NCBI GenBank assembly: GCA_005223185.1
Contig: NJBN01000001.1
Location: 505,365 to 569,364, forward strand
Reading direction: 5' to 3'
Length of the DNA stretch: 64,000 nucleotides
Source of the DNA: a candidate division LCP-89 bacterium B3_LCP
GTDB lineage: Bacteria > Electryoneota > B3-LCP
Shown here: piece after piece, positions 1-64,000 of the stretch
Layout: each line of letters begins with the position of its first letter
How positions within the stretch are numbered: the first letter of the stretch is position 1
Notes under the pieces: model-generated
What the model was told of the DNA's origin: nothing
The model's database searches: none
Seen by the model: only the letters and a program-made list of their open reading frames with translations
Program-made: the position numbers and the translations under genes

Positions 1-1002
1 TATGCCTTCCTCTTCAGCGTGGTGAATTTCTTCATCCCGTGCGGGCATTTCTTTGCGGCTGCGGCGGTAAACAACGGTAACTTCGTCAGCGCCTAAACGC
101 AATGCCGTTCTGGCTGCGTCCATAGCGACGTTTCCGCCCCCCAAAACCGCCACCTTCTTTGATTCGATGATGGGTGTGTCATATTCAGGGAAGCGGTAAG
201 CGCGCATCAGATTAGACCTGGTCAGGTATTCGTTGGCGGAATAGACGCCGTTAAAGTTTTCTCCCGGAATGTTCATAAAATAGGGCAAACCTGCGCCAGT
301 GCCAAGAAAGACGGAGTCGTGGTCTTCCATCAGTTCATCAATGGTCATATACCGCCCGATCACGGCGTTGTAGATGATCTGGACGCCGAGTTGTTTGACA
401 TAATCAACTTCCGATTCAACAATCGCTTTGGGTAGTCGGAATTCCGGAATTCCGTACATCAGAACTCCACCCGGTTGATGCAGAGCTTCGTAAATGGTTA
501 CACTGTGACCAAGTTTCGCCAGTTCTCCTGCGACCGTCAAACCGGCTGGACCGCAGCCCACGATACCGACTGATTTACCGGTCGGTGGTTCCATCTCCGG
601 AATTACGATTTCACCGTGCTCTCTTTCGTAGTCCGCGGCGAATCGTTCCAAGCGTCCGATAGCAACCGGCTCAGTCTTAATACCTGTAACGCAGACAATC
701 TCGCACTGTTCTTCCTGCGGGCAGACTCTGCCACAGATGGCAGGCAAGGCGTTCTCTTCCTTCAGCTTGTGAGCAGCACCGATGAAATCACCATCTTTAA
801 TCAGTCTAATGAAGGCTGGTATATCTATGTTTACCGGGCAGCCGTCAATGCACTTGGGCTTTTTGCAGAAAAGGCAGCGTGAGGCTTCTATCTGCGCTAA
901 TTCCGGTGTATATCCGAAAGGTACTTCTGTAAAATTTTTACGCCTGACATCCGGATTCTGCTCCGGCATAGCCTGGCGGGGGATTTTCTCCTTCTTTGCC
1001 AT
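1..1002 (-). CDS. nfnB: NfnB, large subunit of NAD-dependent ferredoxin:NADP+ oxidoreductase (glutamate synthase small-subunit family), partial
   Basis: Truncated at its C-terminal side by the window edge; 334 residues are visible, starting at ATG 1002-1000. The N-terminal ferredoxin-like region has two cysteine sets for [4Fe-4S] clusters (C43, C46, C51, C55 and C90, C94, C100, C104), followed by a dinucleotide fold beginning at GCGPAG (about 149-154) and a second nucleotide site around VLGGGNVAMDAAR. By family this is either the GltD-like subunit of glutamate synthase or the large subunit of NfnAB/sulfide dehydrogenase. The gene 23 bp upstream is the matching small subunit, so NfnB is preferred: flavin-based bifurcation between NADPH and NADH plus ferredoxin in the cytoplasm. 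Glutamate synthase remains possible, since the missing C-terminus cannot be inspected. Confidence 0.88.
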   Translation of the reverse strand, partial: MAKKEKIPRQAMPEQNPDVRRKNFTEVPFGYTPELAQIEASRCLFCKKPKCIDGCPVNIDIPAFIRLIKDGDFIGAAHKLKEENALPAICGRVCPQEEQCEIVCVTGIKTEPVAIGRLERFAADYEREHGEIVIPEMEPPTGKSVGIVGCGPAGLTVAGELAKLGHSVTIYEALHQPGGVLMYGIPEFRLPKAIVESEVDYVKQLGVQIIYNAVIGRYMTIDELMEDHDSVFLGTGAGLPYFMNIPGENFNGVYSANEYLTRSNLMRAYRFPEYDTPIIESKKVAVLGGGNVAMDAARTALRLGADEVTVVYRRSRKEMPARDEEIHHAEEEGI

Positions 1003-1024
1003 GGATTAATCTAAACAGTTATAT

Positions 1025-1870
1025 TTATTTTTCTGAACAGCAGCCTTCATGGTGCTGAAAGGCTTCGCGGGATATTCTTTCCTGAGGCAGATAAGCTCTC
1101 TGCCGCTTGACCAGTTCGACGAAATCCACCTGATGTCCATCAAATTCGGGACCATCCACGCAGACGAACTGAGTTTTTCCAGCGACGGTAACTCTGCAGG
1201 CACCGCACATACCGGTGCCATCTACCATAATGGGATTGAGACTAACTACCGTGGGGAGATCGTATTTTTTCGTCAGCTTACATACCGCTCCCATCATAGG
1301 GACGGGACCGATGGCTACTGCCAGATCTATCTTCTCGCCCTTATCGATCAAGGATTGTAATATATCGGTAACGAAACCATGAACGCCATAAGACCCATCA
1401 TCAGTGGAAATGTGCAGTTCGGTCGAAGCCGCTTTCATGCGGTTTTCCATGATAAGCAGATCCTTGCTGCGCGCTCCAATGATGGTGATGACTCGATTGC
1501 CAGCCGCTTTCATCGCTTCTGATATGGGGTGCATAGGCGCTACGCCTATTCCGCCTCCCATGCAGACCACTGTGCCGAACTTCTCTATATGCGTGGGTTT
1601 TCCCAGCGGTCCTACCACATCTTTGAATTCATCACCTTCTTTGAACGTCCCCATGAGCATGGTGGATTTTCCAACTTCCTGAAATATCAGGGTGATGGTG
1701 CCTGCTTCAGGGTTGGCGTCGGCGATGGTCAGAGGTATGCGTTCACCGGTGTCATTAGCGCGCACGATGACGAATTGACCGGCGTGTCTGGCTGTCGCTA
1801 TGCGCGGGGATTCAATTACGAATTCTTTAACGTCCTGGGATAAGATTTTTTTAGTTATAATCCTGTTCAT
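1025..1870 (-). CDS. nfnA: NfnA, small subunit of NAD-dependent ferredoxin:NADP+ oxidoreductase
   Basis: 281 residues, the usual length for the family of sulfide dehydrogenase and dihydroorotate-dehydrogenase electron-transfer subunits. The FAD-binding motif RIPLT is at 44-48, the pyridine-nucleotide loop GGGIGVAP at 105-112, and the [2Fe-2S] set D217, C222, C225, C237 lies in a VDGTGMCGAC...CVDG context typical of NfnA/SudB. It partners the NfnB-type protein encoded just downstream, and together they move electrons between ferredoxin, NADH and NADPH. It follows ackA by 40 bp on the same strand. The ferredoxin-dependent Kor enzyme upstream in the same block supplies a plausible electron source (inference). 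Confidence 0.9.
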   Translation of the reverse strand: MNRIITKKILSQDVKEFVIESPRIATARHAGQFVIVRANDTGERIPLTIADANPEAGTITLIFQEVGKSTMLMGTFKEGDEFKDVVGPLGKPTHIEKFGTVVCMGGGIGVAPMHPISEAMKAAGNRVITIIGARSKDLLIMENRMKAASTELHISTDDGSYGVHGFVTDILQSLIDKGEKIDLAVAIGPVPMMGAVCKLTKKYDLPTVVSLNPIMVDGTGMCGACRVTVAGKTQFVCVDGPEFDGHQVDFVELVKRQRAYLPQERISREAFQHHEGCCSEK

Positions 1871-1910
1871 TGGGGATGTTATCTATTGATTTGGAAAATA
1901 TGAGTTAATT

Positions 1911-3125
1911 TCACTCTACACTTACTACTTCACCGATCAGCTTTTCCGTGTCCAGAGCGATTACCAATTCCTCATTTGTAGGGATGACGATTATGGCAGT
2001 GCTGGAATTCTGATCGTGAATAGCGTGTTCAGCGCTGCTTTCCCATATGTTTAGCTTGGGATCTAAAACCACTCCCAAGGAATCAAGTCCGGAAAGCGAC
2101 CGTTGGCGAACTTCAGGTGCATTTTCACCAATTCCTCCGGTGAAGACAATAGCATCTAAACCACCTAAAACCGCTGCATAGGCGCCGATATACTTCTTCA
2201 CACGATAACAGTACATTTCGAGAGCCAACTCAGCGCGTTGACTGCCGCCTTCTGCTTCTTCGATGATTTCGCGCATATCACTGGAAATTCCACTGATTCC
2301 ATAGAGACCGGAATGCTTATTCATCATGGAATTGGCTTCACCGAGAGTTAATTCCTCGCAGCCCATGGTGTGGAGAATCGCAGCCGGGTCAATGTCGCCG
2401 CAGCGAGTTCCCATAAGTAAGCCTTCCACCGGCGTAAATCCCATGGTGGTATCGATTGATTTTCCACCTTTAACCGCCGCCATGGAGGCTCCGTTGCCTA
2501 AATGACAGGTAATAATACGTAGTTCTTCTATCGGTTTTTCCAGTAGAACTGCTGCCCGCTGGCTGACGTATAAGTGGGAAGAGCCGTGAAAACCGTAACG
2601 CCTGATCCCGTAGCGCTTGTATAGCACATAGGGAAGTCCATACATGTAGGCGTAATCCGGAAGGGTATGATGAAAGGCAGTATCGAATACTCCCACCATG
2701 GGGGCTTTAGGCAACAAGCGCTGACAGGCTTTGATGCCCTTGATATTGGGCGGATTATGCAGGGGAGCCAGTTCCATGCAATCCTCAAGCCCTTTCATAA
2801 CCTCATCATTAATTAATACTGATCCGGTGAATTTTTCTCCACCGTGAACCACACGATGTCCGACGGCATCTATCTGGGATTTGTTTTCTATTACGCCGTG
2901 GTTCTTGGATAGCAGAATACTTAAGATATATTCAACGCCGGCTTGATGATCGATAATTTCACCAGTGATCTTGACTTCATCGCCATCATGACGTTTCTGC
3001 TTCAGGAGAGCGCCTTTCATACCGATCCGCTCCACCGAACCCTTGGCTTGAACAATCCTGGTGCCGGTTTCGATGAACTGGTACTTGATTGAAGAAGATC
3101 CACAATTTAGGATCAGGATCTTCAT
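1911..3125 (-). CDS. ackA: Acetate kinase
   Basis: 404 residues, full length for acetate kinase. Acetyl phosphate plus ADP gives acetate plus ATP. Family motifs are present: the N-terminal phosphate-1 motif NCGSSSIKY, VVHGGE, GVFDTAFH, HLGNGAS, the long MGFTPVEGLLMGTR segment and the C-terminal FTGGIGEN. The start ATG (3125-3123) overlaps the stop of the upstream 3-hydroxyacyl-CoA dehydrogenase in an ATGA, so the two are translationally coupled. No phosphotransacetylase is in the window. Its place among kor, suc and nfn genes points to ATP formation from acyl-phosphates in fermentative or ferredoxin-based metabolism. Confidence 0.97.
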   Translation of the reverse strand: MKILILNCGSSSIKYQFIETGTRIVQAKGSVERIGMKGALLKQKRHDGDEVKITGEIIDHQAGVEYILSILLSKNHGVIENKSQIDAVGHRVVHGGEKFTGSVLINDEVMKGLEDCMELAPLHNPPNIKGIKACQRLLPKAPMVGVFDTAFHHTLPDYAYMYGLPYVLYKRYGIRRYGFHGSSHLYVSQRAAVLLEKPIEELRIITCHLGNGASMAAVKGGKSIDTTMGFTPVEGLLMGTRCGDIDPAAILHTMGCEELTLGEANSMMNKHSGLYGISGISSDMREIIEEAEGGSQRAELALEMYCYRVKKYIGAYAAVLGGLDAIVFTGGIGENAPEVRQRSLSGLDSLGVVLDPKLNIWESSAEHAIHDQNSSTAIIVIPTNEELVIALDTEKLIGEVVSVE

Positions 3126-4096
3126 TGTGCGTCCTCTTCGGGAATGATATGCCCGTTTTTATCGTAACGGAAGAAACCCCAGTGGGTCTTTTTTCCTAAA
3201 TGTCCAGCACGAACCAGCTTGCGCAATAGGGGACAGGGTCTGTACTTCAAGTCACCTAATTCGTGAAAGAGAGATTCCATCCAGATCATTACTTCATCTA
3301 AACCCATCTGGTCTGCTAAGGCTAAGGGACCGTGATCCATATTATAGCCCAGCTTTATGGCTGTATCGATGTCTCCAGCCGAAGCGGTTCCTTCCATCAA
3401 TACGTGCATGGCTTCGTTCAGCATGGGCAGGATAATCCTGGTGGTCACGTATCCAGGATATTCAAATACTTCCACAGGTGTTTTCTTCAACTGCTGAGCG
3501 AAACCGAAAGTGCGCCTGAAGGTATCGTCAGAGGTTTTCAAACCACGCACTACTTCGACCACAGGAGTTTTAGACACCGGATACAGGAAGTGCATTCCAA
3601 TGACCTGATCTTCTCTCCCGGTTACAGCGGCGATCTCCGTGATCGATAGAGTTGACGTATTGGTTATGAGGATGGTATCTTCGTGACAGATTTTGTCAAG
3701 TGATGCGAAGATTTCCTTCTTCAGTTCCAGATTATCCGGCAAAGCCTCAATGACGATGGGCTCATTTTGTGCCTCTGTCGGATCTACAGTCCCGTGAATC
3801 CTGGAAAGGATCGCTTTTTTATCCGATTCGGTCTTAGACCATCTGCTTATCTCATAGTCGAGATGATCCTCAATGCCAAGCAATGATTCCTGCAGGCTGC
3901 GATCATCCTTCTCTATTAAGATGACATCAATCCCGGCTTGGGAGGCGACTTCAGAGATTCCCTGTCCCATAGTTCCCGCACCGAGGACACCGATATGGAG
4001 CACATCGGTACTGGCATCTTCCTCTACAGAAACCGAATCGTCATCTTCAGGGATTCCCTGACGCAACAATGATTTTAAGTCTTCCTCTGCAGCCAT
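3122..4096 (-). CDS. 3-hydroxyacyl-CoA (3-hydroxybutyryl-CoA) dehydrogenase
   Basis: About 324 residues from ATG 4096-4094; the codon before it is a TTG that I do not favour. An acidic N-terminal extension of about 33 residues (PEDDDSVSVEED) precedes the Rossmann motif GVLGAGTMGQG (37-47), so the protein is longer than the usual 280-290. The catalytic region with GMHFLYPVSKTPVVEVVRG and the C-terminal helical domain (DQMGLDEVM, PLLRKLVRAGHLGKKTHWGF) match the HbdH/FadB C-terminal family. It oxidises (S)-3-hydroxyacyl-CoA to 3-oxoacyl-CoA with NAD(P). It starts right after the ndk stop and overlaps ackA by 4 bp. No thiolase or crotonase is visible, so the chain length of its substrate is open. 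Confidence 0.9.
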   Translation of the reverse strand: MAAEEDLKSLLRQGIPEDDDSVSVEEDASTDVLHIGVLGAGTMGQGISEVASQAGIDVILIEKDDRSLQESLLGIEDHLDYEISRWSKTESDKKAILSRIHGTVDPTEAQNEPIVIEALPDNLELKKEIFASLDKICHEDTILITNTSTLSITEIAAVTGREDQVIGMHFLYPVSKTPVVEVVRGLKTSDDTFRRTFGFAQQLKKTPVEVFEYPGYVTTRIILPMLNEAMHVLMEGTASAGDIDTAIKLGYNMDHGPLALADQMGLDEVMIWMESLFHELGDLKYRPCPLLRKLVRAGHLGKKTHWGFFRYDKNGHIIPEEDAQ

Positions 4097-4099
4097 CAA

Positions 4100-4510
4100 T
4101 TAATATTCCATTTCACCGAAGAAAAAGGCTGTCTCTATCTTCCCATTTTCAGCTGAATCGGAACCGTGCGAGGCGTTCCTCTCTATGCTCGAACCGTAGA
4201 GGTTACGAATAGTGCCGGTATCAGCTTTGGCCGGATCGGTGGCGCCTAAAACTTCTCGTAGTTTAGCTACGGCATTTTCGCGTTCTAAGGCGACTGGCAC
4301 GATCTTACCGGAGGTCATGTAATCCAGTAGAGATTCAAAGAACGGTTTGCCTTCGTGTATGCCGTAAAATTTGGCTGCTTGATCGCGGGTGAGCCTGGTC
4401 ATCCTCATCGCCTTGATGGTAAAGCCGACGTCAACGATGATTTTTAAGATATTACCGATGTTGTTTGCTTCAACAGCGTCGGGTTTGATAATCAGTAAAG
4501 TTCTTTCCAT
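4100..4510 (-). CDS. ndk: Nucleoside diphosphate kinase
   Basis: 136 residues, the standard bacterial length. It transfers the gamma phosphate from ATP to nucleoside diphosphates through a phosphohistidine in NASHGSDS (about 112-119). Other hallmarks are TLLIIKPDAV at the N-terminus, the Kpn-loop region and GTIRNLYG before the active His. The C-terminus is slightly shortened (ETAFFFGEMEY). It sits between korC and the hydroxyacyl-CoA dehydrogenase. Its presence with succinyl-CoA synthetase and acetate kinase suggests it equilibrates the nucleotides they make (inference). Confidence 0.97.
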   Translation of the reverse strand: MERTLLIIKPDAVEANNIGNILKIIVDVGFTIKAMRMTRLTRDQAAKFYGIHEGKPFFESLLDYMTSGKIVPVALERENAVAKLREVLGATDPAKADTGTIRNLYGSSIERNASHGSDSAENGKIETAFFFGEMEY

Positions 4511-4530
4511 TTTACCTGTATTTATTTCAT

Positions 4531-4564
4531 GCCTGATTCGATAAGCTGCTGCTTCGAATCAGGC
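4531..4564 (-). promoter_or_regulatory. Ten-bp inverted repeat between korC and ndk
   Basis: GCCTGATTCG (4531-4540) is perfectly complementary to CGAATCAGGC (4555-4564), with a possible inner AGC/GCT extension. On the minus (transcribed) strand no T-run follows, so it is not a canonical Rho-independent terminator. It lies in the largest gap inside the block (4511-4604). It may be an attenuator or an RNA stability/processing hairpin that separates kor expression from ndk-hbd-ack-nfn. Confidence 0.5.
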
Positions 4565-4604
4565 GATTTATTGAATTCTGCCGAGGTTGACTACTTATTT
4601 TAGT

Positions 4605-5159
4605 CTATGTTTCCTGCGCTAACAATTTCTGGGCTTCTTCATAGCCTGTTCGCAACGCTTTAAGATTCAGTTCTTCTGTACCTTTGGGAGCTTTCTGAAG
4701 AAGCGCTTTTTCGATAGCTTCCTTGCTGACGACTTGAGTCAATTCGATCATAATTCCCAGAGAAAGTACGGAAGACATGATCATCTTGCCAACTTTGGTT
4801 TTAGTTATTTCAATAACCGGAACCTGGTAGGTTTTATACTTTTCATCCCATTTGGTTACCAACACAGGGTCAATAACTACTATGGCATCATCCCGCAAAT
4901 CGTACAGGAAGGCGTCATACGATCCTTGCGCCAGCGAAAGAAAAAAATTGATAGCAGTAGTTTTGGGATACATGACGGGTTCGTCATCGATGATGACGTC
5001 AATTTTGGTTGGACCTCCACGCACCTGGGCGGTATAGGTTGGGCTCTGAAGGGAATAACGTCCTTCAAATTTTTGCGCAGCCAAACCAAGTATATCCCCT
5101 GCCAGAAGTACTCCCTGCCCGCCTACTGCGGAAAAACGGGCTTCATAACGATTGCTCAT
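4605..5159 (-). CDS. korC: 2-oxoacid:ferredoxin oxidoreductase, gamma subunit
   Basis: 184 residues, the usual length for a separate gamma subunit. It begins with the family signature RFSAVGGQGVLLAGDILG (8-25), followed by YTAQVRGGPTKIDV. This domain completes the KorABCD enzyme, which converts 2-oxoglutarate, CoA and oxidised ferredoxin to succinyl-CoA, CO2 and reduced ferredoxin, or the reverse. Start ATG 5159-5157 lies 8 bp after the korB stop. The order D-A-B-C and the adjacent sucD argue for 2-oxoglutarate rather than pyruvate as substrate, but sequence alone does not settle it. Confidence 0.93.
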   Translation of the reverse strand: MSNRYEARFSAVGGQGVLLAGDILGLAAQKFEGRYSLQSPTYTAQVRGGPTKIDVIIDDEPVMYPKTTAINFFLSLAQGSYDAFLYDLRDDAIVVIDPVLVTKWDEKYKTYQVPVIEITKTKVGKMIMSSVLSLGIMIELTQVVSKEAIEKALLQKAPKGTEELNLKALRTGYEEAQKLLAQET

Positions 5160-5167
5160 TTCAGCAC

Positions 5168-6010
5168 CTATGCTTTTAAAGCGGCCTTAGCTTGTACTCG
5201 TTCGATTAATTTAGCGTATTCGTCGGTATATTCGGCAAGTTCAGTGTTGTGGTACATCTCCCCGGTAATGATTTTCCCCTCTAACTCTTCCGGGGACATT
5301 TTCGCTGCTTTTTTATTGCTGACGACCTGATCACTGATCCAGTCTATCATGGTGATGGCATCAGCCATTTTATTGCGCCGTCCATATTGTGTGTGGCAAT
5401 TGGACAGAATTTCAATAACAGAAAATCCGTGATGTTCCATCCCATCTTTGAAATACTTCTCCATCATGCGGGCGTTGTCCACCGCGCCTCTGGCGACATA
5501 AGTTGCACCGGCACCCTTAGCTAACTCCACCAAGTCAAATGCCGGGTCTATATTGCCATGTGGAGTGGTGGCGGCTCGAGCTCCGTAGGGAGTTGTCGGA
5601 CTGAATTGACCGCCAGTCATACCATAGATATTGTTATTGTTGATGATCAAAGTGATATCTATATTGCGCCGGCAAGCGTGAATGAAGTGATTGCCGCCGA
5701 TGGCAGTTGCATCTCCATCGCCGGAAATGACGATTATATGCTTGTCTGGGGCAGCCATCTTCACACCCGTGGCAAAGGAGAGAGCTCTGCCATGAGTGGT
5801 ATGGAGAGTATTCATATCCATGTATCCGGGCGCTCGTGAAGTGCAGCCAATCCCGGAAATTACGGCGATATCGTTCTTATCCCATCCAAGTGAATCTATC
5901 GCACCTATCATAGATTTGACGACAATACCGATCCCGCAGCCCGGGCACCACATGTGGGGGAGTTTTTCCGCCCTCAAGTAATATAAGTAATCAACAGCAG
6001 CTTTAGGCAT
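5168..6010 (-). CDS. korB: 2-oxoacid:ferredoxin oxidoreductase, beta subunit (TPP-binding)
   Basis: 280 residues from ATG 6010-6008. A longer in-frame opening exists to 6124 but lies inside korA; a perfect AAGGAGG sits 9 bases before the 6010 ATG and decides the start. It overlaps the korA stop by 8 bp. The thiamine pyrophosphate site is clear: HMWCPGCGIG near residue 20, GDGDATAIGGNHFIHACRRN and INNNNIYGMTGGQ. Cysteines in CPGCG and GIGCTSRAPG are those used for the [4Fe-4S] cluster in the family. It carries the decarboxylation half-reaction of Kor with KorA. Confidence 0.95.
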   Translation of the reverse strand: MPKAAVDYLYYLRAEKLPHMWCPGCGIGIVVKSMIGAIDSLGWDKNDIAVISGIGCTSRAPGYMDMNTLHTTHGRALSFATGVKMAAPDKHIIVISGDGDATAIGGNHFIHACRRNIDITLIINNNNIYGMTGGQFSPTTPYGARAATTPHGNIDPAFDLVELAKGAGATYVARGAVDNARMMEKYFKDGMEHHGFSVIEILSNCHTQYGRRNKMADAITMIDWISDQVVSNKKAAKMSPEELEGKIITGEMYHNTELAEYTDEYAKLIERVQAKAALKA

Positions 6011-7163
6011 GTTGTAGTACCTCCTTAATTTTTTCCAGGATTTCATACGGTGGCACCGGAACGCCGCCAACCTTGTTAACTCCGACAATGGGCATTTCCT
6101 TATGCACGGAACGTTCCACTTCAAGGATCATCTGTCCCAGGTTCATTTCGGGGACAACAAAAGCTTTCACCCTTTGCCCCAATTCATGGATGACCTTCTC
6201 AGGGAAGGGCCACAGCGTAATGGCACGGAACAATCCCACTTTAAGTCCTTCCTGGCGGGCTTTTTCGACAGCCATCTTCGCTCCGCGAGCGGTGGATCCG
6301 AATGCAAACACAGCGACTTCAGCGTCTTCCAACATATACTCATCGTATTCGGTCAAAGTGTCCACATCCTTCATCACCTTCTGAATCATTCTCACTTCGT
6401 CGTTATGACATATATCCGGAACGGTGGTGGGGAAACCGTTGGCGCCGTGATTCAACCCGGTGACATGAAAACGGTAGCCTTCGAAATAGTTAGCCATGGG
6501 AGGCACGTCACCGTATTGCGTGTCGTAGGGATTGTACTCTTCCGGCGGGACAGAGGGCTTTACACGGTCAATTATTTCATATTCTGAAGGGTCGGGAATG
6601 ATCATACCTTCACTCATGTGCCCCAGTACTTCATCAATGAGGATTATTACGGGCACGCGGTATTTTTCAGAAATATTGAATGCTTTGATGGTGTCTAAGT
6701 ATATTTCCCGGTGGAAGGCAGGAGCCAGCGCTATGGTGGGATGATCTCCGTGTGTGCCCCATTTTGCCTGCATGACGTCCGCTTGTGCCGGCGCCGTGGG
6801 CAAACCAGTGGACGGTCCACCGCGCATGACATTTACAATTACACAGGGGACTTCCGCTATACAAGCATAACCTAAATGCTCTAATTTCAGCGAAAATCCT
6901 GGACCCGAAGTAGCAGTTAAGGACTTCTTTCCAACCAGGGAAGCGCCTATCACAGTGCCCATAGCTGCAATTTCATCTTCCATCTGTATGAAGGTTCCTC
7001 CAACTTCAGGAAGCAATTCTGCCATGACGGCAGCGATCTCAGACGAGGGAGTAATAGGGTATCCCCCATAGAATCTGCAGCCCGCTGCAATGGCAGCGCG
7101 TGCCACAACTTCATTTCCCTGCCAAAAAACTATATCAGATTTTTCCGAGGAAGCAGATGACAT
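6003..7163 (-). CDS. korA: 2-oxoacid:ferredoxin oxidoreductase, alpha subunit
   Basis: 386 residues, as expected for a stand-alone alpha subunit. The order is the pyrimidine-binding domain (FYGGYPITPSSEIAAVMAE, about 29-47; FIQMEDEIAAMGTVIGASL), the TSGPGFSL motif, then a transketolase-like C-terminal domain (VAVFAFGSTARGAK; VPEMNLGQM). It pairs with korB, whose start codon lies within its last codons. It binds the 2-oxoacid and the TPP pyrimidine ring. It follows korD by 64 bp in the same transcript. Confidence 0.95.
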   Translation of the reverse strand: MSSASSEKSDIVFWQGNEVVARAAIAAGCRFYGGYPITPSSEIAAVMAELLPEVGGTFIQMEDEIAAMGTVIGASLVGKKSLTATSGPGFSLKLEHLGYACIAEVPCVIVNVMRGGPSTGLPTAPAQADVMQAKWGTHGDHPTIALAPAFHREIYLDTIKAFNISEKYRVPVIILIDEVLGHMSEGMIIPDPSEYEIIDRVKPSVPPEEYNPYDTQYGDVPPMANYFEGYRFHVTGLNHGANGFPTTVPDICHNDEVRMIQKVMKDVDTLTEYDEYMLEDAEVAVFAFGSTARGAKMAVEKARQEGLKVGLFRAITLWPFPEKVIHELGQRVKAFVVPEMNLGQMILEVERSVHKEMPIVGVNKVGGVPVPPYEILEKIKEVLQHA

Positions 7164-7227
7164 CTTTAACCTCTGGTATGGTAGTTTATCGAATTAATTT
7201 AACAAGTACTTACTACTGAAAACCGCA

Positions 7228-7527
7228 TTATTGTTCGGCCGCAGTTTTCTTGGTATCGCCGAATTGTATCTTGCCCACCTCATCCTTGCGTAGAATGCGT
7301 ATGCCGAAATCGGGACATTGCAATTCGCACAGTTTACAGAAAGTGCAATCGTCAGCATTCACCACGTCAACCACAGCTCCTTCCCATTTATCCGGGGCGT
7401 CCACCAGTGCCAGGCATTCAGGCTTACAAACCTTGATGCAGATGTCACACCCTTTACAGAGATTGCGGTCAATCAGGATGACGACGTCTTTTTTCTTGGA
7501 ATCGTAACGTAAAATATTTTCGCTCAT
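7228..7527 (-). CDS. korD: 2-oxoacid:ferredoxin oxidoreductase, delta subunit (2x[4Fe-4S] ferredoxin)
   Basis: 99 residues with two CxxCxxCxxxC ferredoxin motifs: CKGCDICIKVC around 19-29 and CTFCKLCELQC further on, each followed by a Pro or Lys-Pro as in bacterial ferredoxins. It is the electron-exit subunit of KorABCD. Positioned first of the kor genes and 11 bp after sucD. The spacer between the clusters (DAPDKWEGAVVDVVNAD) is typical of KorD proteins. Confidence 0.93.
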   Translation of the reverse strand: MSENILRYDSKKKDVVILIDRNLCKGCDICIKVCKPECLALVDAPDKWEGAVVDVVNADDCTFCKLCELQCPDFGIRILRKDEVGKIQFGDTKKTAAEQ

Positions 7528-7538
7528 TTTAGACCTCG

Positions 7539-8408
7539 TTATGCCAGAATCTCTTTCATCTTGTTGCCGATTTCCGCAGGTGACTGACAGACGTGAATCC
7601 CGGCCGCTTGCAGAGCAACCATTTTTTCTGAGGCTGTCCCTTTTCCACCAGCTATAATCGCGCCTGCATGTCCCATACGTCTCCCCGGGGGTGCAGTTTG
7701 TCCCGCAATGAATGCTACTACAGGTTTCTTAAATTCAGCCTTTACATAGTCAGCAGCATTCTCTTCAGCGGTTCCTCCAATTTCGCCAATTACGACCACC
7801 CCGTCAGTATTCTGATCTTCATTGAACAGCTTAAGCAGATCGGTGAAGGTTGACCCTATCACCGGATCGCCCCCGATACCGATACAGGTGGACTGTCCCA
7901 GACCCTGCGCAGAAAGCTGACCGACAGCTTCATAAGTGAGGGTGCCGGATCTTGATATTACGCCGATGCGTCCTTCCTGATGAATGAAACCCGGCATGAT
8001 ACCTACCTTGCACTGTCCGGGGGTAATAACGCCCGGGCAGTTGGGCCCCACCAATCGGGTTTTCGTCTTCTGGAGATAGTGGTACGCAGTCAACATATCC
8101 TTGGTGGGGATGCCTTCCGTGATGCATACCACCAGATCTAAACCTGCATTGGCGGATTCCATGATGGCATCCGCGGCGAATGGCGGCGGCACGAAAATAA
8201 CTGAAACGTTGGCGCCTTCCTCTTTCACTGCATCAGCTACGGTATTGAAGACCGGTTTGTCCAGATGTTTCTGACCGCCTTTACCGGGTGTTACACCGCC
8301 AACCAGATTGGTGCCATACGCAATCATCTGTTCAGCATGGAAAGTGCCTTCACTGCCGGTGAAACCCTGTACGATGACGCGGGATGATTTATTGACTAAA
8401 ATGCTCAT
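7539..8408 (-). CDS. sucD: Succinyl-CoA synthetase (ADP-forming), alpha subunit
   Basis: 289 residues, canonical length. The CoA-binding domain begins with [18 protein letters not shown] (12-29); GPNCPGVI and [14 protein letters not shown] follow, and the phosphorylated histidine lies in RRMGHAGAI near residue 248. With SucC it interconverts succinyl-CoA and succinate with substrate-level phosphorylation. The start codon directly abuts the stop of the DUF4325 gene, so sucD is separated from sucC by two regulator-like genes, an unusual arrangement. The product of KorABCD is its substrate. Confidence 0.97.
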
Positions 8409-8723
8409 TTATGCAGATACTTCCTTTCGCGCAAGACGCAATTTTGCCAGATGGACAATCAAATGTTCATCACAAGGATCTATATTTATGAATTTTAGAC
8501 GCCGTTTTACTTCTTCTTTGGGAAATTCGTTAAATAACTTCGCAATTTCATCAAATAATGAGCCAGAAGCTACGGTCTCGTTCTCAAAATCGAGCTCAAC
8601 GATCTCATAATGGCTCCATTGGAATACAATCACATCATTGATTATGCTACCGATTTCGCGTAATGACCCGGGTTGGTTCAACCACTCTTTGAATATCAAT
8701 GTAATTTTCGTTCCTGGTACCAT
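8409..8723 (-). CDS. DUF4325 (STAS-like) protein
   Basis: 104 residues with no catalytic motif. The core VELDFENETVASGSLFDEI (about 41-59) resembles the STAS-like DUF4325 family: a beta-strand ending in an acidic patch, then a serine-containing loop at a helix start, as in anti-sigma antagonists. It directly abuts the STAS-HATPase gene upstream (stop TAG 8724-8726) and the sucD start downstream, so the three are co-translated. DUF4325 proteins commonly neighbour GHKL ATPases. A partner-switching role controlling this metabolic block is inference. Confidence 0.72.
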   Translation of the reverse strand: MVPGTKITLIFKEWLNQPGSLREIGSIINDVIVFQWSHYEIVELDFENETVASGSLFDEIAKLFNEFPKEEVKRRLKFINIDPCDEHLIVHLAKLRLARKEVSA

Positions 8724-9604
8724 CTAAAGTTCTTCCCAATCTGAAGTACTAAGATAGTAAAAATCTCTGCGAGTCTTTATAGATAGATTTACCATTGTTC
8801 CGGGGAAAGCTATATCCAACAAAGTCTTTTTGATATCCTTTGAAATATCCATTTTCGCCTTCCCTGATAGTATCGTTAATGAAGCCTCATTCTTTTCTGC
8901 TACATCGCGGAGCAAATACAGACCAATGCCTCTTTCGTCTGATTTACTGGAAACTCCGTATTCTGCAGCTTTATCAACAGCGTCAATATCATTTCTTAGA
9001 TCAGGATATCTTTGACTTGTTATCATGGATTCGGGAATTCCTATTCCTGTATCCAGAATACAGAGCCTCACTATCTGCTTACTCGGAACTGAGTAGGCAC
9101 ACATATAACAGTGGTCTGTCTGTCCATGTTCAAAGGAGTTTTCAATAACTTCACGAATTGCGAAATGCACTGCCTTATGAAAGTTCTCAACCCCTCGGAG
9201 TTTCTCCGTTAAAATTTGGGTTACTTGCCCAGCCAGAGGATAACTCGGTTCAGCAAGTCTGGTCACAGGAAAAGATAAAAACCACTTTGGCAATTTATGT
9301 GAAACTTCTGGATTCAAGTATTTCTCAATCCCCAGACCAAGAAACTGATTTTTAGCATTACTGTGCAGTTTAGGTGGAATTATTTCGCATATCTTACCTC
9401 TCTCAGCAAGTCCATCCCATAAAGCCGCGAACCAACAGGCAGTAAAGGGACTAATCCACCAGACCTTCGAAGCATCTATTACAATTTTTTTCTCAGTGCA
9501 CTTTAAGCTTCTACGAAGATTCTTGTTAGAACAGGAGCTCGTGAAATCTTTAAGTCTGCTGGCAGAACGATATGTCCGGGACTTAAGAAGTACTTATCCT
9601 TCAT
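8724..9604 (-). pseudogene. STAS-HATPase (GHKL) regulator, disrupted by a frameshift near 9505
   Basis: The C-terminal part (TTG at 9317 down to 8724) is a histidine-kinase-like ATPase: N-box EVIENSFEHG, G1 box DTGIGIP, G2 box RGIGLYLL. The same frame continues upstream of 9317 with STAS-like sequence (KIVIDASKVWWISPFTACW) but has no ATG, GTG or TTG before its TAA at 9596-9594. In the neighbouring frame an ATG at 9604-9602 overlaps the sucC stop as ATGA and reads MKDKYFLSPGHIVLPADLK...FVEA before a TAA at 9505-9503. Joining the two at that TAA restores a continuous STAS-HATPase of about 293 residues; ATG to stop is 881 nt, one short of a multiple of three. Either a real mutation or an assembly error. 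No sensor or His-phosphorylation domain is seen, so it resembles SpoIIAB/RsbW-type kinases fused to STAS. Confidence 0.75.
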
Positions 9605-10806
9605 TGCACTGCCACAGTTACCTTCTTCGCCGCATCCTGGAAATCGGAAGCTACCAGGAAGTTCAAACCTGACGCTTTGAGGATTTCCCCGGCTTCCTTG
9701 TGATTGGTGCCTGCCAGACGAATTATTACCGGAACCTTCAAACCACCTAATGCTTCTACCGCTTCCACAACGCCTTCAGCCACACGGTCACAACGGACAA
9801 TGCCGCCGAATATATTTATCAGGATTGCTTTGACGTTGGGATCCGTGAGGATGATGCGGAATCCGTTTCTTACAGTTTCGGCTGAAGCAGCGCCGCCCAC
9901 ATCTAAAAAGTTTGCCGGTTCGCCACCGGCTAACTTGATCAAGTCCATAGTAGCCATTGCCAGACCGGCTCCGTTGACCATACAACCCACGTTTCCGTCA
10001 AGTTTGATGTAGTTCAGGTTGTACTTGGATGCCTCGATCTCGGCTGGTTCTTCCTCTTCCAGATCCCGGTATTCCATTATGTCCGCATGTCTGAAGAGGG
10101 CATTATCGTCGAAATTGATTTTGGCGTCCAGGGCAATGACGTCGCCCTCTTTGGTGATCACCAAGGGATTGATTTCAGCTAAGGAAGCGTCAGTATCACG
10201 ATACGCCTGGTAAAGTTTCAGGAAAAACTTGACTGCGCTTTTCTGCTGCTGACCTGCTAATCCTAAGGCGAATGCCAGTTGGGATGCCTGGAATGGACGC
10301 AGTCCGGTTCCAGGATCAATGCGTACCTTGACGATTTTTTCGGGCGTTTCAGCCGCGACTTTCTCGATTTCAACGCCGCCTTCTGTAGAGACCATGAAAA
10401 CGTCCATGGCGCATTCTCTATCCAGAACGATACCAGCATAAAATTCTCGATCTATATTGCAGCCTTTTTCGATCAGAATACGCCGAACACGCCTTCCCTG
10501 CTCGCCTGTTTGGTGTGTGATCAAAAGGTTGCCAAAAATATTCCTGGTGAACTCGCGTACCTCGGTTTCATCCCTGGCAATTTTTACCCCGCCTTCCATA
10601 ATCAGCTGGGTTGTATCATCGGGATTGTAGAGGTTACCTTTGCCGCGCCCACCTGCATGGATTTGGGATTTAACCGCGCAAACACCTCCTCCGAGACCTT
10701 TGTAAGCCTGAACAGCTTCGTCATCGGAAAACGCTACTCTTCCCTCAGGAACGGGTACACCATACTTTCGTAAAACCTGCTTTCCCTGGTATTCGTGAAT
10801 TTTCAT
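9601..10806 (-). CDS. sucC: Succinyl-CoA synthetase (ADP-forming), beta subunit
   Basis: 401 residues, slightly longer than the E. coli protein (388). The N-terminal ATP-grasp signature KIHEYQGKQVLRKYGVPVP, the metal and nucleotide-binding SLAEINPLVI, and the C-terminal GNVGCMVNGAGLAMATMD and FLDVGGAAS motifs are intact. It forms the heterotetramer with SucD and holds the nucleotide site. It is first of the suc genes, 48 bp after arcC. Its TGA is shared with the ATG of the STAS-HATPase gene. Confidence 0.97.
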   Translation of the reverse strand: MKIHEYQGKQVLRKYGVPVPEGRVAFSDDEAVQAYKGLGGGVCAVKSQIHAGGRGKGNLYNPDDTTQLIMEGGVKIARDETEVREFTRNIFGNLLITHQTGEQGRRVRRILIEKGCNIDREFYAGIVLDRECAMDVFMVSTEGGVEIEKVAAETPEKIVKVRIDPGTGLRPFQASQLAFALGLAGQQQKSAVKFFLKLYQAYRDTDASLAEINPLVITKEGDVIALDAKINFDDNALFRHADIMEYRDLEEEEPAEIEASKYNLNYIKLDGNVGCMVNGAGLAMATMDLIKLAGGEPANFLDVGGAASAETVRNGFRIILTDPNVKAILINIFGGIVRCDRVAEGVVEAVEALGGLKVPVIIRLAGTNHKEAGEILKASGLNFLVASDFQDAAKKVTVAVQ

Positions 10807-10854
10807 GGTATTTTAGTTATTGTTTTATTGAAATCAAAAATTACTTACTTAGTG

Positions 10855-11799
10855 CTAATCCTTGTATATCCAAGTGCCTGATTCTTCATAGACTGCGCTC
10901 AAGACGTTCTCGACAGAAGAGACCAGGGCGCGCTTGCCTCCAGCTTCTAGGAACTGTATAGAGGCTTCGATCTTCGGTCCCATATTGCCCGGCGGGAAAT
11001 GTCCTTCTTCCAGATATTTTCTTGCTTCTGAAATGTTCAACCTGTCAAGTGCTACCTGTTCAGGAGTTCCGAAGTTCAGACAGACTTTATCCACCTCGGT
11101 AAGCATGAACAGTTCATCAGCACCGACGTCATTCGCCAGAACGGCAGCAGCTCGATCTTTATCTATTACCGCGTCTATTCCTTCCTGGAAGTTATTCTTC
11201 ATGACAAAAACGGGTATGCCTCCTCCGCCGGCAGCAACTACCACGTAACCTTCTTTCAGAAGAAGGCGGATGACGTCTTTGTTCAGAATACTCAGAGGAA
11301 TAGGTGATCCCACTACCCTTCGGAAGCCTCTTCCCTTATCCTCTTTGATTATCCAGTTATGTTCTCTGGCTAACTCTTCAGCAACTTCCTTTGAAAACGC
11401 TCTGCCTATGTATTTCGTTGGATTGGATAGTTCAGGATCATCTCGATCCACAACAACCTGAGTTACCAGGGTGGCAACCGGCTTCTCTATGTCCCTCCAC
11501 TTCAATCCATTTTGGAGGGATTGTTCTATCATGTAACCGATACCGCCCTGTGTGTCGGCTACCAAAACGCCCAATGGCCTGGGAAAGGAAATATCGAGCG
11601 AATGTTCCATACGGAGCAGCGCTTCACCGACTTGTGGACCGTTACCATGCGTGATGACAATCTCATATCCTTTGTGGATAAGCTCGATGATACCAGCCAT
11701 GGACTTACGCGTTTGCGTGAACTGTTTTGCAATGGTATTATCACCGGTCGGGGACGAAATGGCATTTCCCCCTAAAGCCACGATAGCCGTGTTGTTCAT
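10855..11799 (-). CDS. arcC: Carbamate kinase
   Basis: 314 residues, standard length. It makes ATP from carbamoyl phosphate plus ADP. Amino acid kinase-fold motifs: ALGGNAIS (8-15), ITHGNGPQVGEALLRME, VVAAGGGGIPV, and the nucleotide-site segment IDKDRAAAVLANDVGADEL. It starts one base after the stop of the COG2403 gene. No arginine deiminase or ornithine carbamoyltransferase is nearby, so the source of carbamoyl phosphate is unknown. Pairing of this kinase with cDPG-synthetase-like GTPases suggests a conserved functional link. Confidence 0.95.
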   Translation of the reverse strand: MNNTAIVALGGNAISSPTGDNTIAKQFTQTRKSMAGIIELIHKGYEIVITHGNGPQVGEALLRMEHSLDISFPRPLGVLVADTQGGIGYMIEQSLQNGLKWRDIEKPVATLVTQVVVDRDDPELSNPTKYIGRAFSKEVAEELAREHNWIIKEDKGRGFRRVVGSPIPLSILNKDVIRLLLKEGYVVVAAGGGGIPVFVMKNNFQEGIDAVIDKDRAAAVLANDVGADELFMLTEVDKVCLNFGTPEQVALDRLNISEARKYLEEGHFPPGNMGPKIEASIQFLEAGGKRALVSSVENVLSAVYEESGTWIYKD

Positions 11800-11800
11800 A

Positions 11801-13123
11801 TCATCTATCCGCCAGGAAGCGCTTTAGCACATCTTCCAAGTTAGGATGACCGATTTCCTGCAGATCGTAAGTTACCCTCACTGAGGGTTTATCGATTCTC
11901 ATGATGCGGCGAAGATCAATGGGAGTACCGATGATGACGACTTCGCAGTCTGTGGCGGCGATGGTTGCCTCTAAATCTCTGATCTGCTGTTCACCGTATC
12001 CCATCGCTGGAAGTAAGGGACCGATGTCAGGATATTTAGTAAAGGTATCAGTGATAGTTCCAACAGTCCAGGGACGAGGATCGACCACTTCCGTAGCGCC
12101 GAATTTTTCTGCCGCAACGATTCCGGCGCCATAAGCCATTTCTCCGTGGGTCAGCGTCGGACCATCCTCAATCACAAGAGCTTTCTTGCCCAGTATCAGT
12201 GCGGGGTCTTCAACTGCAATGGGGCTGGCTGCTTCTATAATAACGGCTTTAGGATTATTATCTCTGATAGATATACGCAGATCAGTAACGTCATCCGGAT
12301 CGGCTGAATCCAACTTATTGATTACGATCACGTCAGACATCAACAAGTTGGTTTCACCAGGATGATAAGCTACTTCGTGTCCTGGTCTTAAAGGATCAGC
12401 TACCGTGATATGCAGATCGGGTTTGTAGAATGGTAGATCGTTGTTGCCGCCATCCCATAGGATGATATCCGCCTCTTCCTCAGCCTGACGCAAGATAGCT
12501 TCGTAATCAACGCCGGCATATATTACGTTGCCGCGCACGATGTGCGGCTCGTATTCTTCCATTTCTTCAATGGTGCAGTCATAACGTTTCAGATCATCCA
12601 CTGAGGCAAAGCGCTGTACCCGCTGGGCGACCAGATCGCCATAAGGCATGGGGTGGCGTACAGCCGCGACTTTTAAACCCCCTGCCTGTAGGATTTCGCT
12701 TACTCTGCGTGTGGTCTGGCTTTTTCCGCAGCCGGTACGAACCGCACACACAGCCACAACCGGCTTGGTTGATTTTACCATGGTAGCCTCACCGCCAAGC
12801 ATAACGAAGTTGGCGCCGCTGGCGATCACGTGGGAAGCTACGTGCATGACATATTCATGTGGAACGTCTGAATAGGAGAAAACCACATCATCAACTTTGT
12901 GATCTTTAATTAAGCTGGGTAGATCTTCTTCAGCGTGTATGGGAATACCACCTGAGTATAATTTACCCGCTAATTCCGCGGGGTATTTTCTCCCTTCTAT
13001 ATCTGGAATTTGAGTGGCAGTGAAGGCGACAACCTCAAAATCTTCGTTATCGCGATAGACGAGATTAAAATTATGAAAATCCCGACCTGCAGCACCCATG
13101 ATAATTATTCGTCTTCTAGTCAT
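11801..13123 (-). CDS. COG2403 predicted GTPase, cyclic 2,3-diphosphoglycerate synthetase-like
   Basis: 440 residues. An N-terminal Rossmann-like domain (IIIMGAAGRDFHNFN, 6-20) is followed by a P-loop TGCGKSQTTRR (130-140), a DGGNNDLPF segment and VINKLDSAD (GTPase NKxD-like specificity motif). This is the COG2403 family, often labelled cyclic 2,3-diphosphoglycerate synthetase after the Methanothermus enzyme. The biochemical role of the bacterial members is not established, so I call it by family only. It is first in the 15-gene block and is separated by one base from arcC. The 5' side has a 285-bp gap holding the terminator of the upstream operon, so a promoter here is likely but I could not identify it. 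Confidence 0.8.
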   Translation of the reverse strand: MTRRRIIIMGAAGRDFHNFNLVYRDNEDFEVVAFTATQIPDIEGRKYPAELAGKLYSGGIPIHAEEDLPSLIKDHKVDDVVFSYSDVPHEYVMHVASHVIASGANFVMLGGEATMVKSTKPVVAVCAVRTGCGKSQTTRRVSEILQAGGLKVAAVRHPMPYGDLVAQRVQRFASVDDLKRYDCTIEEMEEYEPHIVRGNVIYAGVDYEAILRQAEEEADIILWDGGNNDLPFYKPDLHITVADPLRPGHEVAYHPGETNLLMSDVIVINKLDSADPDDVTDLRISIRDNNPKAVIIEAASPIAVEDPALILGKKALVIEDGPTLTHGEMAYGAGIVAAEKFGATEVVDPRPWTVGTITDTFTKYPDIGPLLPAMGYGEQQIRDLEATIAATDCEVVIIGTPIDLRRIMRIDKPSVRVTYDLQEIGHPNLEDVLKRFLADR

Positions 13124-13249
13124 ATTTTCCTCTAGAGATGTTTTTGTGTGGTGTTCTTGCTTTTATTCTTCGATTAGTCTCTTTTGTACCGTCATAATGA
13201 GCGTTTAGTTCTACTTTATACGCTTATTTTAATACAGCGAAACCGAAAT

Positions 13250-13288
13250 TAAAAAAAGGAACCACCCGGGGCCTCTGGGGGGCTCCTT
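13250..13288 (-). terminator. Rho-independent terminator after the lipid A/lamin-tail operon
   Basis: On the minus strand an imperfect GC-rich hairpin pairs TCCTT, GG and GGG blocks (13258-13288) around a short loop and is followed by seven T residues (13251-13257). It lies 120 bp past the stop of the lamin-tail gene and separates that operon from the COG2403 gene. Confidence 0.75.
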
Positions 13289-13408
13289 GTTACTTCAAGA
13301 ATAACAATGATTTATTGTGTGAAATTTCCCAAATAAAATCTCACCAATAAATGTAATAAAAATAGTAAGTCATGTCAACAGCTTTTTGTTTATTTTTTTC
13401 GGATTTAA

Positions 13409-15100
13409 TCATAATCGCCCCGCGATGATCAAAGTTTTCTTCATAGCGTCAATTCTTCCACCGCTGTCATCTCTGAAGTCAGCGAATAAAATGTAAATGC
13501 CCGGTGGCAGTTGCCGATTATCTGAATCCCTGCCGTCCCAGAATAGCGTTTGGAAGCTCAGGTTAGTCTCACCGATAACTCTTAACCGTCGTCCACGCAG
13601 ATCATAGACCATAATAGTCGATGATGATGCCTCTGGTGGTAAGGAGACGTCTATCTGAAGCTGTCCGTGCTGGTCAGGATAGAAGGGATCAGGATTAAAT
13701 ACCAATCCTGCTTCAGATAAAGAAGAAGCGGGCGATTGTATGCTGTTTTCAAAGCCGGGACTACCACCGGCGGGATCTGCAGAGATCTGCCAATTGGCGG
13801 GATCGTTCGATGCTCTCCCCGCATCCACCCGCTCCAGAGAAATGCCGGAGAGGATTTCCCAATCTGAATAGGTCACGGCATCTTGAAGCGCGGAAGCTCC
13901 ATCAAATAGGGTTGGAGTATCACCATCATCATTCAGTACGGGCCAGGAACTGCCCAGCAACACAGTCATATGTCCTGGTGGAAGATTCCAATCGAAGATA
14001 CTGGAATCTTTAGCGATAATGACGAAATCGCTCGGAAAGATGGCATGACTGGAATCCAGTAGAACGGCTTTATCAGTAGTGTCTTCATCTGAAAAAGAGA
14101 AGCCGACCAGATTCACATCGCTCTGCCCTGGATTGAACAGCTCCACCCATTCGCAGCCGTTTCCTCCCGTCTTGGGGAAGATTTCGTTAATAATCAGCGC
14201 TTTGGTAGGATAACCTCCTATAAAATCCACGTATGAACTGTCGTTATCAGAATTATCATCTTCGTTGATGTGCCAGGCGAAGGCGCGGTGCGGACCGGCT
14301 GGCATCTCTCCCGGAATAAAGGTGATCGCCGCCGAATCCCCCGCCGAAATGTAGCCGATATCCACGCTTCCCATCAGCGAATCTATTAGTGAACTGTGCC
14401 AGTTTCCCAGGGCAAAAATCACCTCTCCACCATTGATAGAAAATAGTCCCTGGTTGATTAACAGAGCTGAAAATTCAGCAGACGTCAAATGGGGTAGGGG
14501 AGATGGACTGATTTGCAGATCATACAAGCCTAAATCATTATCGAGGGGAAGAAGGCTGTTGGGAGCTCCCGGCGTTCCCAAATAGCTCAGACAGTTAGAC
14601 CAGTTGCCCTGCGAATCACCTTCGTTCAGGCGGATTTTCTCTTCTGAATAACCGTCATCATTATCTGATAGATATGAGATGGAAGCTATTGTCTGCCCTA
14701 TGGGATTTATGAGAATTACCGTATCCGGTGGATCGTTGCGAAGACCGTATGCTCCTAAGGAATTATCATTTACCGTTAATACGAGTGCATCGGGAGGGAT
14801 GAGCGTATCGTAGATTGCCGAATTTCCCCAGTATCCGGCATCCAGTATGAGGGCATAGCTCTCGGGTGGCAATAGCAGACCGTTTCCACAGTCAACCAGG
14901 GAATCCTGTTCCCCCTGGTCACCTATTTGATAACCGGTGAGGTCCACCCAGGCGACAAGCGATGTATTAAAGATTTCGATGAATTCCTCATAATGTTCTG
15001 CTTCGGGTGCATCGAACATTATCTCAGATAGGATCACATCCGCCGTGGCAACGGGATGGATTAGTATAATAGTAAGAAGAATAATAACAGTTGATTTCAC
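13409..15100 (-). CDS. Secreted lamin-tail-domain surface protein with C-terminal sorting/FlgD-like domain
   Basis: 563 residues, starting with GTG 15100-15098. A signal peptide (MKSTVIILLTIILIHPVATA) leads into a first lamin-tail domain (ILSEIMFDAPEAEHYEEFIE, about 23-42), a central CARDB-like Ig segment (about 190-290), and a second lamin-tail domain (ALIINEIFPKTGGNGCEWVE). The C-terminus has the FNPDPFYPD...MVYDLRGRRLR...LPPGIYILFA pattern of FlgD/type IX-like sorting domains. It is exported and probably surface-attached. The GTGA overlap with the lpxK stop places it in the lipid A operon, an odd partner. Function unknown; two lamin-tail domains suggest a structural or nuclease-associated adhesive role. 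Confidence 0.8.
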   Translation of the reverse strand: MKSTVIILLTIILIHPVATADVILSEIMFDAPEAEHYEEFIEIFNTSLVAWVDLTGYQIGDQGEQDSLVDCGNGLLLPPESYALILDAGYWGNSAIYDTLIPPDALVLTVNDNSLGAYGLRNDPPDTVILINPIGQTIASISYLSDNDDGYSEEKIRLNEGDSQGNWSNCLSYLGTPGAPNSLLPLDNDLGLYDLQISPSPLPHLTSAEFSALLINQGLFSINGGEVIFALGNWHSSLIDSLMGSVDIGYISAGDSAAITFIPGEMPAGPHRAFAWHINEDDNSDNDSSYVDFIGGYPTKALIINEIFPKTGGNGCEWVELFNPGQSDVNLVGFSFSDEDTTDKAVLLDSSHAIFPSDFVIIAKDSSIFDWNLPPGHMTVLLGSSWPVLNDDGDTPTLFDGASALQDAVTYSDWEILSGISLERVDAGRASNDPANWQISADPAGGSPGFENSIQSPASSLSEAGLVFNPDPFYPDQHGQLQIDVSLPPEASSSTIMVYDLRGRRLRVIGETNLSFQTLFWDGRDSDNRQLPPGIYILFADFRDDSGGRIDAMKKTLIIAGRL

Positions 15101-16167
15101 GAATTAACCTTTGAAATGTCAAGCAGTTTCTGCTGGAGATAATCGAATCCTTCAAGCCACTCTATGTCAATCTCTATCACCAGTACGGGCAGCGCCTGGA
15201 AGAGAGGTCCTAATTTTACGGCATCTTTTTCTGTGGTTACCAGGTAGTCCGCCTGGGCTCTATTTAAAACCGTGGCTAACTTCTCTACATCAGAGGGTTT
15301 GTAGTTATGATGATCGGAGAAATGGATGATTGTTAGAACATCGATACCCAAGCCTTCCAGCATACTCTGAAAGCCCTGCGGCTTGGCGATGCCGCAGAAA
15401 CCGATCATCCCACTACCGGAAATTTCCTCACTTGAAACTTCTTCACCGGTTCTGAACAGATAGCTTCTATGAAAGCAGGGACGGCAAGTTGCTACTGACT
15501 CCTGACCAAAGCGCTCGATGCAGTTATTTAGTAAGGTGGAATTCTCTTTGTCCTCAGGCTGGAAATTGGTGAGAACGATCAAGTGGGCGCGTTCTAAAGC
15601 AGGGGAGTATTCTCTGAGCGTGCCTGCTGGTAGTAACTTCTCATTCCAGATGGGATAGCGGCTGTCGATCAGCACAATATCAAGGTCACGGTAAATGCGC
15701 CTGTGTTGAAAAGCGTCATCCAACAGGAGGAGGGATATATCGAATGATTCGGTAAGGCGTCTTCCTCCGCTGACTCTGTCAGCATCGACTGCCACCGGTA
15801 TTCCTGGTAACCTGCGGGCATAAATCTGGCATTCATCGCCTGATTCGGTGGCATCGCATAAAACGTCTTCACCCCCGCTGACCAAGGTGTATTCTTTTGT
15901 CTTCCTCCCGTATCCGCGCGAGAGAATAGCTGGTTTCTGGTTGAAGGGAGATCCTTTAAGGAGCTGTGCTATCTTTAAGGTTACTGGTGTTTTTCCCGTT
16001 CCACCCACGGATAAATTGCCAATCGAAATAACAGGGACGTTCAATCTTTCAGTACGAAATAATCCCCGTTCGTAGGCGGCATTCCTAAACCTGACTGCAA
16101 TACCGTAAAGCCAACTGAAGGGGATTAAAAGGGGACTTATCTTATTCCAGAACAATTCAAGCTTCAT
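15097..16167 (-). CDS. lpxK: Tetraacyldisaccharide 4'-kinase
   Basis: About 356 residues from ATG 16167-16165; an in-frame GTG three codons earlier is the alternative start. The N-terminal membrane-associated helix (SPLLIPFSWLYGIAVRFRNAAY) precedes VISIGNLSVGGTGKTPV with the Walker A GGTGKT. LLLDDAFQHR and the DIVLIDS segment are also family hallmarks. It phosphorylates the 4' position of the lipid A disaccharide at the inner membrane. It overlaps the upstream acyltransferase gene by 11 bp and the lamin-tail gene by 4 bp. Confidence 0.95.
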   Translation of the reverse strand: MKLELFWNKISPLLIPFSWLYGIAVRFRNAAYERGLFRTERLNVPVISIGNLSVGGTGKTPVTLKIAQLLKGSPFNQKPAILSRGYGRKTKEYTLVSGGEDVLCDATESGDECQIYARRLPGIPVAVDADRVSGGRRLTESFDISLLLLDDAFQHRRIYRDLDIVLIDSRYPIWNEKLLPAGTLREYSPALERAHLIVLTNFQPEDKENSTLLNNCIERFGQESVATCRPCFHRSYLFRTGEEVSSEEISGSGMIGFCGIAKPQGFQSMLEGLGIDVLTIIHFSDHHNYKPSDVEKLATVLNRAQADYLVTTEKDAVKLGPLFQALPVLVIEIDIEWLEGFDYLQQKLLDISKVNS

Positions 16168-16831
16168 CGTCTGCACGTCCGAAATATTCTTCAGCTTCGT
16201 TCACCTGATCGTTCATTATGGATTGGAGTTTTTTACACCAGAGGTCAAGTTCATCACCTTTTAATTCATCGGGTATCAATATGGGATCGTGATAGATGAA
16301 TACGCATCGCGAGAAAGGTTTGGGGAGAACGAAACGATCCCAGCTATTAAACCGCCAGCATTTTTCAGCCGCAAAGGTTATTGGTATCAAGGGCACTCCG
16401 GACTTTTGTGCCAGAAAGAGAGTTCCCTTCTTAAACTGTCTGCGTGGTCCTGTGGGACCGTCTGGCAGCATAGCAGCAGCCCCGCCGTTTTTTAAATGGG
16501 AAAGCATCTGAAAAAGCGCTTCCCTGCCGCCTCGCGAGGATGAACCTCTTATCGCTCTCCATCCCAGTTTCCCGGCAATCCGGGCGATCATCTCTCCATC
16601 CTCATGCTGGCTGATCATAGCAACTACACCCTGATTACGGTGGAGGAAAACCGTCAGGAACATCCTCCCATGCCAAAAGCATAGAATGAAAGGATCCTTT
16701 GCTTCTGATAATCTCCGGACCGGATCGGGATTGATCTTTTGAATGCGCAGAGTAAACCCGACTAAGCGGATTAACCAGGGTCCAAGCAGGATAGCTAAAC
16801 GATATATGATCTTTTTTGACGTTCCAGACAT
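16157..16831 (-). CDS. DUF374/lysophospholipid acyltransferase-family protein
   Basis: 224 residues. The family block FILCFWHGRMFLTVFLHRN contains the acyltransferase His. It is followed by VAMISQHEDGEMIARIAGK, GSSSRGGREAL and AMLPDGPTGPRRQFKKG, matching DUF374 and the LpxL-like superfamily. A hydrophobic N-terminal helix (LAILLGPWLIRLVGFTL) implies inner-membrane attachment. Sitting between lpxB and lpxK, it probably acylates lipid A or a precursor; the exact step is inference. It starts 8 bp after the lpxB stop and overlaps lpxK. Confidence 0.82.
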   Translation of the reverse strand: MSGTSKKIIYRLAILLGPWLIRLVGFTLRIQKINPDPVRRLSEAKDPFILCFWHGRMFLTVFLHRNQGVVAMISQHEDGEMIARIAGKLGWRAIRGSSSRGGREALFQMLSHLKNGGAAAMLPDGPTGPRRQFKKGTLFLAQKSGVPLIPITFAAEKCWRFNSWDRFVLPKPFSRCVFIYHDPILIPDELKGDELDLWCKKLQSIMNDQVNEAEEYFGRADDEA

Positions 16832-16839
16832 GGAGTTGA

Positions 16840-18012
16840 TTAAATCATGGATTGGAGAATTTTAGCGACATTGTCTGAGGCTCCAGCGGAGCCGAGCTTC
16901 TCTTTCACCTGTTCAAGGTCAGCCTTCATAGAATCACAGCGGTTGCTGTCATTAAGTATATTTCCCAATTCCTCAGATATATTATCCGGTGTTGCTTGTC
17001 CCTGGATGAATTCCGGTATAATTTTTTTACCAGCGACGACGTTAACCAGGGCGATATGGGGAATTTTGACAAGTTTCTTTCCTATTAAATAAGTAATTGG
17101 TGACACGCGATAAGCCATTACCAGAGGTGTGCCCAAAATAGCGGTTTCAAGGGTGGCAGTTCCGGAAGCCACTAACACGACGTCGCTGTGAGCTTGAAGA
17201 TCGGCGGTTTGATTATAAAGGAGGGGTATGTTGTCAACGGCCGTACCAAAATGATCCATTATATCCTGATAAATACTTTCTTCTACCGCAGGTGAACAAG
17301 CTATGGCTGTTTTTATATCTGGGATCTCCTTCTTCAAGTAGAGATAAGTTTCTAAGAATACAGGCAGGAGTCTGCGGATTTCCTGCAGACGGCTGCCCGG
17401 CAGCAGCCCCAAGAGGGGAATTCCTAATTCTGCTCCAAGTGAATGCCGAAATTCCTCATTAGTTAAAGAAGATGCTGTTACTTCAAGCAGCGGATGCCCC
17501 ACGAAATCAGTTTTCAAGCCCGCTTCACGATAGAGAGGTACTTCGAAATCGAAAATGACTGCCAGGCGATCCACCAAGCGGGCGATTTTCTTAATTCGTG
17601 AAGCGTGCCAGGCCCATACTTGTGGACTTATGTAATAAAGTACAGGAGTGTCCTTCAGCAGGGGATGTTTTCGCAGTTTTTGGGCGAAGTTCAGGTTAAA
17701 TCCCGGGTAGTCCACCAAAACAACAGCACGGGGCTTTTTTGCCAGACATTCATTTAAGAGTGTTTTCCGCATTCTATAAATAAACGGCAGATGCTGTATG
17801 ACTTCAGTAAAGCCCACAAATGCGACGTCATCGACGCTATAGACGTTCTCGCAGCCAGCATCTTTCATGCGTTCGCCACCGACGCCGAAGAAACGAATAT
17901 TCGGCTCCAGTTCCCCAAAAGCTTTGATCAAACCCGATGCATGCAGATCGCCGGATACTTCTCCGGCGATTATCATTATGGAATCTGAAGCTGTTGCGTG
18001 CGATTCGTTCAC
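16840..18012 (-). CDS. lpxB: Lipid A disaccharide synthase
   Basis: 390 residues, starting with GTG 18012-18010 in a GTGA overlap with the methyltransferase stop. Family motifs: AGEVSGDLHASGLIKA (16-31), LVDYPGFNLNFA, YYISPQVWAWHASRIKKI and GLLPGSRLQEI. It joins UDP-2,3-diacylglucosamine to lipid X (GT-B fold, GT19). Its presence shows that the organism makes lipid A. No lpxA, lpxC or lpxD appears in the window. Confidence 0.97.
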   Translation of the reverse strand: MNESHATASDSIMIIAGEVSGDLHASGLIKAFGELEPNIRFFGVGGERMKDAGCENVYSVDDVAFVGFTEVIQHLPFIYRMRKTLLNECLAKKPRAVVLVDYPGFNLNFAQKLRKHPLLKDTPVLYYISPQVWAWHASRIKKIARLVDRLAVIFDFEVPLYREAGLKTDFVGHPLLEVTASSLTNEEFRHSLGAELGIPLLGLLPGSRLQEIRRLLPVFLETYLYLKKEIPDIKTAIACSPAVEESIYQDIMDHFGTAVDNIPLLYNQTADLQAHSDVVLVASGTATLETAILGTPLVMAYRVSPITYLIGKKLVKIPHIALVNVVAGKKIIPEFIQGQATPDNISEELGNILNDSNRCDSMKADLEQVKEKLGSAGASDNVAKILQSMI

Positions 18013-18572
18013 AGAATTCCGATCAATGAGAAGACAACAAGAGCTATCAATAGATTGGCGCGGGTGTGTTTCTCGTTGCGCCAGGCGTCTTTCCAGTCAG
18101 GTTTTTTGGGGATCGACCAATTCCAGGGAGAAAGACGCGGCATCCAGCGCGGGACATTACGGCAGTATAGCTCGTACTCGATACCAAATATTTCAATCAG
18201 AGTTTCTTCTTCAAGTGAGACAATGAGGCTGTATTGGACAGCACAGAAAGCAAATGCCACCAATATCCAGATGAGTTCTCCACCAGCCAAGCAAGCGACG
18301 CCAATGTATATCAGTGCATTGCCGATATAAAGCGGGTTGCGCAGATGGGCGAAGGGCCCTGAAGTAACGAGCATGTGAGCGCCCACGTCTCTGGTGCGAG
18401 TGGACCCTCCAGCATGAGCCACCCCCCAGAAACGAATTAGTTCCCCTGCTAACATCAAGGCTATACCCCAGATAAAAGGAATAAATTGCGGTTTTGCAGT
18501 AGCAAGAAGGATGATCAGAAGAGGGATGGGTGTATAGCTTCTTAATTTGAAGAAAAATTGGCGAATATCCAT
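18009..18572 (-). CDS. Isoprenylcysteine carboxyl methyltransferase-like (ICMT/PEMT) membrane protein
   Basis: 187 residues with about four hydrophobic helices. The C-terminal signature HLRNPLYIGN followed by EEETLIEIFGIEYELYCRNV is the SAM-binding core of the ICMT/PEMT superfamily. In bacteria the substrate is usually unknown (lipids or small molecules). Its 4-bp overlap with lpxB suggests an envelope lipid target (inference). It starts 18 bp after the Gfo/Idh/MocA gene stop. Confidence 0.78.
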   Translation of the reverse strand: MDIRQFFFKLRSYTPIPLLIILLATAKPQFIPFIWGIALMLAGELIRFWGVAHAGGSTRTRDVGAHMLVTSGPFAHLRNPLYIGNALIYIGVACLAGGELIWILVAFAFCAVQYSLIVSLEEETLIEIFGIEYELYCRNVPRWMPRLSPWNWSIPKKPDWKDAWRNEKHTRANLLIALVVFSLIGIL

Positions 18573-18590
18573 ATCTATATTTTTATGGTT

Positions 18591-19574
18591 TTATGATTCT
18601 TCTTCGATCTGAGTCAAAATTTCATGAGCTAACTGGACTGCTCTTAAGCCATCTTCACCGCTTACAGCTACGGGTGTATCCAGTAAGACCGATTGGATGA
18701 ATTGTTCAAGTTCTAACTTGAGAGCGTTTCCTTCAGGAGCTTGCGGCTGCTGGTAGAGAATTTTCCTGGGCTGGCTGCCCTTTTCTATTTGTCCCAATTC
18801 CAGTGCAGGCAGTCCTTCTTCATCCGGCGCTGCCAGCCGGTACATTTCAGCTTTGCCTTCGGCGAAATCCAAACTGAGGTAGGCATTTTCCTGGAACATA
18901 CGCATGCGACGCATTTTATGTCTTGATATGCGGCTGGCGGTTATATTAGCAACACAGCCATTTTCAAAAGCTATGCGAACATTGGCGATGTCCGGCGTAT
19001 CCGAAATGACCGCCACACCCGAAGCATCCAAGCGTTTGATTGGTGCATCGACCCAGTGGAGGATCAGATCGAGGTCGTGTATCATCAGATCGTGTATTAC
19101 AGCTACATCAGCACCTCGCAGGGTGAATGCTGCCAAACGATGAGCTTCAATAAAACGCGGGGCGATATTAATTCCATCCAGCGCTCGCACCGCCTGGTTA
19201 AAGCGTTCTATGTGTCCGACAGTAAGTTTCAGTCCAGTTTTGGAGAAGCCATCGATAATGTCTCTGGCGTGTACTGGAGTATCCGCTAAAGGTTTTTCCA
19301 CCAGGAGATTTACCTTTGCATGGAGGGCTTCAAGCGCCAGTTCATGATGCGCTATAGTAGAAGCAGCTATAACAACAGCATCAACTTCATTCAGCAAACC
19401 GGTGTAGGTGGAGAACGCTTTAGTCTGGAACTCGTTAGCTACTTGAACTGCTTTCCCCTGATCCGAATCGTAAACCCCTACCAGGTCAGCCTCAGCTATT
19501 TCTTTTAGCAACTTGGCGTGAATTCGTCCCAGATGACCTACGCCGATAACTCCAATTCGGCATTTTTCGTTCAT
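18591..19574 (-). CDS. Gfo/Idh/MocA-family oxidoreductase, GnnA-like candidate
   Basis: About 327 residues from ATG 19574-19572, with an in-frame GTG three codons earlier. The N-terminal Rossmann motif GVIGVGHLGRIHAK, LLVEKPLADT (the EKP motif, Lys expected in catalysis) and VGHIERFNQAV match sugar dehydrogenases of this family. In Acidithiobacillus and Leptospira, GnnA of this family oxidises UDP-GlcNAc at C3 for 2,3-diamino lipid A. Leading an lpxB-lpxK operon makes that role plausible, but the partner aminotransferase GnnB is not in the window. A different sugar-nucleotide substrate is possible. Confidence 0.75.
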   Translation of the reverse strand: MNEKCRIGVIGVGHLGRIHAKLLKEIAEADLVGVYDSDQGKAVQVANEFQTKAFSTYTGLLNEVDAVVIAASTIAHHELALEALHAKVNLLVEKPLADTPVHARDIIDGFSKTGLKLTVGHIERFNQAVRALDGINIAPRFIEAHRLAAFTLRGADVAVIHDLMIHDLDLILHWVDAPIKRLDASGVAVISDTPDIANVRIAFENGCVANITASRISRHKMRRMRMFQENAYLSLDFAEGKAEMYRLAAPDEEGLPALELGQIEKGSQPRKILYQQPQAPEGNALKLELEQFIQSVLLDTPVAVSGEDGLRAVQLAHEILTQIEEES

Positions 19575-19664
19575 AACAGGCACTCAGATGTTTGACAAGC
19601 AGCGCAGGTTCCTAAACCCCACGCATAATGAGAGAATATAATGAATATCTATGCAGGATTCAAG

Positions 19665-19730
19665 AGAAAAAAGGGGCTGTTCCCAAAGCAGGAATGTCAT
19701 TCTGTCCGAAGGACTCCTATGGAGAGCCCC
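19665..19730 (-). terminator. Possible terminator after rtcB
   Basis: On the minus strand GGGGCT (19730-19725) pairs with AGCCCC (19678-19673), followed by six T residues (19672-19667). The loop is long, about 46 nt, and contains a small CTCC/GGAG hairpin, so the call is tentative. The segment also resembles decayed intergenic repeat sequence. Confidence 0.4.
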
Positions 19731-19761
19731 ATAATATTGATAGGGGGAATTTTCGCAGGAT

Positions 19762-20928
19762 TTAACCTTTAACAACACCCAGGGGAGTCAACCTCACTTC
19801 AACTTCTACCAGATCATTCTGCTGATTCATAACCTGATCGATGTTCTTATATGCCTGCGAGGCTTCTTCGGGGAGATCTCGAAGGTTATCACAGGATATT
19901 TCAACGCCGCGTTTTTCCAGATCCTTCAAGACCGATTCCAGTCCAATTTTTCGCTTAGCTGCCTTCCTGCCCATCCTGCGGCCGGCGCCGTGTGAACAGG
20001 AGAGAAAAGATTCTGGATTGCCCCTGCCGGACACGATGAATGAAGCACTGCCCATCGATCCGGGAATGACTCCTCGTTCACCCGCGCCAGCTCGGGTAGC
20101 GCCCTTGCGGTGTATCCAGACCGATCTTCCGAAGTGTTCTTCCTTTACGGCATAGTTGTGATGAATATCTACACTGTCGCTGTCGTTTGCCTGCAGTATA
20201 TCCAGGACCTCTTCCATCATGCGGCGGCGGCTTTCCCTGGCGAATTCCAAACACCAGTGCATGGAATCCAGATAATCCTGTCCTTCTTTCGATTCCACGG
20301 GTAAGAAGGCAAGTTCATTAGAGAGCAGATCGGTCTTCTTCTTTCGGCAAAATTCCTTAGCTTTCTTATGGAAGTGTTCCGCAGTCTGTTTACCGATATT
20401 GCGACTCCCTGAATGTATCATCACCCAGAGGTTGTTCTCTTCATCTTTCTGAAGTTCTATGAAATGGTTGCCGCCACCCAAAGTACCCAACTGCTTACGA
20501 ACACGTTTCTCTTCCTGCTGGAAAAGCTGGAGGTGCAGGGGCATCTTATCCAGTACATCTGCACGTTGCGCGGATTTATGCCAGTTAAACCCTTGAGGGA
20601 TGACGGTACGAATGAGTCCCAGGATGTTTTTAAGTCTCGTTCCCCGGCACTGGTCAGAATCAATCTCAGTTTTCACTGCATGCATACCACAACCTATGTC
20701 CATTCCCACTGCGTAAGGGATAATCGTATCCTGAGCAGCGAGAACTCCACCGATGGGCATTCCGTATCCCACGTGTGCATCGGGCATCAAGGCAACCTGC
20801 TTATATGCGAATGGCAATCGTGTCAAAGTTACTGCTTGTTCTAAGGCAGTCCCTTCAAGCTGACTAAGGTCCTTAAGCCAAATCTTAAGAGGAATTCTCT
20901 GGTTTTTCTTGTCGAATACGACGATCAT
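19762..20928 (-). CDS. rtcB: RtcB-family RNA ligase
   Basis: 388 residues, near the E. coli RtcB length. Metal and nucleotide-binding motifs are complete: MPDAHVGYGMPIGG, GMDIGCGM (Mn-binding Cys), GTLGGGNHFIE, HSGSRNIG, IHHNYA, RKGATRA, PGSMGSASF and SCSHGAGR with the guanylylated His. It joins 2',3'-cyclic phosphate or 3'-phosphate RNA ends to 5'-OH ends using GTP. It stands alone, without archease, rtcA or an RtcR regulator next to it, so its RNA targets and control are unknown. Confidence 0.94.
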   Translation of the reverse strand: MIVVFDKKNQRIPLKIWLKDLSQLEGTALEQAVTLTRLPFAYKQVALMPDAHVGYGMPIGGVLAAQDTIIPYAVGMDIGCGMHAVKTEIDSDQCRGTRLKNILGLIRTVIPQGFNWHKSAQRADVLDKMPLHLQLFQQEEKRVRKQLGTLGGGNHFIELQKDEENNLWVMIHSGSRNIGKQTAEHFHKKAKEFCRKKKTDLLSNELAFLPVESKEGQDYLDSMHWCLEFARESRRRMMEEVLDILQANDSDSVDIHHNYAVKEEHFGRSVWIHRKGATRAGAGERGVIPGSMGSASFIVSGRGNPESFLSCSHGAGRRMGRKAAKRKIGLESVLKDLEKRGVEISCDNLRDLPEEASQAYKNIDQVMNQQNDLVEVEVRLTPLGVVKG

Positions 20929-21013
20929 CGGCTCTCAGTTGATTTGTGATCCACGAAGGTGATTTGATGCAGTTCTTTCTTTAGTAATATAATATGCATC
21001 AAACAGTTAAGCA

Positions 21014-21043
21014 ACAAAAAAACAGGCTGGAGATGTGAGCCTG
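21014..21043 (-). terminator. Rho-independent terminator after glgC and the small membrane protein
   Basis: On the minus strand CAGGCT (21043-21038) and AGCCTG (21028-21023) form a 6-bp stem with a 9-nt loop, followed by TTTTTTTG (21022-21015). It lies about 40 bp past the small membrane protein stop. Confidence 0.75.
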
Positions 21044-21081
21044 ATTCTGAAGTTTCATGGTTCATGTAAGATTAATTTATA

Positions 21082-21300
21082 TTATTCTCTGGAACGAAAA
21101 CGGATATGGAAAAAATAGGACATGTAGGCTGCAAAGGTGGCGAGGATCAGAAATGTTAAGCCTGACAAGAGGAAGTTATCGCCAAAAAAGAAGAAATGTA
21201 CCAGAAGAAAGACGGATTCCACTAGAAAAACCGCAGACAAGCAGAAGACAACGTTGCGCAGGGCGCGGTAAAACTTCAGTGAAGATAATCTGTCACGCAT
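21082..21300 (-). CDS. Small membrane protein of unknown function
   Basis: 72 residues, ATG start, 20 bp after the glgC stop on the same strand and just before a good terminator, so it is probably co-transcribed with glgC. Two hydrophobic segments (about 16-36 and 40-65) are flanked by basic residues at both ends (RALRN; HIRFRSRE), which predicts a helical hairpin with both termini in the cytoplasm. I recognise no family. Confidence 0.6.
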   Translation of the reverse strand: MRDRLSSLKFYRALRNVVFCLSAVFLVESVFLLVHFFFFGDNFLLSGLTFLILATFAAYMSYFFHIRFRSRE

Positions 21301-21320
21301 ATTAAGATTAGAGAATGAAA

Positions 21321-22556
21321 TTAAGAGTCAGGCGAATTTAAAAACACAAATCCGCTTGGTACAGTCACAATCCCTTTCGGGGAGATCTGAAAGAACCTGG
21401 TATCATCATCGCTATTTATTCCAATTTCAGTATTGTCGGGAACGATAACACCCTCGTCGATTATGGTTCGCTTGATGCGGCAGTTTTGACCGATTTGCAC
21501 TCCGGGCATAAGGATCGATTGGGTTACTTGAGAATTACCAGAAACTCTCACCATAGGTGATATGATCGATCGTTCTACTTCAGCACCGGAAATGATAACG
21601 CCAGTTCCTAACAGTGAGTTGGAAACGGCAGCTCTCTTATCTTGACTTTCGTGAATTATCTTGGCTGGCGGTCCCTGAAGCCGGTACGTGTAAATTGGCC
21701 AATCTTCATCGTATAAATTGAATTCAGGTGAAACGTCCACTAGATCCATGTTCGCTTCATAGAATGAATCTATGTCACCAACGTCGCGCCAATATCTTAA
21801 TTTTCCGCTGCTTTCATCCATGAATTCATATCCAAATACCCTTTCCCCCTTCTGTATCATCCGGGGGATAATGTCATGACCAAAGTCATGGTTGCTGTCC
21901 TTTTTGTAATCTTCTATCAGTCCCCGAACCAGGGCTTTGGTGTCAAAGACATAAACCCCCATGTTGATGAGGATTTTATCAGGTTTAAGAGGATGAGGTT
22001 TACCGCGCTCTGGTTTTTCTTCAAAACCAACAATCCTCCGTTCCCGGTTCATTTCGAGAACGCCGAAGCGATGGGACTGGTCAGCAGGCATGTCAACAGT
22101 GGTGGCGGTCAAGTCTGAGTCATTCTCCAGGTGATATTCTATCAGGGGAGCGTAATTCATCTTATATATGTGATCACCGGACAGGATCAGGACCAGGTCA
22201 GGGCGATGCGTTTCCAACAGATGTATATTCTGATAAACAGAATCAGCAGTTCCTTCATACCACTTGTTGGCAATCAAATGCTGAGGTGGGACGGAATCGA
22301 TAAATTCACCCAACTCGTATTTGAACAGGTTCCAGGCTTGGCGGACATGTCTGTCCAGCGTCATGGACCGATATTGAGTTAGCAGATAGATTGCTCTTAA
22401 GTTCGAATTGAAACAGTTTGAAAGTGTAAAATCGATGATACGATAATCACCGCCAAAGCTGACGGCAGGCTTCGCACGGTCTTTTGTCAGAGGATAGAGG
22501 CGTTCACCTCTACCGCCTGCCATAATTAAAGTTATAAGTTTTCGTCTAAAATCCAA
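21321..22556 (-). CDS. glgC: Glucose-1-phosphate adenylyltransferase
   Basis: 411 residues. The nucleotidyltransferase signature LIMAGGRGERLYPLTKDRAK lies at the N-terminus, followed by YRIIDFTLSNCFNS, ILSGDHIYKMNY, FEEKPERGKP and a C-terminal left-handed beta-helix (IISPMVRVSGNS...VIVPDNTEIG). It makes ADP-glucose from ATP and glucose-1-phosphate for glycogen. The only start able to include the full motif is a TTG at 22556-22554, with no obvious Shine-Dalgarno sequence. No glgA or glgB is adjacent. Confidence 0.95.
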   Translation of the reverse strand: MDFRRKLITLIMAGGRGERLYPLTKDRAKPAVSFGGDYRIIDFTLSNCFNSNLRAIYLLTQYRSMTLDRHVRQAWNLFKYELGEFIDSVPPQHLIANKWYEGTADSVYQNIHLLETHRPDLVLILSGDHIYKMNYAPLIEYHLENDSDLTATTVDMPADQSHRFGVLEMNRERRIVGFEEKPERGKPHPLKPDKILINMGVYVFDTKALVRGLIEDYKKDSNHDFGHDIIPRMIQKGERVFGYEFMDESSGKLRYWRDVGDIDSFYEANMDLVDVSPEFNLYDEDWPIYTYRLQGPPAKIIHESQDKRAAVSNSLLGTGVIISGAEVERSIISPMVRVSGNSQVTQSILMPGVQIGQNCRIKRTIIDEGVIVPDNTEIGINSDDDTRFFQISPKGIVTVPSGFVFLNSPDS

Positions 22557-22809
22557 GGTAGGAGCAGATTTATTTCTGTTTTATTCGACCAATATCACAT
22601 AAACATCAAGATAGAAATTGAACTTTGGTAATGCAAGAAATTTTTGAGTTAATCTAAGGTTAGCAGGTTTTTAAAGGGAGCACTTTAAGTTTCTCCACAA
22701 AGAAAAGAATAAAAGACATCCCAATGTTCTAAGGTGTGAATTATACTTGCAGATCGGTTTTTTTTTTGTTAAATTTAAAAGTTGAGCCAAATTGTAAAGT
22801 ATCACTTGC

Positions 22810-23706
22810 ATGGATATAGTCAATCGAATCATCGCGGAGACACTTCCGTTAGTTCCCAAACCGATTGTAGGTTATTTTTCATCTCGCTACATAGCAGGTG
22901 AAACTATCGATGATGCCGTGGAGACGACGCGCCGGCTTAATGCTCAAGGAGCGTGTGTTACTATAGACGTTCTGGGTGAACATATTGTACACCGGGAAGA
23001 AGCATCTACGTATGCGGAACATTATCTGCATATTCTTGACGTTATCAATGCCGAAAAGCTCGATGCTAATATTTCCTTAAAACCCACACAGATGGGTTTG
23101 AAGCTGGACAGGAAGTTCTGCCTCGAAACTATCGGCAAGATAGCGGAAAAGGCTACCGGGTTGAATAATTTTATGTGTATCGACATGGAGGATAATTCCT
23201 GCACTGAAGACACTTTATGGTTATACGAGCAGCTTAAAGACAGTTGTTCCGTAGGAACCGTGCTCCAGGCCTACATGCGGCGTTCTGATGCTGATCTGGA
23301 TAGACTTATACCGCATCAGGTGAATCTACGCTTGTGCAAGGGTATATACGTTGAACCTTATGCAATTGCTTACAAGGATCGAGAAATCATCAGGTTCAAC
23401 TTTCTGCATCTGCTGGAGAGGTTGCTGCAGAGTGGTTGTTACGTTGGCATTGCCACGCATGATGAATTTTTAGTATGGGGAGCTCTGCACCTGTTGAAAA
23501 AGCTGGAAGTGCCAAAGGATCGTTACGAGTTCCAGATGCTTTTAGGAGTGGAGGAGAGGCTGAGGGAAATCCTCATTCGGGATGGCCACAAGCTGCGGGT
23601 GTACGTTCCCTTCGGTATGCATTGGCATGCTTATTCTGTGCGCCGTTTAAAGGAGAACCCACAGATAGCCGGATATGTTCTGCACAATCTCTTCAAGAAG
23701 AATTAG
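22810..23706 (+). CDS. Proline dehydrogenase
   Basis: 298 residues, the size of monofunctional PRODH. The family's beta/alpha-barrel motifs are visible: LKPTQMGLKLD (about 92-102), FMCIDMEDNS, VLQAYMRRSDAD, RLCKGIYVEP and GIATHDE, plus a YEFQMLLGV segment and a C-terminal MHWHAYSVRRLKENP, where paired arginines bind the proline carboxylate. It oxidises proline to pyrroline-5-carboxylate with FAD. It stands alone; no P5C dehydrogenase is adjacent. It is divergent from glgC across a 253-bp AT-rich gap where I see no convincing promoter. Confidence 0.93.
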   Translation: MDIVNRIIAETLPLVPKPIVGYFSSRYIAGETIDDAVETTRRLNAQGACVTIDVLGEHIVHREEASTYAEHYLHILDVINAEKLDANISLKPTQMGLKLDRKFCLETIGKIAEKATGLNNFMCIDMEDNSCTEDTLWLYEQLKDSCSVGTVLQAYMRRSDADLDRLIPHQVNLRLCKGIYVEPYAIAYKDREIIRFNFLHLLERLLQSGCYVGIATHDEFLVWGALHLLKKLEVPKDRYEFQMLLGVEERLREILIRDGHKLRVYVPFGMHWHAYSVRRLKENPQIAGYVLHNLFKKN

Positions 23707-23788
23707 TTGAAAGTTTTTCGTCTGATTGTCTGTGACCAGAAACTGGTAAGTGAAGTCAACTCTTTATAAGAAATTTGGGAACCTATAC

Positions 23789-23817
23789 TTGAAAAGCGAG
23801 TAAAATACTCCTATAAT
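23789..23817 (+). promoter_or_regulatory. Sigma70-type promoter for the Gld-like ABC operon
   Basis: TTGAAA (23789-23794), a 17-bp spacer, then a perfect TATAAT (23812-23817). It lies 27 bp before the ATG of the ATPase gene, giving a short leader. One -35 mismatch from consensus. Confidence 0.75.
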
Positions 23818-23843
23818 TTAATGAAAATTTACGGATTGACAGC

Positions 23844-24773
23844 ATGATTGACGTAAAAAACTTAAGCAAAAGTTACGGTGAAACCTTAGCCGTCGACAAT
23901 ATCTCTTTCGAAGTGCAGAAGGGAGAGATTTTAGGCTTTTTAGGTCCTAACGGAGCCGGTAAGACCACCACAATGAAGATTTTAACCTGCTTCATGCCGC
24001 CAACCTCCGGGGACGTCACTATAGACGGTCTGCCTATATGGCAGGACTCATTGGAGATTCGCCAGAAAATCGGCTATCTCCCTGAACAGAATCCATTGTA
24101 TCACGACATGTCCGTTCTGGATTATTTGCGTTTCGTCGCTGAACTGCGAAGGATACCCAAGGAATCGGTGAAATCACGAATAAAGTATATCGTGGAAGTA
24201 TGCGGATTGAAGGAAGTGATAACACGCATTATCGGTGAACTGTCCAAAGGTTATCGTCAGCGGGTTGGTCTGGCACAGGCGATGATTCATGATCCTCAGA
24301 TTCTGATTTTAGATGAACCGACGTCAGGCTTGGATCCCAATCAAATCGTTGAGATACGTAACCTGATCCGCGAATTAGGTAAGGAAAAAACCGTTATCCT
24401 CTCCACGCATATCCTGTCTGAGGTACAAGCAACCTGTAACAGAGCGATCATTGTCAATGAAGGTGAAATTGTTGCTGACGGGGCGCTTGCTGACCTGCAA
24501 TCCACATTTCACGGATTGGACAAGATCAACCTGGAGATTAAAGCACCTGAGAACGGTTGCGCCGAAAAGCTGCGCGCGATCGATTACGTGAAGCAGGTAA
24601 CTGAAAAGGAAGCTGCGGATGAACTTCATCAGTATGTGGTGGAGGTTGAGAAGGGACATGACCTGCGGGAACAAATCTTCGATCTCAGTGTTCGTGAAGG
24701 CTGGAAACTGCTGGAACTGCACCAGGAAAGCACATCACTTGAAGATGTATTCAGGCAGTTGACGAGGGGGTAA
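23844..24773 (+). CDS. ABC transporter ATP-binding protein, GldA-like
   Basis: 309 residues. Walker A GPNGAGKTT (34-42), Q-loop YLPEQNPLY, signature LSKGYRQR, Walker B ILILDEPTSGLDP and the switch His in STHILSEV are intact. The C-terminal 80 residues are the regulatory extension common in GldA/NatA-type exporters. It energises the permease encoded 34 bp downstream. In Bacteroidetes, GldA with GldFG supports gliding; in other phyla homologous sets are of uncertain function. No gliding genes are nearby. Confidence 0.9.
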   Translation: MIDVKNLSKSYGETLAVDNISFEVQKGEILGFLGPNGAGKTTTMKILTCFMPPTSGDVTIDGLPIWQDSLEIRQKIGYLPEQNPLYHDMSVLDYLRFVAELRRIPKESVKSRIKYIVEVCGLKEVITRIIGELSKGYRQRVGLAQAMIHDPQILILDEPTSGLDPNQIVEIRNLIRELGKEKTVILSTHILSEVQATCNRAIIVNEGEIVADGALADLQSTFHGLDKINLEIKAPENGCAEKLRAIDYVKQVTEKEAADELHQYVVEVEKGHDLREQIFDLSVREGWKLLELHQESTSLEDVFRQLTRG

Positions 24774-24807
24774 GGGGATAAATTTTAAATTAATCGGAGC
24801 ATAATAA

Positions 24808-25515
24808 ATGCGTAATATCTGTTCAATTTACAAGAAAGAGCTGAATTCCTACTTCAATTCGCCGGTGGCGTACATCGTCATCACGGTATTTCTGCTCTTT
24901 TCAGGGTGGTTTTTCAGCTCAAACTTCTTCCTGATGGGACAGGCGACCGTACGAACAGCACTGACGGTGATACCCTTGATCTTCATCTTCTTCGTTCCTG
25001 CTATCACCATGCGGTCCATAGCTGAAGAAAAGAAATCGGGTACGATTGAGTTGCTGGTAACCATGCCCACGCGGGATATGGACATCATCTTAGGGAAATT
25101 CTTCGCTGCCTTGACGCTGCTGATCATCGCGATCCTGTTTACATTAGGGTACGTTATCACCGCAGGGTTACTGGGGAATTTGGATGGTGGTCCGACCTTT
25201 GGCGGGTATTTAGGGTTGATACTGTTGGGGTCAACTTATCTGGCTATCGGAATCTTCGCTTCATCTACGACGGAGAACCAGATAGTAGCTTTCATAATAG
25301 GATTCGCTATCATCTTCGTTTTCTTCATGCTGGACAAGGTGCTGATCTTTATGCCGACGTCAATGGTATCCATTTTAGAATACCTGTCCACGGATTACCA
25401 TTTCAACAGTTTAGCTCGCGGGGTGATTGATACGCGCGACATCATCTACTACCTGTCTCTGACTGCCTTCGCGCTGGTTTTGGCGGGTCGTTCACTGGAA
25501 AGCAGGAAGTGGTAA
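24808..25515 (+). CDS. ABC transporter permease, GldF-like
   Basis: 235 residues with about six membrane helices, for example AYIVITVFLLFSGWFFSS, VIPLIFIFFVPAITM and FIIGFAIIFVFFML. The loop MRSIAEEKKSGTIELLVTMP is the coupling-helix signature of ABC-2 type permeases. A GGAG lies 9 bases before the ATG. It pairs with the upstream ATPase; the GldG-like protein downstream probably forms the third subunit. Inner membrane. Confidence 0.88.
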   Translation: MRNICSIYKKELNSYFNSPVAYIVITVFLLFSGWFFSSNFFLMGQATVRTALTVIPLIFIFFVPAITMRSIAEEKKSGTIELLVTMPTRDMDIILGKFFAALTLLIIAILFTLGYVITAGLLGNLDGGPTFGGYLGLILLGSTYLAIGIFASSTTENQIVAFIIGFAIIFVFFMLDKVLIFMPTSMVSILEYLSTDYHFNSLARGVIDTRDIIYYLSLTAFALVLAGRSLESRKW

Positions 25516-25604
25516 ATACTCAGCAGTAAACGAGACGCCACAGATTTCAACTGATTGGAATTTCTAAGGTCATTACTAAACTCAAGCAAACAGTAAATAT
25601 TATC

Positions 25605-27197
25605 ATGGAAAGACGTTCAAAACAAGGTGTACAAGCGATCACAGCCGTAGTATTGCTACTGGCGATTTTGCTGGTTGTCAATCTGATATCGACGCAGATC
25701 TTCGGACGTGTCGATCTCACCGAAGGGAAAATCTACACATTATCCAAAGGATCACGTGAATTGGTGAGGAACTTAGAGGACCCCTTGACAATCAAGGCAT
25801 ATTTTTCAGAAAATCTGCCCGCACCCTACAACAACACGGCACGGTTCCTGCGAGATCAACTGGATGATTACAAAGCCTATTCCGGTGGTAAGCTGAAATA
25901 TGAATTTGCCGATCCATTATCGGAGGAGGAACTGGAAAAGGAAGCGCAGGGATTCCAGATACCTCCGGTGCAGGTCAATGCTGTGGAAAAAGACCGCCTG
26001 GAAGTGAAGAAGGTTTACATGGGATTGGTTTTTCTCTATCAGGACAGGCATGAAACCATACCGCTGATTCAAAATACCGCAGGGCTGGAATACGACATTA
26101 CCAGCACTATCAAGCGGTTGACAACCACCGATAGAACTTCTGTAGGCGTGCTGCAGGGGCTGGGCGCACCTGACATGTACCAGCAGATGAATCAGTTAGG
26201 ATCAGTGCTGGAAAGAAACTATGATATCCGCCCGGTCGATCTCTCCCGCAATCAACTTATACCTGATGACGTTGACGTACTGCTGATTGCTGGTATCGAG
26301 GAAGAGGTCGATGACTGGACGATGTTTGCGATCGATCAGTTTATCATGAGGGGTGGAAAGACCGCTTTTCTCTTGAACAAAGTGGTCACCAACCTGCAGG
26401 AACAAAAAGCGCAAAAAGCGCCCTTTAGAATTGACGACTGGACGAAAAACTATGGGTTTGCTATAAACGATGATCTGGTAATGGATAAGAGCTGCGGCAT
26501 GGTAAATATGCAGCAGCGGATGGGTTTCTTCACCATTTCCAATCCGGTGAACTACCCTTATTTCCCCATTATTACCAGCTTCAGTTCATCTCACCCAATA
26601 GCAAAAGACCTGGAGAATATCACGCTGTTCTTCCCCAGCACGATTGACACGACCTATGCAGCAGGTAAGGAATTGGATATCACGCCGCTCTTCTTTACAT
26701 CGGAACAGTGCAAGCTGAAAAAAGGAAGCTACGCCATAGATCCTAAACCTCAGGAGGATTTCAGCAGTTATACTGAGGGACCATTTGTACTGGGCGCTGC
26801 CCTGGAGGGAGCGTTTACAAGTTACTTTGAAAACAGGGAAATCCCCAGAGGAGATACTACGCTCCCGCAGGCTGCTGGTCTATCCATATTACCATCAAGC
26901 CCAGAGACACGGATAGTAGTTGTTGGAGAAGGGAATTTCGCCAAAGACATGTTCGCAAGTGATCCTTCCAATGTAGCATTCTTGATGAACATGGTAGACT
27001 GGCTGGCGATGGAAGAAGAGTTGATAGATATCCGCACCCGGGACGTCACCTTCCGGCCTTTAGCTGAAGTATCTACCGGAGTTAAAACGACTGTCAAGTA
27101 CGCCAACATCTTTGCGCCACCGGCAATAGTAATCCTCATAGGTCTAATTCGCTGGCAGATTCGCCGCCGCAGGAAAAACGTGGAGTTTTTAGTATGA
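25605..27197 (+). CDS. GldG-like periplasmic/membrane ABC accessory protein
   Basis: 530 residues. An N-terminal membrane helix (ITAVVLLLAILLVVNLIS) is followed by FGRVDLTEGKIYTLSKGSRE, the hallmark of the Gldg/ABC-type uncharacterised family, then a large extracytoplasmic domain and a C-terminal membrane helix (ANIFAPPAIVILIGLIRW) with a basic tail (RRRRKN). The segment GGKTAFLLNKVV and the phrase VVVGEGNFAKDMF are typical of the family's sensor-like domain. It ends in a 4-bp ATGA overlap with the DUF4340 gene. Substrate unknown. Confidence 0.85.
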   Translation: MERRSKQGVQAITAVVLLLAILLVVNLISTQIFGRVDLTEGKIYTLSKGSRELVRNLEDPLTIKAYFSENLPAPYNNTARFLRDQLDDYKAYSGGKLKYEFADPLSEEELEKEAQGFQIPPVQVNAVEKDRLEVKKVYMGLVFLYQDRHETIPLIQNTAGLEYDITSTIKRLTTTDRTSVGVLQGLGAPDMYQQMNQLGSVLERNYDIRPVDLSRNQLIPDDVDVLLIAGIEEEVDDWTMFAIDQFIMRGGKTAFLLNKVVTNLQEQKAQKAPFRIDDWTKNYGFAINDDLVMDKSCGMVNMQQRMGFFTISNPVNYPYFPIITSFSSSHPIAKDLENITLFFPSTIDTTYAAGKELDITPLFFTSEQCKLKKGSYAIDPKPQEDFSSYTEGPFVLGAALEGAFTSYFENREIPRGDTTLPQAAGLSILPSSPETRIVVVGEGNFAKDMFASDPSNVAFLMNMVDWLAMEEELIDIRTRDVTFRPLAEVSTGVKTTVKYANIFAPPAIVILIGLIRWQIRRRRKNVEFLV

Positions 27198-28123
27198 ATA
27201 AATCGTTACTCACTCTCTTAGGCGTTCTGGTCGCTTTATTGGTGATCTATCTGATTATCGATTCAGCGCGAGACGTAACTGAACAGACAGAATCGTTTTT
27301 CGCATTAGATACAAACAAAGTTGATGGCTTCACCATCATCAACAAACACGATACGATTAATCTGAAGAGGAGAGCTTCCGGCTGGAATTTAGGTGAACCT
27401 CTCGATTATCCAGCTGATTCTCGCTTTACTGGCAATGTCATCGAAAAGCTGGCTACGATGGATATAGAAACCCTGATAACGGAAGACTCTTCCAAAGCTT
27501 CCCAGTTCGAGGTTGATACGGCTGGCGTGGAAGTCATGGTATTCGAAGGCGCGGACACTGTTGCACACTTCATGGTAGGCAAGACCTCACCGGACCGCCG
27601 CCATACGTACTGCAGTTTCGTTGGGGATGATAAAATCTACCTGCTGAAAGGCACTTTCACCAGCCAGTTGAACCGTAAGAAGAAAGACTGGCGGGATAAG
27701 AGCATCCTGGAGATCGATCCTGAGAGCGTCAACAAGCTGGATTTCACCTATCCTGATGAAGTCTTTTCCTTGGAAAAAACGGATACCACCTGGATTGTGG
27801 ATAAAAGGGGCTTACTCCTGGATACAGATGAGCAGATGGTTAATCGTGTGGTGCGTTCTATCAGCCGTTTCCGCACCTTTGATTTCGTGGATGGGGACAC
27901 TGTTCAAGTGGTGGATTTCAGCGTACCAACGCTGTCATTAGTGGTGCATACTGACGTGGGTGATACTTATAAATTCGACTTCGTACCGGAGAGCGCTGAA
28001 TCCAAGCGCTATTTGATCCACAAGGAGGGTGTGGAAAAAGCACTGTTCGTTATTCATCAGGGTGCAGCTAATTCGATATTCAAGCATGTTGAGGATTTCA
28101 AGAAGAAGGAGCACCAGCAGTAA
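27194..28123 (+). CDS. DUF4340 domain protein
   Basis: 309 residues with an N-terminal membrane anchor (LLTLLGVLVALLVIYLII, 5-22) and an extracytoplasmic region of repeated beta-rich modules (SRFTGNVIEKLATMDIETLI; FMVGKTSPDRRHTYC), as in DUF4340. Such genes routinely follow gldG-like genes. Translationally coupled to the preceding gene and last in the operon, before a strong terminator. The role is unknown; it may gate or assist the ABC complex on the outer face of the inner membrane. Confidence 0.85.
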   Translation: MNKSLLTLLGVLVALLVIYLIIDSARDVTEQTESFFALDTNKVDGFTIINKHDTINLKRRASGWNLGEPLDYPADSRFTGNVIEKLATMDIETLITEDSSKASQFEVDTAGVEVMVFEGADTVAHFMVGKTSPDRRHTYCSFVGDDKIYLLKGTFTSQLNRKKKDWRDKSILEIDPESVNKLDFTYPDEVFSLEKTDTTWIVDKRGLLLDTDEQMVNRVVRSISRFRTFDFVDGDTVQVVDFSVPTLSLVVHTDVGDTYKFDFVPESAESKRYLIHKEGVEKALFVIHQGAANSIFKHVEDFKKKEHQQ

Positions 28124-28145
28124 TTAGCAATCCGAAATGATAATC

Positions 28146-28177
28146 AAAACGCCCGGTCATTCGCCGGGCGTTTTCTT
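28146..28177. terminator. Bidirectional terminator between the ABC operon and icd
   Basis: AAAACGCCCGG (28146-28156) and CCGGGCGTTTT (28164-28174) form a perfect 11-bp stem with a 7-nt loop and T-runs on both strands. It serves the plus-strand DUF4340 gene and the convergent icd gene. Confidence 0.9.
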
Positions 28178-28193
28178 TAGTTTATTTTTCGAT

Positions 28194-29603
28194 TTACATA
28201 TGTTTGATAATAGCATCGCCGAACTGGGAGCACTTGAGTTCCTGGCATTCAATCCCTTCAGCTTTCATCAGACGGGCGAAATCGTAGGTGACGGTATGTG
28301 CCTGAATGGCTCCGTTGAGACCCTTCAGAATTAGATTTGCAACTTCATCCCAGCCCAGGTGCTGGAACATCAGAACGCCAGACAGGATGACGGATCCCGG
28401 ATTGACCTTGTCCAGGTTAGCGTATTTGGGCGCCGTGCCATGCGTGGCTTCGAAGATGGCGTGACCACTGACGTAATTGATATTACCTCCGGGAGCAATC
28501 CCGATGCCTCCCACCTGAGCCGCCAACGCATCAGACACGTAATCACCATTCAAGTTCATGGTGGCGATCACGTCGAATTCTTTAGCGCGGGTCAGCACCT
28601 GCTGTAGGGTTATGTCAGCAATGGTATCCTTGATCATCAACATGGACTTCCATTTACCGTCACCGTGGGTATCCCATAACTTCAGAGCTTCTTCGACTTC
28701 GGCGTCAGCTTCCTTCTGTTTATCAGGAACCAACAGGTCGTATCCCGGCTCGATCATGCGGGCGTTATCCTGCGCGGAAATATCGGGGTGATCCTCTTTG
28801 TTCCCCAGAATCCAGCTTTCCCGCAGAGTAACCGTTTCGTTGCGAAACTCTTTGGCGGCGACCTGATATCCCCAATCTTTAAAGGCGCCTTCGGTGAACT
28901 TCATGATGTTGCCTTTGTGTACGAAGGTAACGCTCTTGCGGTTCAGCCTCAAAGCGTATTGAATGGCTGCGCGTACCAAGCGGCTGGTGCCTTCTTCGGA
29001 TACGGGTTTGATGCCGATACCGGAAGTTTCCGGAAAGCGTATATTTTTAACGCCCATCTCCTTCTGCAAGAATTCTATCACTTTTTTCACTTCAGGGCTG
29101 CCCGCCTGCCATTCGACTCCGGCGTAGATATCTTCGGTATTTTCGCGGAAGATGACCATGTCCACGTCTTGAGGTTTGCGCACCGGGCTGGGCACGCCTT
29201 TGAAATAGCGCACCGGACGCAGACAGACGTAGAGATCCAAAATCTGCCGTAAGGCGACGTTCAATGATCGTATCCCTCCGCCGATGGGAGTGGTCAGAGG
29301 TCCTTTGATACCGACCAGGAATTCTTTATAGGCATTGACAGTATCATCGGGAAGCCAGGAACCGGTGGCTTTGAAGGCTTTTTCACCGGCTAAGACTTCA
29401 AACCAACTGATCTTCTTTTGACCGCTGAACGCCTTTTGGACAGCAGCATCGAATACGCGCACGGATGACCGCCATATATCCGGGCCAGTTCCGTCACCTT
29501 CGATGAAGGGAATGATGGGATTATCGGGCACTTGCAATTTGTCAGCGCCCATGGTTATGGGTTTACCTTCTTTTGGATAAGATAAGTGTTCAAATTGTAT
29601 CAT
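28194..29603 (-). CDS. icd: NADP-dependent isocitrate dehydrogenase
   Basis: 469 residues, against about 416 in E. coli; the extra length is an insertion of roughly 50 residues after [20 protein letters not shown], as in cyanobacterial-type enzymes. Isocitrate binding ([18 protein letters not shown]), Lys in [11 protein letters not shown], and [18 protein letters not shown] are intact. The residues after HGTAPKYA and in TVTYDFARL match the NADP-specific set. A strong GGAGG precedes the ATG. It converts isocitrate to 2-oxoglutarate, the substrate of Kor. Aconitase is encoded nearby on the same strand but separated by a flavin oxidoreductase gene and repeats. Confidence 0.96.
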
Positions 29604-29730
29604 TTTTCCTCCACGGAATTGTTAGTTCCGGTTGTTTATTTATTTGTGTTATTGCTGAATCGGTATTAGGGTGTCAGGTCTCATTCCGGTGATGAACATT
29701 AACTATTTATTCTTACGTTTATCACGGTAA

Positions 29731-29976
29731 CCCCAGAATGAATTCTGGGGCTTAAACCAGTCAAGATCACTGAAGTGATCATCCTGTTATTTCTATCTGT
29801 TGGACTGCACCCTAAAGGGCTTAGTCCAACCTACTGGTCTATGGCACCAGGTCACATTCTTTACCGGCTTTTATCTGGCAGCTTTTTACCACCCGGAAAT
29901 GAATTTCCGGGCTAATTTTATGCTATCCCGCTCAAGCGGGATGTTCAAAAACCTTTATGTTCGTCGGTTGACGAAC
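29731..29976. repeat. Cluster of six short palindromes, three with TGAA loops
   Basis: Read from the sequence: CCCCAGAA-tgaa-TTCTGGGG (29731-29750), GATCAC-tgaa-GTGATC (29765-29780), TTGGACT...AGTCCAA with an inner CCCT/AGGG (29800-29829), CCCGGAAA-tgaa-TTTCCGGG (29892-29911), ATCCCGCT-ca-AGCGGGAT (29925-29942), GTTCGTC-ggtt-GACGAAC (29959-29976). The stems differ in sequence but three share the same tetraloop and each is 16-30 nt. None has a T-run, so these are REP-like or decayed mobile elements rather than terminators. Confidence 0.8.
29820..29840. repeat. 21-bp direct repeat, left copy
   Basis: CTTAGTCCAACCTACTGGTC plus T; it matches 31140-31160 at 20 of 21 positions. The two copies lie on either side of the flavin oxidoreductase gene. 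This copy starts inside the right arm of the TTGGACT/AGTCCAA palindrome. Confidence 0.75.
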
Positions 29977-30002
29977 AGGCCCTGACGCAACTGAAAACCC
30001 TA

Positions 30003-31112
30003 TTAAGCCATATCAGATGGAGCTATTTTCACAGATGCAGCCTCATCATATTCTTTTAATAAATCCCGGATGAGTTCTTTAACAGAGACAATTTTTTGTG
30101 TGCGATATGCATTTGCACCGGCAAAGGCAAAACCGTGTTTAAGCCTTCCCTTTTTGGCATTTGTTAAGGCGAAAGCAATGCAGTAGGGCGCTTCTTTATA
30201 ATCGCAGGTTCTCAGGCATTTCCAGGGGCAGCTAAAGGGTTTTTTAATGCCATTGGAAACATCCTTGAGAAACTGGTTGCGCAAGGCTCTTCCCGGCAAC
30301 CCTACCGGACTGTCAATTATAATCAGATCATCTCTCTTGCTATTCAGGTACATCTCTTTAAATTCAATAGAGGCGTCGCACTCGTGAGTGCCCACAAATC
30401 TGGTTGCCATTTGCACACCCTGAGCGCCCATCTGAATGAATTTATAAATATCTGCTCCAGTATATATACCTCCCGCTACAATCACAGGAATATCCTTATT
30501 GAATTGCTCTTTAAATGGTTTTAGCACAGAAATAACTTCTGGTAAGATCTTATCCAGTTTATAATCATGATCATCAATCTGTTCCTTTTTAAAGCCGATA
30601 TGTCCACCAGCCAGAGGCCCCTCCACGACTACACCGTTGGGTATATGATTATATTTCTTCGCCCAATATTGAAATATGATTCTTACAGCTCTCGCTGAAG
30701 AAACAATGGGGACAACCTTAGTTGACATATTTCTCAATCTATCCAGCGATAATTCCTTGGGGATATTTAGTGGAAGCCCTGCACCAATGAATATTACATC
30801 TGCTTTTTCATTCACGGCAACCATCATAAGTTCATTAAAATCTGAAAGCGCCACCATTAGATTTACGCCTATAATCCCATCGGTCATTTCCCTGGCTTTT
30901 CTTATTTCTTTCTTCAGGGCTCTTTGGTTCGCTCCGGTAAAATTTTTATTAAAATCAGGTTCAAGCATACCGATGCCAGCAGCGCCAATTACCCCAATGC
31001 CCCCCTCATTTGCCACTGCTGAAGCCAACCCTGAGAGAGAAATCCCAACGCTCATTCCTCCTTGAATGATGGGGATTTTGACTACATGTTCACCAATAAC
31101 CAATTTCGGCAT
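30003..31112 (-). CDS. Nitronate monooxygenase-family NAD(P)H-dependent flavin oxidoreductase
   Basis: 369 residues, TIM-barrel FMN enzyme. It has IIQGGMSVGISLSGLASAVA (15-34), VVVEGPLAGGHIGF, VIVAGGIYTGADIYKFIQMG and GVQMATRFVGTHECD, the standard phosphate-binding and flavin segments. A Cys-rich insert FSCPWKCLRTCDYKEAPYC near the C-terminus is typical of the bacterial YrpB/2-nitropropane-dioxygenase branch; the enzyme reaction in this branch is not firmly known. The gene looks more AT-rich than icd and aconitase on either side and is flanked by direct repeats, suggesting later insertion. Confidence 0.88.
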   Translation of the reverse strand: MPKLVIGEHVVKIPIIQGGMSVGISLSGLASAVANEGGIGVIGAAGIGMLEPDFNKNFTGANQRALKKEIRKAREMTDGIIGVNLMVALSDFNELMMVAVNEKADVIFIGAGLPLNIPKELSLDRLRNMSTKVVPIVSSARAVRIIFQYWAKKYNHIPNGVVVEGPLAGGHIGFKKEQIDDHDYKLDKILPEVISVLKPFKEQFNKDIPVIVAGGIYTGADIYKFIQMGAQGVQMATRFVGTHECDASIEFKEMYLNSKRDDLIIIDSPVGLPGRALRNQFLKDVSNGIKKPFSCPWKCLRTCDYKEAPYCIAFALTNAKKGRLKHGFAFAGANAYRTQKIVSVKELIRDLLKEYDEAASVKIAPSDMA

Positions 31113-31139
31113 ATCTTTAGAACTTAAATTCCTCTGTTA

Positions 31140-31160
31140 CTTAGTCCAACCTACTTGTCT
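31140..31160. repeat. 21-bp direct repeat, right copy
   Basis: CTTAGTCCAACCTACTTGTC plus T; it differs from 29820-29840 at one position. It lies 28 bp upstream of the start of the flavin oxidoreductase gene. A small GAATC/GATTC hairpin follows directly. Confidence 0.75.
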
Positions 31161-31234
31161 GAATCACTGATTCACGCTGATTATAGGATTTCACTGATAA
31201 AGAAACCGATTAGATGGCGATTCAGACCTCAGTA

Positions 31235-33154
31235 CTATTGCTTATCCTTGGCATACGCCAACGCACCTCCAGCTCTGAGAATTTCAATCTCCCGCTCATT
31301 TAGCGGATGCACCGCCGGTATATCTGCGTTCTTGGTAATGTTGCGAACGTTTAATTTTCCGGTATCCAGTTCCTGCAGGGAAATTTCCAGTTCGTCGCCC
31401 TGATCAATTTTGTCGTAATCGGCTTCGTTCGCAAAAGTCAGTGGTAAGATGCCGAAGTTGATCAGGTTAGCCAGATGAATGCGTGCGAAGGATTTCACCA
31501 GCACCGCTTTTAAGCCCAGATACATAGGAGCTAACGCCGCATGTTCACGTGATGATCCCTGTCCGTAATTTTGACCGCCCACAACGAACCCTCCACCGGA
31601 TTCTTTGGCACGGGACGGGAAAGTGGGATCTATAACCTCAAATACATGCTCAGAAATAGCAGGTATATTAGATCGCTTGGGCAATATTTTCGATCCAGCG
31701 GGCATAATATGATCGGTGGTTATGTTATCTTCCGTCTTAAGCAGAACTATACCTGTAAGAACATCCGGGAGAGGTTTGTTCAGTGGAAGAGGCTTGATAT
31801 TCGGTCCTCGTATGATCTCAACTTTACTAAGCTCATCTGAAGGGGGAATAATCATGGAATCATCCACACGGAACTTCTCAGGCAGATCAATCTTTATCGG
31901 CTCCAGAGCTAAAGTGCGTGGATCGGTCATTTCACCGGTTATGGCACAGGCGACGGCTGTTTCCGGAGATACCAAGTAGGATTTAGCGTTCTTCGTTCCG
32001 GTTCTACCCACGAAATTGCGGTTAAAAGTACGCACCGTGATGCCTTCAGTGGGAGGTGAAAAGCCCATACCGATACAAGCGCCACAGGAGCTTTCTAGAA
32101 TCCTGACGCCGGATTCTACAATGGGGATCATGGCGCCATTATGCAGTATCTCATCCATGACCTGCTTGCTTCCCGGCGAAAGCCCTGCCGACAGTCTCTG
32201 GTGTATGCGCTTGTCTTTTAGCATCTCTGCCATGACGTTGAGGTCGCGGTAACTGCTGTTAGTACAGCTCCCGAAGGCGACCTGATCGACCTTCAGACCA
32301 GCGATTTCACTCACCTTTACGACGTTGTCGGGCATGTGTGGTTTGGCAACCAGAGGTTCAAGCTCATCGAGATTAATGTGAAGTTCCTCATCATAATTAC
32401 AGCCTTCATCAGCCTTTAGTTCAATCCAGACATCGTCTCTGCCCTGAGCTTCAAGATACTTCAGAGTTTTCTTATCTGATGGGAAAATACTGGTGGTAGC
32501 GCCCAATTCGGCGCCCATATTGGTGATGGTAGCTCTATCGGGGACGTCCAACCTGGCAACTCCTTCACCATAGTATTCCATCACTCTGCCAACGCCACCT
32601 TTAACAGTCAGGCGGCGTAGAACTTCCAAGATAACGTCCTTTCCACTCACGAAGGGCTGTAGTTTCCCGGTGAGTTTAATACCGACAACTTTAGGCATGC
32701 GTAAATTAAATGCCTGCCCGCCCATAGCCAGTGCGACGTCCAAACCGCCAGCGCCCATGGCGATCATACCGATACCACCGCAGGTTGGGGTATGGCTATC
32801 AGAACCCAGAAGTGTCTTTCCCGGCGCGCCAAAACGTTCCAGGTGAACCTGATGACATATACCGTTACCTGGACGGGAAAAATAAATACCATACCTGGAT
32901 GCAATACTCTGGAGAAAACGATGATCGTCCGCATTCTCGAAACCGGACTGCAACATATTATGATCCACATAAGAAACGGAAAGTTCCGTCTTGACTTTGG
33001 GGATTCCCAGAGCTTCAAACTGCAGGTATGCCATTGTACCAGTCGCGTCCTGCGTCAGGGTCTGATCGATACGGATGGCTATAGGAGATCCAGGAGTGAG
33101 ATCACCGCTGACCAGGTGCTTCTGGAAGATCTTTTGAGTTAGATTTAGCGTCAT
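31235..33154 (-). CDS. acn: Aconitate hydratase
   Basis: 639 residues, the compact single-chain bacterial type. [4Fe-4S] ligands are in VAFGSCTNSS and SSCGACIGMG; the substrate-binding GSDSHTPTCGGIGM and C-terminal swivel-domain motif GQNYGQGSSREHAALAP are present. It isomerises citrate and isocitrate, feeding Icd. Start ATG 33154-33152. It is followed on the same strand by the flavin oxidoreductase and icd genes; the aconitase-icd pairing probably predates the insertion between them. Confidence 0.96.
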   Translation of the reverse strand: MTLNLTQKIFQKHLVSGDLTPGSPIAIRIDQTLTQDATGTMAYLQFEALGIPKVKTELSVSYVDHNMLQSGFENADDHRFLQSIASRYGIYFSRPGNGICHQVHLERFGAPGKTLLGSDSHTPTCGGIGMIAMGAGGLDVALAMGGQAFNLRMPKVVGIKLTGKLQPFVSGKDVILEVLRRLTVKGGVGRVMEYYGEGVARLDVPDRATITNMGAELGATTSIFPSDKKTLKYLEAQGRDDVWIELKADEGCNYDEELHINLDELEPLVAKPHMPDNVVKVSEIAGLKVDQVAFGSCTNSSYRDLNVMAEMLKDKRIHQRLSAGLSPGSKQVMDEILHNGAMIPIVESGVRILESSCGACIGMGFSPPTEGITVRTFNRNFVGRTGTKNAKSYLVSPETAVACAITGEMTDPRTLALEPIKIDLPEKFRVDDSMIIPPSDELSKVEIIRGPNIKPLPLNKPLPDVLTGIVLLKTEDNITTDHIMPAGSKILPKRSNIPAISEHVFEVIDPTFPSRAKESGGGFVVGGQNYGQGSSREHAALAPMYLGLKAVLVKSFARIHLANLINFGILPLTFANEADYDKIDQGDELEISLQELDTGKLNVRNITKNADIPAVHPLNEREIEILRAGGALAYAKDKQ

Positions 33155-33330
33155 GACTATCCACGCATTTGTTGACGAATTATTTCAGAGCAATATAAGA
33201 AAATTCTATTAGGAAAGCAATGTAAAAGAAGGGATTTGGGTGAAGGCAGATTGAAGAGACAGCAGTCAATACGCCACATATAAGGAAAGGAGAAGAACCA
33301 ACAGGGAAGAGTGGTGAAGAGAAATGTAAG

Positions 33331-33352
33331 AGCCGGATTTAATTTTCCGGCT
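33331..33352 (-). other. Stem-loop containing the stop codon of the substrate-binding lipoprotein gene
   Basis: AGCCGGA (33331-33337) pairs with TCCGGCT (33346-33352), and the TAA lies in the 8-nt loop. No T-run follows on the minus strand, so at best it is a weak terminator or a 3'-end stabiliser. Confidence 0.4.
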
Positions 33353-34196
33353 TTCCACCAACTTTAGCTGCGGGGGCATACATGTCTATATCCGATTCGG
33401 TGATAAGGTAGCCCCAATCGCGGAATACAGCCAGACATCTATCGGATTTGAGATAAGTCATTAAACGGTCGGCAGAAGAAGAATCAGCAGGAACTGCTGC
33501 TCGGACAGCAGTTACAGCAGCAACTCGAGGAATCTCGCTGGGCATGAGGAGCACAATTTCAAAGCTTTCGGGATTCCAGTTATATGCCATAGTCCAGCAG
33601 ATGGCAGCGTCCAGCTCGTTGACGGATACCTTATCTGCAAGCACTATTGCTGAAGCTTCTATTGGAATCAACCGATGAGAGATTTCATCATACAGGTTGG
33701 CATTCTGGAATATTTCCAGGGAAAACAAACCCAATATATCGGTGTCAGGGTCAACAATTCCGATACGGATTTGCTCGTCCAACAGATCTGTCAAATTGGA
33801 CACCATAACCGGATTTATTCTTGATACAATCAAGCAGGGAACGGTATATGCTAAAGTTATCGCCGCAGTCGTATCAGCCAGATTTTGTTCCCTTGCCGGA
33901 TCAGTGAGATGATCATTCGGAAATATGTAAACATCAACGCTATCATCGGCAGAGGTGTTTAATATTTCAGCAGCAGAAGCAAAATCAAATCGCACGGTAA
34001 CTGAGGCGATGTACTGATAATCCTGTGCCAGGTCAAGCAGGGCTGGTTCTAAAGATATATCAGCTTTGACGAACACTTCATTACCGCCTGAGGTAGCATT
34101 TCTCGATTCTCCTTCCGGGGAGCATGAGATAAAGAAAATTGCTGATAACCCAGTTATTATTAAAAAGGCAATTCGGCAAATTCTTGAGACTTTCAT
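33339..34196 (-). CDS. ModA-like substrate-binding lipoprotein without a visible transporter
   Basis: 285 residues. The N-terminus carries a lipoprotein signal ending in FFISC (Cys about 25), then a type II periplasmic binding fold: VFVKADISLEPALLDLAQDY, VTVRFDFASAAEIL, DVYIFPNDHL, VSRINPVMVSNLTDLL, VSVNELDAAICWTMAY and a C-terminal FRDWGYLI. This order of segments is that of molybdate-binding ModA. The usual ligand residues cannot be checked reliably by eye. No permease or ATPase neighbours it, so it is an orphan binding protein or a sensor. Ligand unknown. Confidence 0.72.
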   Translation of the reverse strand: MKVSRICRIAFLIITGLSAIFFISCSPEGESRNATSGGNEVFVKADISLEPALLDLAQDYQYIASVTVRFDFASAAEILNTSADDSVDVYIFPNDHLTDPAREQNLADTTAAITLAYTVPCLIVSRINPVMVSNLTDLLDEQIRIGIVDPDTDILGLFSLEIFQNANLYDEISHRLIPIEASAIVLADKVSVNELDAAICWTMAYNWNPESFEIVLLMPSEIPRVAAVTAVRAAVPADSSSADRLMTYLKSDRCLAVFRDWGYLITESDIDMYAPAAKVGGKPEN

Positions 34197-34408
34197 TTAA
34201 CTTTATCCTACTTTAAGCGATTGCAAGTAGCCTGTGCCTATTGTCCAGTGGCTTTTCACTTCGTGATTTTTAAAATATACAAAAGTTCAAGCAAAATATA
34301 AAGAAAAATCTGCAATAATTCAAAGGGGAAATCTGTAAAGCAATTTTTCAGTAAGTGCATCGGGACTGCTAAACAATCATAGGCATCCTGGATGAAGGGA
34401 GTATGAAA

Positions 34409-34441
34409 GGAAAACCCCCGAATCTGGCAGATCCGGGGGTT
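34409..34441 (-). terminator. Rho-independent terminator after the outer-membrane protein gene
   Basis: AACCCCCG plus ATC (34413-34423) pairs with GAT plus CCGGGGGTT (34430-34441). On the minus strand the stem is followed by TTTTCC. It lies 43 bp past the stop codon. Confidence 0.8.
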
Positions 34442-34484
34442 CTCTATCTAAGTGGTATCTTTTCCAGTGGATGAAATGATCACA

Positions 34485-35726
34485 CTAATCACCATTAACA
34501 GCGTCAAAGGTATAAACCAGAGAGACGCGGTTGGCTAATTGTCCGTTGTAATTAGAAACGAAGTTGGGTCCTTTAGCCAGGAAGAAGGGATCAATCTCCA
34601 GATCCAGTTCTAAATTACCGAAGTGGATCCCGGAGCCCACGTAAGTTTCCGTGTCTGCCCAGCCGAATTTATCGCTATCTTTATGCGGAGGAACGAACGC
34701 CGGGGTAAAGGTCTGTTCCCAGGATGTTGAAGTCCAGAACTTGGTAGCACCTACTCGGACGTCCCACCAGCTGGTTACGTTCCCTTCCAATCCCAGGCGG
34801 AAGTATGGAAGTACGAAGGTGGATTCAGTGGTTTCCTGCTCCATTTTGGGATTTGAACCGACAAGCTCCGCAGCTTGTTTTTCGCTTATGTATTGAAAGC
34901 CAATATCAGCGATAACCAGGATGTCGTCGTCTGGCGTCAGGTTCATACCATAGCCCAGATCAAAACCCATCTGGGAATCTTTGATGTCTAATTCGCCTGG
35001 TATGGTATTGTCATAAAATCCCTTTATGCCATTTGTTGCATACCAGAACATAACATGAGGAATACCGACATAGTCATTGCCATGATCCATCCAGTAGCGG
35101 CCAGTAGCACCGAGAAACATAATGCCATTAGGCTCATCAAGAACATCACCTGATGTACTATCATTCGTGAAGCTTGCCATTCCAAAATGCACAGCTGCAT
35201 CTAGATTGTCATTAAAGGTCAGACCGGCCATCAAATTTAGCATAAAGTTTCCTTGGGCCGCTTTACTAGTATCGGGCCATGCGCCAGTGTTCATATAATC
35301 TTCAGACCAGGAATCGCTGTAGAACGACAGACCAGCACCGAACTGGTTGTCTCCCATCGGCATTCCAAAGAAGAGATCGAGCTTATGGTCGACACCATTG
35401 TTCAGACCATTGTGATCGGGAACCCAGGGACCATAGCCAGGATCTTCAGCTACCTGTGAGAGGTAAAAACCAATAACCTTTCCATCATCACCACAATTGA
35501 AATGGGCACCCAGTCGATCTAAATCGTATACACCGGTACTCCATCCAAATTCACCGATAATCATACCACCGTAATTGACGATGGTGGAAGGATACATCCA
35601 GATGTTGGCGTCATCCTCCACGATATTGTTTGCATCACCCAAAGTCATGACTCTGGTGTCTGTTGCCCAGCAAGCCAGGCTTAAGATTAATACCAGAACC
35701 ATTGAACTCAGTACTAATTTTCTCAT
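34485..35726 (-). CDS. Predicted outer-membrane beta-barrel protein
   Basis: 413 residues with a signal peptide (LVLSSMVLVLILSLACWATD). It shows alternating polar/aromatic beta-strands throughout (GMIIGEFGWSTGVYDL; FGAGLSFYSDSWSEDY; DILVIADIGFQYIS) and a C-terminal strand RVSLVYTF, typical of outer-membrane barrels. The DTRVMTLGDANNIVEDDANIW start resembles PorV/FadL-type proteins of the FCB group, which also begin with a short plug near ARA-x-x-LG. A strong GGAGG precedes the ATG, implying high expression. Cargo or function not determined. Confidence 0.75.
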   Translation of the reverse strand: MRKLVLSSMVLVLILSLACWATDTRVMTLGDANNIVEDDANIWMYPSTIVNYGGMIIGEFGWSTGVYDLDRLGAHFNCGDDGKVIGFYLSQVAEDPGYGPWVPDHNGLNNGVDHKLDLFFGMPMGDNQFGAGLSFYSDSWSEDYMNTGAWPDTSKAAQGNFMLNLMAGLTFNDNLDAAVHFGMASFTNDSTSGDVLDEPNGIMFLGATGRYWMDHGNDYVGIPHVMFWYATNGIKGFYDNTIPGELDIKDSQMGFDLGYGMNLTPDDDILVIADIGFQYISEKQAAELVGSNPKMEQETTESTFVLPYFRLGLEGNVTSWWDVRVGATKFWTSTSWEQTFTPAFVPPHKDSDKFGWADTETYVGSGIHFGNLELDLEIDPFFLAKGPNFVSNYNGQLANRVSLVYTFDAVNGD

Positions 35727-36366
35727 GAGAACCTCCAGTTTGTCTTGTTTTGGTTTTGTTTTACAAATCTTTTGACGAATTTTCTTATGCGTTTTCGCTT
35801 TCTGTCTGTTTTGTGAAATCTTACTGTATTAAGCTTATTGAATGTCCGTCAGCAAAATATATCAGCTTCTTATTGTACTTTATCTTAGAAGATTTAAAAT
35901 GGACGTAATAGATAACCTGCCTGATAAAAATTAGATTTCTTTCTTCTTCGATCGAACGCTACGTACCCTTAAAAAAATATACTTATAAAAGTTGGATGGA
36001 AATATAGTGAAGAAATAAATCCGAGTCAACAAAAAAGAGAAAAATTCAGGATGAAGCGTAATAAAGTTTCGGTTTAAGTAAATTGCACATAGTCTTGAGA
36101 AATATCGCGTTATTTTGATTTTCGGAAATATACGGCATACTCATATTATTGTCAAGCTAAAAAACAAGAATTTAGCACGCACTTCTTTTCAATATTTAAG
36201 TTAATTTAGAGTGAAGTTATAATAATTCGAATGGATATTTTACTTGAAATCGGAGAAAAAATTGTTTATATTAACGGTCAGCCACGCCTTTGATGGAATT
36301 TTAAGGAAGATTAATTTCAAGCAGAATTGAACCTCCATAGAATCCACTTCATGAGAACAGGTTTAT
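35727..36366. other. 640-bp divergent intergenic region
   Basis: AT-rich gap between the outer-membrane protein (minus) and yebC (plus). It contains the Shine-Dalgarno of the former (35727-35736, read on minus) and a sigma70-type promoter for yebC at its right end. I saw no ORF of coding character, RNA gene or repeat. A promoter for the outer-membrane protein must also lie here but no strong match was found. Confidence 0.7.
36244..36272 (+). promoter_or_regulatory. Sigma70-type promoter for yebC-ruvCAB
   Basis: TTGAAA (36244-36249), a 17-bp spacer, TATATT (36267-36272). It lies 95 bp before the yebC ATG, leaving an untranslated leader of about 85 nt. Confidence 0.65.
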
Positions 36367-37116
36367 ATGTCCGGACATTCGAAATGGGCGACGATCCGCC
36401 GCAAAAAAGAAAAGACGGATGCAGCACGGGGTAAAGTTTTCACCAGGTTGATAAAAGAAATCTCCGTTGCTGCCCGTGCTGGTGGCGGTGATGAAACTGG
36501 CAATCCACGCCTGAGAACGGCTGTTATGGCAGCCAAAGCTGCCAATATGCCCGCAGCGAATATTGATCGTGCCATTAAGAAGGGCACTGGTGAATTACCG
36601 GGAATTGTTTACGAAGAGGTTGCTTACGAGGGTTACGGTCCCGGGGGAGTTGCTCTGCTCATCACCACGTTGACTGATAACCGCAATCGCACAGTTAGCG
36701 AAGTACGCCACTTGTTGGGCAAGGGTGGCGGTTCTCTGGGTGAGACAGGATCAGTGAACTGGATGTTCGAACGCAAAAGCTTAACAACTATTTCTGTTGA
36801 AAGAACCACAGAAGATGACCTGTTGGAGCTGCTTCTGGATCACGGCGTCGATGATATAAGGCAAGAGGGCGATTTATTTGAAGTAGTCTGCGATCCGGAG
36901 AACATGGATATTGTAAAGAACGCTCTTGATAGTGTAGGCATTGAGATAGCTTCGGCAGAAGTTACCATGATTCCCCAATCCAACATTAAAGTAGAAGATC
37001 CTAAGACGGCGGACTCTGTATTACGCCTGATGGAAGACCTTGACGATCACGATGATGTACAACAGGTCTATTCCAATTTTGACATCGATGATGAAATTAT
37101 AAATTCCGCTGGATAG
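36367..37116 (+). CDS. yebC: YebC/PmpR-family transcription or translation factor
   Basis: 249 residues, standard length. Opens with the invariant SGHSKWATIRRKKEKTDAARGKVFTRL; then GGDETGNPRLRTAVMAAKAANMP and YEGYGPGGVALL follow, all diagnostic. YebC-type proteins act as DNA-binding regulators in some species and relieve ribosome stalling in others. Directly ahead of ruvC (3 bp gap), a classic gene neighbourhood. Confidence 0.96.
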   Translation: MSGHSKWATIRRKKEKTDAARGKVFTRLIKEISVAARAGGGDETGNPRLRTAVMAAKAANMPAANIDRAIKKGTGELPGIVYEEVAYEGYGPGGVALLITTLTDNRNRTVSEVRHLLGKGGGSLGETGSVNWMFERKSLTTISVERTTEDDLLELLLDHGVDDIRQEGDLFEVVCDPENMDIVKNALDSVGIEIASAEVTMIPQSNIKVEDPKTADSVLRLMEDLDDHDDVQQVYSNFDIDDEIINSAG

Positions 37117-37119
37117 AAT

Positions 37120-37620
37120 ATGCGGATTATCGGGGTCGATCCGGGATTGGTAAGCTGCGGTGTCGGTATTGTAGATAGTTTATCAAACAACAAAGGACAC
37201 AGGGACGACATAAAATTTATTCACACAGAGGTTATAAAACCACCCAAGGGCGATCTCAGTAAACGTCTTCTCTTTCTTCATGACCACCTGGTCGATATCA
37301 TCAAACGACAAAACGCTATAGTTATGGCGATAGAGGATCAGTTCTATGGTAAGAATGTTCAGACTGCCTTTAAAACCGGACAAGCCAGGGGCGCCGCATT
37401 ATTAGCCGCGGCAAGATGTGGTCTTGATACCACCCTTTTTCCGCCAGCACGAGTTAAGCTGGCGATTGTGGGTAATGGTCGCGCCAGTAAGGAACAGGTT
37501 CGACATATGGTGGGACAGATTCTCAATTTGAAGCAGTTGCCGTCATCTCTCGATTGTTCGGATGCGCTGGCTGTAGCTATATGCAGAGCTTTCACACCGA
37601 ACCTGGTAAATTCAGCTTAG
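37120..37620 (+). CDS. ruvC: Holliday junction resolvase RuvC
   Basis: 166 residues. Catalytic acidic residues are in GVDPGLVSCG (Asp near 6), AIEDQFYGKN and LDCSDALAVAICRA. It cleaves Holliday junctions symmetrically with RuvAB. It is the second gene of the yebC-ruvCAB operon; ruvA follows after 34 bp. Confidence 0.96.
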   Translation: MRIIGVDPGLVSCGVGIVDSLSNNKGHRDDIKFIHTEVIKPPKGDLSKRLLFLHDHLVDIIKRQNAIVMAIEDQFYGKNVQTAFKTGQARGAALLAAARCGLDTTLFPPARVKLAIVGNGRASKEQVRHMVGQILNLKQLPSSLDCSDALAVAICRAFTPNLVNSA

Positions 37621-37654
37621 AATTAAATCTCGAACTTACAATATATAACGAGCT

Positions 37655-38239
37655 TTGTACGATTACTTAAGAGGCAGGATAGTTGATTCGGCGCCGGGCA
37701 GGATTGTTCTCGAAGTCAACGGAATCGGGTACTATCTTAATACGGCTGATCAACCTGGTGAAAGCTTCGGGGTAATCGGCAAAGAGGTTCAGGTTTGGAC
37801 ACATCTTCATTTGCGTGAAGATAGCCAGACGCTATTCGGATTTCCCCGGAAGCGGCAGCGTGAACTATTCAGATACCTCATCAAAGTTAACGGTGTGGGG
37901 CCCCGACTTGCAATACAGATTCTGTCCGGTATTCAGCCTGAAGAGCTGATTCAGGTTATGGCTGATGAGGACTGGAAGCGTTTGACTTTGATACCCGGAA
38001 TCGGCCCCAAAACTGCCCGCCGTCTGCTGATTCAGCTAAAGGAGAAATTAACTGATCAAGAACTGCTGTTTTCCCCAACTGAGAAAATGCCCACAGACCC
38101 CGTCTTGAGTCAGGCTTTCAACGCTCTGCAAAATTTGGGAATTCCACCAGAATCCATACGCAAGGTGTTAAAGGATCAGTCCCCAACCGAGAGCCTGGAA
38201 GAAATCGTTAAAAAAGCCTTATCTAAACTTGCCCCGTGA
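37655..38239 (+). CDS. ruvA: Holliday junction DNA helicase subunit RuvA
   Basis: 194 residues; starts with TTG at 37655-37657, chosen because the protein then begins [10 protein letters not shown], matching the family's N-terminal RuvA fold. Helix-hairpin-helix regions are [16 protein letters not shown] and [16 protein letters not shown]. The C-terminal domain ([20 protein letters not shown]) binds RuvB. Stop TGA overlaps the GTG start of ruvB. Confidence 0.95.
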
Positions 38240-39264
38240 GTGATAATCGCGTTACTATTCCTGAAACTTTAAGCAGTGATGCTGAACTGGATCGCTCTTT
38301 ACGTCCAACTTCTTTCGCTGAGTTTGTCGGTCAGACTCGCATGGTGGAGATGCTGCGCATTTTCATTCAGGCTGCAATTGAACGAGGTGAAGCGCTGGAC
38401 CATTGTCTGTTTTACGGTCCTCCCGGATTAGGCAAGACAACTTTAGCATACGTTTTAGCCACAGAGTTAGATGTTGGAATACGTTGTACTTCCGGACCTA
38501 CTTTAGACCGGCCCGGCGATTTAGCAGGTCTCCTGACGAATTTGCAGCCGCGCGACATTCTTTTTATTGATGAAATACACCGCTTGTCATCTAATGTCGA
38601 AGAGTATCTTTATCCTGCTCTGGAAGATTATCGGTTAGATATTGTAATTGATCAAGGTCCAGCCGCACGCACGCTTAGACTGAATTTGCCGGAGTTCACA
38701 TTAATAGGCGCAACCACTCAAGCGGGCCATTTGACGGCGCCACTGCGTGCACGCTTCGGTGTAACAGAACGTCTGGATTACTACGATGCCGATGAACTCA
38801 CCACGATCGTCAACAGATCTGCCGCCAGGATGCAGGTGGAAATAAAACCCGACGGCGCCGAAGAGCTTGCCAGACGGTCCCGCGGGACACCCCGGATTGC
38901 CAACAGACTTCTGCGGAGAGTGCGTGATATTGCTCAGGTTAAAGGGGACGGAATCATAAATCTGGCTATCGCAGATCAGGCTTTGAATTTAATGGAAGTG
39001 GATAAAATGGGATTGGATTCGATGGATCTGCGCATCCTGAATTCCATAATAGATAAATACAAAGGCGGGCCGGTCGGGCTAAAGACCCTGGCAATAACAG
39101 TTGGTGAAGATGCTCAAACTATAGAGGAATTGTATGAACCGTTCTTGATCCGCCAGGGATTTTTGGAACGAACCGCCAAAGGGCGCAAAGTTACAGAAAA
39201 CGCCTGCGAATATTTAGGACGACCCACTGCGCTGCTGCGCAGTACTCAGCAGCAAATTTTATAA
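38236..39264 (+). CDS. ruvB: Holliday junction helicase motor RuvB
   Basis: 342 residues; starts with GTG in a GTGA overlap with ruv[20 protein letters not shown], Walker [13 protein letters not shown], Walker [12 protein letters not shown], sensor [18 protein letters not shown] and the C-terminal winged helix ending in GRPTALL are all intact. It drives branch migration as a hexamer. Fourth gene of the operon. Confidence 0.97.
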
Positions 39265-39359
39265 TGACAGCTTAACGCTGCATGTCGATGACGAATGATT
39301 CTAATATAAGAAGCGCTGCAATTTTACAATTATGAATGATCTACGAAAGGGGATGAATA

Positions 39360-40388
39360 ATGCGTCTTTCCGATTTTAAATTCAAGCTTTCAGAAAGTTT
39401 AATTGCCCAGACTCCCTTACCTGTTCGTGACCAATCGAGACTATTAGTTCTGCACAGAGAAAACGGTCGTATAGAAGATCGTTCATTTCGCGAAATAATC
39501 GAATATTTAAATCCCGGTGACGCCTTAATTGTCAATGAGACCAAAGTATTTCCAGCGCGATTGCACGGTCAGAAAGATAAGACCGATGCGAAGATTGAAG
39601 TTTTCCTGCTGCGGGAGTTAAATGACTCACTGTGGGAGGTGTTAGTACGACCAGCTCGAAAAGTGCGCACCGGAAATACCATCTGGTTCGCTGATGACAT
39701 AGTTTGCGAAGTTGTTGACAATACTACTTCAGGCGGCAGAGTTGTTCGATTTATATGTGATAAAGATTTTCACGATATCGTTGAAAGCGTGGGTGTTCCT
39801 CCTTTACCACCATACATAAAGAGAAAGCCCACTATTCAGGATAGAACCCGGTACCAGACTGTCTATGCCAGAGTATCCGGCGCTGTGGCGGCGCCCACAG
39901 CGGGCCTTCATTTTACCGATGAACTCTTAGCAGACATCAGTGCCAAGGGTGTACATATCATACCCATAATTCTTCACATCGGGTTGGGAACTTTCAGACC
40001 GGTATGTGTTGAAGACCTATCCAGACACCAGATGGATTCCGAATATTACGAAGTCCCCCCAAACGCTGCTGAGACCATCAACAATGTCATCACCAACGGA
40101 AACCGGATTTTAGCAGTAGGTACCACCACTACTCGTGCATTGGAAACGGTAGCAAATTTTTCCGGTGATATACGCGGGGAAAACGGTTGGACGGACAAAT
40201 TTATCTATCCTCCCTACAAGTTTCGTATTGTTAACGGACTGGTAACAAATTTCCACCTGCCCGGTTCAACCCTCATCATGTTGGTTTCTGCCTTCGCAGA
40301 TCGAGACAAGATAATGAAGGCTTACCGCCATGCCGTACGCAAGAAGTATCGCTTTTACAGCTACGGCGATGCCATGCTAATCATATAA
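39360..40388 (+). CDS. queA: S-adenosylmethionine:tRNA ribosyltransferase-isomerase QueA
   Basis: 342 residues. Family segments: LIAQTPLPVRDQSRLLVL, DALIVNETKVFPARLHG, VSGAVAAPTAGLHFT, HIGLGTFRPV and NFHLPGSTLIMLVSAF. It makes epoxyqueuosine from 7-aminomethyl-deazaguanine-modified tRNA using SAM. GGGG lies nine bases before the ATG. It sits 95 bp after ruvB, a common neighbourhood. Confidence 0.96.
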   Translation: MRLSDFKFKLSESLIAQTPLPVRDQSRLLVLHRENGRIEDRSFREIIEYLNPGDALIVNETKVFPARLHGQKDKTDAKIEVFLLRELNDSLWEVLVRPARKVRTGNTIWFADDIVCEVVDNTTSGGRVVRFICDKDFHDIVESVGVPPLPPYIKRKPTIQDRTRYQTVYARVSGAVAAPTAGLHFTDELLADISAKGVHIIPIILHIGLGTFRPVCVEDLSRHQMDSEYYEVPPNAAETINNVITNGNRILAVGTTTTRALETVANFSGDIRGENGWTDKFIYPPYKFRIVNGLVTNFHLPGSTLIMLVSAFADRDKIMKAYRHAVRKKYRFYSYGDAMLII

Positions 40389-40397
40389 ACACTCCGA

Positions 40398-41582
40398 ATG
40401 AGTACTCAGGATAATAAAGGGATAACGGCTATCATAGTAGCTGCTGGCAGCGGCGTGCGTCTGTCTGCTGACTGCCCTAAACCGCTGATTCAATTGGGGA
40501 ATCGTCCTCTGGTATCGTTCTCATTGGAAGCTTTTGAATTGTCCCCGAAGATCGGGAACATAGTGTTGGTCGCCGGGCAGAAATGGCTTAAAGAAGCTGA
40601 TGACATAAGCAGGACCTGGGCGCCCACCAAACTGTTTTCCATTGTTAAGGGTGGCAAAGAAAGATTCGATTCAGTTCGAGCCGGGATGGATAAGTTGCCG
40701 GATAATTGCAGAATCGTGGCGGTGCATGATGCTGCCAGACCGTTCATCAGCCAGCGAATAATCAACGATACTATCGGAGCTCTCGGTAAATTTCACGGTG
40801 CTGTGCCGGGAATACCGTTAGTGGATACTCTAAAAATTCAAAGCGAAGGGCTTTCCAGAGGGACGCGGGACAGGAATCAGTTCACAATGACCCAGACGCC
40901 GCAGTGCTTTCACCGGGAGATACTGGAGGAGGCATTCAGGTTAGCTGATAAAGATGGGTTTTCAGGCACCGATGACGCTTCCTATGTGGAAAGGCTGCCG
41001 GGCGCCAGAATCGCCATAGTGGATGGTGATCCTGACAACTATAAGATTACTACTGAATATGATCTCAATCGAGCCAGAACTATGCTTGCTAATTCAATAT
41101 CACATGGCTACCGCTGTGGTGAAGGGTATGACGCTCACCGTTTGGTTCCTGATAGACCGTTGATGCTGGGTGGTGTGAATATTCCCTTTGATAGAGGTTT
41201 GGAAGGTCATTCGGATGCTGACGTACTCTGTCATGCCATCAGTGATGCGCTGTTGGGTGCGGCGGCATTAGGGGATTTAGGTGCACACTTTCCCGATAGT
41301 GATCCCGCATACAAAAATATTTCCAGCGTTCTTCTGCTGGAAAAGATACACGAAATGCTTAAGGATAGCGGATTTTCAATTTCCAACGTGGATGCGACAT
41401 TGATTCTGCAAAAACCGAAAGTTGCCCCGTATATTAAGGAAATGAAGGTTAATCTGGCGAAAGCACTGCAAACGTCGCCTGAAAATATATCCGTGAAGGC
41501 AACCACTACTGAGGGTATGGGCTTCGAAGGGCGAGCTGAAGGTGTTTCCTGCAGGGTGGTGGTTATGGTGAAGGGGGATTGA
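40398..41582 (+). CDS. ispDF: Bifunctional IspD/IspF (2-C-methyl-D-erythritol 4-phosphate cytidylyltransferase / MECDP synthase)
   Basis: 394 residues fusing two enzymes of the MEP isoprenoid pathway. IspD (about 1-232): AAGSGVRLSADCPKPLIQLG at the N-terminus, VHDAARPF and DPDNYKITTEYD. IspF (about 237-394): GEGYDAHRL, GHSDADVLCHAISDALLGAA, GAHFPDSDPAYK and the C-terminal TTTEGMGFEGR. The non-adjacent pathway enzymes are commonly fused in alpha- and epsilon-proteobacteria; here the fusion occurs outside those groups. It ends a plus-strand run before a bidirectional terminator. Confidence 0.95.
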   Translation: MSTQDNKGITAIIVAAGSGVRLSADCPKPLIQLGNRPLVSFSLEAFELSPKIGNIVLVAGQKWLKEADDISRTWAPTKLFSIVKGGKERFDSVRAGMDKLPDNCRIVAVHDAARPFISQRIINDTIGALGKFHGAVPGIPLVDTLKIQSEGLSRGTRDRNQFTMTQTPQCFHREILEEAFRLADKDGFSGTDDASYVERLPGARIAIVDGDPDNYKITTEYDLNRARTMLANSISHGYRCGEGYDAHRLVPDRPLMLGGVNIPFDRGLEGHSDADVLCHAISDALLGAAALGDLGAHFPDSDPAYKNISSVLLLEKIHEMLKDSGFSISNVDATLILQKPKVAPYIKEMKVNLAKALQTSPENISVKATTTEGMGFEGRAEGVSCRVVVMVKGD

Positions 41583-41597
41583 GGGTTGTTTCCCCTA

Positions 41598-41696
41598 AGC
41601 ACCGGACTGAAGTTCCGGTGCTCACACGAAGCTTCCAATTGACTAAAGTCAATGAACTCTTCCAACCGCACTTGTGAATGAAGTGGTGAGGATTGG
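41598..41696. repeat. Second cluster of short TGAA/AAA-loop palindromes
   Basis: AGCACCGGA...TCCGGTGCT around an actgaagt core (41598-41622), ATTGACT-aa-AGTCAAT (41638-41653), and CACTT-gtgaatg-AAGTG inside CCAA/TTGG (41662-41696). These resemble the hairpins at 29731-29976 in size and loop pattern but not in stem sequence. Confidence 0.6.
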
Positions 41697-41731
41697 TATC
41701 TTAGATCGATAAAATATTTCATTCAAAATAT

Positions 41732-41765
41732 AAAAAGGCATCCCGCAGCAGCGGGATGCCTTTTT
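41732..41765. terminator. Strong bidirectional terminator between ispDF and the first C25 peptidase
   Basis: AAAAAGGCATCCCGC (41732-41746) and its exact complement (41751-41765) form a perfect 15-bp stem with a 4-nt loop AGCA; T-runs on both strands. Confidence 0.93.
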
Positions 41766-41798
41766 ATGCATTCTGATTTCTGTCTTCTGTTTTCTTCC

Positions 41799-44700
41799 CT
41801 ACTTCATCAAAACCATCTTCCTAACCGCAGTATAATCTTCTGCTTCTATACGATAGAAGTAGAGCCCGGAAGATAGGTGGCTGGCATCCCAACTAACTTC
41901 GTGGTTGCCGGCTGGGCGGTTACCATTGACCAGATCTGCGATGGTGCGTCCCTGCAGATCGAAGACGGTCAGAGTAACGTGGGCAGCTTCCGGCAGTGCG
42001 AAGCTGATGGTAGTCAGCGGGTTGAACGGGTTGGGATGGTTTTGATCTAGGGACCAGACATCCGGCACCGGCGATTGCGCAGCCGTCGATTCTCCGAACC
42101 ACCCTGTTAACAACCAGTTTTTATACGGTGAATCAATCGCCTCACCCTCTCGCTTTTCAAAAGGGAAACTGTCGGAAACGAAGATAACATCCGGATAATT
42201 GCCAACTTTCCCGTTGTATATATAATCGCCGGCAGGTGCATTTTCGGGTACGGTCTGGTTGAGGTTTCTATTCAGCGCTCCCCATGGCGCGATGGTGAGG
42301 TCTTCATGCAGAGAAAGCGGCCCGTATATCGATCCTCCCGGCAGGTTTACATCGAACCATATGTCATAGTAAATTGTATATGTTCCGGTGTTTTCAATGA
42401 ATAGATCGAAGTCGAAACTTCCCCCTGAAGCAGGAATTACTATAGGAGATCCGGACGGTGTTAATGTGATAGCCATTTCAGGCGCAGTAACAGGCGTGGT
42501 AAACAGAATCGCCGTACCGTTTTCGGTGGGATGGGCGTGGATGTCATAGAGAGCGTTATGGCGGTATTCAATGCCATCATCTTCATCGTGATTCTCTATA
42601 CCGATGGTTCCAGAAAGCAGAGAAGATCCCGACATTTCTTTATACTGGAAAATGATCTGACCGTCCCCGGTCATAGTTGGATAGTGTACAGGATCAAGCA
42701 GGATGATTTCAAAGGTTTCGAAACTGTCAGGGTCCCAATAACGGGGTACGTGATTGTATTCTACGATGAAGCGGTGATTAGTCGCATCATACCATTCCCA
42801 TACCTCACCTGAACCGGTCCACATAGGCACGAGGTCGTACCAGTACCCGGCTATCATCGCCCCCGATCCATTGGTATCGGGGATTGCATAGTTATTGTAG
42901 TAAACATCATTAGTGATTCCCATACAGATGTAACCCTTATTGGAGATGGTGAGGCTATCATAGCTGATTCCATAATACTGGAAACTGAAGGGTAATCTGT
43001 CGTGGTAAACCTGGTCTAACTGAACGAAGGGCAGCCACATACCGCTGCCTCCCGAGTCCGGGTGTAGTTCAACCCATTCATACTCGGGCATCATCGGAAC
43101 GTCGAATCCATCATAAGCCATGTATCCATAACTGTCAGGTCCGGTTGGAAAGAAGGGCAGATCACTTACTGTCGAACTGAATTCTGTAGTATTGGTATAC
43201 CCTAGATTATCAGCTACATCCAGATCAAATTCTGCTGGATAAACTGCAGGGCAGGCTGAGGAAACAGTTATGTTGAAAGTTCCCTGCGCCACTGCACCGA
43301 TGGAGATAGAACCGAAATCCACCGTCCCGGAATTGATACTTATGTAGGGATCCAAACTTGATAGAACCGCTTCCACGTTAGCGGCATCTATTGATCCGGT
43401 GTTGACGAGTGATACCAGCAAGTCCGCCGTTTCACCTGGATCTAAGTTTGTGTTACCGTTGCCACTGGCATTATCATCAATAACCAAAGACTGGAAAACG
43501 ACGTCAGGAGCATGCGCTACTACACTGAAATTGGATTCCCAGGAATTGATACCATTGGTCGTGGTGAGTAGGAAAGTTACGGGATCCCCATCTATAACGT
43601 CCGGGTCAATCTCGAATTCAAAAGCTCGATCGACCGTGTCGGGGATGCTAACCGGGATACTACCGAAATTTACCGTATTTTGGGTGATACCTACTCGCGG
43701 GTCATCCGAGTGAAGGATACCGACCACATTGCTGGCGCTGGCAATACCGATGTTCTCAACCGTAATCCCCAGTTCGACCGTTTCCGCATAATCGAGTTGA
43801 CCGTTATTATTTCCGGTTATATCATCTTGGACTATATGGTCACAATAAGTAACATACGGTCCCGAAGGAACCACGATATCCACCTCTACTATGTAGGGTA
43901 TCAAATTACCCCCGGAGACAGTCAATGTGAATATCCCCGATTGCGATGGCGCAGGATCGAATGCTAACGTAGCCTGACCAGATGCATTGGTGACAGCACT
44001 GGCATAAATTTCGTCATTCATCCCGCAGACCATCACGTCCTTAATGGGTGCATTATCGCAAGTCACTACCACCTCTAAAGAAGATCCACCCACCGGAAAC
44101 TCGTCATTATGGGTGACTAAGGGATCCCAGGGTGTATCGCTGCGCACAGATAGAGAGGGATCACCAAAGATGGTCAAGTTCTTGAATTCCCACAAAGCCC
44201 CCCATCCACTACCTACATCCATCATCAACATGGAACCGTTGAAACACAAGCCGCCGAATGTCCTCATGGAATCGGCGACCAGGAGATCCACGGCTTCATC
44301 CTGCATGTCCATCCCAGGTGTCCAGCCCATACTGGTTCTCGACATGTACGCACCGATCCCACCAGTAGGCTCCCCGGTTACATCGTGCGTGGCTCGCAGC
44401 CAGGTTTCACCCATACAGGTATTTTCCACAAAATCCCCAGTCCCGCAGGCAACATTGATGACATAAGGCAACATGTTAGAATTAACCAGCTGATTGATAT
44501 GCCAGTTGTTGTATGTTGGCGGCCCCCAACCGCCTGGCCCTCCATGCCCGCAGTAATTAAAGATGCTCCTCCCCTCATTTAATGACTTGTGAGTGATGAC
44601 CGCATTTCCCCAGGGTGCGTATGAGCTATCTACCTGTGTGTATGTGTAACCTAACAGTTTATTGGCTATAATGGTCATGTGCTCATAATCAGCTTCACCG

Positions 44701-45851
44701 TAGTGCCCGTATCCAGCACCCTGATCAGATGCTGAGCCTAATCCAATGTGGTACCAATCTGCCTCTGGTTGTGGATATTTTTCATATTCTACCGTTCGAA
44801 TTACCTGTGTTTCTACCTGTTCACGCGTTTCCGCCGAGAACCGTCCGATGAAGATATCCGGATAACCATCTTCACCATCCAACAGGGAATACAGCGGATC
44901 GGAACCGGAATCTTGCGGAACAGTTGTCAACTGAGGAGCATCTCCAACCAGAAGCACATAAGTCAAATTTGTTGTTTCATATGTATCCAGAATATGATCT
45001 CTGATCAAAATCCAATCGTTCCCAACTTGAGAGACAGGCACCATGAATGTGGGAATACCTCTCTGGTTTTTCCAATCGACAAACGGTTGCATTTCATCTA
45101 AGAAATTATCGTAACAGATGATATGCATCCCTCCGGTCTCGAAAAGTGTCGGATAATCCAGACCTGAGAAGTTGGCGAAATGATGCTCATAAATCTGCTG
45201 GAATTGCTGATCGATTTTCGTTAGCGGTTCTGTACGTACAAGGATGTTTTCACCGCCCGGTGCAGCTTTTATCACCTCAACGGTCACGTCGGTATAGATG
45301 CGCAGAGTACGAGTTGCGGGATTAAACTGAAAGGCATTCAGTTCCACTACAACACCGCGATAATCTCGCAGAATATAAGGCTTTCTGATGCTAACGAGGT
45401 CAGCAGGGAAGTAACTATCCTCTTGATAGGCTTCGGAAAAAGTATAAGCCACTTTCGCCGGATCAGTTGAGCGCAGGATGTAGCCTTTGGATGGAGCAAT
45501 ATCAACATCTGTGACTTCGATGTATTCAGAGCTGACTATGTTGTAATCCATCACACCTTCATCCGGAATTACGATAGATCGATTGATACGCGGCAGGCGG
45601 GGAAAACCCTTCTCTTCAAGAACACTCTCCTTGCGGGCTTTCTTCATGAACCAATAGTTCTTGCCGTCTATTGTCACTTCATCATAACTATATCTATTGA
45701 CCTTGTAGTTGATTAAAGTTCGGTCACCATCTGTCTCCAGAACCGTGACACTGAACGTTTCAGCGGCACCGTTCAAGCTCACGCTCTCAGCTGCCCACGA
45801 GCAGCAGACCGTAGCAATCAGTAACACGAACAAAAAGAATGATTTCTGCAT
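41799..45851 (-). CDS. C25-family (gingipain-like) cysteine peptidase with C-terminal sorting tail, copy 1
   Basis: About 1350 residues from ATG 45851-45849, preceded by AAGAGG and giving a clean signal peptide (QKSFFLFVLLIATVCCSWA). A 36-codon upstream extension has no such peptide. After a propeptide-like region, the peptidase domain includes PTFMVPVSQVG, LTYVLLVGDAPQL, FNYCGHGGPGGWG (catalytic His) and VINVACGTGDF (catalytic Cys). An Ig-like domain and two CARDB-like repeats (DITGNNNGQLDYAETVELGI; ASGNGNTNLDPGETADLLV) follow, then a beta-sandwich and the sorting tail. Exported by a type IX-like route and probably processed or cell-surface attached. Paralog of the next gene; their last 78 residues are identical. 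Confidence 0.88.
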   Translation of the reverse strand: MQKSFFLFVLLIATVCCSWAAESVSLNGAAETFSVTVLETDGDRTLINYKVNRYSYDEVTIDGKNYWFMKKARKESVLEEKGFPRLPRINRSIVIPDEGVMDYNIVSSEYIEVTDVDIAPSKGYILRSTDPAKVAYTFSEAYQEDSYFPADLVSIRKPYILRDYRGVVVELNAFQFNPATRTLRIYTDVTVEVIKAAPGGENILVRTEPLTKIDQQFQQIYEHHFANFSGLDYPTLFETGGMHIICYDNFLDEMQPFVDWKNQRGIPTFMVPVSQVGNDWILIRDHILDTYETTNLTYVLLVGDAPQLTTVPQDSGSDPLYSLLDGEDGYPDIFIGRFSAETREQVETQVIRTVEYEKYPQPEADWYHIGLGSASDQGAGYGHYGEADYEHMTIIANKLLGYTYTQVDSSYAPWGNAVITHKSLNEGRSIFNYCGHGGPGGWGPPTYNNWHINQLVNSNMLPYVINVACGTGDFVENTCMGETWLRATHDVTGEPTGGIGAYMSRTSMGWTPGMDMQDEAVDLLVADSMRTFGGLCFNGSMLMMDVGSGWGALWEFKNLTIFGDPSLSVRSDTPWDPLVTHNDEFPVGGSSLEVVVTCDNAPIKDVMVCGMNDEIYASAVTNASGQATLAFDPAPSQSGIFTLTVSGGNLIPYIVEVDIVVPSGPYVTYCDHIVQDDITGNNNGQLDYAETVELGITVENIGIASASNVVGILHSDDPRVGITQNTVNFGSIPVSIPDTVDRAFEFEIDPDVIDGDPVTFLLTTTNGINSWESNFSVVAHAPDVVFQSLVIDDNASGNGNTNLDPGETADLLVSLVNTGSIDAANVEAVLSSLDPYISINSGTVDFGSISIGAVAQGTFNITVSSACPAVYPAEFDLDVADNLGYTNTTEFSSTVSDLPFFPTGPDSYGYMAYDGFDVPMMPEYEWVELHPDSGGSGMWLPFVQLDQVYHDRLPFSFQYYGISYDSLTISNKGYICMGITNDVYYNNYAIPDTNGSGAMIAGYWYDLVPMWTGSGEVWEWYDATNHRFIVEYNHVPRYWDPDSFETFEIILLDPVHYPTMTGDGQIIFQYKEMSGSSLLSGTIGIENHDEDDGIEYRHNALYDIHAHPTENGTAILFTTPVTAPEMAITLTPSGSPIVIPASGGSFDFDLFIENTGTYTIYYDIWFDVNLPGGSIYGPLSLHEDLTIAPWGALNRNLNQTVPENAPAGDYIYNGKVGNYPDVIFVSDSFPFEKREGEAIDSPYKNWLLTGWFGESTAAQSPVPDVWSLDQNHPNPFNPLTTISFALPEAAHVTLTVFDLQGRTIADLVNGNRPAGNHEVSWDASHLSSGLYFYRIEAEDYTAVRKMVLMK

Positions 45852-45989
45852 CACATCGATCCTCTTAAGATGTAAGATTGTTACGCTTTCGCAGAAAAAG
45901 AATCCGGAAATAGCATCCCACATAATAATATAGTAAATCGCCTGACGTAAGTCAAGCAATTAATTTTTATTAATTGAATTTTCTATACA

Positions 45990-46017
45990 ATAAAAGGCGG
46001 ACCTGCAAGCCCGCCTT
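45990..46017 (-). terminator. Rho-independent terminator after the second C25 peptidase gene
   Basis: AAGGCGG (45994-46000) pairs with CCGCCTT (46011-46017) around a 10-nt loop; on the minus strand the stem is followed by TTATTG. It lies about 25 bp beyond the stop, upstream of the copy 1 gene. Confidence 0.75.
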
Positions 46018-46041
46018 GGTTTTAATTGCTAACAATTTGCC

Positions 46042-49000
46042 TCACTTCATCAACACCATCTTCCTGACCGCTGTGTAATCTTCTGCTTCTATACGGTAGA
46101 AGTAGAGTCCGGAAGATAGATGGCTGGCATCCCAACTGACTTCGTGGTTGCCGGCTGGGCGGTTACCATTGACCAGATCTGCGATGGTACGTCCCTGCAG
46201 ATCGAATACGGTCAGAGTAACGTGTGCAGCTTCCGGCAGAGCGAAGCTGATAGTAGTCAGCGGGTTGAACGGGTTGGGATAATTCTGTTCCAGTGAGTAC
46301 TCCTCAGGAACAATGGTGTTATCCGCTTTAGACATCCATTCTTCAAAGGATTCACCGTAATTAAACCATTCACCCACCCAGGCACCGTCGCCGGTGACCA
46401 GCTTGGTGAAGGGGAATGAATCCATTGCCCAGACGACAGTCGGATAGATGCCGACATAACCGTTATAGGTGTAATCACCTGAAGGAGCGCCTCCGGGGAC
46501 ACCCTGCGTTCTGTCTCTGTTACCGGTGAAGCCGGGATCAAAGAACAAGTTTGCCGGTCCCAAAGTCGGTCCGTAGGATGAGCCATTGGGCAAGGTGACG
46601 TCACACCAGACGGAACCCCAGTAACCATTACCGCTGATGTTGGCAACCTCGATGTTGTAATCGAAACTACCACCGGCAGCCGGAATCTGAATCGGCGTAC
46701 CGACCGGAGTTAAGGTTACTTCAAATGTAGGTCCTGATGCCGGTGTAGTGTACAAAATGGCAAATCCCTGATCGATCGGGTGAGCATGGACGTCATAATC
46801 ACCATCGAACAGATACTGGATACCGTCAGTTTCTGTCGCGTTTTCTATACCGATGGTGCCTTCGGACTGGGCTGTTGCGGACATCTCTTTGTACTGGACT
46901 TTGATGCGTCCGTCATTGGTTCCGGTCGGATAGGTTACCGGATCGTACAATATCACCTGGAAGGTTTCGAAAGCACCGGTTGGAGCATACTGTTCGATGT
47001 GGTTGTATTCCACAATCACCCTGTTTTCAGTCAGGTCATTCCAGATCCAGACTTTACCGGAGTTGGTTCTCTGCGGAGACAGGTCTTCCCAGTACATGGC
47101 TATCATGTTGGGCGGTCCATCAGCATCGGGAATTCCGGAATTGGAATAGTCCTCTTCGGTGACTATACCCATGGCTACCCAGCCATTGGTGGCCACGCTG
47201 AAAGTGTCGTATTCAACGCCGTAGTACTGGAAGGTAAAGGGCAGCTCGTATCGGAATATCTGGTCGTCGTTGATGAACGGGACCAGAGTTCCCGGGCCGC
47301 CGGAATCAGCGCTTATTTCCACCCATTCATAGGTCGGATATTCCGGCGAATCGTACGGATCGTAGGCAGTATATCCATAAGCATCCGGACCGGTGGGAGC
47401 ATAAAGTATGTCACCAACCGTAACATTAAAGGCATCGCTGCCGACGTAGCCGATTGCATCCAAAAAATCCACCTGAATTGTAACTGTATATTCCTGCGGA
47501 CAGGAAGCAGATGCCTGAATGTCGAAGTTCCCGGTTGCAGTTCCTCCTACTGAAACAGTGCCCAGATTGACAGGCGTGGAACTGACTGTTACGAAAGGAT
47601 CCGTCAAGGATAGAGTCATTTCCAGATTGTCAGTATAGCAACTGCCATCGTTGGTCATGGTAACTTCTATAACGGCTGCTTCACCAGGATCCAGATTGTG
47701 GTTGTTGTTACCCGTGGCTGAATCATCGATGTGGTTGGATGTGTATTCGCAATCAGGTGAGTGAGCTACGATTACAAAGTAGCTTTCCCAGGTAGAAGCG
47801 CCTGCCGTTGCGGTAAGTATGAAGGCGATGGCGTATTCATCGGCGACTTCCGGGGCAACGTCAAAGGCAAAGGCGTTGTTGACCGTGCCGGTTAATCCAG
47901 TGCCTATATCGCCCAAATATTCTGTGGCATCAGTGATGGTAACCAGAGGATCGGTAGTGCTGATGGTCAGATCAACTCCGATAGCGTTGGCGATACCGAC
48001 GTTCTCTACCGTCATGGTCAGTTCGACTGATTCACCGTAATCCAACTGAGCGTTATTGTTGCCAGTTACAGCATCTTCAATCACGCTGGAAGAGTAGATG
48101 ACATACGGTCCTGAGGGCGGAATTACCGTTATGGTACCTTCGTAAGGCAGCATATCGTGATTGGTGACCATGATGGTCATATCGCCCAGGGTTTGCAGCG
48201 GCTGGTCGAAGGTAACTATGGCAACGCCGGAAGCATTAGCTTCACCCTGTCCCAGAACTACGTTGTCCATAGAGATCGTCACCAGAGCGCCGGGTGTGGA
48301 TATTGCCGTAACTTCAAATGTCTGCGAACCCAGCAGCGCTACAGAATTGTAGGTCGGATAGAAGATACCAGGCTCTGCCGTCCAGACGTCCAGAGTAGGA
48401 TCACCAAAGACGTTCAGTTCATAATAGCACCAACGGATGGTGTTGTCGCTGGGGATCAACCAGATGTTGTCTTCCTTGGAATCCTGGTTCATCCAGCCCA
48501 GTGTGGTGATGTTCTCATCGAAGAGCGCATCGAAGAATTGTCTGTCGAAGTGCTGCGAAGGACCGTTGGTCGTACTAAGGTCACCCCATCCGTAGCGGCT
48601 GTTACCAACGAAAGCAACTGCTCCGTGCGCGATGGTCGTGAAGGCTTCCAGGATGCAGTCGGTCGATTGAGCAAAGCCGCCGCACATACAACCTTGCGAA
48701 TAACCTATAAAGAAGTTATGATTGATGCCGTTGTTAGTGAAGTTGGCATCGGTGATCTGGTTGGTGTAGAACTGCATTACATAGCCATAATCCGCGTGCC
48801 CTAAGTGGTTGACCAGGTTGGGACCCAGGTTCAACAGCGGCAGCAGATCGGTCATCGCTGACCAGTAATTGCCGGGCGTTTCGTAGAGTGTGCCCACGAA
48901 GATGTTCGGCGGAAAACCGACTGTCGTATAGCCCCAGTTAGAGGATCCCAAACGGATCTCCTCTTTGTATTCCCAGGCCCAGATGGACCAGCCCAGGTCT

Positions 49001-50151
49001 TCACCGGTCATTAATGCTATTTCCACTTCGGAGGTAACCGGTGCGGTCTGGTACAACATGTTCTTGTTATTGAAATTGGGGATTTCTATGCCGGTATCAG
49101 CGCAGCTACGTCCCACGTAAACTTCACCGATCAAGTCTTCTTCACCGGGTTCACCCCAATAGCTGTCGCCATCATTGTTCCAGTTGCCGTCGAGACCGGA
49201 ATAGTACAGGTCGCCGGGCAGGTGGTCCGTATATCCTGCATTACACCAGAGCGGGCGGTTGGGGACTTGTTCGTCATCGCCGCAGATGAAAACGTAGGTG
49301 ATACCGTGAGTCTCGTAGTATTCGATGATGCAGTTGCGGATTTTGTCCTGATTGTCAATACCGGGATAGCTGGCGTAAATGTCAGTTACTGTCTCCACAG
49401 TGGTCATGATACCGCTGCGGTTCTTGTAGGCGACGTAATCTTCATATCCCGTAGCGAAAGCATCGGTAGTTATTAACAGCATGTCCCAACCCGCCGGATC
49501 GGTCGGAGCCTGTGGTCCGTAGGTAGGAATCATTTGGGGGTTTTGCACCATACCAGATAATCTTTCCTGCATGGCACGAGTGCGCTTCAGCATCTGATTA
49601 TAAGAGCTTTGAGCTTTTTCTGTTGAACGGGATTGCACCGTCACCTTAATCCAGGGGTAGTAAGCTAATTCTCCTGAAACGGGACGATAGACCACCGGGT
49701 AAGTTACCGCGTAGGCAATACCATGCCCGGCTAAAAACTGGGTCTGCAGGTCTCCGGCAGCTTCTATCGGGAATGGGTCATCGCTGGTATAGACCGCCTC
49801 GCTTCTGGGTGTCGGTTGAGCATCCGGACCGATGGACAGCGGGTAAGGCTGTTGACGGTGAGGAATCTGGTAACCATCACCGATGATGACCAGGTCGCCA
49901 GTTTCAACCGAAATGGATACAGCTTCTTCTCCAGGTGGCAGCAACAACTGCACAGGTGAATGAGGCAGAAGCGGATTACCGACGCGGCCCCAGGTCTGCG
50001 CTCCGTCCAGGATGACCGTAGTCTGCCCACCTACACTGGTTATTGTAGGCTGAGCGAAGAAATAGGTATGCGTTGTTGTGGCAGCGTATGCCGTCATACC
50101 AGCTAAGCTGATTGTCAGGATGATGGTAAGCAGTAGTGGAAAGCGTTTCAT
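46042..50151 (-). CDS. C25-family (gingipain-like) cysteine peptidase with C-terminal sorting tail, copy 2
   Basis: 1369 residues with AGGAGA before the ATG and a signal peptide (LLLTIILTISLAGMTAYA). Gingipain-fold segments: YVAYKNRSGIMTTVETV, ITYVFICGDDEQVPN, LVNHLGHADYG (catalytic His in LGHAD) and FIGYSQGCMCGGF (catalytic Cys). Then an Ig-like domain, two CARDB-like modules (AVTGNNNAQLDYGESVELTM; SATGNNNHNLDPGEAAVIEV), a carbohydrate-binding-like beta domain (VWIWNDLTENRVIVEYNH) and the same sorting tail as copy 1. The second of a tandem paralog pair; its catalytic region has diverged strongly from the first while the tail has not. Confidence 0.88.
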   Translation of the reverse strand: MKRFPLLLTIILTISLAGMTAYAATTTHTYFFAQPTITSVGGQTTVILDGAQTWGRVGNPLLPHSPVQLLLPPGEEAVSISVETGDLVIIGDGYQIPHRQQPYPLSIGPDAQPTPRSEAVYTSDDPFPIEAAGDLQTQFLAGHGIAYAVTYPVVYRPVSGELAYYPWIKVTVQSRSTEKAQSSYNQMLKRTRAMQERLSGMVQNPQMIPTYGPQAPTDPAGWDMLLITTDAFATGYEDYVAYKNRSGIMTTVETVTDIYASYPGIDNQDKIRNCIIEYYETHGITYVFICGDDEQVPNRPLWCNAGYTDHLPGDLYYSGLDGNWNNDGDSYWGEPGEEDLIGEVYVGRSCADTGIEIPNFNNKNMLYQTAPVTSEVEIALMTGEDLGWSIWAWEYKEEIRLGSSNWGYTTVGFPPNIFVGTLYETPGNYWSAMTDLLPLLNLGPNLVNHLGHADYGYVMQFYTNQITDANFTNNGINHNFFIGYSQGCMCGGFAQSTDCILEAFTTIAHGAVAFVGNSRYGWGDLSTTNGPSQHFDRQFFDALFDENITTLGWMNQDSKEDNIWLIPSDNTIRWCYYELNVFGDPTLDVWTAEPGIFYPTYNSVALLGSQTFEVTAISTPGALVTISMDNVVLGQGEANASGVAIVTFDQPLQTLGDMTIMVTNHDMLPYEGTITVIPPSGPYVIYSSSVIEDAVTGNNNAQLDYGESVELTMTVENVGIANAIGVDLTISTTDPLVTITDATEYLGDIGTGLTGTVNNAFAFDVAPEVADEYAIAFILTATAGASTWESYFVIVAHSPDCEYTSNHIDDSATGNNNHNLDPGEAAVIEVTMTNDGSCYTDNLEMTLSLTDPFVTVSSTPVNLGTVSVGGTATGNFDIQASASCPQEYTVTIQVDFLDAIGYVGSDAFNVTVGDILYAPTGPDAYGYTAYDPYDSPEYPTYEWVEISADSGGPGTLVPFINDDQIFRYELPFTFQYYGVEYDTFSVATNGWVAMGIVTEEDYSNSGIPDADGPPNMIAMYWEDLSPQRTNSGKVWIWNDLTENRVIVEYNHIEQYAPTGAFETFQVILYDPVTYPTGTNDGRIKVQYKEMSATAQSEGTIGIENATETDGIQYLFDGDYDVHAHPIDQGFAILYTTPASGPTFEVTLTPVGTPIQIPAAGGSFDYNIEVANISGNGYWGSVWCDVTLPNGSSYGPTLGPANLFFDPGFTGNRDRTQGVPGGAPSGDYTYNGYVGIYPTVVWAMDSFPFTKLVTGDGAWVGEWFNYGESFEEWMSKADNTIVPEEYSLEQNYPNPFNPLTTISFALPEAAHVTLTVFDLQGRTIADLVNGNRPAGNHEVSWDASHLSSGLYFYRIEAEDYTAVRKMVLMK

Positions 50152-50441
50152 AGCAAATCTCCTATTAATTAAACCGCACGATTAATTTCGTCCCCCTTGA
50201 GTAGTGGGCGCATGAGTTCCTTTGTGAAGAATCGTTCAAGTAATAAGATAGCAATATTTTCGGTAAAATGCAAGTCTTTTTTTACTTTAGGGTAAATTTT
50301 GTGGGAATTCGGGTGAAGTGTATATTTGTTTGATAAAGGGGGTGAGCAAGGTTTTGCGGAGAGAAAAACGGTAGTGAAGTGAATCCGTGAACCGACTGGA
50401 TAGAATGAGCGCAAGCTCGCTTGTGGGTCTGACCCCGATTT
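50152..50441. other. Intergenic region upstream of the second C25 peptidase gene
   Basis: 290 bp of mostly AT-rich sequence, with the peptidase Shine-Dalgarno at its left end, and near the right end a GAGC/GCTC hairpin (about 50408-50419) followed by a GGGTC-t-GACCC palindrome (50425-50435) of the REP-like type often seen in intergenic regions. No coding ORF supported; the promoter of the peptidase is expected here but not identified. Confidence 0.6.
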
Positions 50442-50615
50442 CTACTTCAGCACCGTAATCCTCTCCGAGGACGTCTGCTGAGGCGTCTCCAACTGAATGA
50501 TATACACCCCACTGGAATACTCTGCTGCATCCCAGATGTGGGTGTGGGTGCCGGGTGGTTGGATGCCGGAGCTGAGGGTGGTGACTTTGGTAAATAATGA
50601 GACAGTCAACGAGTT
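50442..50615 (-). pseudogene. Remnant of a type IX-like sorting tail gene
   Basis: Read on the minus strand, the frame ending at TAG 50444-50442 encodes VTTLSSGIQPPGTHTHIWDA then EYSSGVYIIQLETPQQTSSE and RITVLK, clearly the C-terminal half of a sorting domain (compare AGNHEVSWDA, SSGLYFYR, KMVLMK in the peptidases). There is no start codon, signal peptide or preceding domain. The in-frame codon before the remnant is the TAG stop of the SIR2-like gene, so the 5' part of a former surface-protein gene has been replaced or lost exactly there. Confidence 0.75.
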
Positions 50616-51818
50616 CTATTCTATACATTCTCTAATATCCAAAAGAGTTGCATCCTTCAAATACTTCCGTACAATTACAAGTTTATTGTATTCCTTCAAT
50701 CTATCAAAATGTGACCGACCTAATTTCGAATAGTCTCTGATCCTATCAGGATCTTTATGTAATAAATAGAGCTGATTGCTACGACTTGAGTGAATCCATT
50801 CACGAAGGCGAGCATTTATTCCGCGATCATTCCATCCGTAACCAGACATAATGATTTTTTTAGTACTTTTTAATGAATCATGAAAGCGCCGATGCATTTC
50901 CGAAATCAGGCCAAATGTGTAAGATAAATGCTTATTGTCCGTACCGGTTATTAGTTCGGGTATTAAATGCGATGTTTCATTGTTCGGAAGGTGTCTTCGA
51001 AATTCGATTTGATCAATATTCCTATATGAACAATATTTATCTGTATGAAAAACATCTTTATCCCAAATATTTTCATTCCAAAGATTATCTTCATACTGTT
51101 TAATTCTAAACCAGTTTATAGATCCATGAAGTTTAATTAATCTAACTCGTTCCGGTGTGTCTAATCTCCAATTTCTTTTAAAATAACGAATTGGATTTTC
51201 ACTCCTTTCAAATCCGTCTTTAAACCAAATCTTGTTTTTCGTGAGAAGTTTCTCAATTAAAAGATCATGGTTCAATGTAAAAATATCAAGCGATGAAATT
51301 TTGTAATTTACTGAAAGGTCAACTAAATCAGATATCAGTTGCATTCCTTTTGGTTCTATGGATGTATATAGCTTTGAATGGATGACATTTTGAATAAAAT
51401 TACATGCGTCGAAGGAAATTCGTTTTATGTTTATCTGTTGCTGAGTTTTACCTTTACACCAAAAATCTAATTCCTTTTTTATTTCATTATAAAAAGATGC
51501 TATAGCCGGATTTTCAGTCTCAATCCCTTCATCTTGAACTTGTTTTGTTAAGAAGAATAGATCCTCATAGTTTGCTTCGGATCGATTCCATTGTGTGTAA
51601 TATCTATCCGAATAATCTTTAAGGAATCTGAGATATTTTTGGATCAATGGAACACAATTACGCATTCTGAAGGTAACATCTGGCGGAGGGCCAGGCATAT
51701 AAATAGAGCCAGTATAGTTATGCCAATCGTCATAAAGTAAGGATTTCGTAATCCCATCTGACATAGGTAACCCTGTCTCTTTGGATACTCCCGATCCTAA
51801 AAACAATGCGATTTTCAT
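50616..51818 (-). CDS. SIR2-like domain protein, possible defense NADase
   Basis: 400 residues. Rossmann-like motifs typical of SIR2-like (SIR2_2) proteins: FLGSGVSKETGLP (6-18), IFTLNHDLLIEKL (179-191), KLHGSINW (229-236) and SGYGWNDRGINARL (325-338). The NAD-binding GSGVS, NHD and HG residues are kept, so NAD hydrolysis is plausible. Noticeably AT-richer than neighbours, with many ATT/AAT/TTT codons, and it cuts off an older surface-protein gene, both signs of acquisition. SIR2-domain proteins serve as NAD-depleting effectors in several anti-phage systems (Thoeris ThsA, DSR). No partner gene is adjacent; a nonenzymatic or repair role is possible. Confidence 0.7.
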   Translation of the reverse strand: MKIALFLGSGVSKETGLPMSDGITKSLLYDDWHNYTGSIYMPGPPPDVTFRMRNCVPLIQKYLRFLKDYSDRYYTQWNRSEANYEDLFFLTKQVQDEGIETENPAIASFYNEIKKELDFWCKGKTQQQINIKRISFDACNFIQNVIHSKLYTSIEPKGMQLISDLVDLSVNYKISSLDIFTLNHDLLIEKLLTKNKIWFKDGFERSENPIRYFKRNWRLDTPERVRLIKLHGSINWFRIKQYEDNLWNENIWDKDVFHTDKYCSYRNIDQIEFRRHLPNNETSHLIPELITGTDNKHLSYTFGLISEMHRRFHDSLKSTKKIIMSGYGWNDRGINARLREWIHSSRSNQLYLLHKDPDRIRDYSKLGRSHFDRLKEYNKLVIVRKYLKDATLLDIRECIE

Positions 51819-51903
51819 TATCCAAGTAACTCCATTATTATAATATATGAATTAACGCTATTCTCAGGGCCAACCCCCACTTCCACAGCATCGCACTTCG
51901 CAC

Positions 51904-51932
51904 TTGACAAACTCCGAAATAAGTCGTATATT
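51904..51932 (+). promoter_or_regulatory. Sigma70-type promoter for selA
   Basis: Perfect TTGACA (51904-51909), a 17-bp spacer, then TATATT (51927-51932). The TTG of the -35 box coincides with a false upstream start codon for selA. The predicted transcript starts about 49 nt before the ATG at 51988. Confidence 0.8.
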
Positions 51933-51987
51933 AAACAACTGCTTTTTACAATATAACAAACAATTCAGCAAAAGTCAAGGTCAATCC

Positions 51988-53412
51988 ATGCCCGAAGAAA
52001 AAAAAATGCGCAAGGAACTGCTGGACAAACTGCCCGGCATGCCCGCGCTTCTTAACGATCCGGATGTCAAAAGCTTGCGGGAAAATCATCCCACTCTGTA
52101 CGTGAACGACATCGTGCGTTCGGAATTAGACCACCTGCGCCGCACTATCCTGGAATCTCCACCCGAAGTGCTAAAAGAGATCAAAGCTGATGAGGCGCAA
52201 GTAATCCAGCGCGCCCTGAAAGTAGCCAAACGCGCTTTGGAACCTTCCGTCAAGGGGGTCATTAACGCTGCCGGAGTCATCCTGCATACTGCTTTAGGGA
52301 GAGCGCCTATCGCCAGAGCCGCCCAGGAGAGCGTTGCCATGGCTTTAGAAGGTTATTGCACTTTAGCCATTAACGAAGAGACCGGCAAGCGCGGCGATCG
52401 TCACCTGCATTTAGACCGCCTGCTGGCTCATATCACCGGAGCTGAAGCCGGCATCGTTGTCAACAACAATGCTGCAGGCACCATGCTGATATTAAATACC
52501 CTTGCCCAGGGCGGTGAGGTAATCGTCAGCCGCGGTCAGTTGATTGAAATCGGTGGCGCTTTCCGCATTCCGGAGGTGATGGAACGTTCTGGCTGCAAAC
52601 TGGTAGAAGTCGGCACCACCAACCGCACTCACCTGCGCGACTACGAAAACGCCATCACCGAAGACACCGCCGCCATCCTGCGGGTGCATACTTCCAACTA
52701 CCGCATTATCGGTTTCACCGGTGAAGTTCCACTGCCGGAATTGGCTGCGTTAGGTAAGAAGTACAATCTCCCCGTAATTGATGATCTGGGATCGGGCGCA
52801 CTGGTGGATCTGTCTCAGTATGGCTTACCCAAAGAACCGATGGTGCAGGAATCGGTGCGCGATGGCATGGATGTGATCTGTTTTTCCGGAGATAAGATGC
52901 TGGGGGGACCACAGGGAGGTTACTTGATTGGCAAGCGCAGCATAATAGATAGCGTCAAGAAAAATCCGTTGACTCGCGCCTTGCGTTGCGATAAAATGTC
53001 CTATGCCGCTCACGAAGCAACATTGAAGCTGTACTTAGAACCTGATAAGTTGGAAGAGAATCACCCTGTTCTTAGTATGATCGTGGAGAAACCTGAGTCA
53101 GTCCGGCGCAGAACGCAAGCGTTAAGGCGCAGGATCGCCAAAGATCTGCAAGGGAAAGCTGAACTTGCCGTCATACCAAGTGAGACAGAAATGGGATCGG
53201 GGAGTCTGCCGGGAAAGAGCATTCCTTCCTTCGCCTTGCAGGTTAAACCGTTGATAAAGATGACTCCGGATTGCTTAGGGGAAAAACTGCGGCAAGGTAA
53301 TCCACCAGTCTATACCCGCGTTGCCGCGGAAACAGTGCTGTTTGACCTGCGGACGGTACTTCGTGGGCAGGAAAAAGCGATGGGTGAATGCCTGAAAACG
53401 GCTCTGGCGTAG
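51988..53412 (+). CDS. selA: L-seryl-tRNA(Sec) selenium transferase
   Basis: 474 residues from ATG 51988, with AAGG seven bases upstream and a promoter ending at 51932; a TTG at 51904 would lie within the promoter. PLP-binding lysine is in CFSGDKMLGGPQGG; NAAGVILHTALGRAP, EAGIVVNNNAAG, VIDDLGSGALVDL and the tail motif TVLFDLRTVL match SelA. It converts seryl-tRNA(Sec) to selenocysteyl-tRNA(Sec) with selenophosphate. No selB, selC or selD in the window, but its presence means the organism probably makes selenoproteins. Confidence 0.96.
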   Translation: MPEEKKMRKELLDKLPGMPALLNDPDVKSLRENHPTLYVNDIVRSELDHLRRTILESPPEVLKEIKADEAQVIQRALKVAKRALEPSVKGVINAAGVILHTALGRAPIARAAQESVAMALEGYCTLAINEETGKRGDRHLHLDRLLAHITGAEAGIVVNNNAAGTMLILNTLAQGGEVIVSRGQLIEIGGAFRIPEVMERSGCKLVEVGTTNRTHLRDYENAITEDTAAILRVHTSNYRIIGFTGEVPLPELAALGKKYNLPVIDDLGSGALVDLSQYGLPKEPMVQESVRDGMDVICFSGDKMLGGPQGGYLIGKRSIIDSVKKNPLTRALRCDKMSYAAHEATLKLYLEPDKLEENHPVLSMIVEKPESVRRRTQALRRRIAKDLQGKAELAVIPSETEMGSGSLPGKSIPSFALQVKPLIKMTPDCLGEKLRQGNPPVYTRVAAETVLFDLRTVLRGQEKAMGECLKTALA

Positions 53413-53430
53413 TCGATCAATTGTTATTAA

Positions 53431-53456
53431 AAAAGCCGGGCATCTTCACCCGGCTT
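53431..53456. terminator. Bidirectional terminator between selA and the Cys-rich protein gene
   Basis: AAGCCGGG (53433-53440) and CCCGGCTT (53449-53456) with an 8-nt loop. On the minus strand a run of six T follows; on the plus strand only a weak T-run is present, so it acts mainly for the minus-strand genes. Confidence 0.8.
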
Positions 53457-53474
53457 AGATAGATATAGTAAGTT

Positions 53475-53849
53475 TCAAGCGTAAACCTGATCTTCCTCTC
53501 TCGCTTTCAACATTTTCGTCAGTTCGATAACTATAGCGTATTCACACTCTTCGTGGCAGTAATCCAATTCCTGATCACCACAATATCCCGGGCATTCATC
53601 CCGCAGACTGACTGTGTCAATCACACGGGATTCTTCAATGAGATCAAAGAACCCATTAACATTCACTGCGAAAGGTGATTTGCAATCCGCAAATGTGTGA
53701 TAAAATTGAAACCAACCAATAGCTAAGCTTCCCCAATTCGGCTGAAATCCTTTAAATACCACTGATTGGTCATTAAGTAATTCCTTTCGCGTCAACCACT
53801 CAGTTCCACAGCAGTCGCATCTGCAAAAATAGCGGTCTCTTTCCAACAT
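53475..53849 (-). CDS. Small Cys-rich protein of unknown function
   Basis: About 124 residues from ATG 53849-53847; an alternative TTG at 53876 overlaps the response regulator by 14 bp. A GGGGAGG lies only one base before the ATG, closer than usual. An N-terminal FCRCDCCGTEW zinc-ribbon-like knuckle and a second Cys cluster (DECPGYCGDQELDYCHEECE) suggest metal binding. Mixed alpha/beta, no signal peptide. Last gene of a unit with three receivers, so possibly part of the same signalling set. No family recognised. Confidence 0.55.
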   Translation of the reverse strand: MLERDRYFCRCDCCGTEWLTRKELLNDQSVVFKGFQPNWGSLAIGWFQFYHTFADCKSPFAVNVNGFFDLIEESRVIDTVSLRDECPGYCGDQELDYCHEECEYAIVIELTKMLKAREEDQVYA

Positions 53850-53862
53850 GCCTCCCCTAAAA

Positions 53863-54270
53863 TCAAGCTTCAACAATCTCTTCTGTCAGTTCCAGGATGA
53901 GATTGGCGATTTTCTCAAGATGAAATGGCTTGATGATAAACCCTTCGGGTTTTATCCTATCTTTCTGAATGAGTTGCTCATAGTGCAGAAAACCGGTAAT
54001 CAAAATAACCGGACATGTAGGGCTATTTTCTTTAATCTTATGCATTAGCAAGAGGCCATTCATCTTGGGCATATATATGTCAACTATGGCGAGGTCGGGC
54101 TTTTCCCTTTTGAAGGTTTCCCATCCATCTTGTCCGTCACGGGCAACATGGACTAAGAAACCCAGCCTCTCGCCTAATTCTTTTAAACGATTTCTGATGA
54201 TATCTTCGTCGTCAACCACCAGAAGCGTTCTATTGCTGTGCATAGTAGATTCTACCTCGTCAATATCCAT
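53863..54270 (-). CDS. Stand-alone CheY-like response regulator receiver (1)
   Basis: 135 residues, receiver domain only. LLVVDDEDIIRNRL (acidic pocket DDE), phosphoacceptor in LAIVDIYMPKMNG, the conserved Thr in VILITGFLHY and Lys in FIIKPFHLEK are all present. It has no output domain and no kinase is adjacent. Closely related to the two receivers upstream; each keeps a HY/HF-x-QL segment after ILITG. Probably relays phosphate from a distant hybrid kinase. Confidence 0.88.
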   Translation of the reverse strand: MDIDEVESTMHSNRTLLVVDDEDIIRNRLKELGERLGFLVHVARDGQDGWETFKREKPDLAIVDIYMPKMNGLLLMHKIKENSPTCPVILITGFLHYEQLIQKDRIKPEGFIIKPFHLEKIANLILELTEEIVEA

Positions 54271-54351
54271 TTAGACCGCCAATCAATTATTTGAGGAATT
54301 TATTTTTATATTCATGATGTTTATCAGCTTATATGAGAATCACATAAAAAA

Positions 54352-54771
54352 TTAAATTACGAGACCGTAAGTTGATATAAGTTTGACGATCTCCTGAACA
54401 ACTTTCTTCAACTCGAATGGTTTCGTCATGAAACCATCTGGATTAAACTTGAGGCCATTATCGTTGCGAGTCAATTGTTGGTAATGAGTATATCCGGTAA
54501 TCAGGATCACCGGACAATCCGGTCTGCCTTCTTTGATCTTATTTAGAAGCGTCAAACCGTTCATTTTCGGCATATAGATATCCGTGATAACCAAATCGGG
54601 CATTTCCGTCCCGAAAGAATCCCAAGCTTCCTGACCATCACCTACAGTAACAACTTCCAGCCCCAGTAATTCCCCTACTTTTTTCAAACTTTGTTGAATT
54701 ACTGGTTCATCATCAGCAACTAAAAGCTTTAGATCACTTTCTTTTATTTTTTGCAGGATTTCTGCACTCAT
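54352..54771 (-). CDS. Stand-alone CheY-like response regulator receiver (2)
   Basis: 139 residues. LLVADDEPVIQQSL, DLVITDIYMPKMNGL, VILITGYTHYQQL and DGFMTKPFELKK carry the DD/D/T/K receiver set. No effector domain. It lies 81 bp upstream of receiver 1 and 79 bp downstream of receiver 3 in the same orientation. The N-terminal SAEILQKIKES helix precedes the fold. A tandem duplication product. Confidence 0.88.
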   Translation of the reverse strand: MSAEILQKIKESDLKLLVADDEPVIQQSLKKVGELLGLEVVTVGDGQEAWDSFGTEMPDLVITDIYMPKMNGLTLLNKIKEGRPDCPVILITGYTHYQQLTRNDNGLKFNPDGFMTKPFELKKVVQEIVKLISTYGLVI

Positions 54772-54850
54772 GATGCCTCTGAACTGCCAGTTATTTGCTA
54801 CTAATTTGGCATAATGTTAAAAATATTTCTGAAAAATAATTTCCGGACAA

Positions 54851-55264
54851 TCAATTCATCAATCCACATTCTTTGGCTAACTTGGTGACCATATCGAATA
54901 TCTTATGGAGATCAAATGGCTTGGTTAGAAACCCATCAGGTTTGTGATTGTTCCTCGCAACAAGCTGTTTGAAGTGTGCATATCCGGTGATTAAAATAAC
55001 TAATGTATTCTCATTGGCTTCTTTTATTTTATTGAGCAGGAATATCCCATTCATAAAAGGCATATAAATGTCCGAAATAACTACATCCGGTTTGACTGAG
55101 CTGAAGACTTCCCATGCTTCCTTTCCGTCCTTCGCTGCATGAACTTCGAAGTTCATCATTTCCCCAATTTTCCGTAGGTTATCCAATACAGCAGGTTCGT
55201 CATCTGCGACTAACATTTTGAGATTTTCTACTTTTCTAAGCTTATCGACAGCTTGCAAATCCAT
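54851..55264 (-). CDS. Stand-alone CheY-like response regulator receiver (3)
   Basis: 137 residues. MLVADDEPAVLDNL, DVVISDIYMPFMNG, VILITGYAHFKQL and DGFLTKPFDLHK show an active-looking receiver. First of the three, with 180 bp before it that hold the iorA end and probably its promoter. The tandem trio has no DNA-binding or enzymatic output, suggesting interaction partners elsewhere. Confidence 0.88.
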   Translation of the reverse strand: MDLQAVDKLRKVENLKMLVADDEPAVLDNLRKIGEMMNFEVHAAKDGKEAWEVFSSVKPDVVISDIYMPFMNGIFLLNKIKEANENTLVILITGYAHFKQLVARNNHKPDGFLTKPFDLHKIFDMVTKLAKECGLMN

Positions 55265-55443
55265 TTATACCTCTATTCTCAACAGATTAATACAACCCGA
55301 ATGAACGGGAAGCAAGACACTTGTAAATCATGCCGGTTCACCGCCAATATATTCAACTGATTTTGTTAAGTCAAGAAAAAGTGGGGAGGAATGAAGGCGT
55401 CAAAGGTTGGTTCAGAAATCCTGTGATATTATTTCCCATCAGG

Positions 55444-57303
55444 TCATTTAGCGGGAACGATGGCGTTGCGGTAACAGGAGACCATACAAACCCCGCAGTC
55501 CACGCATATTTTACGATCTATTACGACCTTTTCACCGGTATCGTCCTTTAAAATTGCAGGACATTCGAAACGGTCTACACAGAGCATGCAGCCGTTGCAT
55601 TCATCAGTAATTGTAACTCTAACCGGGTTATCCTTCAATATAGATGGTTCACGCAGGACGCAAGGGAACCTGCTGATCAAGACCGCCACTCCACCATCTT
55701 CTCTGCGCGTGTATGCAACTGCCTCTCTGGTTTCCTTAATCATCTCCTCGACGTTGTACGGATTGATGATCTTCAAATATTCAACTCCACAACCGCGCAC
55801 CACATTTTCCAGAGGGATTTGACGGCCCTGGGCGCCGTCAGCTAAGACGCCGGATCCAGGGGTGGGTTGGAATCCGGTCATGGCAGTTATTTCATTATCT
55901 AAGATAACTAAAACATATCGGGCATCGTTGTAAACGGAATTAAGTAGGGGGGGAATGCCTGCATGATAGAAGGTGGAATCACCAATCGTGGCGATCACTG
56001 GCTGTTTTTTCTCATTCTGAGCGTAGGCGACTGCTAAGCCGTGAGCGATGGTTATAGCACCGCCCATGTCCACGCAAGTATCGACCGCATCCAGATTCGT
56101 GCCCAACGTATAACAGCCGATATCAGATGGAAAAATCGCTTTGGGAAAGGCTCGTTTGATAGCGTAGAAGGAAGCTCTGTGAGGACACCCCGGACACAGT
56201 GTCGGGCGCCGCGGCTGTTTGTCGATTTGGGCAATTACTTGAGTAAGCGCAGTGTCCTCATTCTCTTGATAATCCAGAAAGCGGGCAAGCATGGACGCGA
56301 TAACTTCTGGAACCAGTTCACCTGCTTGCGGAACAAACCCGTCCATCCTTCCTGTTATGCTGGATTTATCCCTGATCTGCATCTCGATGGTGTAATCGGT
56401 CTCTTCCAATATGAGAACCTTGCGGAAACGCTTGATAAATTCTGCTACACGCTTTTCAGGCAAGGGGTAGGGCGTGCCGATCTTTAACACAGGCATTTCC
56501 ACACCCCAGGACTTTAAGATATCCAGCGCATTCGCAAAGGGAACTCCCGATGCAATGATGCCCAATTCGCTCTTAGAATCTTCAAAATAAATGGGATTCA
56601 ATTCGGTTAACGATTCAAATTTATCCTTTATTTTCGTCAATTTCTCATTCAACTCATGGTGAAGAGCCAGGCGGAATTTAGGCGTTGCCGCCCAACGAGA
56701 AGTCTCCTTTTCAAATTCTGCAGGGCGATCCAATTGCTTGATTTCCAAAAACTCTATCGGCTGTTTGGCATGACATACGCGAATAGCCGGTCTCAAGATT
56801 ACAGGCACGCGAAATTCTTCGGAAAGTTCATATCCTATATTCACCATTTGCCGCGCTTCTTCGGGATCCGCTGGATCCAGGCAGGGAACCTTGGCAAAAT
56901 GAGCGAACATGCGCGTATCCTGTTCCGTCTGCGATGAATGAGGTCCAGGATCATCAGCCACAATTATCAAGAAACCGCCTTTTACTCCTGTGTATGCCGC
57001 AGACATGAGGGGATCAGCAGCAACGTTTAAACCCACCATTTTCATACTGCAGGCAGCCCGTTTGCCGCACCATGACGCCGCTAAAGCGGTCTCAAAAGCT
57101 ATCTTTTCGTTGGCAGACCATTCGGTGTATATCGGCAGGTTCTCTTCCTTTTTAAAACGTACAACGCCCGGTAGTATTTCAGATGAAGGAGTACCCGGAT
57201 AGGAAGCCGCAACTTGGGTTCCGGCTTCCACGAGCCCCCTGGCTATAGCAACATTTCCAAGTAATATTTCGGTACGATTCTTCTTTTCAACGACTTCTTC
57301 CAT
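55444..57303 (-). CDS. iorA: Indolepyruvate:ferredoxin oxidoreductase alpha subunit
   Basis: 619 residues, normal length. N-terminal TPP-pyrimidine domain (VAASYPGTPSSEILPGVV, KMVGLNVAADPLMSAAYTG), then the TPP-binding domain (TLCPGCPHRASFYAIK; IGDSTFYHAGIPPLLNS; ILDNEITAMTGFQPTPGSG) and a C-terminal 2x[4Fe-4S] ferredoxin (ECNGCMLCVDRFEC; CVDCGVCMVSC). It oxidises arylpyruvates from aromatic amino acids to aryl-CoA, reducing ferredoxin. Its partner iorB is not adjacent, so it may be elsewhere. Phenylpyruvate/indolepyruvate specificity is by family only. Confidence 0.95.
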   Translation of the reverse strand: MEEVVEKKNRTEILLGNVAIARGLVEAGTQVAASYPGTPSSEILPGVVRFKKEENLPIYTEWSANEKIAFETALAASWCGKRAACSMKMVGLNVAADPLMSAAYTGVKGGFLIIVADDPGPHSSQTEQDTRMFAHFAKVPCLDPADPEEARQMVNIGYELSEEFRVPVILRPAIRVCHAKQPIEFLEIKQLDRPAEFEKETSRWAATPKFRLALHHELNEKLTKIKDKFESLTELNPIYFEDSKSELGIIASGVPFANALDILKSWGVEMPVLKIGTPYPLPEKRVAEFIKRFRKVLILEETDYTIEMQIRDKSSITGRMDGFVPQAGELVPEVIASMLARFLDYQENEDTALTQVIAQIDKQPRRPTLCPGCPHRASFYAIKRAFPKAIFPSDIGCYTLGTNLDAVDTCVDMGGAITIAHGLAVAYAQNEKKQPVIATIGDSTFYHAGIPPLLNSVYNDARYVLVILDNEITAMTGFQPTPGSGVLADGAQGRQIPLENVVRGCGVEYLKIINPYNVEEMIKETREAVAYTRREDGGVAVLISRFPCVLREPSILKDNPVRVTITDECNGCMLCVDRFECPAILKDDTGEKVVIDRKICVDCGVCMVSCYRNAIVPAK

Positions 57304-57622
57304 TTCCCGTCCTGAAGGTGATTTATTTTGAAACTAAAATATACCAATATTATGAATAAAAACAAAGCGCTTTTGTTAAAATTCACCTCTCACTGATTGA
57401 GGGAAACGACATTTATCTTCCTCCGGCGAATATAGTTCACATCACAAATGAAAAGCTCCATTTCCCGCAGAAGGGTCAAATAAAAGTAGAAATTTCTTGC
57501 AATAAAAATATAGGGTTGGTAAATTGATACGTCCATTTCGGAACACCTTGAAATTAATGAAAGAAACCTGATGCGGAGGCATGAATAAACCGTTGTTTGA
57601 TCTTTGGGGGTTAAAGTATAAC

Positions 57623-59041
57623 ATGCGTTATGTTTTACCTTTATTCACCATAACGCTTCTGGCATTCTTTAGCGTTCTTCTCTCAGGTTGCGGTGAATCA
57701 ACGAATGCACCACCGGTGCAGGGATATACTCTATATGGTTCGTTGCAACTGGAGGATGGTGCAGATCCGTCAACCGCGACTGTGGTTTTGTACGCCGTAC
57801 CGCAGGATCAACAGCTTCTACAAGCATTCGCCTCTAATCCCACCGTTGGATTTTCCCCGTACAGTAATATGCTTTTTAATCCTGCGAACCAGGCGCCTCT
57901 TGCTTCTAACTCTCCGTCAGTAACAGGCGATTTCAGCTTTGAAAATCTGGGTCAAGGTTACTACATCCTGTCAGCTAATCTGAATGGATATGCCTGTGCC
58001 GAACCTGTCTGGTTGAATCTACAGGGCGACACTGGCATCGGAACGCTTTCCCTCTCTCTACTCCATGAGGTGAATGGTAATATCTCCAACAACACCACCT
58101 GGCAGACCGGCAAGGCCTACCTGGTAACCGGTGATATAATGGTACTGCCTACTGCCGTTTTAACCATACAATCTGGCGTGTCGATCCTCCTGGATGGCGA
58201 TTATTCCTTCACGGTAACGGGTGGGTTTGATATAACTGCCACACCGCTGGAACCGACCAGAATATGGCTTTCGGATGACCATTACAATTCCGGCGGCGAT
58301 TGGGGTGGAATCCATTTGTCCAATCCTGCTTTCGATTGTGAAATATCAGGAACGCTAATCCGGAGCGCATCGACTGCGGTGAAAGTAACCGGCGGCACAA
58401 CCCAAATCGTTGAATGCCTATTCGATTCCGCTCGCATAACCGGAGTCAACTTTCAGGGTAACGCACAGGGTTCTGTTGAATATTGCATCTTTTCAGAGGG
58501 CAACACGGGTCTGGCTGTCAGTGAATCTGATCCTGAACTGCACCATAATCTGATCGTGGGGCTGTCAGCCAAAGGTATCGAAGTCAAGAATTACACTCAA
58601 GCCCATATTCATCACAACGTGCTGATTGATTGCCAGCAGTCTATCTGGGCTGGGTGGGATGCGGCGCCAATTCTCGAATACAACCTCTTTCAGGGCGGCA
58701 ATAAAGCTATTCAAGCTGAAAGTGGATTCTTCGCCACCATCGAATACAATGAATTCGCCGGGCAGTTGGTCGAAGGCATCTACCTGAAGAATAACTGCTA
58801 TCCGATCATCAGTAACAACAACTTTATAGACATGCCGCAGACAATACTGCACGTCAACGGCAATTCCGGGCAACAGGCAGATACTCTGGAAGCCGAATAC
58901 AATTACTGGGACGGTGAAGATAATACCGGCATCCCTGACCGTATAATTGACGGTCATGATATCGGTTCTGCCGGTAATCCAGTTGGTCCGGTGGAATATG
59001 AGCCATTCAGGCTTCAAACCGTTTCTGGAGCAGGTCCCTGA
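57623..59041 (+). CDS. Lipoprotein with parallel beta-helix repeats
   Basis: About 472 residues from ATG 57623, giving a clean lipoprotein signal (MRYVLPLFTITLLAFFSVLL then SGC); an upstream ATG at 57581 adds 14 residues and has GGAGG only one base ahead, so I prefer the later start. After the lipid-modified Cys come a carboxypeptidase-regulatory-like Ig domain (about 30-130) and a right-handed beta-helix built of repeats such as TGVNFQGNAQGSVEYCIFSE and HHNVLIDCQQSIW, similar to NosD/pectate-lyase-like parallel beta-helix proteins. It may bind or cleave polysaccharide. Its last base overlaps the start of the next gene. Confidence 0.72.
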   Translation: MRYVLPLFTITLLAFFSVLLSGCGESTNAPPVQGYTLYGSLQLEDGADPSTATVVLYAVPQDQQLLQAFASNPTVGFSPYSNMLFNPANQAPLASNSPSVTGDFSFENLGQGYYILSANLNGYACAEPVWLNLQGDTGIGTLSLSLLHEVNGNISNNTTWQTGKAYLVTGDIMVLPTAVLTIQSGVSILLDGDYSFTVTGGFDITATPLEPTRIWLSDDHYNSGGDWGGIHLSNPAFDCEISGTLIRSASTAVKVTGGTTQIVECLFDSARITGVNFQGNAQGSVEYCIFSEGNTGLAVSESDPELHHNLIVGLSAKGIEVKNYTQAHIHHNVLIDCQQSIWAGWDAAPILEYNLFQGGNKAIQAESGFFATIEYNEFAGQLVEGIYLKNNCYPIISNNNFIDMPQTILHVNGNSGQQADTLEAEYNYWDGEDNTGIPDRIIDGHDIGSAGNPVGPVEYEPFRLQTVSGAGP

Positions 59042-60681
59042 TGGATGATATAAAAGCGACAAATAAACGAAAAACGCTAATATTCGGCATTGACGGCGGA
59101 ACCTGGGACATCCTTAATCCCCTGCTGGAACGAGGCGTCATGCCTTGCTTAAATCGATTGAGAGAAAGCGGTGCCTGGGGGAATCTGCAATCGGTGGTTC
59201 CGGTGAATTCAGCGGCAGCGTGGTCTTCACTGGTAACCGGGATGGCACCTGAAAAACATGGCATTTATGATTTTTTCGCCTGGCATTCTGATAGAGCTAA
59301 AAGAACTTCCGTTAACGCCACCTGGCTGCCGCGCCCCACTCTGTTTGAGCTTATGGGCAAGCTTGGTGAAGTTCTGGCGCTTAAAGTACCCATGACCTAT
59401 CCACCCTGGCCCATCCCCGGCGTTATGGTTTCCGGACTGCCCACACCGGACGATGAGACGGCTTTTACCTTTCCTTCTGACTTAGCCAAAAGGCTGAATC
59501 CTTTAATCGAAAAAGATTCAGCAGGAAGATCCTGGGAACTGGAAGGAGATCACAGGTATCTCATTCTGAGCCAGCTTGAAGCCGCGCAGAGATCACTGGA
59601 GAACATAACCGACAGACTGCTTAAGGATAATCACCCACAAACCTGCTTCGTGGTTGCGCGCGACATTGACGAACTGCAGCATTTCTTCTGGGATAGCCTG
59701 ACTGGAAAAGATGAATACGGCTATCTGCTGCGCATAGAGGCGTATTTTAATAGCATTGACCGCTATCTCCAGCGCATGGTAGATTGGGCTGGTGAAGAGG
59801 GTCGTATTGTAATCATGTCCGATCACGGTTTCGGTCCCGTTGAAGGGATCTGGCATCTGAATGATTGGCTGAAGAACAAAGGTTTCCTGCGGCTGAAATC
59901 GGAAACTGGTGATAAGAAACAAGGGAAAGACCTCCCCTTGAGTATCAGGCTCAACTTCGCACTGAAGAGAAGGCTTCTACGCCTCATGCAGCAATTTGGC
60001 ATGAAGGGCAGTAAGCTGGAACAATCCTTGATCAGGATTAAGATGGACGGCTCGAAATACGTCGATCTGGGTGAAATAGACTGGTACGGCACTATGGCTT
60101 ATGCGGGCAATGTCGGTGAAGAGTTGCTGCCCATATTCATTAATCTGCATGGAAGAGAACCGTGGGGAATCGTCACACCCGAAATCTATGATAGCGTTCG
60201 TGATGATCTGAAGAAGACCTTAGAAGAGAACAGCAATCCTATGGTTTTAACAGTGCATCGCTGCGAAGATATCTTTGCTGTCGATGATCCCCAGAAATCA
60301 TCTGCACCTGATTTAATAGTGGAGACAATCAACGGGGCAGTTCAGTCGGATTTCTGCGTAAATCAGGATGAGACATTCCAGAGATCACGTTACCGCAACG
60401 GCTGTCACCGCCGCCAGGGTATGTTCATTTTAGCTGGAGCTGACGTCAAGCCGCAACATGCTGACGCCAGTCTTCTCGACGTCCCCGCCACGATCTTAGC
60501 CTGGCAGGGTATTAATCCTCCCGCATTCTATGACGGTCAAATCCTGCATCAACTGATCGATAGCATATCAACCCCCGAAGAAACCGCCGAAATCGAGAGG
60601 ATTATCGGTGATAAAACCTGCTTTAGTGAAGATGATGAGGAAGGCGTCAGAAAGAAACTGGAAAGCCTGGGGTATATGTAA
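59041..60681 (+). CDS. Alkaline phosphatase-superfamily (type I phosphodiesterase-like) hydrolase
   Basis: 546 residues; ATG shares one base with the previous TGA. FGIDGGTWDILNPLLERG provides the first metal site (Asp about 18), SAAAWSSLVTGMAPEKHGIYDF the nucleophile region, and VIMSDHGFGPVEGIWHLNDWL the second metal cluster. No signal peptide is evident. Such enzymes act on phosphoesters, including those of lipids, nucleotides and glycans. In this cluster a phosphoglycan precursor is a reasonable but unproven substrate. Confidence 0.82.
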   Translation: MDDIKATNKRKTLIFGIDGGTWDILNPLLERGVMPCLNRLRESGAWGNLQSVVPVNSAAAWSSLVTGMAPEKHGIYDFFAWHSDRAKRTSVNATWLPRPTLFELMGKLGEVLALKVPMTYPPWPIPGVMVSGLPTPDDETAFTFPSDLAKRLNPLIEKDSAGRSWELEGDHRYLILSQLEAAQRSLENITDRLLKDNHPQTCFVVARDIDELQHFFWDSLTGKDEYGYLLRIEAYFNSIDRYLQRMVDWAGEEGRIVIMSDHGFGPVEGIWHLNDWLKNKGFLRLKSETGDKKQGKDLPLSIRLNFALKRRLLRLMQQFGMKGSKLEQSLIRIKMDGSKYVDLGEIDWYGTMAYAGNVGEELLPIFINLHGREPWGIVTPEIYDSVRDDLKKTLEENSNPMVLTVHRCEDIFAVDDPQKSSAPDLIVETINGAVQSDFCVNQDETFQRSRYRNGCHRRQGMFILAGADVKPQHADASLLDVPATILAWQGINPPAFYDGQILHQLIDSISTPEETAEIERIIGDKTCFSEDDEEGVRKKLESLGYM

Positions 60682-60730
60682 AATGTCTAAAGTTGGATAA
60701 TGCAAAATATAAAAGTTCATTAAATACATC

Positions 60731-62233
60731 ATGTCTGTAAATCTGAAAGAAATCTCAACACACGCGAAACCGAAGGAAGCGTATTACTTCACCATATTTC
60801 TCGTTCTGATCTTCTTTGCATTGACTATTGTCATGCGCAACAGCCTGATCGATTTCAGAATTCCCTTTACCATCCTCTTCTGTTTTATTGGCGTTCTCGT
60901 GATGTTGAGCAGTAGATTTGAGGTTTTCATCTTGATGTTGTTAATTGTCACATCCACAATATTTGAGATTTTGGAATTCCCTACGGTGCCAATCCAGATC
61001 GGTGATCTATATCTGACAGATCTGCTCATAATGATTCTCCTGCTGGCACAGATGCTAAAACGAGTCACTATTAATATGACTCTTGTTCAGAAACCCTTAG
61101 GTTACCCCATTATGTTATTTATTGCATTAGGATTCTTCTCATTTATATACGCCACGATGGGTTTGGGAGTGCCCGCTGCTCGCGCTGGTATAGAACTCAG
61201 ACCTATCATCTATTTATTGCTATTTTTCCTGGTGTATCACTATGTCAAGACTGAGCGCGAGTTAAAAACTCTTGTGCTTGGGATTGCTATAATTGGCGTG
61301 GTCATAGCTGGTTTCCTAATATTGCAGTATATCATTGGGGATAGTTTCAGTATTCTCTCGTCGAAGGTGAAGGCGCTACGAACGGCTGATCAAAAATTCA
61401 GTGGCATTATGAGATTGAAAGCACCCGGAATAAGCATCATCTTCTTCTCGTTGAATACATTCATGTCCTTATTCATACTAAAAGCACTCAAGAACCGCTC
61501 CCGCAACCTCATCCTACCCGCGATAGTACTTCTTTGTCTAAGTCTTATCCTCACATTCACCAGAGTCTTCTGGATTATGGTTTTAGTAGCCTCACTCCTG
61601 CTCTTATTCTTGGCTCGACATAAGAAGATAATCTACCCCAGGGTTATGTTCCTATTCATAAGCGTCTCCATTGGATTGATTCTGGCGTTCCAGTTAAACG
61701 CCATTGGAAGCGCTGGTATCAGGGCAGCGATATTCAACCGCACTGAATCTATCCTGGGGGCTCGGGACCTGTTCAAATATGATACCCTATATTGGCGCTA
61801 TCTCGACTCTAAGTTCGCCTGGGATAAAATCGTAGATAACCCCCTGTTAGGAGTCGGTTTGGGTAACACTTATAGACCCAGGACTTTCGGGCGATCTGTG
61901 TATGAATGGAACCTACGAGGTACAAAAATCCAAAACGCAGCCGGCACGATGGTACATAATGGTTTTTTGGCGGTGCAATTGAAGATGGGTATATTCGGAA
62001 CCTTAGCTTTCTTATGGTTGATCATTGCTTTTTTCAAGCGCGTATTCAACAAGTGGAAACTTATTAAGGATCGTTTTTATCAAGCTATCGTGTTGGGAAT
62101 TGCAGTAAGTATCGGCGGAATGATGGTTCACAGTCTTGTCGCAGCACCATTTTTCACCATTTTCTGGGCTGCTACTGCAGCAGTAAGTATTGGTATTGTC
62201 GAAAAAATATTCGAATTTGAGGGAATTGCCTGA
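60731..62233 (+). CDS. O-antigen ligase/polymerase-like membrane protein
   Basis: 500 residues with about twelve membrane helices, for example YYFTIFLVLIFFALTIVM, VFILMLLIVTSTIFEIL, LLLFLARHKKIIY. A large soluble loop near the C-terminal half contains NPLLGVGLGNTYRP, close to the conserved region of the Wzy/WaaL superfamily, with periplasmic His and Arg. It would polymerise or ligate glycan repeats. It lies 50 bp after the hydrolase, and its TGA shares one base with the glycosyltransferase ATG. Confidence 0.82.
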   Translation: MSVNLKEISTHAKPKEAYYFTIFLVLIFFALTIVMRNSLIDFRIPFTILFCFIGVLVMLSSRFEVFILMLLIVTSTIFEILEFPTVPIQIGDLYLTDLLIMILLLAQMLKRVTINMTLVQKPLGYPIMLFIALGFFSFIYATMGLGVPAARAGIELRPIIYLLLFFLVYHYVKTERELKTLVLGIAIIGVVIAGFLILQYIIGDSFSILSSKVKALRTADQKFSGIMRLKAPGISIIFFSLNTFMSLFILKALKNRSRNLILPAIVLLCLSLILTFTRVFWIMVLVASLLLLFLARHKKIIYPRVMFLFISVSIGLILAFQLNAIGSAGIRAAIFNRTESILGARDLFKYDTLYWRYLDSKFAWDKIVDNPLLGVGLGNTYRPRTFGRSVYEWNLRGTKIQNAAGTMVHNGFLAVQLKMGIFGTLAFLWLIIAFFKRVFNKWKLIKDRFYQAIVLGIAVSIGGMMVHSLVAAPFFTIFWAATAAVSIGIVEKIFEFEGIA

Positions 62234-63201
62234 TGACAGTTACCAGGTTATACGCAGTAATTCCAGTGCATAACGGTATAGAACATACTCTGCCGATGAT
62301 TAGGTCACTTCTGCCTCTGATGCCGCCTCAAGGGCGCATAGTCGTTGTCGATGACGGTTCCTCAGATGGCACTTCTGCCATACTTGAACGGGAACATCCT
62401 GAAGTAGTGATCCTGCAAGGTGATGGCAACCTTTGGTGGTCTGGCGCCATCAATATGGGCGCAAAGCATGCTTTAGACGAGAGTGCGGATTACGTTCTCT
62501 TGCTGAATAACGATACTGTATTACATCCACAGTTCCTGGAAGAGCTAATTGCAGGTGCACACGAGTTTCCCCATTCTCTGGTTACGTCCAAGATACTTTC
62601 GGAAGAACAACCGCAGGTGATCTGGTCTATGGGCGGCAGGATCGATTGGCTGAAGGGCAGAGTGTGGATGGCAGGCTTTGGACAACCCGACGATGGCAGT
62701 TGGAACGAACCCGTCGAAGCGGACTGGCTGCCCGGTATGAGTGTCTTAGTGCCTGCGGACGTGTTTCGTCAGGGCATCTGGGTGGATGAAGAACGTTTTC
62801 CCCAGTATTCCGGAGATTCCGATTTCAGCATGCGAGCTAAGAACGCTGGTTTCAGGCTTATCACCTATCCTAAAAGCCGCGTTTATAATAAGGTGAATAA
62901 CTCAGGGTTAGATACGCGACTCGTCAAGGGTCTGGAAACCATGACAGTTAAAAAATTCCTGGAATCGTTGACATCCAATAAATCATCGAAAAAACTGAAA
63001 GTCAACGCCAGGTGGCTGATGAGACACGCGCCCATCTGGTCCTGGCCCATGATGACGGGCAGATTGTACGGCTATTACCTGTTGAAGTGCCTGCAATTGT
63101 GGTTCGGATTATCGAAAGCAAAGAGTACTACTGGCAAAGCATGTGAAGACCCCATCCAACGCCAGGCTGTACGAGTTCCAACTGAAAAAGAAGAGCAGTA
63201 A
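62233..63201 (+). CDS. Family 2 glycosyltransferase
   Basis: 322 residues, GT-A fold. AVIPVHNGIEHTLPMIRSLL at the N-terminus, IVVVDDGSSDGTSAIL, LLLNNDTVLH (DxD-like metal site) and GDSDFSMRAKNAGF (catalytic ED/D-rich segment) are typical GT2 motifs. It likely adds a sugar to a polyprenyl-linked or rhamnan glycan (the NLWWSGAINMG segment fits rhamnosyltransferases). Coupled to the polymerase gene ahead. Acceptor and donor unknown. Confidence 0.88.
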   Translation: MTVTRLYAVIPVHNGIEHTLPMIRSLLPLMPPQGRIVVVDDGSSDGTSAILEREHPEVVILQGDGNLWWSGAINMGAKHALDESADYVLLLNNDTVLHPQFLEELIAGAHEFPHSLVTSKILSEEQPQVIWSMGGRIDWLKGRVWMAGFGQPDDGSWNEPVEADWLPGMSVLVPADVFRQGIWVDEERFPQYSGDSDFSMRAKNAGFRLITYPKSRVYNKVNNSGLDTRLVKGLETMTVKKFLESLTSNKSSKKLKVNARWLMRHAPIWSWPMMTGRLYGYYLLKCLQLWFGLSKAKSTTGKACEDPIQRQAVRVPTEKEEQ

Positions 63202-63217
63202 ACGAACTGATCATCCC

Positions 63218-64000
63218 ATGTTCGATGTAGAAGAAAAAGAAATTAGTTCTGAAGAAAAAGCGCAACCAAGGGGTCGCAGACTTATTGACCGCTACAAGAA
63301 GAACTACGCCATTCCATCCGAAGCTCCAGTTACTGAGGAAATGGTTCTGGATCACTGGGAATTGGAAAAGAACCTGACTGAAGAATTGTTAGCGTCCGAT
63401 TCGGAAAACCGCTGGGAAGTATTTGACCGCTGCTATACTGAACTCTACAGTCAGATCGAATGGCTGAACCGCTATGTGGATAAAGATGACAGCCGTGACT
63501 ATGAGGTGCGTTTTAGTAACTGGCTTCACGTAATCGGTGAACCTCCGCAAAAAATCTACGAAGTCGGCTCCGGCAAAGCCGGTTTGATCAGTTTCCTGGC
63601 GCAGAGAGGTTTCGAATGTAAAGCTACTGAAGTAACAATCGAGCGCGGACAGAGCTATGCGGACGTCATCCCCAACCTGCACTGGGGTATTTCCGATGGT
63701 ATCCATTTAGGAGAATTCGAGCCAGCGGGACAATACGAAGTGGTTATCTCCAATCAGGTGATTGAACATCTGCATCCGGATGACGTGCGTAAACATTTCA
63801 TAGGATCATACGCGATCTTAAAAAAAGGTGGAAGATATATATTCAGCGTACCACACCAGTGCGCGGGGCCTGCTGACATATCGTCAATATTCGGATGCAA
63901 TGAACCTCGCGGTATGCATCTGCATGAATACACCTACGGTGAACTAGCAAATATCTGTAAAGATGCAGGCTTCAGCGATATTTCGGCAGTTTTATCACTG
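63218..64000 (+). CDS. Class I SAM-dependent methyltransferase, partial at window end
   Basis: Runs off the right edge; 261 residues visible from ATG 63218. A GTG at 63143 keeps the same frame and could add 25 residues (KTPSNARLYEFQLKKKSS) but overlaps the glycosyltransferase, so the start is uncertain. The SAM motif I is IYEVGSGKAGLISFLAQRGF, and the post-motif region YEVVISNQVIEHLHPDD is typical of class I fold methyltransferases that modify sugars or lipids. Part of the envelope glycan cluster. Target unknown. Confidence 0.78.
   Translation, partial: MFDVEEKEISSEEKAQPRGRRLIDRYKKNYAIPSEAPVTEEMVLDHWELEKNLTEELLASDSENRWEVFDRCYTELYSQIEWLNRYVDKDDSRDYEVRFSNWLHVIGEPPQKIYEVGSGKAGLISFLAQRGFECKATEVTIERGQSYADVIPNLHWGISDGIHLGEFEPAGQYEVVISNQVIEHLHPDDVRKHFIGSYAILKKGGRYIFSVPHQCAGPADISSIFGCNEPRGMHLHEYTYGELANICKDAGFSDISAVLSL

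Follow-up and report, generated by a model that had tools for sequence, protein, structure and literature searches.

Two kinase–STAS pairs, CapK with CapS and VapK with VapS, were described in June 2026 in anti-phage systems (PMC13373217). CapK-CapS consists of an HTH-STAS-GHKL kinase and a STAS-wHTH repressor encoded upstream of immune operons; CapK, the GHKL kinase, is activated by ssDNA and phosphorylates CapS, which frees CapS from DNA (PMC13373217). In VapKSC, the STAS-GHKL kinase VapK is combined with the STAS antitoxin VapS and the PIN nuclease VapC. VapK was proposed to be activated by ssDNA as well, and VapS binds and inhibits the VapC encoded next to it, in a complex that is broken by a phosphomimic at S48 (PMC13373217).

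Here we analysed a pair of this kind located between the succinyl-CoA synthetase genes sucC and sucD of candidate division LCP-89 bacterium B3_LCP (GCA_005223185.1). The whole stretch of DNA that was analysed, referred to as the window, comprises 64,000 nucleotides (contig NJBN01000001.1, positions 505,365 to 569,364), and positions below are those of the window. The preliminary description of this DNA knew of no described case. This was too strong for the module itself, because its nearest relatives, CapK/CapS and VapK/VapS, have been described (PMC13373217), but it stands for the placement, as our literature search brought up no account of such a pair in this position.

Gene order and protein features of the pair

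The pair lies on the minus strand in the gene order cdpgs-like, arcC-like (AA_kinase), sucC, STAS-HATPase, DUF4325, sucD, ferredoxin, korA, korB, korC, ndk, hbd-like and ackA, in which the short gene names are our own and some were assigned by inspection. The sucC gene (9601-10806; PF08442, 4.7e-74, and PF00549), encoding the beta subunit of succinyl-CoA synthetase, matches its counterpart in a Lake Pavin sediment MAG (G013, JAPKYS010000013.1) at 79%. It is followed by the STAS-HATPase gene (8724-9604), which is GHKL kinase-like, more precisely CapK/VapK-like, and is frameshifted as assembled. Its HATPase_c domain was located at 8871-9182 by PF02518 (3.6e-06) and by conserved alignment columns, and an intact ortholog of 294 aa is found in G013 (L048:4641-5525). 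The next gene (8409-8723) encodes a STAS-like, VapS-like DUF4325 protein of 104 aa (PF14213, 9.4e-07, 28.9 bits against a cut-off of 23), the sole PF14213 match in the source genome, and precedes sucD (7539-8408; PF02629, 3.9e-29, and PF00549, 5.7e-26), encoding the alpha subunit. All four genes are on the minus strand. The TGA stop of sucC overlaps the ATG of the STAS-HATPase gene in an ATGA at 9604-9601, the DUF4325 start (8723) comes directly after the kinase stop (8724) with zero gap, and sucD (start 8408) begins at the base that follows the DUF4325 stop (8409).

The gene order and the near-zero or ATGA junctions given in the preliminary description were both observed; however, the kinase frame that starts at 9604 does not stay open. 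Tight spacing is also kept in relatives, in which the junctions of the seven resolved loci range from -20 to +12 nt, and sucD directly follows the DUF4325 gene in all resolved relatives. Because this spacing persists despite divergence of the kinases to about 25-30% identity between subgroups, the tight coupling is conserved. The insertion between sucC and sucD is real, conserved and unusual.

The intact G013 kinase matched PF02518 above the cut-off and STAS_2 weakly. In its AlphaFold2 model (mean pLDDT 84), the HATPase half matched SpoIIAB (TM about 0.70, by target) and the N-terminal half matched STAS antagonists of the RsbS/RsfB type (0.6-0.71), which agrees with the earlier assignment of the pair to a broad GHKL-kinase/STAS kind. 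The N-box (E..N...H), G1 (DTGIGIP) and G2 (RGIGL) are intact in the window HATPase and are followed by the GT motif, and all four motifs are conserved among the aligned kinases. For the partner, the one significant match of the DUF4325 family profile to a solved structure was Escherichia VapS (9z7o_A, E=3.7e-15); a predicted DUF4325 model gave no significant match in the PDB. The partner contains an invariant Ser55 (codon 8559-8561) at the start of the second helix and a near-invariant Ser53 (codon 8565-8567). The Pfam results showed no HTH domain in the kinase (294 aa) or in the partner (104-105 aa).

Searches of an anti-phage library gave weak matches alone, such as DrmA. The PADLOC profile PDLC02567 (DrmA) weakly matched both the HATPase (4.5e-08) and the DUF4325 protein (5.3e-04) at L068:4386-5590, which hints at a fused kinase/STAS-like module in the N-termini of some DrmA proteins. 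Single chains of about 350 aa in other phyla (L090, L091, L093, L100, L101 and L108) were observed by inspection to join a DUF4325 C-terminus to a GHKL-like region and an N-terminus that resembles a winged helix.

The closest known kind of the suc-linked pair is the CapKS/VapKSC kinase–STAS pair, not a sigma-factor switch. As in VapKSC, adjacent STAS-HATPase and DUF4325/STAS genes are arranged in the order kinase, STAS partner and neighbour. The kinase is, like VapK, a STAS-GHKL protein without HTH, with the GHKL motifs common to both, and the partner is homologous to VapS by the profile match to 9z7o_A. Unlike VapKSC, the suc-linked pair has no vapC PIN nuclease gene and belongs to a housekeeping operon with sucD in the vapC position, and in the kinase tree the suc type branches apart from the PIN type. 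The position of the VapS S48 column was inferred by taking the expression tag off the chain numbering. At this column, VapS and the PIN-linked partners have Ser or Thr, but all 11 suc-linked rows have G, A, I or V and never Ser/Thr. The suc-linked partners contain an invariant Ser one residue after this column and mostly another Ser one residue before it. Where several PIN-type kinase rows read WFDAN, the suc-type reads xxPF; the rows compared were without Escherichia VapK, whose F54 is an ssDNA-binding aromatic residue. CapK-CapS likewise pairs a STAS-GHKL kinase with a STAS protein, but no HTH was detected in either protein of the suc-linked pair, which is located within an operon rather than upstream of one.

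Distribution and evolutionary history

We searched 39 genomes of the phylum for the kinase and SucD and mapped the matched regions. The pair was found between sucC and sucD in 11 of the 39, across four families. Seven carriers (G000, G013, G003, G036, G015, G016 and G018) have the pair region on one contig, and four (G008, G001, G021 and G005) give partial views, with contigs that end inside the insert. The two suc genes are adjacent in 21/39 genomes, and the remaining counts include five genomes that are unresolved or without the gene. In family f3, the order of sucC, kinase, partner and sucD is kept, and the fetched flanks of the f3 carriers are without kor/ndk genes. Outside the phylum, no DUF4325 gene adjoined sucD in a 386-genome sample, among the SucD matches listed (to E about 1e-115) and the fetched loci. 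A collection scan with the window kinase as query gave no match, and a scan with a three-row alignment matched two named loci, those of G013 and of G001 ('Calditrichaeota bacterium AABM5.125.24'), two genomes that may belong to GTDB phylum AABM5-125-24.

Because 11 of the 39 genomes carry the pair exactly there and the kinases form one clade, the arrangement is above chance, and the pair between sucC and sucD is a clade trait. The preliminary description had named relatives with adjacent sucCD and an unlinked pair as counter-evidence. Such adjacency occurs, in the 21 genomes above, but the pair is not unlinked in them: it is absent, or a different clade is present in another operon.

Other contents of the sucC–sucD junction were also observed. 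A DUF4325 gene without a kinase, beside a short predicted membrane ORF, is located there in G025 (L073:6320-7233), a methyltransferase gene in G010 (L051:4209-4946), and in G039 (L069 6890-7265) an HTH_17 ORF together with what may be a RelE-like partner. In G012 (L150, about 1706-2455), a fragmentary STAS-HATPase with an internal stop was found beside an RNase III-like gene, and sucC and sucD are adjacent. The inserts in G010, G025 and G039 could suggest an insertion hotspot, but other junctions also show a few large gaps, and a hotspot is not claimed.

In the kinase tree, all 10 suc-linked kinases long enough to be placed were on one side of a single branch (support 99/99.7), separate from moxR-linked, PIN-linked, acs-linked and other kinases. 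In the partner tree, PIN-linked partners and VapS formed one clade (98/95) with the suc-linked partners outside; the DUF4325 tree alone gives no suc clade, and such a clade was not rejected (p=0.21). Mapped on the sucC+sucD tree, presence of the pair showed 9 changes among 36 tips, a value equally low in 214 of 500 label shuffles. Since presence is as scattered as shuffled labels, sucCD works without the pair. The pair is dispensable and often lost, and comparisons of carriers with non-carriers gave no clear separating column in SucC or SucD. The kinase of G001 groups with f1 kinases and its SucCD with f2, possibly through horizontal transfer. A single origin of the association, then many losses, perhaps with transfers in place, fits both the kinase tree and the sucC+sucD tree.

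Related pairs were found in other operons. In four genomes of family f6 (G026, G029, G035 and G036), a related pair is flanked upstream by a gene for a MoxR-type AAA ATPase and downstream by a DUF58 gene (L167:3065-6110, L165:2121-5158, L151:3246-6263 and L166), the contig of the G036 locus ending just after the pair. The moxR-linked pairs have tight junctions and form their own clade (100/100). In two genomes of another phylum (G158 and G396; L152:2405-7194 and L175), the pair has an acetate-CoA ligase gene on one side and kbl on the other. The moxR- and acs-linked kinases are on branches separate from the suc-linked kinases and their neighbours differ; the partners in both share a Ser at column +1 from S48. 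Sets like vapKSC, with STAS-HATPase, DUF4325 and PIN-type genes, or parts of such sets, were found in G003, G283, G294, G068 and G147 (L168:4693-6488 in G003, L156 and L158), with the PIN confirmed by Pfam for G283.

Candidate clients of the pair

We tentatively favour, with a probability of about 0.45, the reading that the pair is a two-gene CapK/VapK-VapS-like module that lacks the HTH and PIN parts, became established between sucC and sucD in the phylum ancestor or early within the phylum, serves as a phospho-switch on a client, likeliest succinyl-CoA synthetase, and has often been lost and is possibly broken in the source genome. The STAS-HATPase would phosphorylate the DUF4325 protein at the conserved Ser region, and phosphorylation would alter the grip of the partner on its client. 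SucD, encoded next door, or SucCD is the first client candidate because in vapKSC the protein inhibited by VapS is encoded by the following gene, and by analogy the likeliest client would be succinyl-CoA synthetase. The 11/39 carriers in four families, the kinase clade (99/99.7), the tight junctions, the gene order kept in f3, the fold matches of the G013 model, the VapS profile match (3.7e-15), the inhibition of VapC by VapS and the related pairs in the moxR-DUF58 and acs-kbl operons argue for a switch on the synthetase. The S48 column that is never Ser/Thr, the scattered presence, the absence of a tracking SucC/SucD column, and the frameshifts here and in G018 argue against it.

As for the signal, direct sensing of ATP/ADP had been suggested earlier and is conceivable, with the ATP-binding fold as its sole support. 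CapK is activated by ssDNA, as VapK was proposed to be. For the suc-linked pair, ssDNA is as possible a signal as a metabolite.

It is possible, although we do not consider it probable, that the pair, as a relative of CapKS/VapKSC, acts in stress or immune regulation on a client located elsewhere, merely gains steady expression from the sucCD operon, and comes and goes as an accessory gene. Such a regulator would fit the patchy presence, the divergence of the kinases (about 25-30% identical across subgroups, against about 67-86% for SucD of the phylum genomes compared with window SucD), the description of the known relatives as immune modules (PMC13373217), the other inserts at the junction (the G010 methyltransferase and the G039 HTH ORF), and the related pairs in several different operons. 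However, a single clade has stayed at the same site, tightly joined to its neighbours, across families, and no nuclease, DNA-binding or other effector gene is located beside the pair.

A wider form of the synthetase switch appears doubtful. A CapK/VapK-type kinase and a VapS-like partner would have been taken over from conflict systems, or the reverse, as a direct phospho-switch on a central-metabolism enzyme, with DUF4325 binding SucC/SucD and holding or releasing the synthetase according to the signal read by the kinase and the related pairs acting likewise on MoxR/DUF58 and on acetyl-CoA synthetase/Kbl. If true, the recruited switch would be a general client-swapping kinase–STAS module.

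The interrupted kinase gene and remaining alternatives

The preliminary description had overlooked a frameshift in the STAS-HATPase gene. Read as a single gene, 8724-9604 contains many stops. The ATG frame from 9604 encodes MKDKYFLSPGHIVLPADLKISRAPVLTRIFVEA and then meets a TAA at 9503-9505. A 1-nt lesion (GAAGCT-TAAAG, 9503-9508, minus strand) was located by comparison with the G013/G001 sequences, and after it the -1 frame resumes as LKCTEKKIVIDASK. This -1 frame is open from 9593 to 8724, holds the remaining STAS and the entire HATPase, and has its first ATG/GTG/TTG only at 9317. In the alignment, the intact G013 ortholog (294 aa) follows the first frame as far as '...EA' and the second from 'LK...' onwards, so both frames belong to a single gene that carries a 1-nt lesion. 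No comparable frameshift was found in the other window genes syntenic with G013. The kinase gene of G018 is likewise frameshifted, independently, with STAS and HATPase in different frames. Programmed -1 frameshifting is not favoured, as inspection found no standard X XXY YYZ heptamer in the overlap of the window or G018 gene.

Substitutions unique to the window lineage numbered 24, 10 and 39 at the three codon positions, with 39/73 at third positions. Because this bias persists and the HATPase motifs are intact despite the lesion, it either arose recently or reflects an assembly error. As the kinase gene is frameshifted, the switch in the source genome may be dead, or the assembly may be one base wrong. 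That the source genome keeps only a decaying remnant, with the kinase a recent pseudogene and the DUF4325 partner alone still made, seems improbable; the lesion with its in-frame TAA among otherwise unbroken G013-syntenic genes, the independent frameshift in G018 and the DUF4325 gene kept without a kinase in G025 are consistent with decay, but the third-position bias and the intact motifs point to a recent lesion or an assembly error.

A classical sigma-factor partner switch, with the HATPase as anti-sigma factor and DUF4325 as anti-anti-sigma factor, is very unlikely: the HATPase domain is structurally like SpoIIAB, the GHKL fold, N/G1/G2 boxes and STAS fold of the fused domain are shared with SpoIIAB/SpoIIAA and RsbW/RsbV, and SpoIIE-type phosphatase genes are present elsewhere in the source genome, but the STAS domain is fused to the kinase, the DUF4325 partner is closest in sequence to VapS rather than to RsbV/SpoIIAA, the operon is metabolic, and no sigma-factor gene was recognised among the genes examined around the pair, with targets elsewhere in the genome possible.

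The descriptions of CapKS and VapKSC date only from 2026 and present them as regulators of immunity or stress (PMC13373217). The separate clade inside sucCD, together with the pairs in moxR-DUF58 and acs-kbl, suggests that the module has a wider use than defence, and the neighbouring gene products provide a ready set of candidate clients. The suc-linked pair is a specific case, open to bench tests, in which a serine kinase possibly controls succinyl-CoA synthetase, and it suggests that the same kind of switch as in anti-phage systems may also control core metabolism.

Follow-up and report, generated by a model that had tools for sequence, protein, structure and literature searches.

The hairpins that crowd one intergenic region of the window (the whole 64,000-nucleotide stretch analysed) are very probably copies of the end structures of small HUH/Y1 elements. 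The transposase of these elements would be a 'subclass 1.2' TnpA of the IS200 clade that binds, cleaves and mobilizes them. The hairpins are paired in a constant anatomy, the pairs are associated with TnpA in several phyla and co-occur with it at the level of genomes, and the mismatches in their stems are asymmetric between strands. It is also probable, if with somewhat less assurance, that the Rfam family Acido-Lenti-1 (RF01687) is a single-stranded DNA substrate of subclass-1.2 TnpA and not an RNA, in which case the two together would form a second REP-generating system alongside REP/RAYT in several bacterial phyla.

Hairpins of the window

The intergenic region at 29604–30002 contains five perfect hairpins (stem ≥7) and one with an interrupted stem within a span of 247 bp (Table 1), between an isocitrate/isopropylmalate dehydrogenase gene (28194–29603) and a nitronate monooxygenase gene (30003–31112) that are both on the minus strand. 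The sequence-only reading, which had described six hairpins within about 250 bp, three of them with a TGAA centre, was accurate on both counts. At the simulated rate of about 0.35 per kb (stem ≥7, loop 2–6) roughly 0.09 hairpins are expected per 250 bp, and the five found correspond to a Poisson p of about 4e-8. Folding of the window elements as ssDNA is strong (z −3.2 to −7.3).

The same reading held that such palindromes exceed chance, and an outcome of no excess did not occur. The background was 2.36 Mb of the same genome, under a rough intergenic mask in which genes were approximated by long ORFs, and was compared with a first-order Markov simulation; perfect intergenic hairpins with a stem ≥8 number 298 against about 20 simulated. 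Among intergenic hairpins with a two-base centre (stem ≥7), TGAA is found 54 times against 0.6 expected, TAAA 50 against 1.2 and CAAG 31 against 0.5, an excess of 40–90 fold given this rough mask.

Table 1. Hairpin elements of the window
Feature	Position	Strand	Description
Unit A, HP1	29731–29750	- (inferred folding strand)	CCCCAGAATGAATTCTGGGG, 9-bp stem, TGAA centre
Unit A, HP2	29765–29780	-	GATCACTGAAGTGATC, 7-bp stem, TGAA centre
GTAG-type REP	29799–29834	-	interrupted stem GTTGGACT..AGTCCAAC (29799–29830); foot GTAG 29831–29834
Unit B, HP1	29892–29911	-	CCCGGAAATGAATTTCCGGG, TGAA centre
Unit B, HP2	29925–29942	-	ATCCCGCTCAAGCGGGAT, TCAA centre; identical to HP2 adjoining the C15 TnpA gene
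Mirrored HP2'	29958–29977	+	TGTTCGTCGGTTGACGAACA; second, truncated half-unit facing unit B
Third two-hairpin unit	41600–41653	-	18 bp past the ispDF stop; E 8e-5 (model R1, rough E-value)

Apart from the GTAG-type REP, the hairpins of the cluster are not independent palindromes; they belong to two-hairpin units, a pairing that had gone unremarked together with the match to Rfam RF01687 described below. The layout of a unit is fixed, with HP1 (8–9 bp stem, TNAA centre; in this genome a ..aatRAatt.. core) followed by a linker of about 13–16 nt and then by HP2 (7–8 bp). Tail-to-tail pairs of the form HP1-HP2-spacer-HP2'-HP1' are frequent, and other genomic copies of the mirrored HP2' run on into a mirrored HP1'. 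HP2 of unit A recurs after the same type of HP1 at no fewer than six further sites of the genome. Unit B continues after HP1 as GGG-CTA-linker-HP2, the CTA layout, and unit A has CTT; on the folding strand the foot reads TTAG in unit B and TAAG in unit A, neither of which is the GT[AG]G foot of REPs.

The GTAG-type REP among the six hairpins is a separate element outside the two-hairpin units, a distinction that the sequence-only reading did not draw. The genome has 24 copies that match GTAGGTTGGACTAAG exactly or with a single mismatch; when up to three mismatches are allowed, the count shows no excess (126 against 178 in a reversed control), and the copies within one mismatch are the only informative ones. 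A second exact GTAGGTTGGACTAAG REP head lies on the minus strand at 31140–31154 of the window, upstream of the nitronate monooxygenase gene. An intergenic repeat of the form GCGTCAGGTC...GACCTGACGC, built around variable inner hairpins, has 55 intergenic matches in the 2.36 Mb, and degenerate arms of it at window 29847–29859 and 29978–29991 may enclose unit B, an arrangement that would amount to a nested insertion.

The looser second cluster that had been noticed after ispDF is likewise present as a two-hairpin unit (Table 1), preceded by an ORF (40398–41582) that reads by eye as a putative IspD-IspF fusion. Also after ispDF lies a perfect hairpin of 17 bp (41730–41767), whose A-rich and T-rich ends give it the appearance of an intrinsic terminator acting in both directions.

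The model R1, a covariance model built without Rfam from 16 units of this genome and with E-values that are rough, has at least 110 copies in the genome and at least 32–74 per genome in five other genera of the family, with 150 candidates scored in each genome. Many half-units lie between genes without a tnpA.

Transposase genes of the same genome

A search for a Y1 transposase, as the sequence-only reading had proposed, returned ten Y1 (PF01797) genes, four of IS200 type and six RAYT-like. The four IS200-type proteins exceed the NCBIfam cut-off of NF033573, and four of the six RAYT-like proteins are above an NCBIfam cut-off. R1 units flank three of the four IS200-type genes (L001–L003) on either side, and the fourth (C7) lies between copies of a TGAA-centred hairpin of its own; at four RAYT loci (L005–L008) R1 found no unit. 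That the same two-hairpin units flank IS200-type TnpA genes supports the earlier suggestion of a single generating mechanism, whether REP-like or a single-strand transposase target. At L001 (1343–1408), adjoining the C15 TnpA, another small palindrome, tccataggACTcctatgga, splits the TGAA loop of an HP1 and seems to be an insertion nested in it.

The C16 TnpA (C16:80729–81169) carries H55-V-H57 and Y115, and the HUH motif and catalytic tyrosine are intact in both C16 and C15. The Y---Q--HH signature takes the form NQxxHH in C15, C16 and C12 and NQPKYH in C7, and the DHVH motif reads DHVH in C16 and C15, EHVH in C12 and NHVH in C7. Of these TnpA ORFs C16 alone is full-length and begins with ATG; the start codon of C15 is TTG, and C12 looks shortened. 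The proteins are homologous to the TnpAs of IS608 and ISDra2, and all five other genera also encode TnpAs like them. The hairpin set seems to be specific to the TnpA lineage: C15 and C16 are accompanied by a cccgggaat HP1 (C15 also by an atcccgct HP2), C12 by agtctct and attgact HP2, and C7 by agcccctt.

Judged by their motifs, these TnpAs match 'subclass 1.2' of TnpA(Y1), with which they share DHVH, WQ and YIxNQxxHH, a length of about 148 aa, low copy number and divergent copies within one genome (PMC6006769). Subclass 1.2 has been described as generally without REP or end structures and as occurring mostly in Cyanobacteria and Bacteroidetes (PMC6006769), whereas here end structures are present and the hosts retrieved are largely Planctomycetota, Acidobacteriota, Verrucomicrobiota and Lentisphaerota.

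TnpA loci in other phyla

A protein scan with the C16/C15 TnpA pair gave 80 foreign loci, selected on the protein only, from Planctomycetota, Acidobacteriota, Verrucomicrobiota, Lentisphaerota, Chlamydiota, Bacteroidota, Calditrichota, Omnitrophota and others. To either side of the foreign tnpA, the longest hairpin, picked regardless of the sequence that follows it, often has the form CC....(TGAA, TTAC or TTC)....GG and is succeeded by CTA and then by a second hairpin, for example GTCCCTCCGGGAC. CTA is present by construction in the sets anchored on it, and it is independent evidence only in this longest-hairpin comparison and in the Rfam model. Both ends of one foreign element often share an HP1 stem, and stems differ between elements.

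Within 300 nt of the foreign TnpA 124 units were detected, where shuffled sequence gives 0.4, and farther out they are 5–8 fold less dense. Anchored detection places a unit beside TnpA in 45 of the 78 loci with full flanks, outward in 42 and at both ends in 20; about 40 per cent of the foreign TnpA loci have no recognisable unit. R1 gives ten matches at the foreign flanks at E<0.02 (again rough), all within 285 nt of TnpA, and L143 is matched on both sides. The foot of foreign units is NTAG, with GTAG in 24 of 56, a set anchored on CTA or CTG and selected for perfect stems in which pairing counts are descriptive only. TTAC, TCAC and TTGC occur as alternative HP1 centres.

In the TnpA tree the unit-bearing proteins fall in more than one clade (15 changes, compared with 25 when the labels are shuffled). 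A search for a conserved cut site brought out no more than a weak TC, which lies a few bases beyond CTA (59 per cent T, 71 per cent C). In a mostly Phycisphaerales clade of TnpAs the ends are of another kind, with CCACGGGTTGC coming after a ctgccccTNCggggcag-type hairpin (L159, L163, L166, L167, L169, L172, L175, L176, L177, L180, L194, L197 and L201).

Relation to Rfam RF01687

No Rfam family matched anywhere in the window at gathering scores. The sole Rfam match near the cluster is RF01687 on HP1 of unit B (29892–29919), at 20.1 bits and below the gathering cut-off of 37, and the best RF01687 score in the genome, 31.4 bits, is also below it. At foreign TnpA flanks RF01687 does score above the cut-off, and R1 in turn matches RF01687-type loci such as L137, L154 and L216. 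The resemblance extends to anatomy: Acido-Lenti-1 shares the layout, in which an 8-bp HP1 with a loop of 4 nt is followed by CUA, a short linker and HP2. It differs in that Rfam models an sRNA, and the modelled strand appears to be the one that does not fold.

Of 20 Acidobacteriota loci picked by their protein only, 11 have RF01687 near TnpA, six of them on both sides. The nearest matches lie 35–177 nt from the gene and 38 of 39 have one mirrored orientation (minus strand in 18 of 19 to the left of TnpA, plus strand in 20 of 20 to the right), with one place (L193 = L253) counted in both RF01687 locus sets. The genome of L193, a locus with an Acidobacteria homologue of TnpA, has two RF01687 matches in total at E≤0.01, both at its TnpA. 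Matches to 'mir-399' in L138 were rejected as an artefact of mirrored units.

The association also holds between genomes. Among 198 Acidobacteriota genomes, 35 have both RF01687 and TnpA, 11 RF01687 only, 8 TnpA only and 144 neither (odds ratio 57, p 1e-21), and among 147 genomes of the class of the Lentisphaeria locus the corresponding numbers are 37, 21, 10 and 79 (odds ratio 14, p 3e-11); genomes with a TnpA known beforehand were omitted as centres, and these odds ratios ignore relatedness.

Acido-Lenti-1 has been listed as a probable RNA (PMC2864571), and its role has been unknown since 2010; a 2026 paper describes its function as little known and mentions copies near protease genes as possible regulators (PMC13298647). 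A link to a transposase is absent from these two papers, and an earlier statement may exist in the subscription literature or in ISfinder.

Which strand folds

In a structure with no strand preference, G-C pairs decay equally often to G.T and to A.C. Single internal mismatches of HP1, read in the Rfam orientation, comprise 17 A.C events and 2 G.T events (p 7e-4), and therefore the complementary strand appears to be the one kept for folding; HP2 mismatches by themselves (4 against 1) are not significantly asymmetric. This suggests that the folding strand is opposite to the strand modelled by Rfam. On that putative folding strand the unit is 5'-HP2-N12-NTAG-HP1, with the foot placed like the GTAG of REPs, and the HP1 loop is TTCA/TTTA or GNNA; the foot also varies within this genome. 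The variants GTAA, GTGA and GCAA, complements of TTAC, TCAC and TTGC, may be compatible with a sheared G.A closing pair. The mismatch asymmetry fits ssDNA or RNA of the folding strand alike, and the transposase link favours DNA.

Proposed mechanism and alternatives

There is reason to think that these elements behave as mobile single-stranded DNA. Each half-unit consists of two hairpins, and two mirrored half-units flank tnpA. When the DNA is single-stranded, as during replication, TnpA would bind a hairpin mainly through its loop and foot, and the TnpA tyrosine would cut and rejoin the strand, so that half-units could spread as REP-like non-autonomous ssDNA elements. The loop and foot that TnpA reads would stay fixed while the stems were free to drift as long as they paired, and such paired drift would explain why the same loop is found on unrelated stems. 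Assays of relatives show TnpA acting on ssDNA hairpins with the 5' foot tetranucleotide as guide, and in some RAYTs certain loop positions are intolerant of change while the effects of stem changes are milder (PMC8266576).

Covarying stems and a conserved linker are also properties of a structured small RNA, as Rfam holds and as the listing of Acido-Lenti-1 as a probable RNA implies (PMC2864571), and the proximity to transposase genes could then be incidental or regulatory, for example if the RNA controlled tnpA. The mismatch asymmetry could in that case reflect G-U pairs in an RNA of the opposite strand, yet it contradicts the strand that Rfam models; such an RNA is also difficult to reconcile with mirrored copies on both sides of a gene, with dozens of intergenic copies per genome and with tail-to-tail pairs, and we regard it as improbable. 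It is more doubtful still that the units are ordinary REPs moved by the genome's RAYTs with the IS200-type genes as bystanders. Six RAYT-like genes are present, as are GTAG REPs (one within the window cluster), and the NTAG foot resembles GTAG; however, R1 units occur at none of four RAYT loci against three of four IS200-type loci, and it was the IS200-type protein that led to the foreign loci.

Intrinsic terminators or mRNA-stabilizing hairpins downstream of the nitronate monooxygenase gene would suit the intergenic position and one terminator-like pattern at 29892. This pattern is on the plus strand, opposite to the minus strand that carries both flanking genes, and a constant loop and linker, two hairpins in a set order, mirrored pairs and a link to a single gene family are not terminator features, which leaves this explanation with very little probability.

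Relation to known repeat systems

End structures of a TnpA-borne element, the reading preferred here, share much with REP/REPIN/BIME repeats and their RAYTs, which are also short multi-copy intergenic palindromes, often in mirrored pairs (PMC8266576; PMC3733652), in which a TAG foot precedes the hairpin on its 5' side, the loop is important and a low-copy Y1 gene is flanked by the repeats. Unlike REPs, the half-units described here have two hairpins and a foot that is NTAG and not strictly GTAG, and an IS200-clade TnpA (Y...Q..HH) takes the place of the RAYT (Y...NP). Elements of the IS200/IS605 type (IS608, ISDra2) and their tnpA-less derivatives resemble them in their homologous TnpA and in hairpins near both gene ends, but here the ends are mirrored and double, TnpA is low-copy and divergent and not a multi-copy IS, and the copies that are dispersed consist of half-units.

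GTAG REPs in the PVC superphylum, and Acidobacteria tyrosine transposases with terminal inverted repeats, have been reported (Di Nocera 2013; PMC3733652), and part of this landscape has therefore been seen earlier under other names. The present reading joins two orphans, an Rfam 'ncRNA' of little known function and a transposase subclass reported without end structures. If it is true, genome annotation would be corrected, REP-like repeats would have arisen around a second branch of HUH/Y1 enzymes, and a direct biochemical test is on offer.

The RAYT gene at L005 (C4:172706–173182) is flanked by GTAGC-gcgggggcTTgcccccgc repeats, with copies on C7, and is a conventional REP/RAYT pair that coexists with the two-hairpin system. 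Another dispersed intergenic family, TCATTGCGAGGA-atcccgc..gcgggat-GACGAAGCAATCTC, recurs at C7:83466, C7:448135 and C7:103541.
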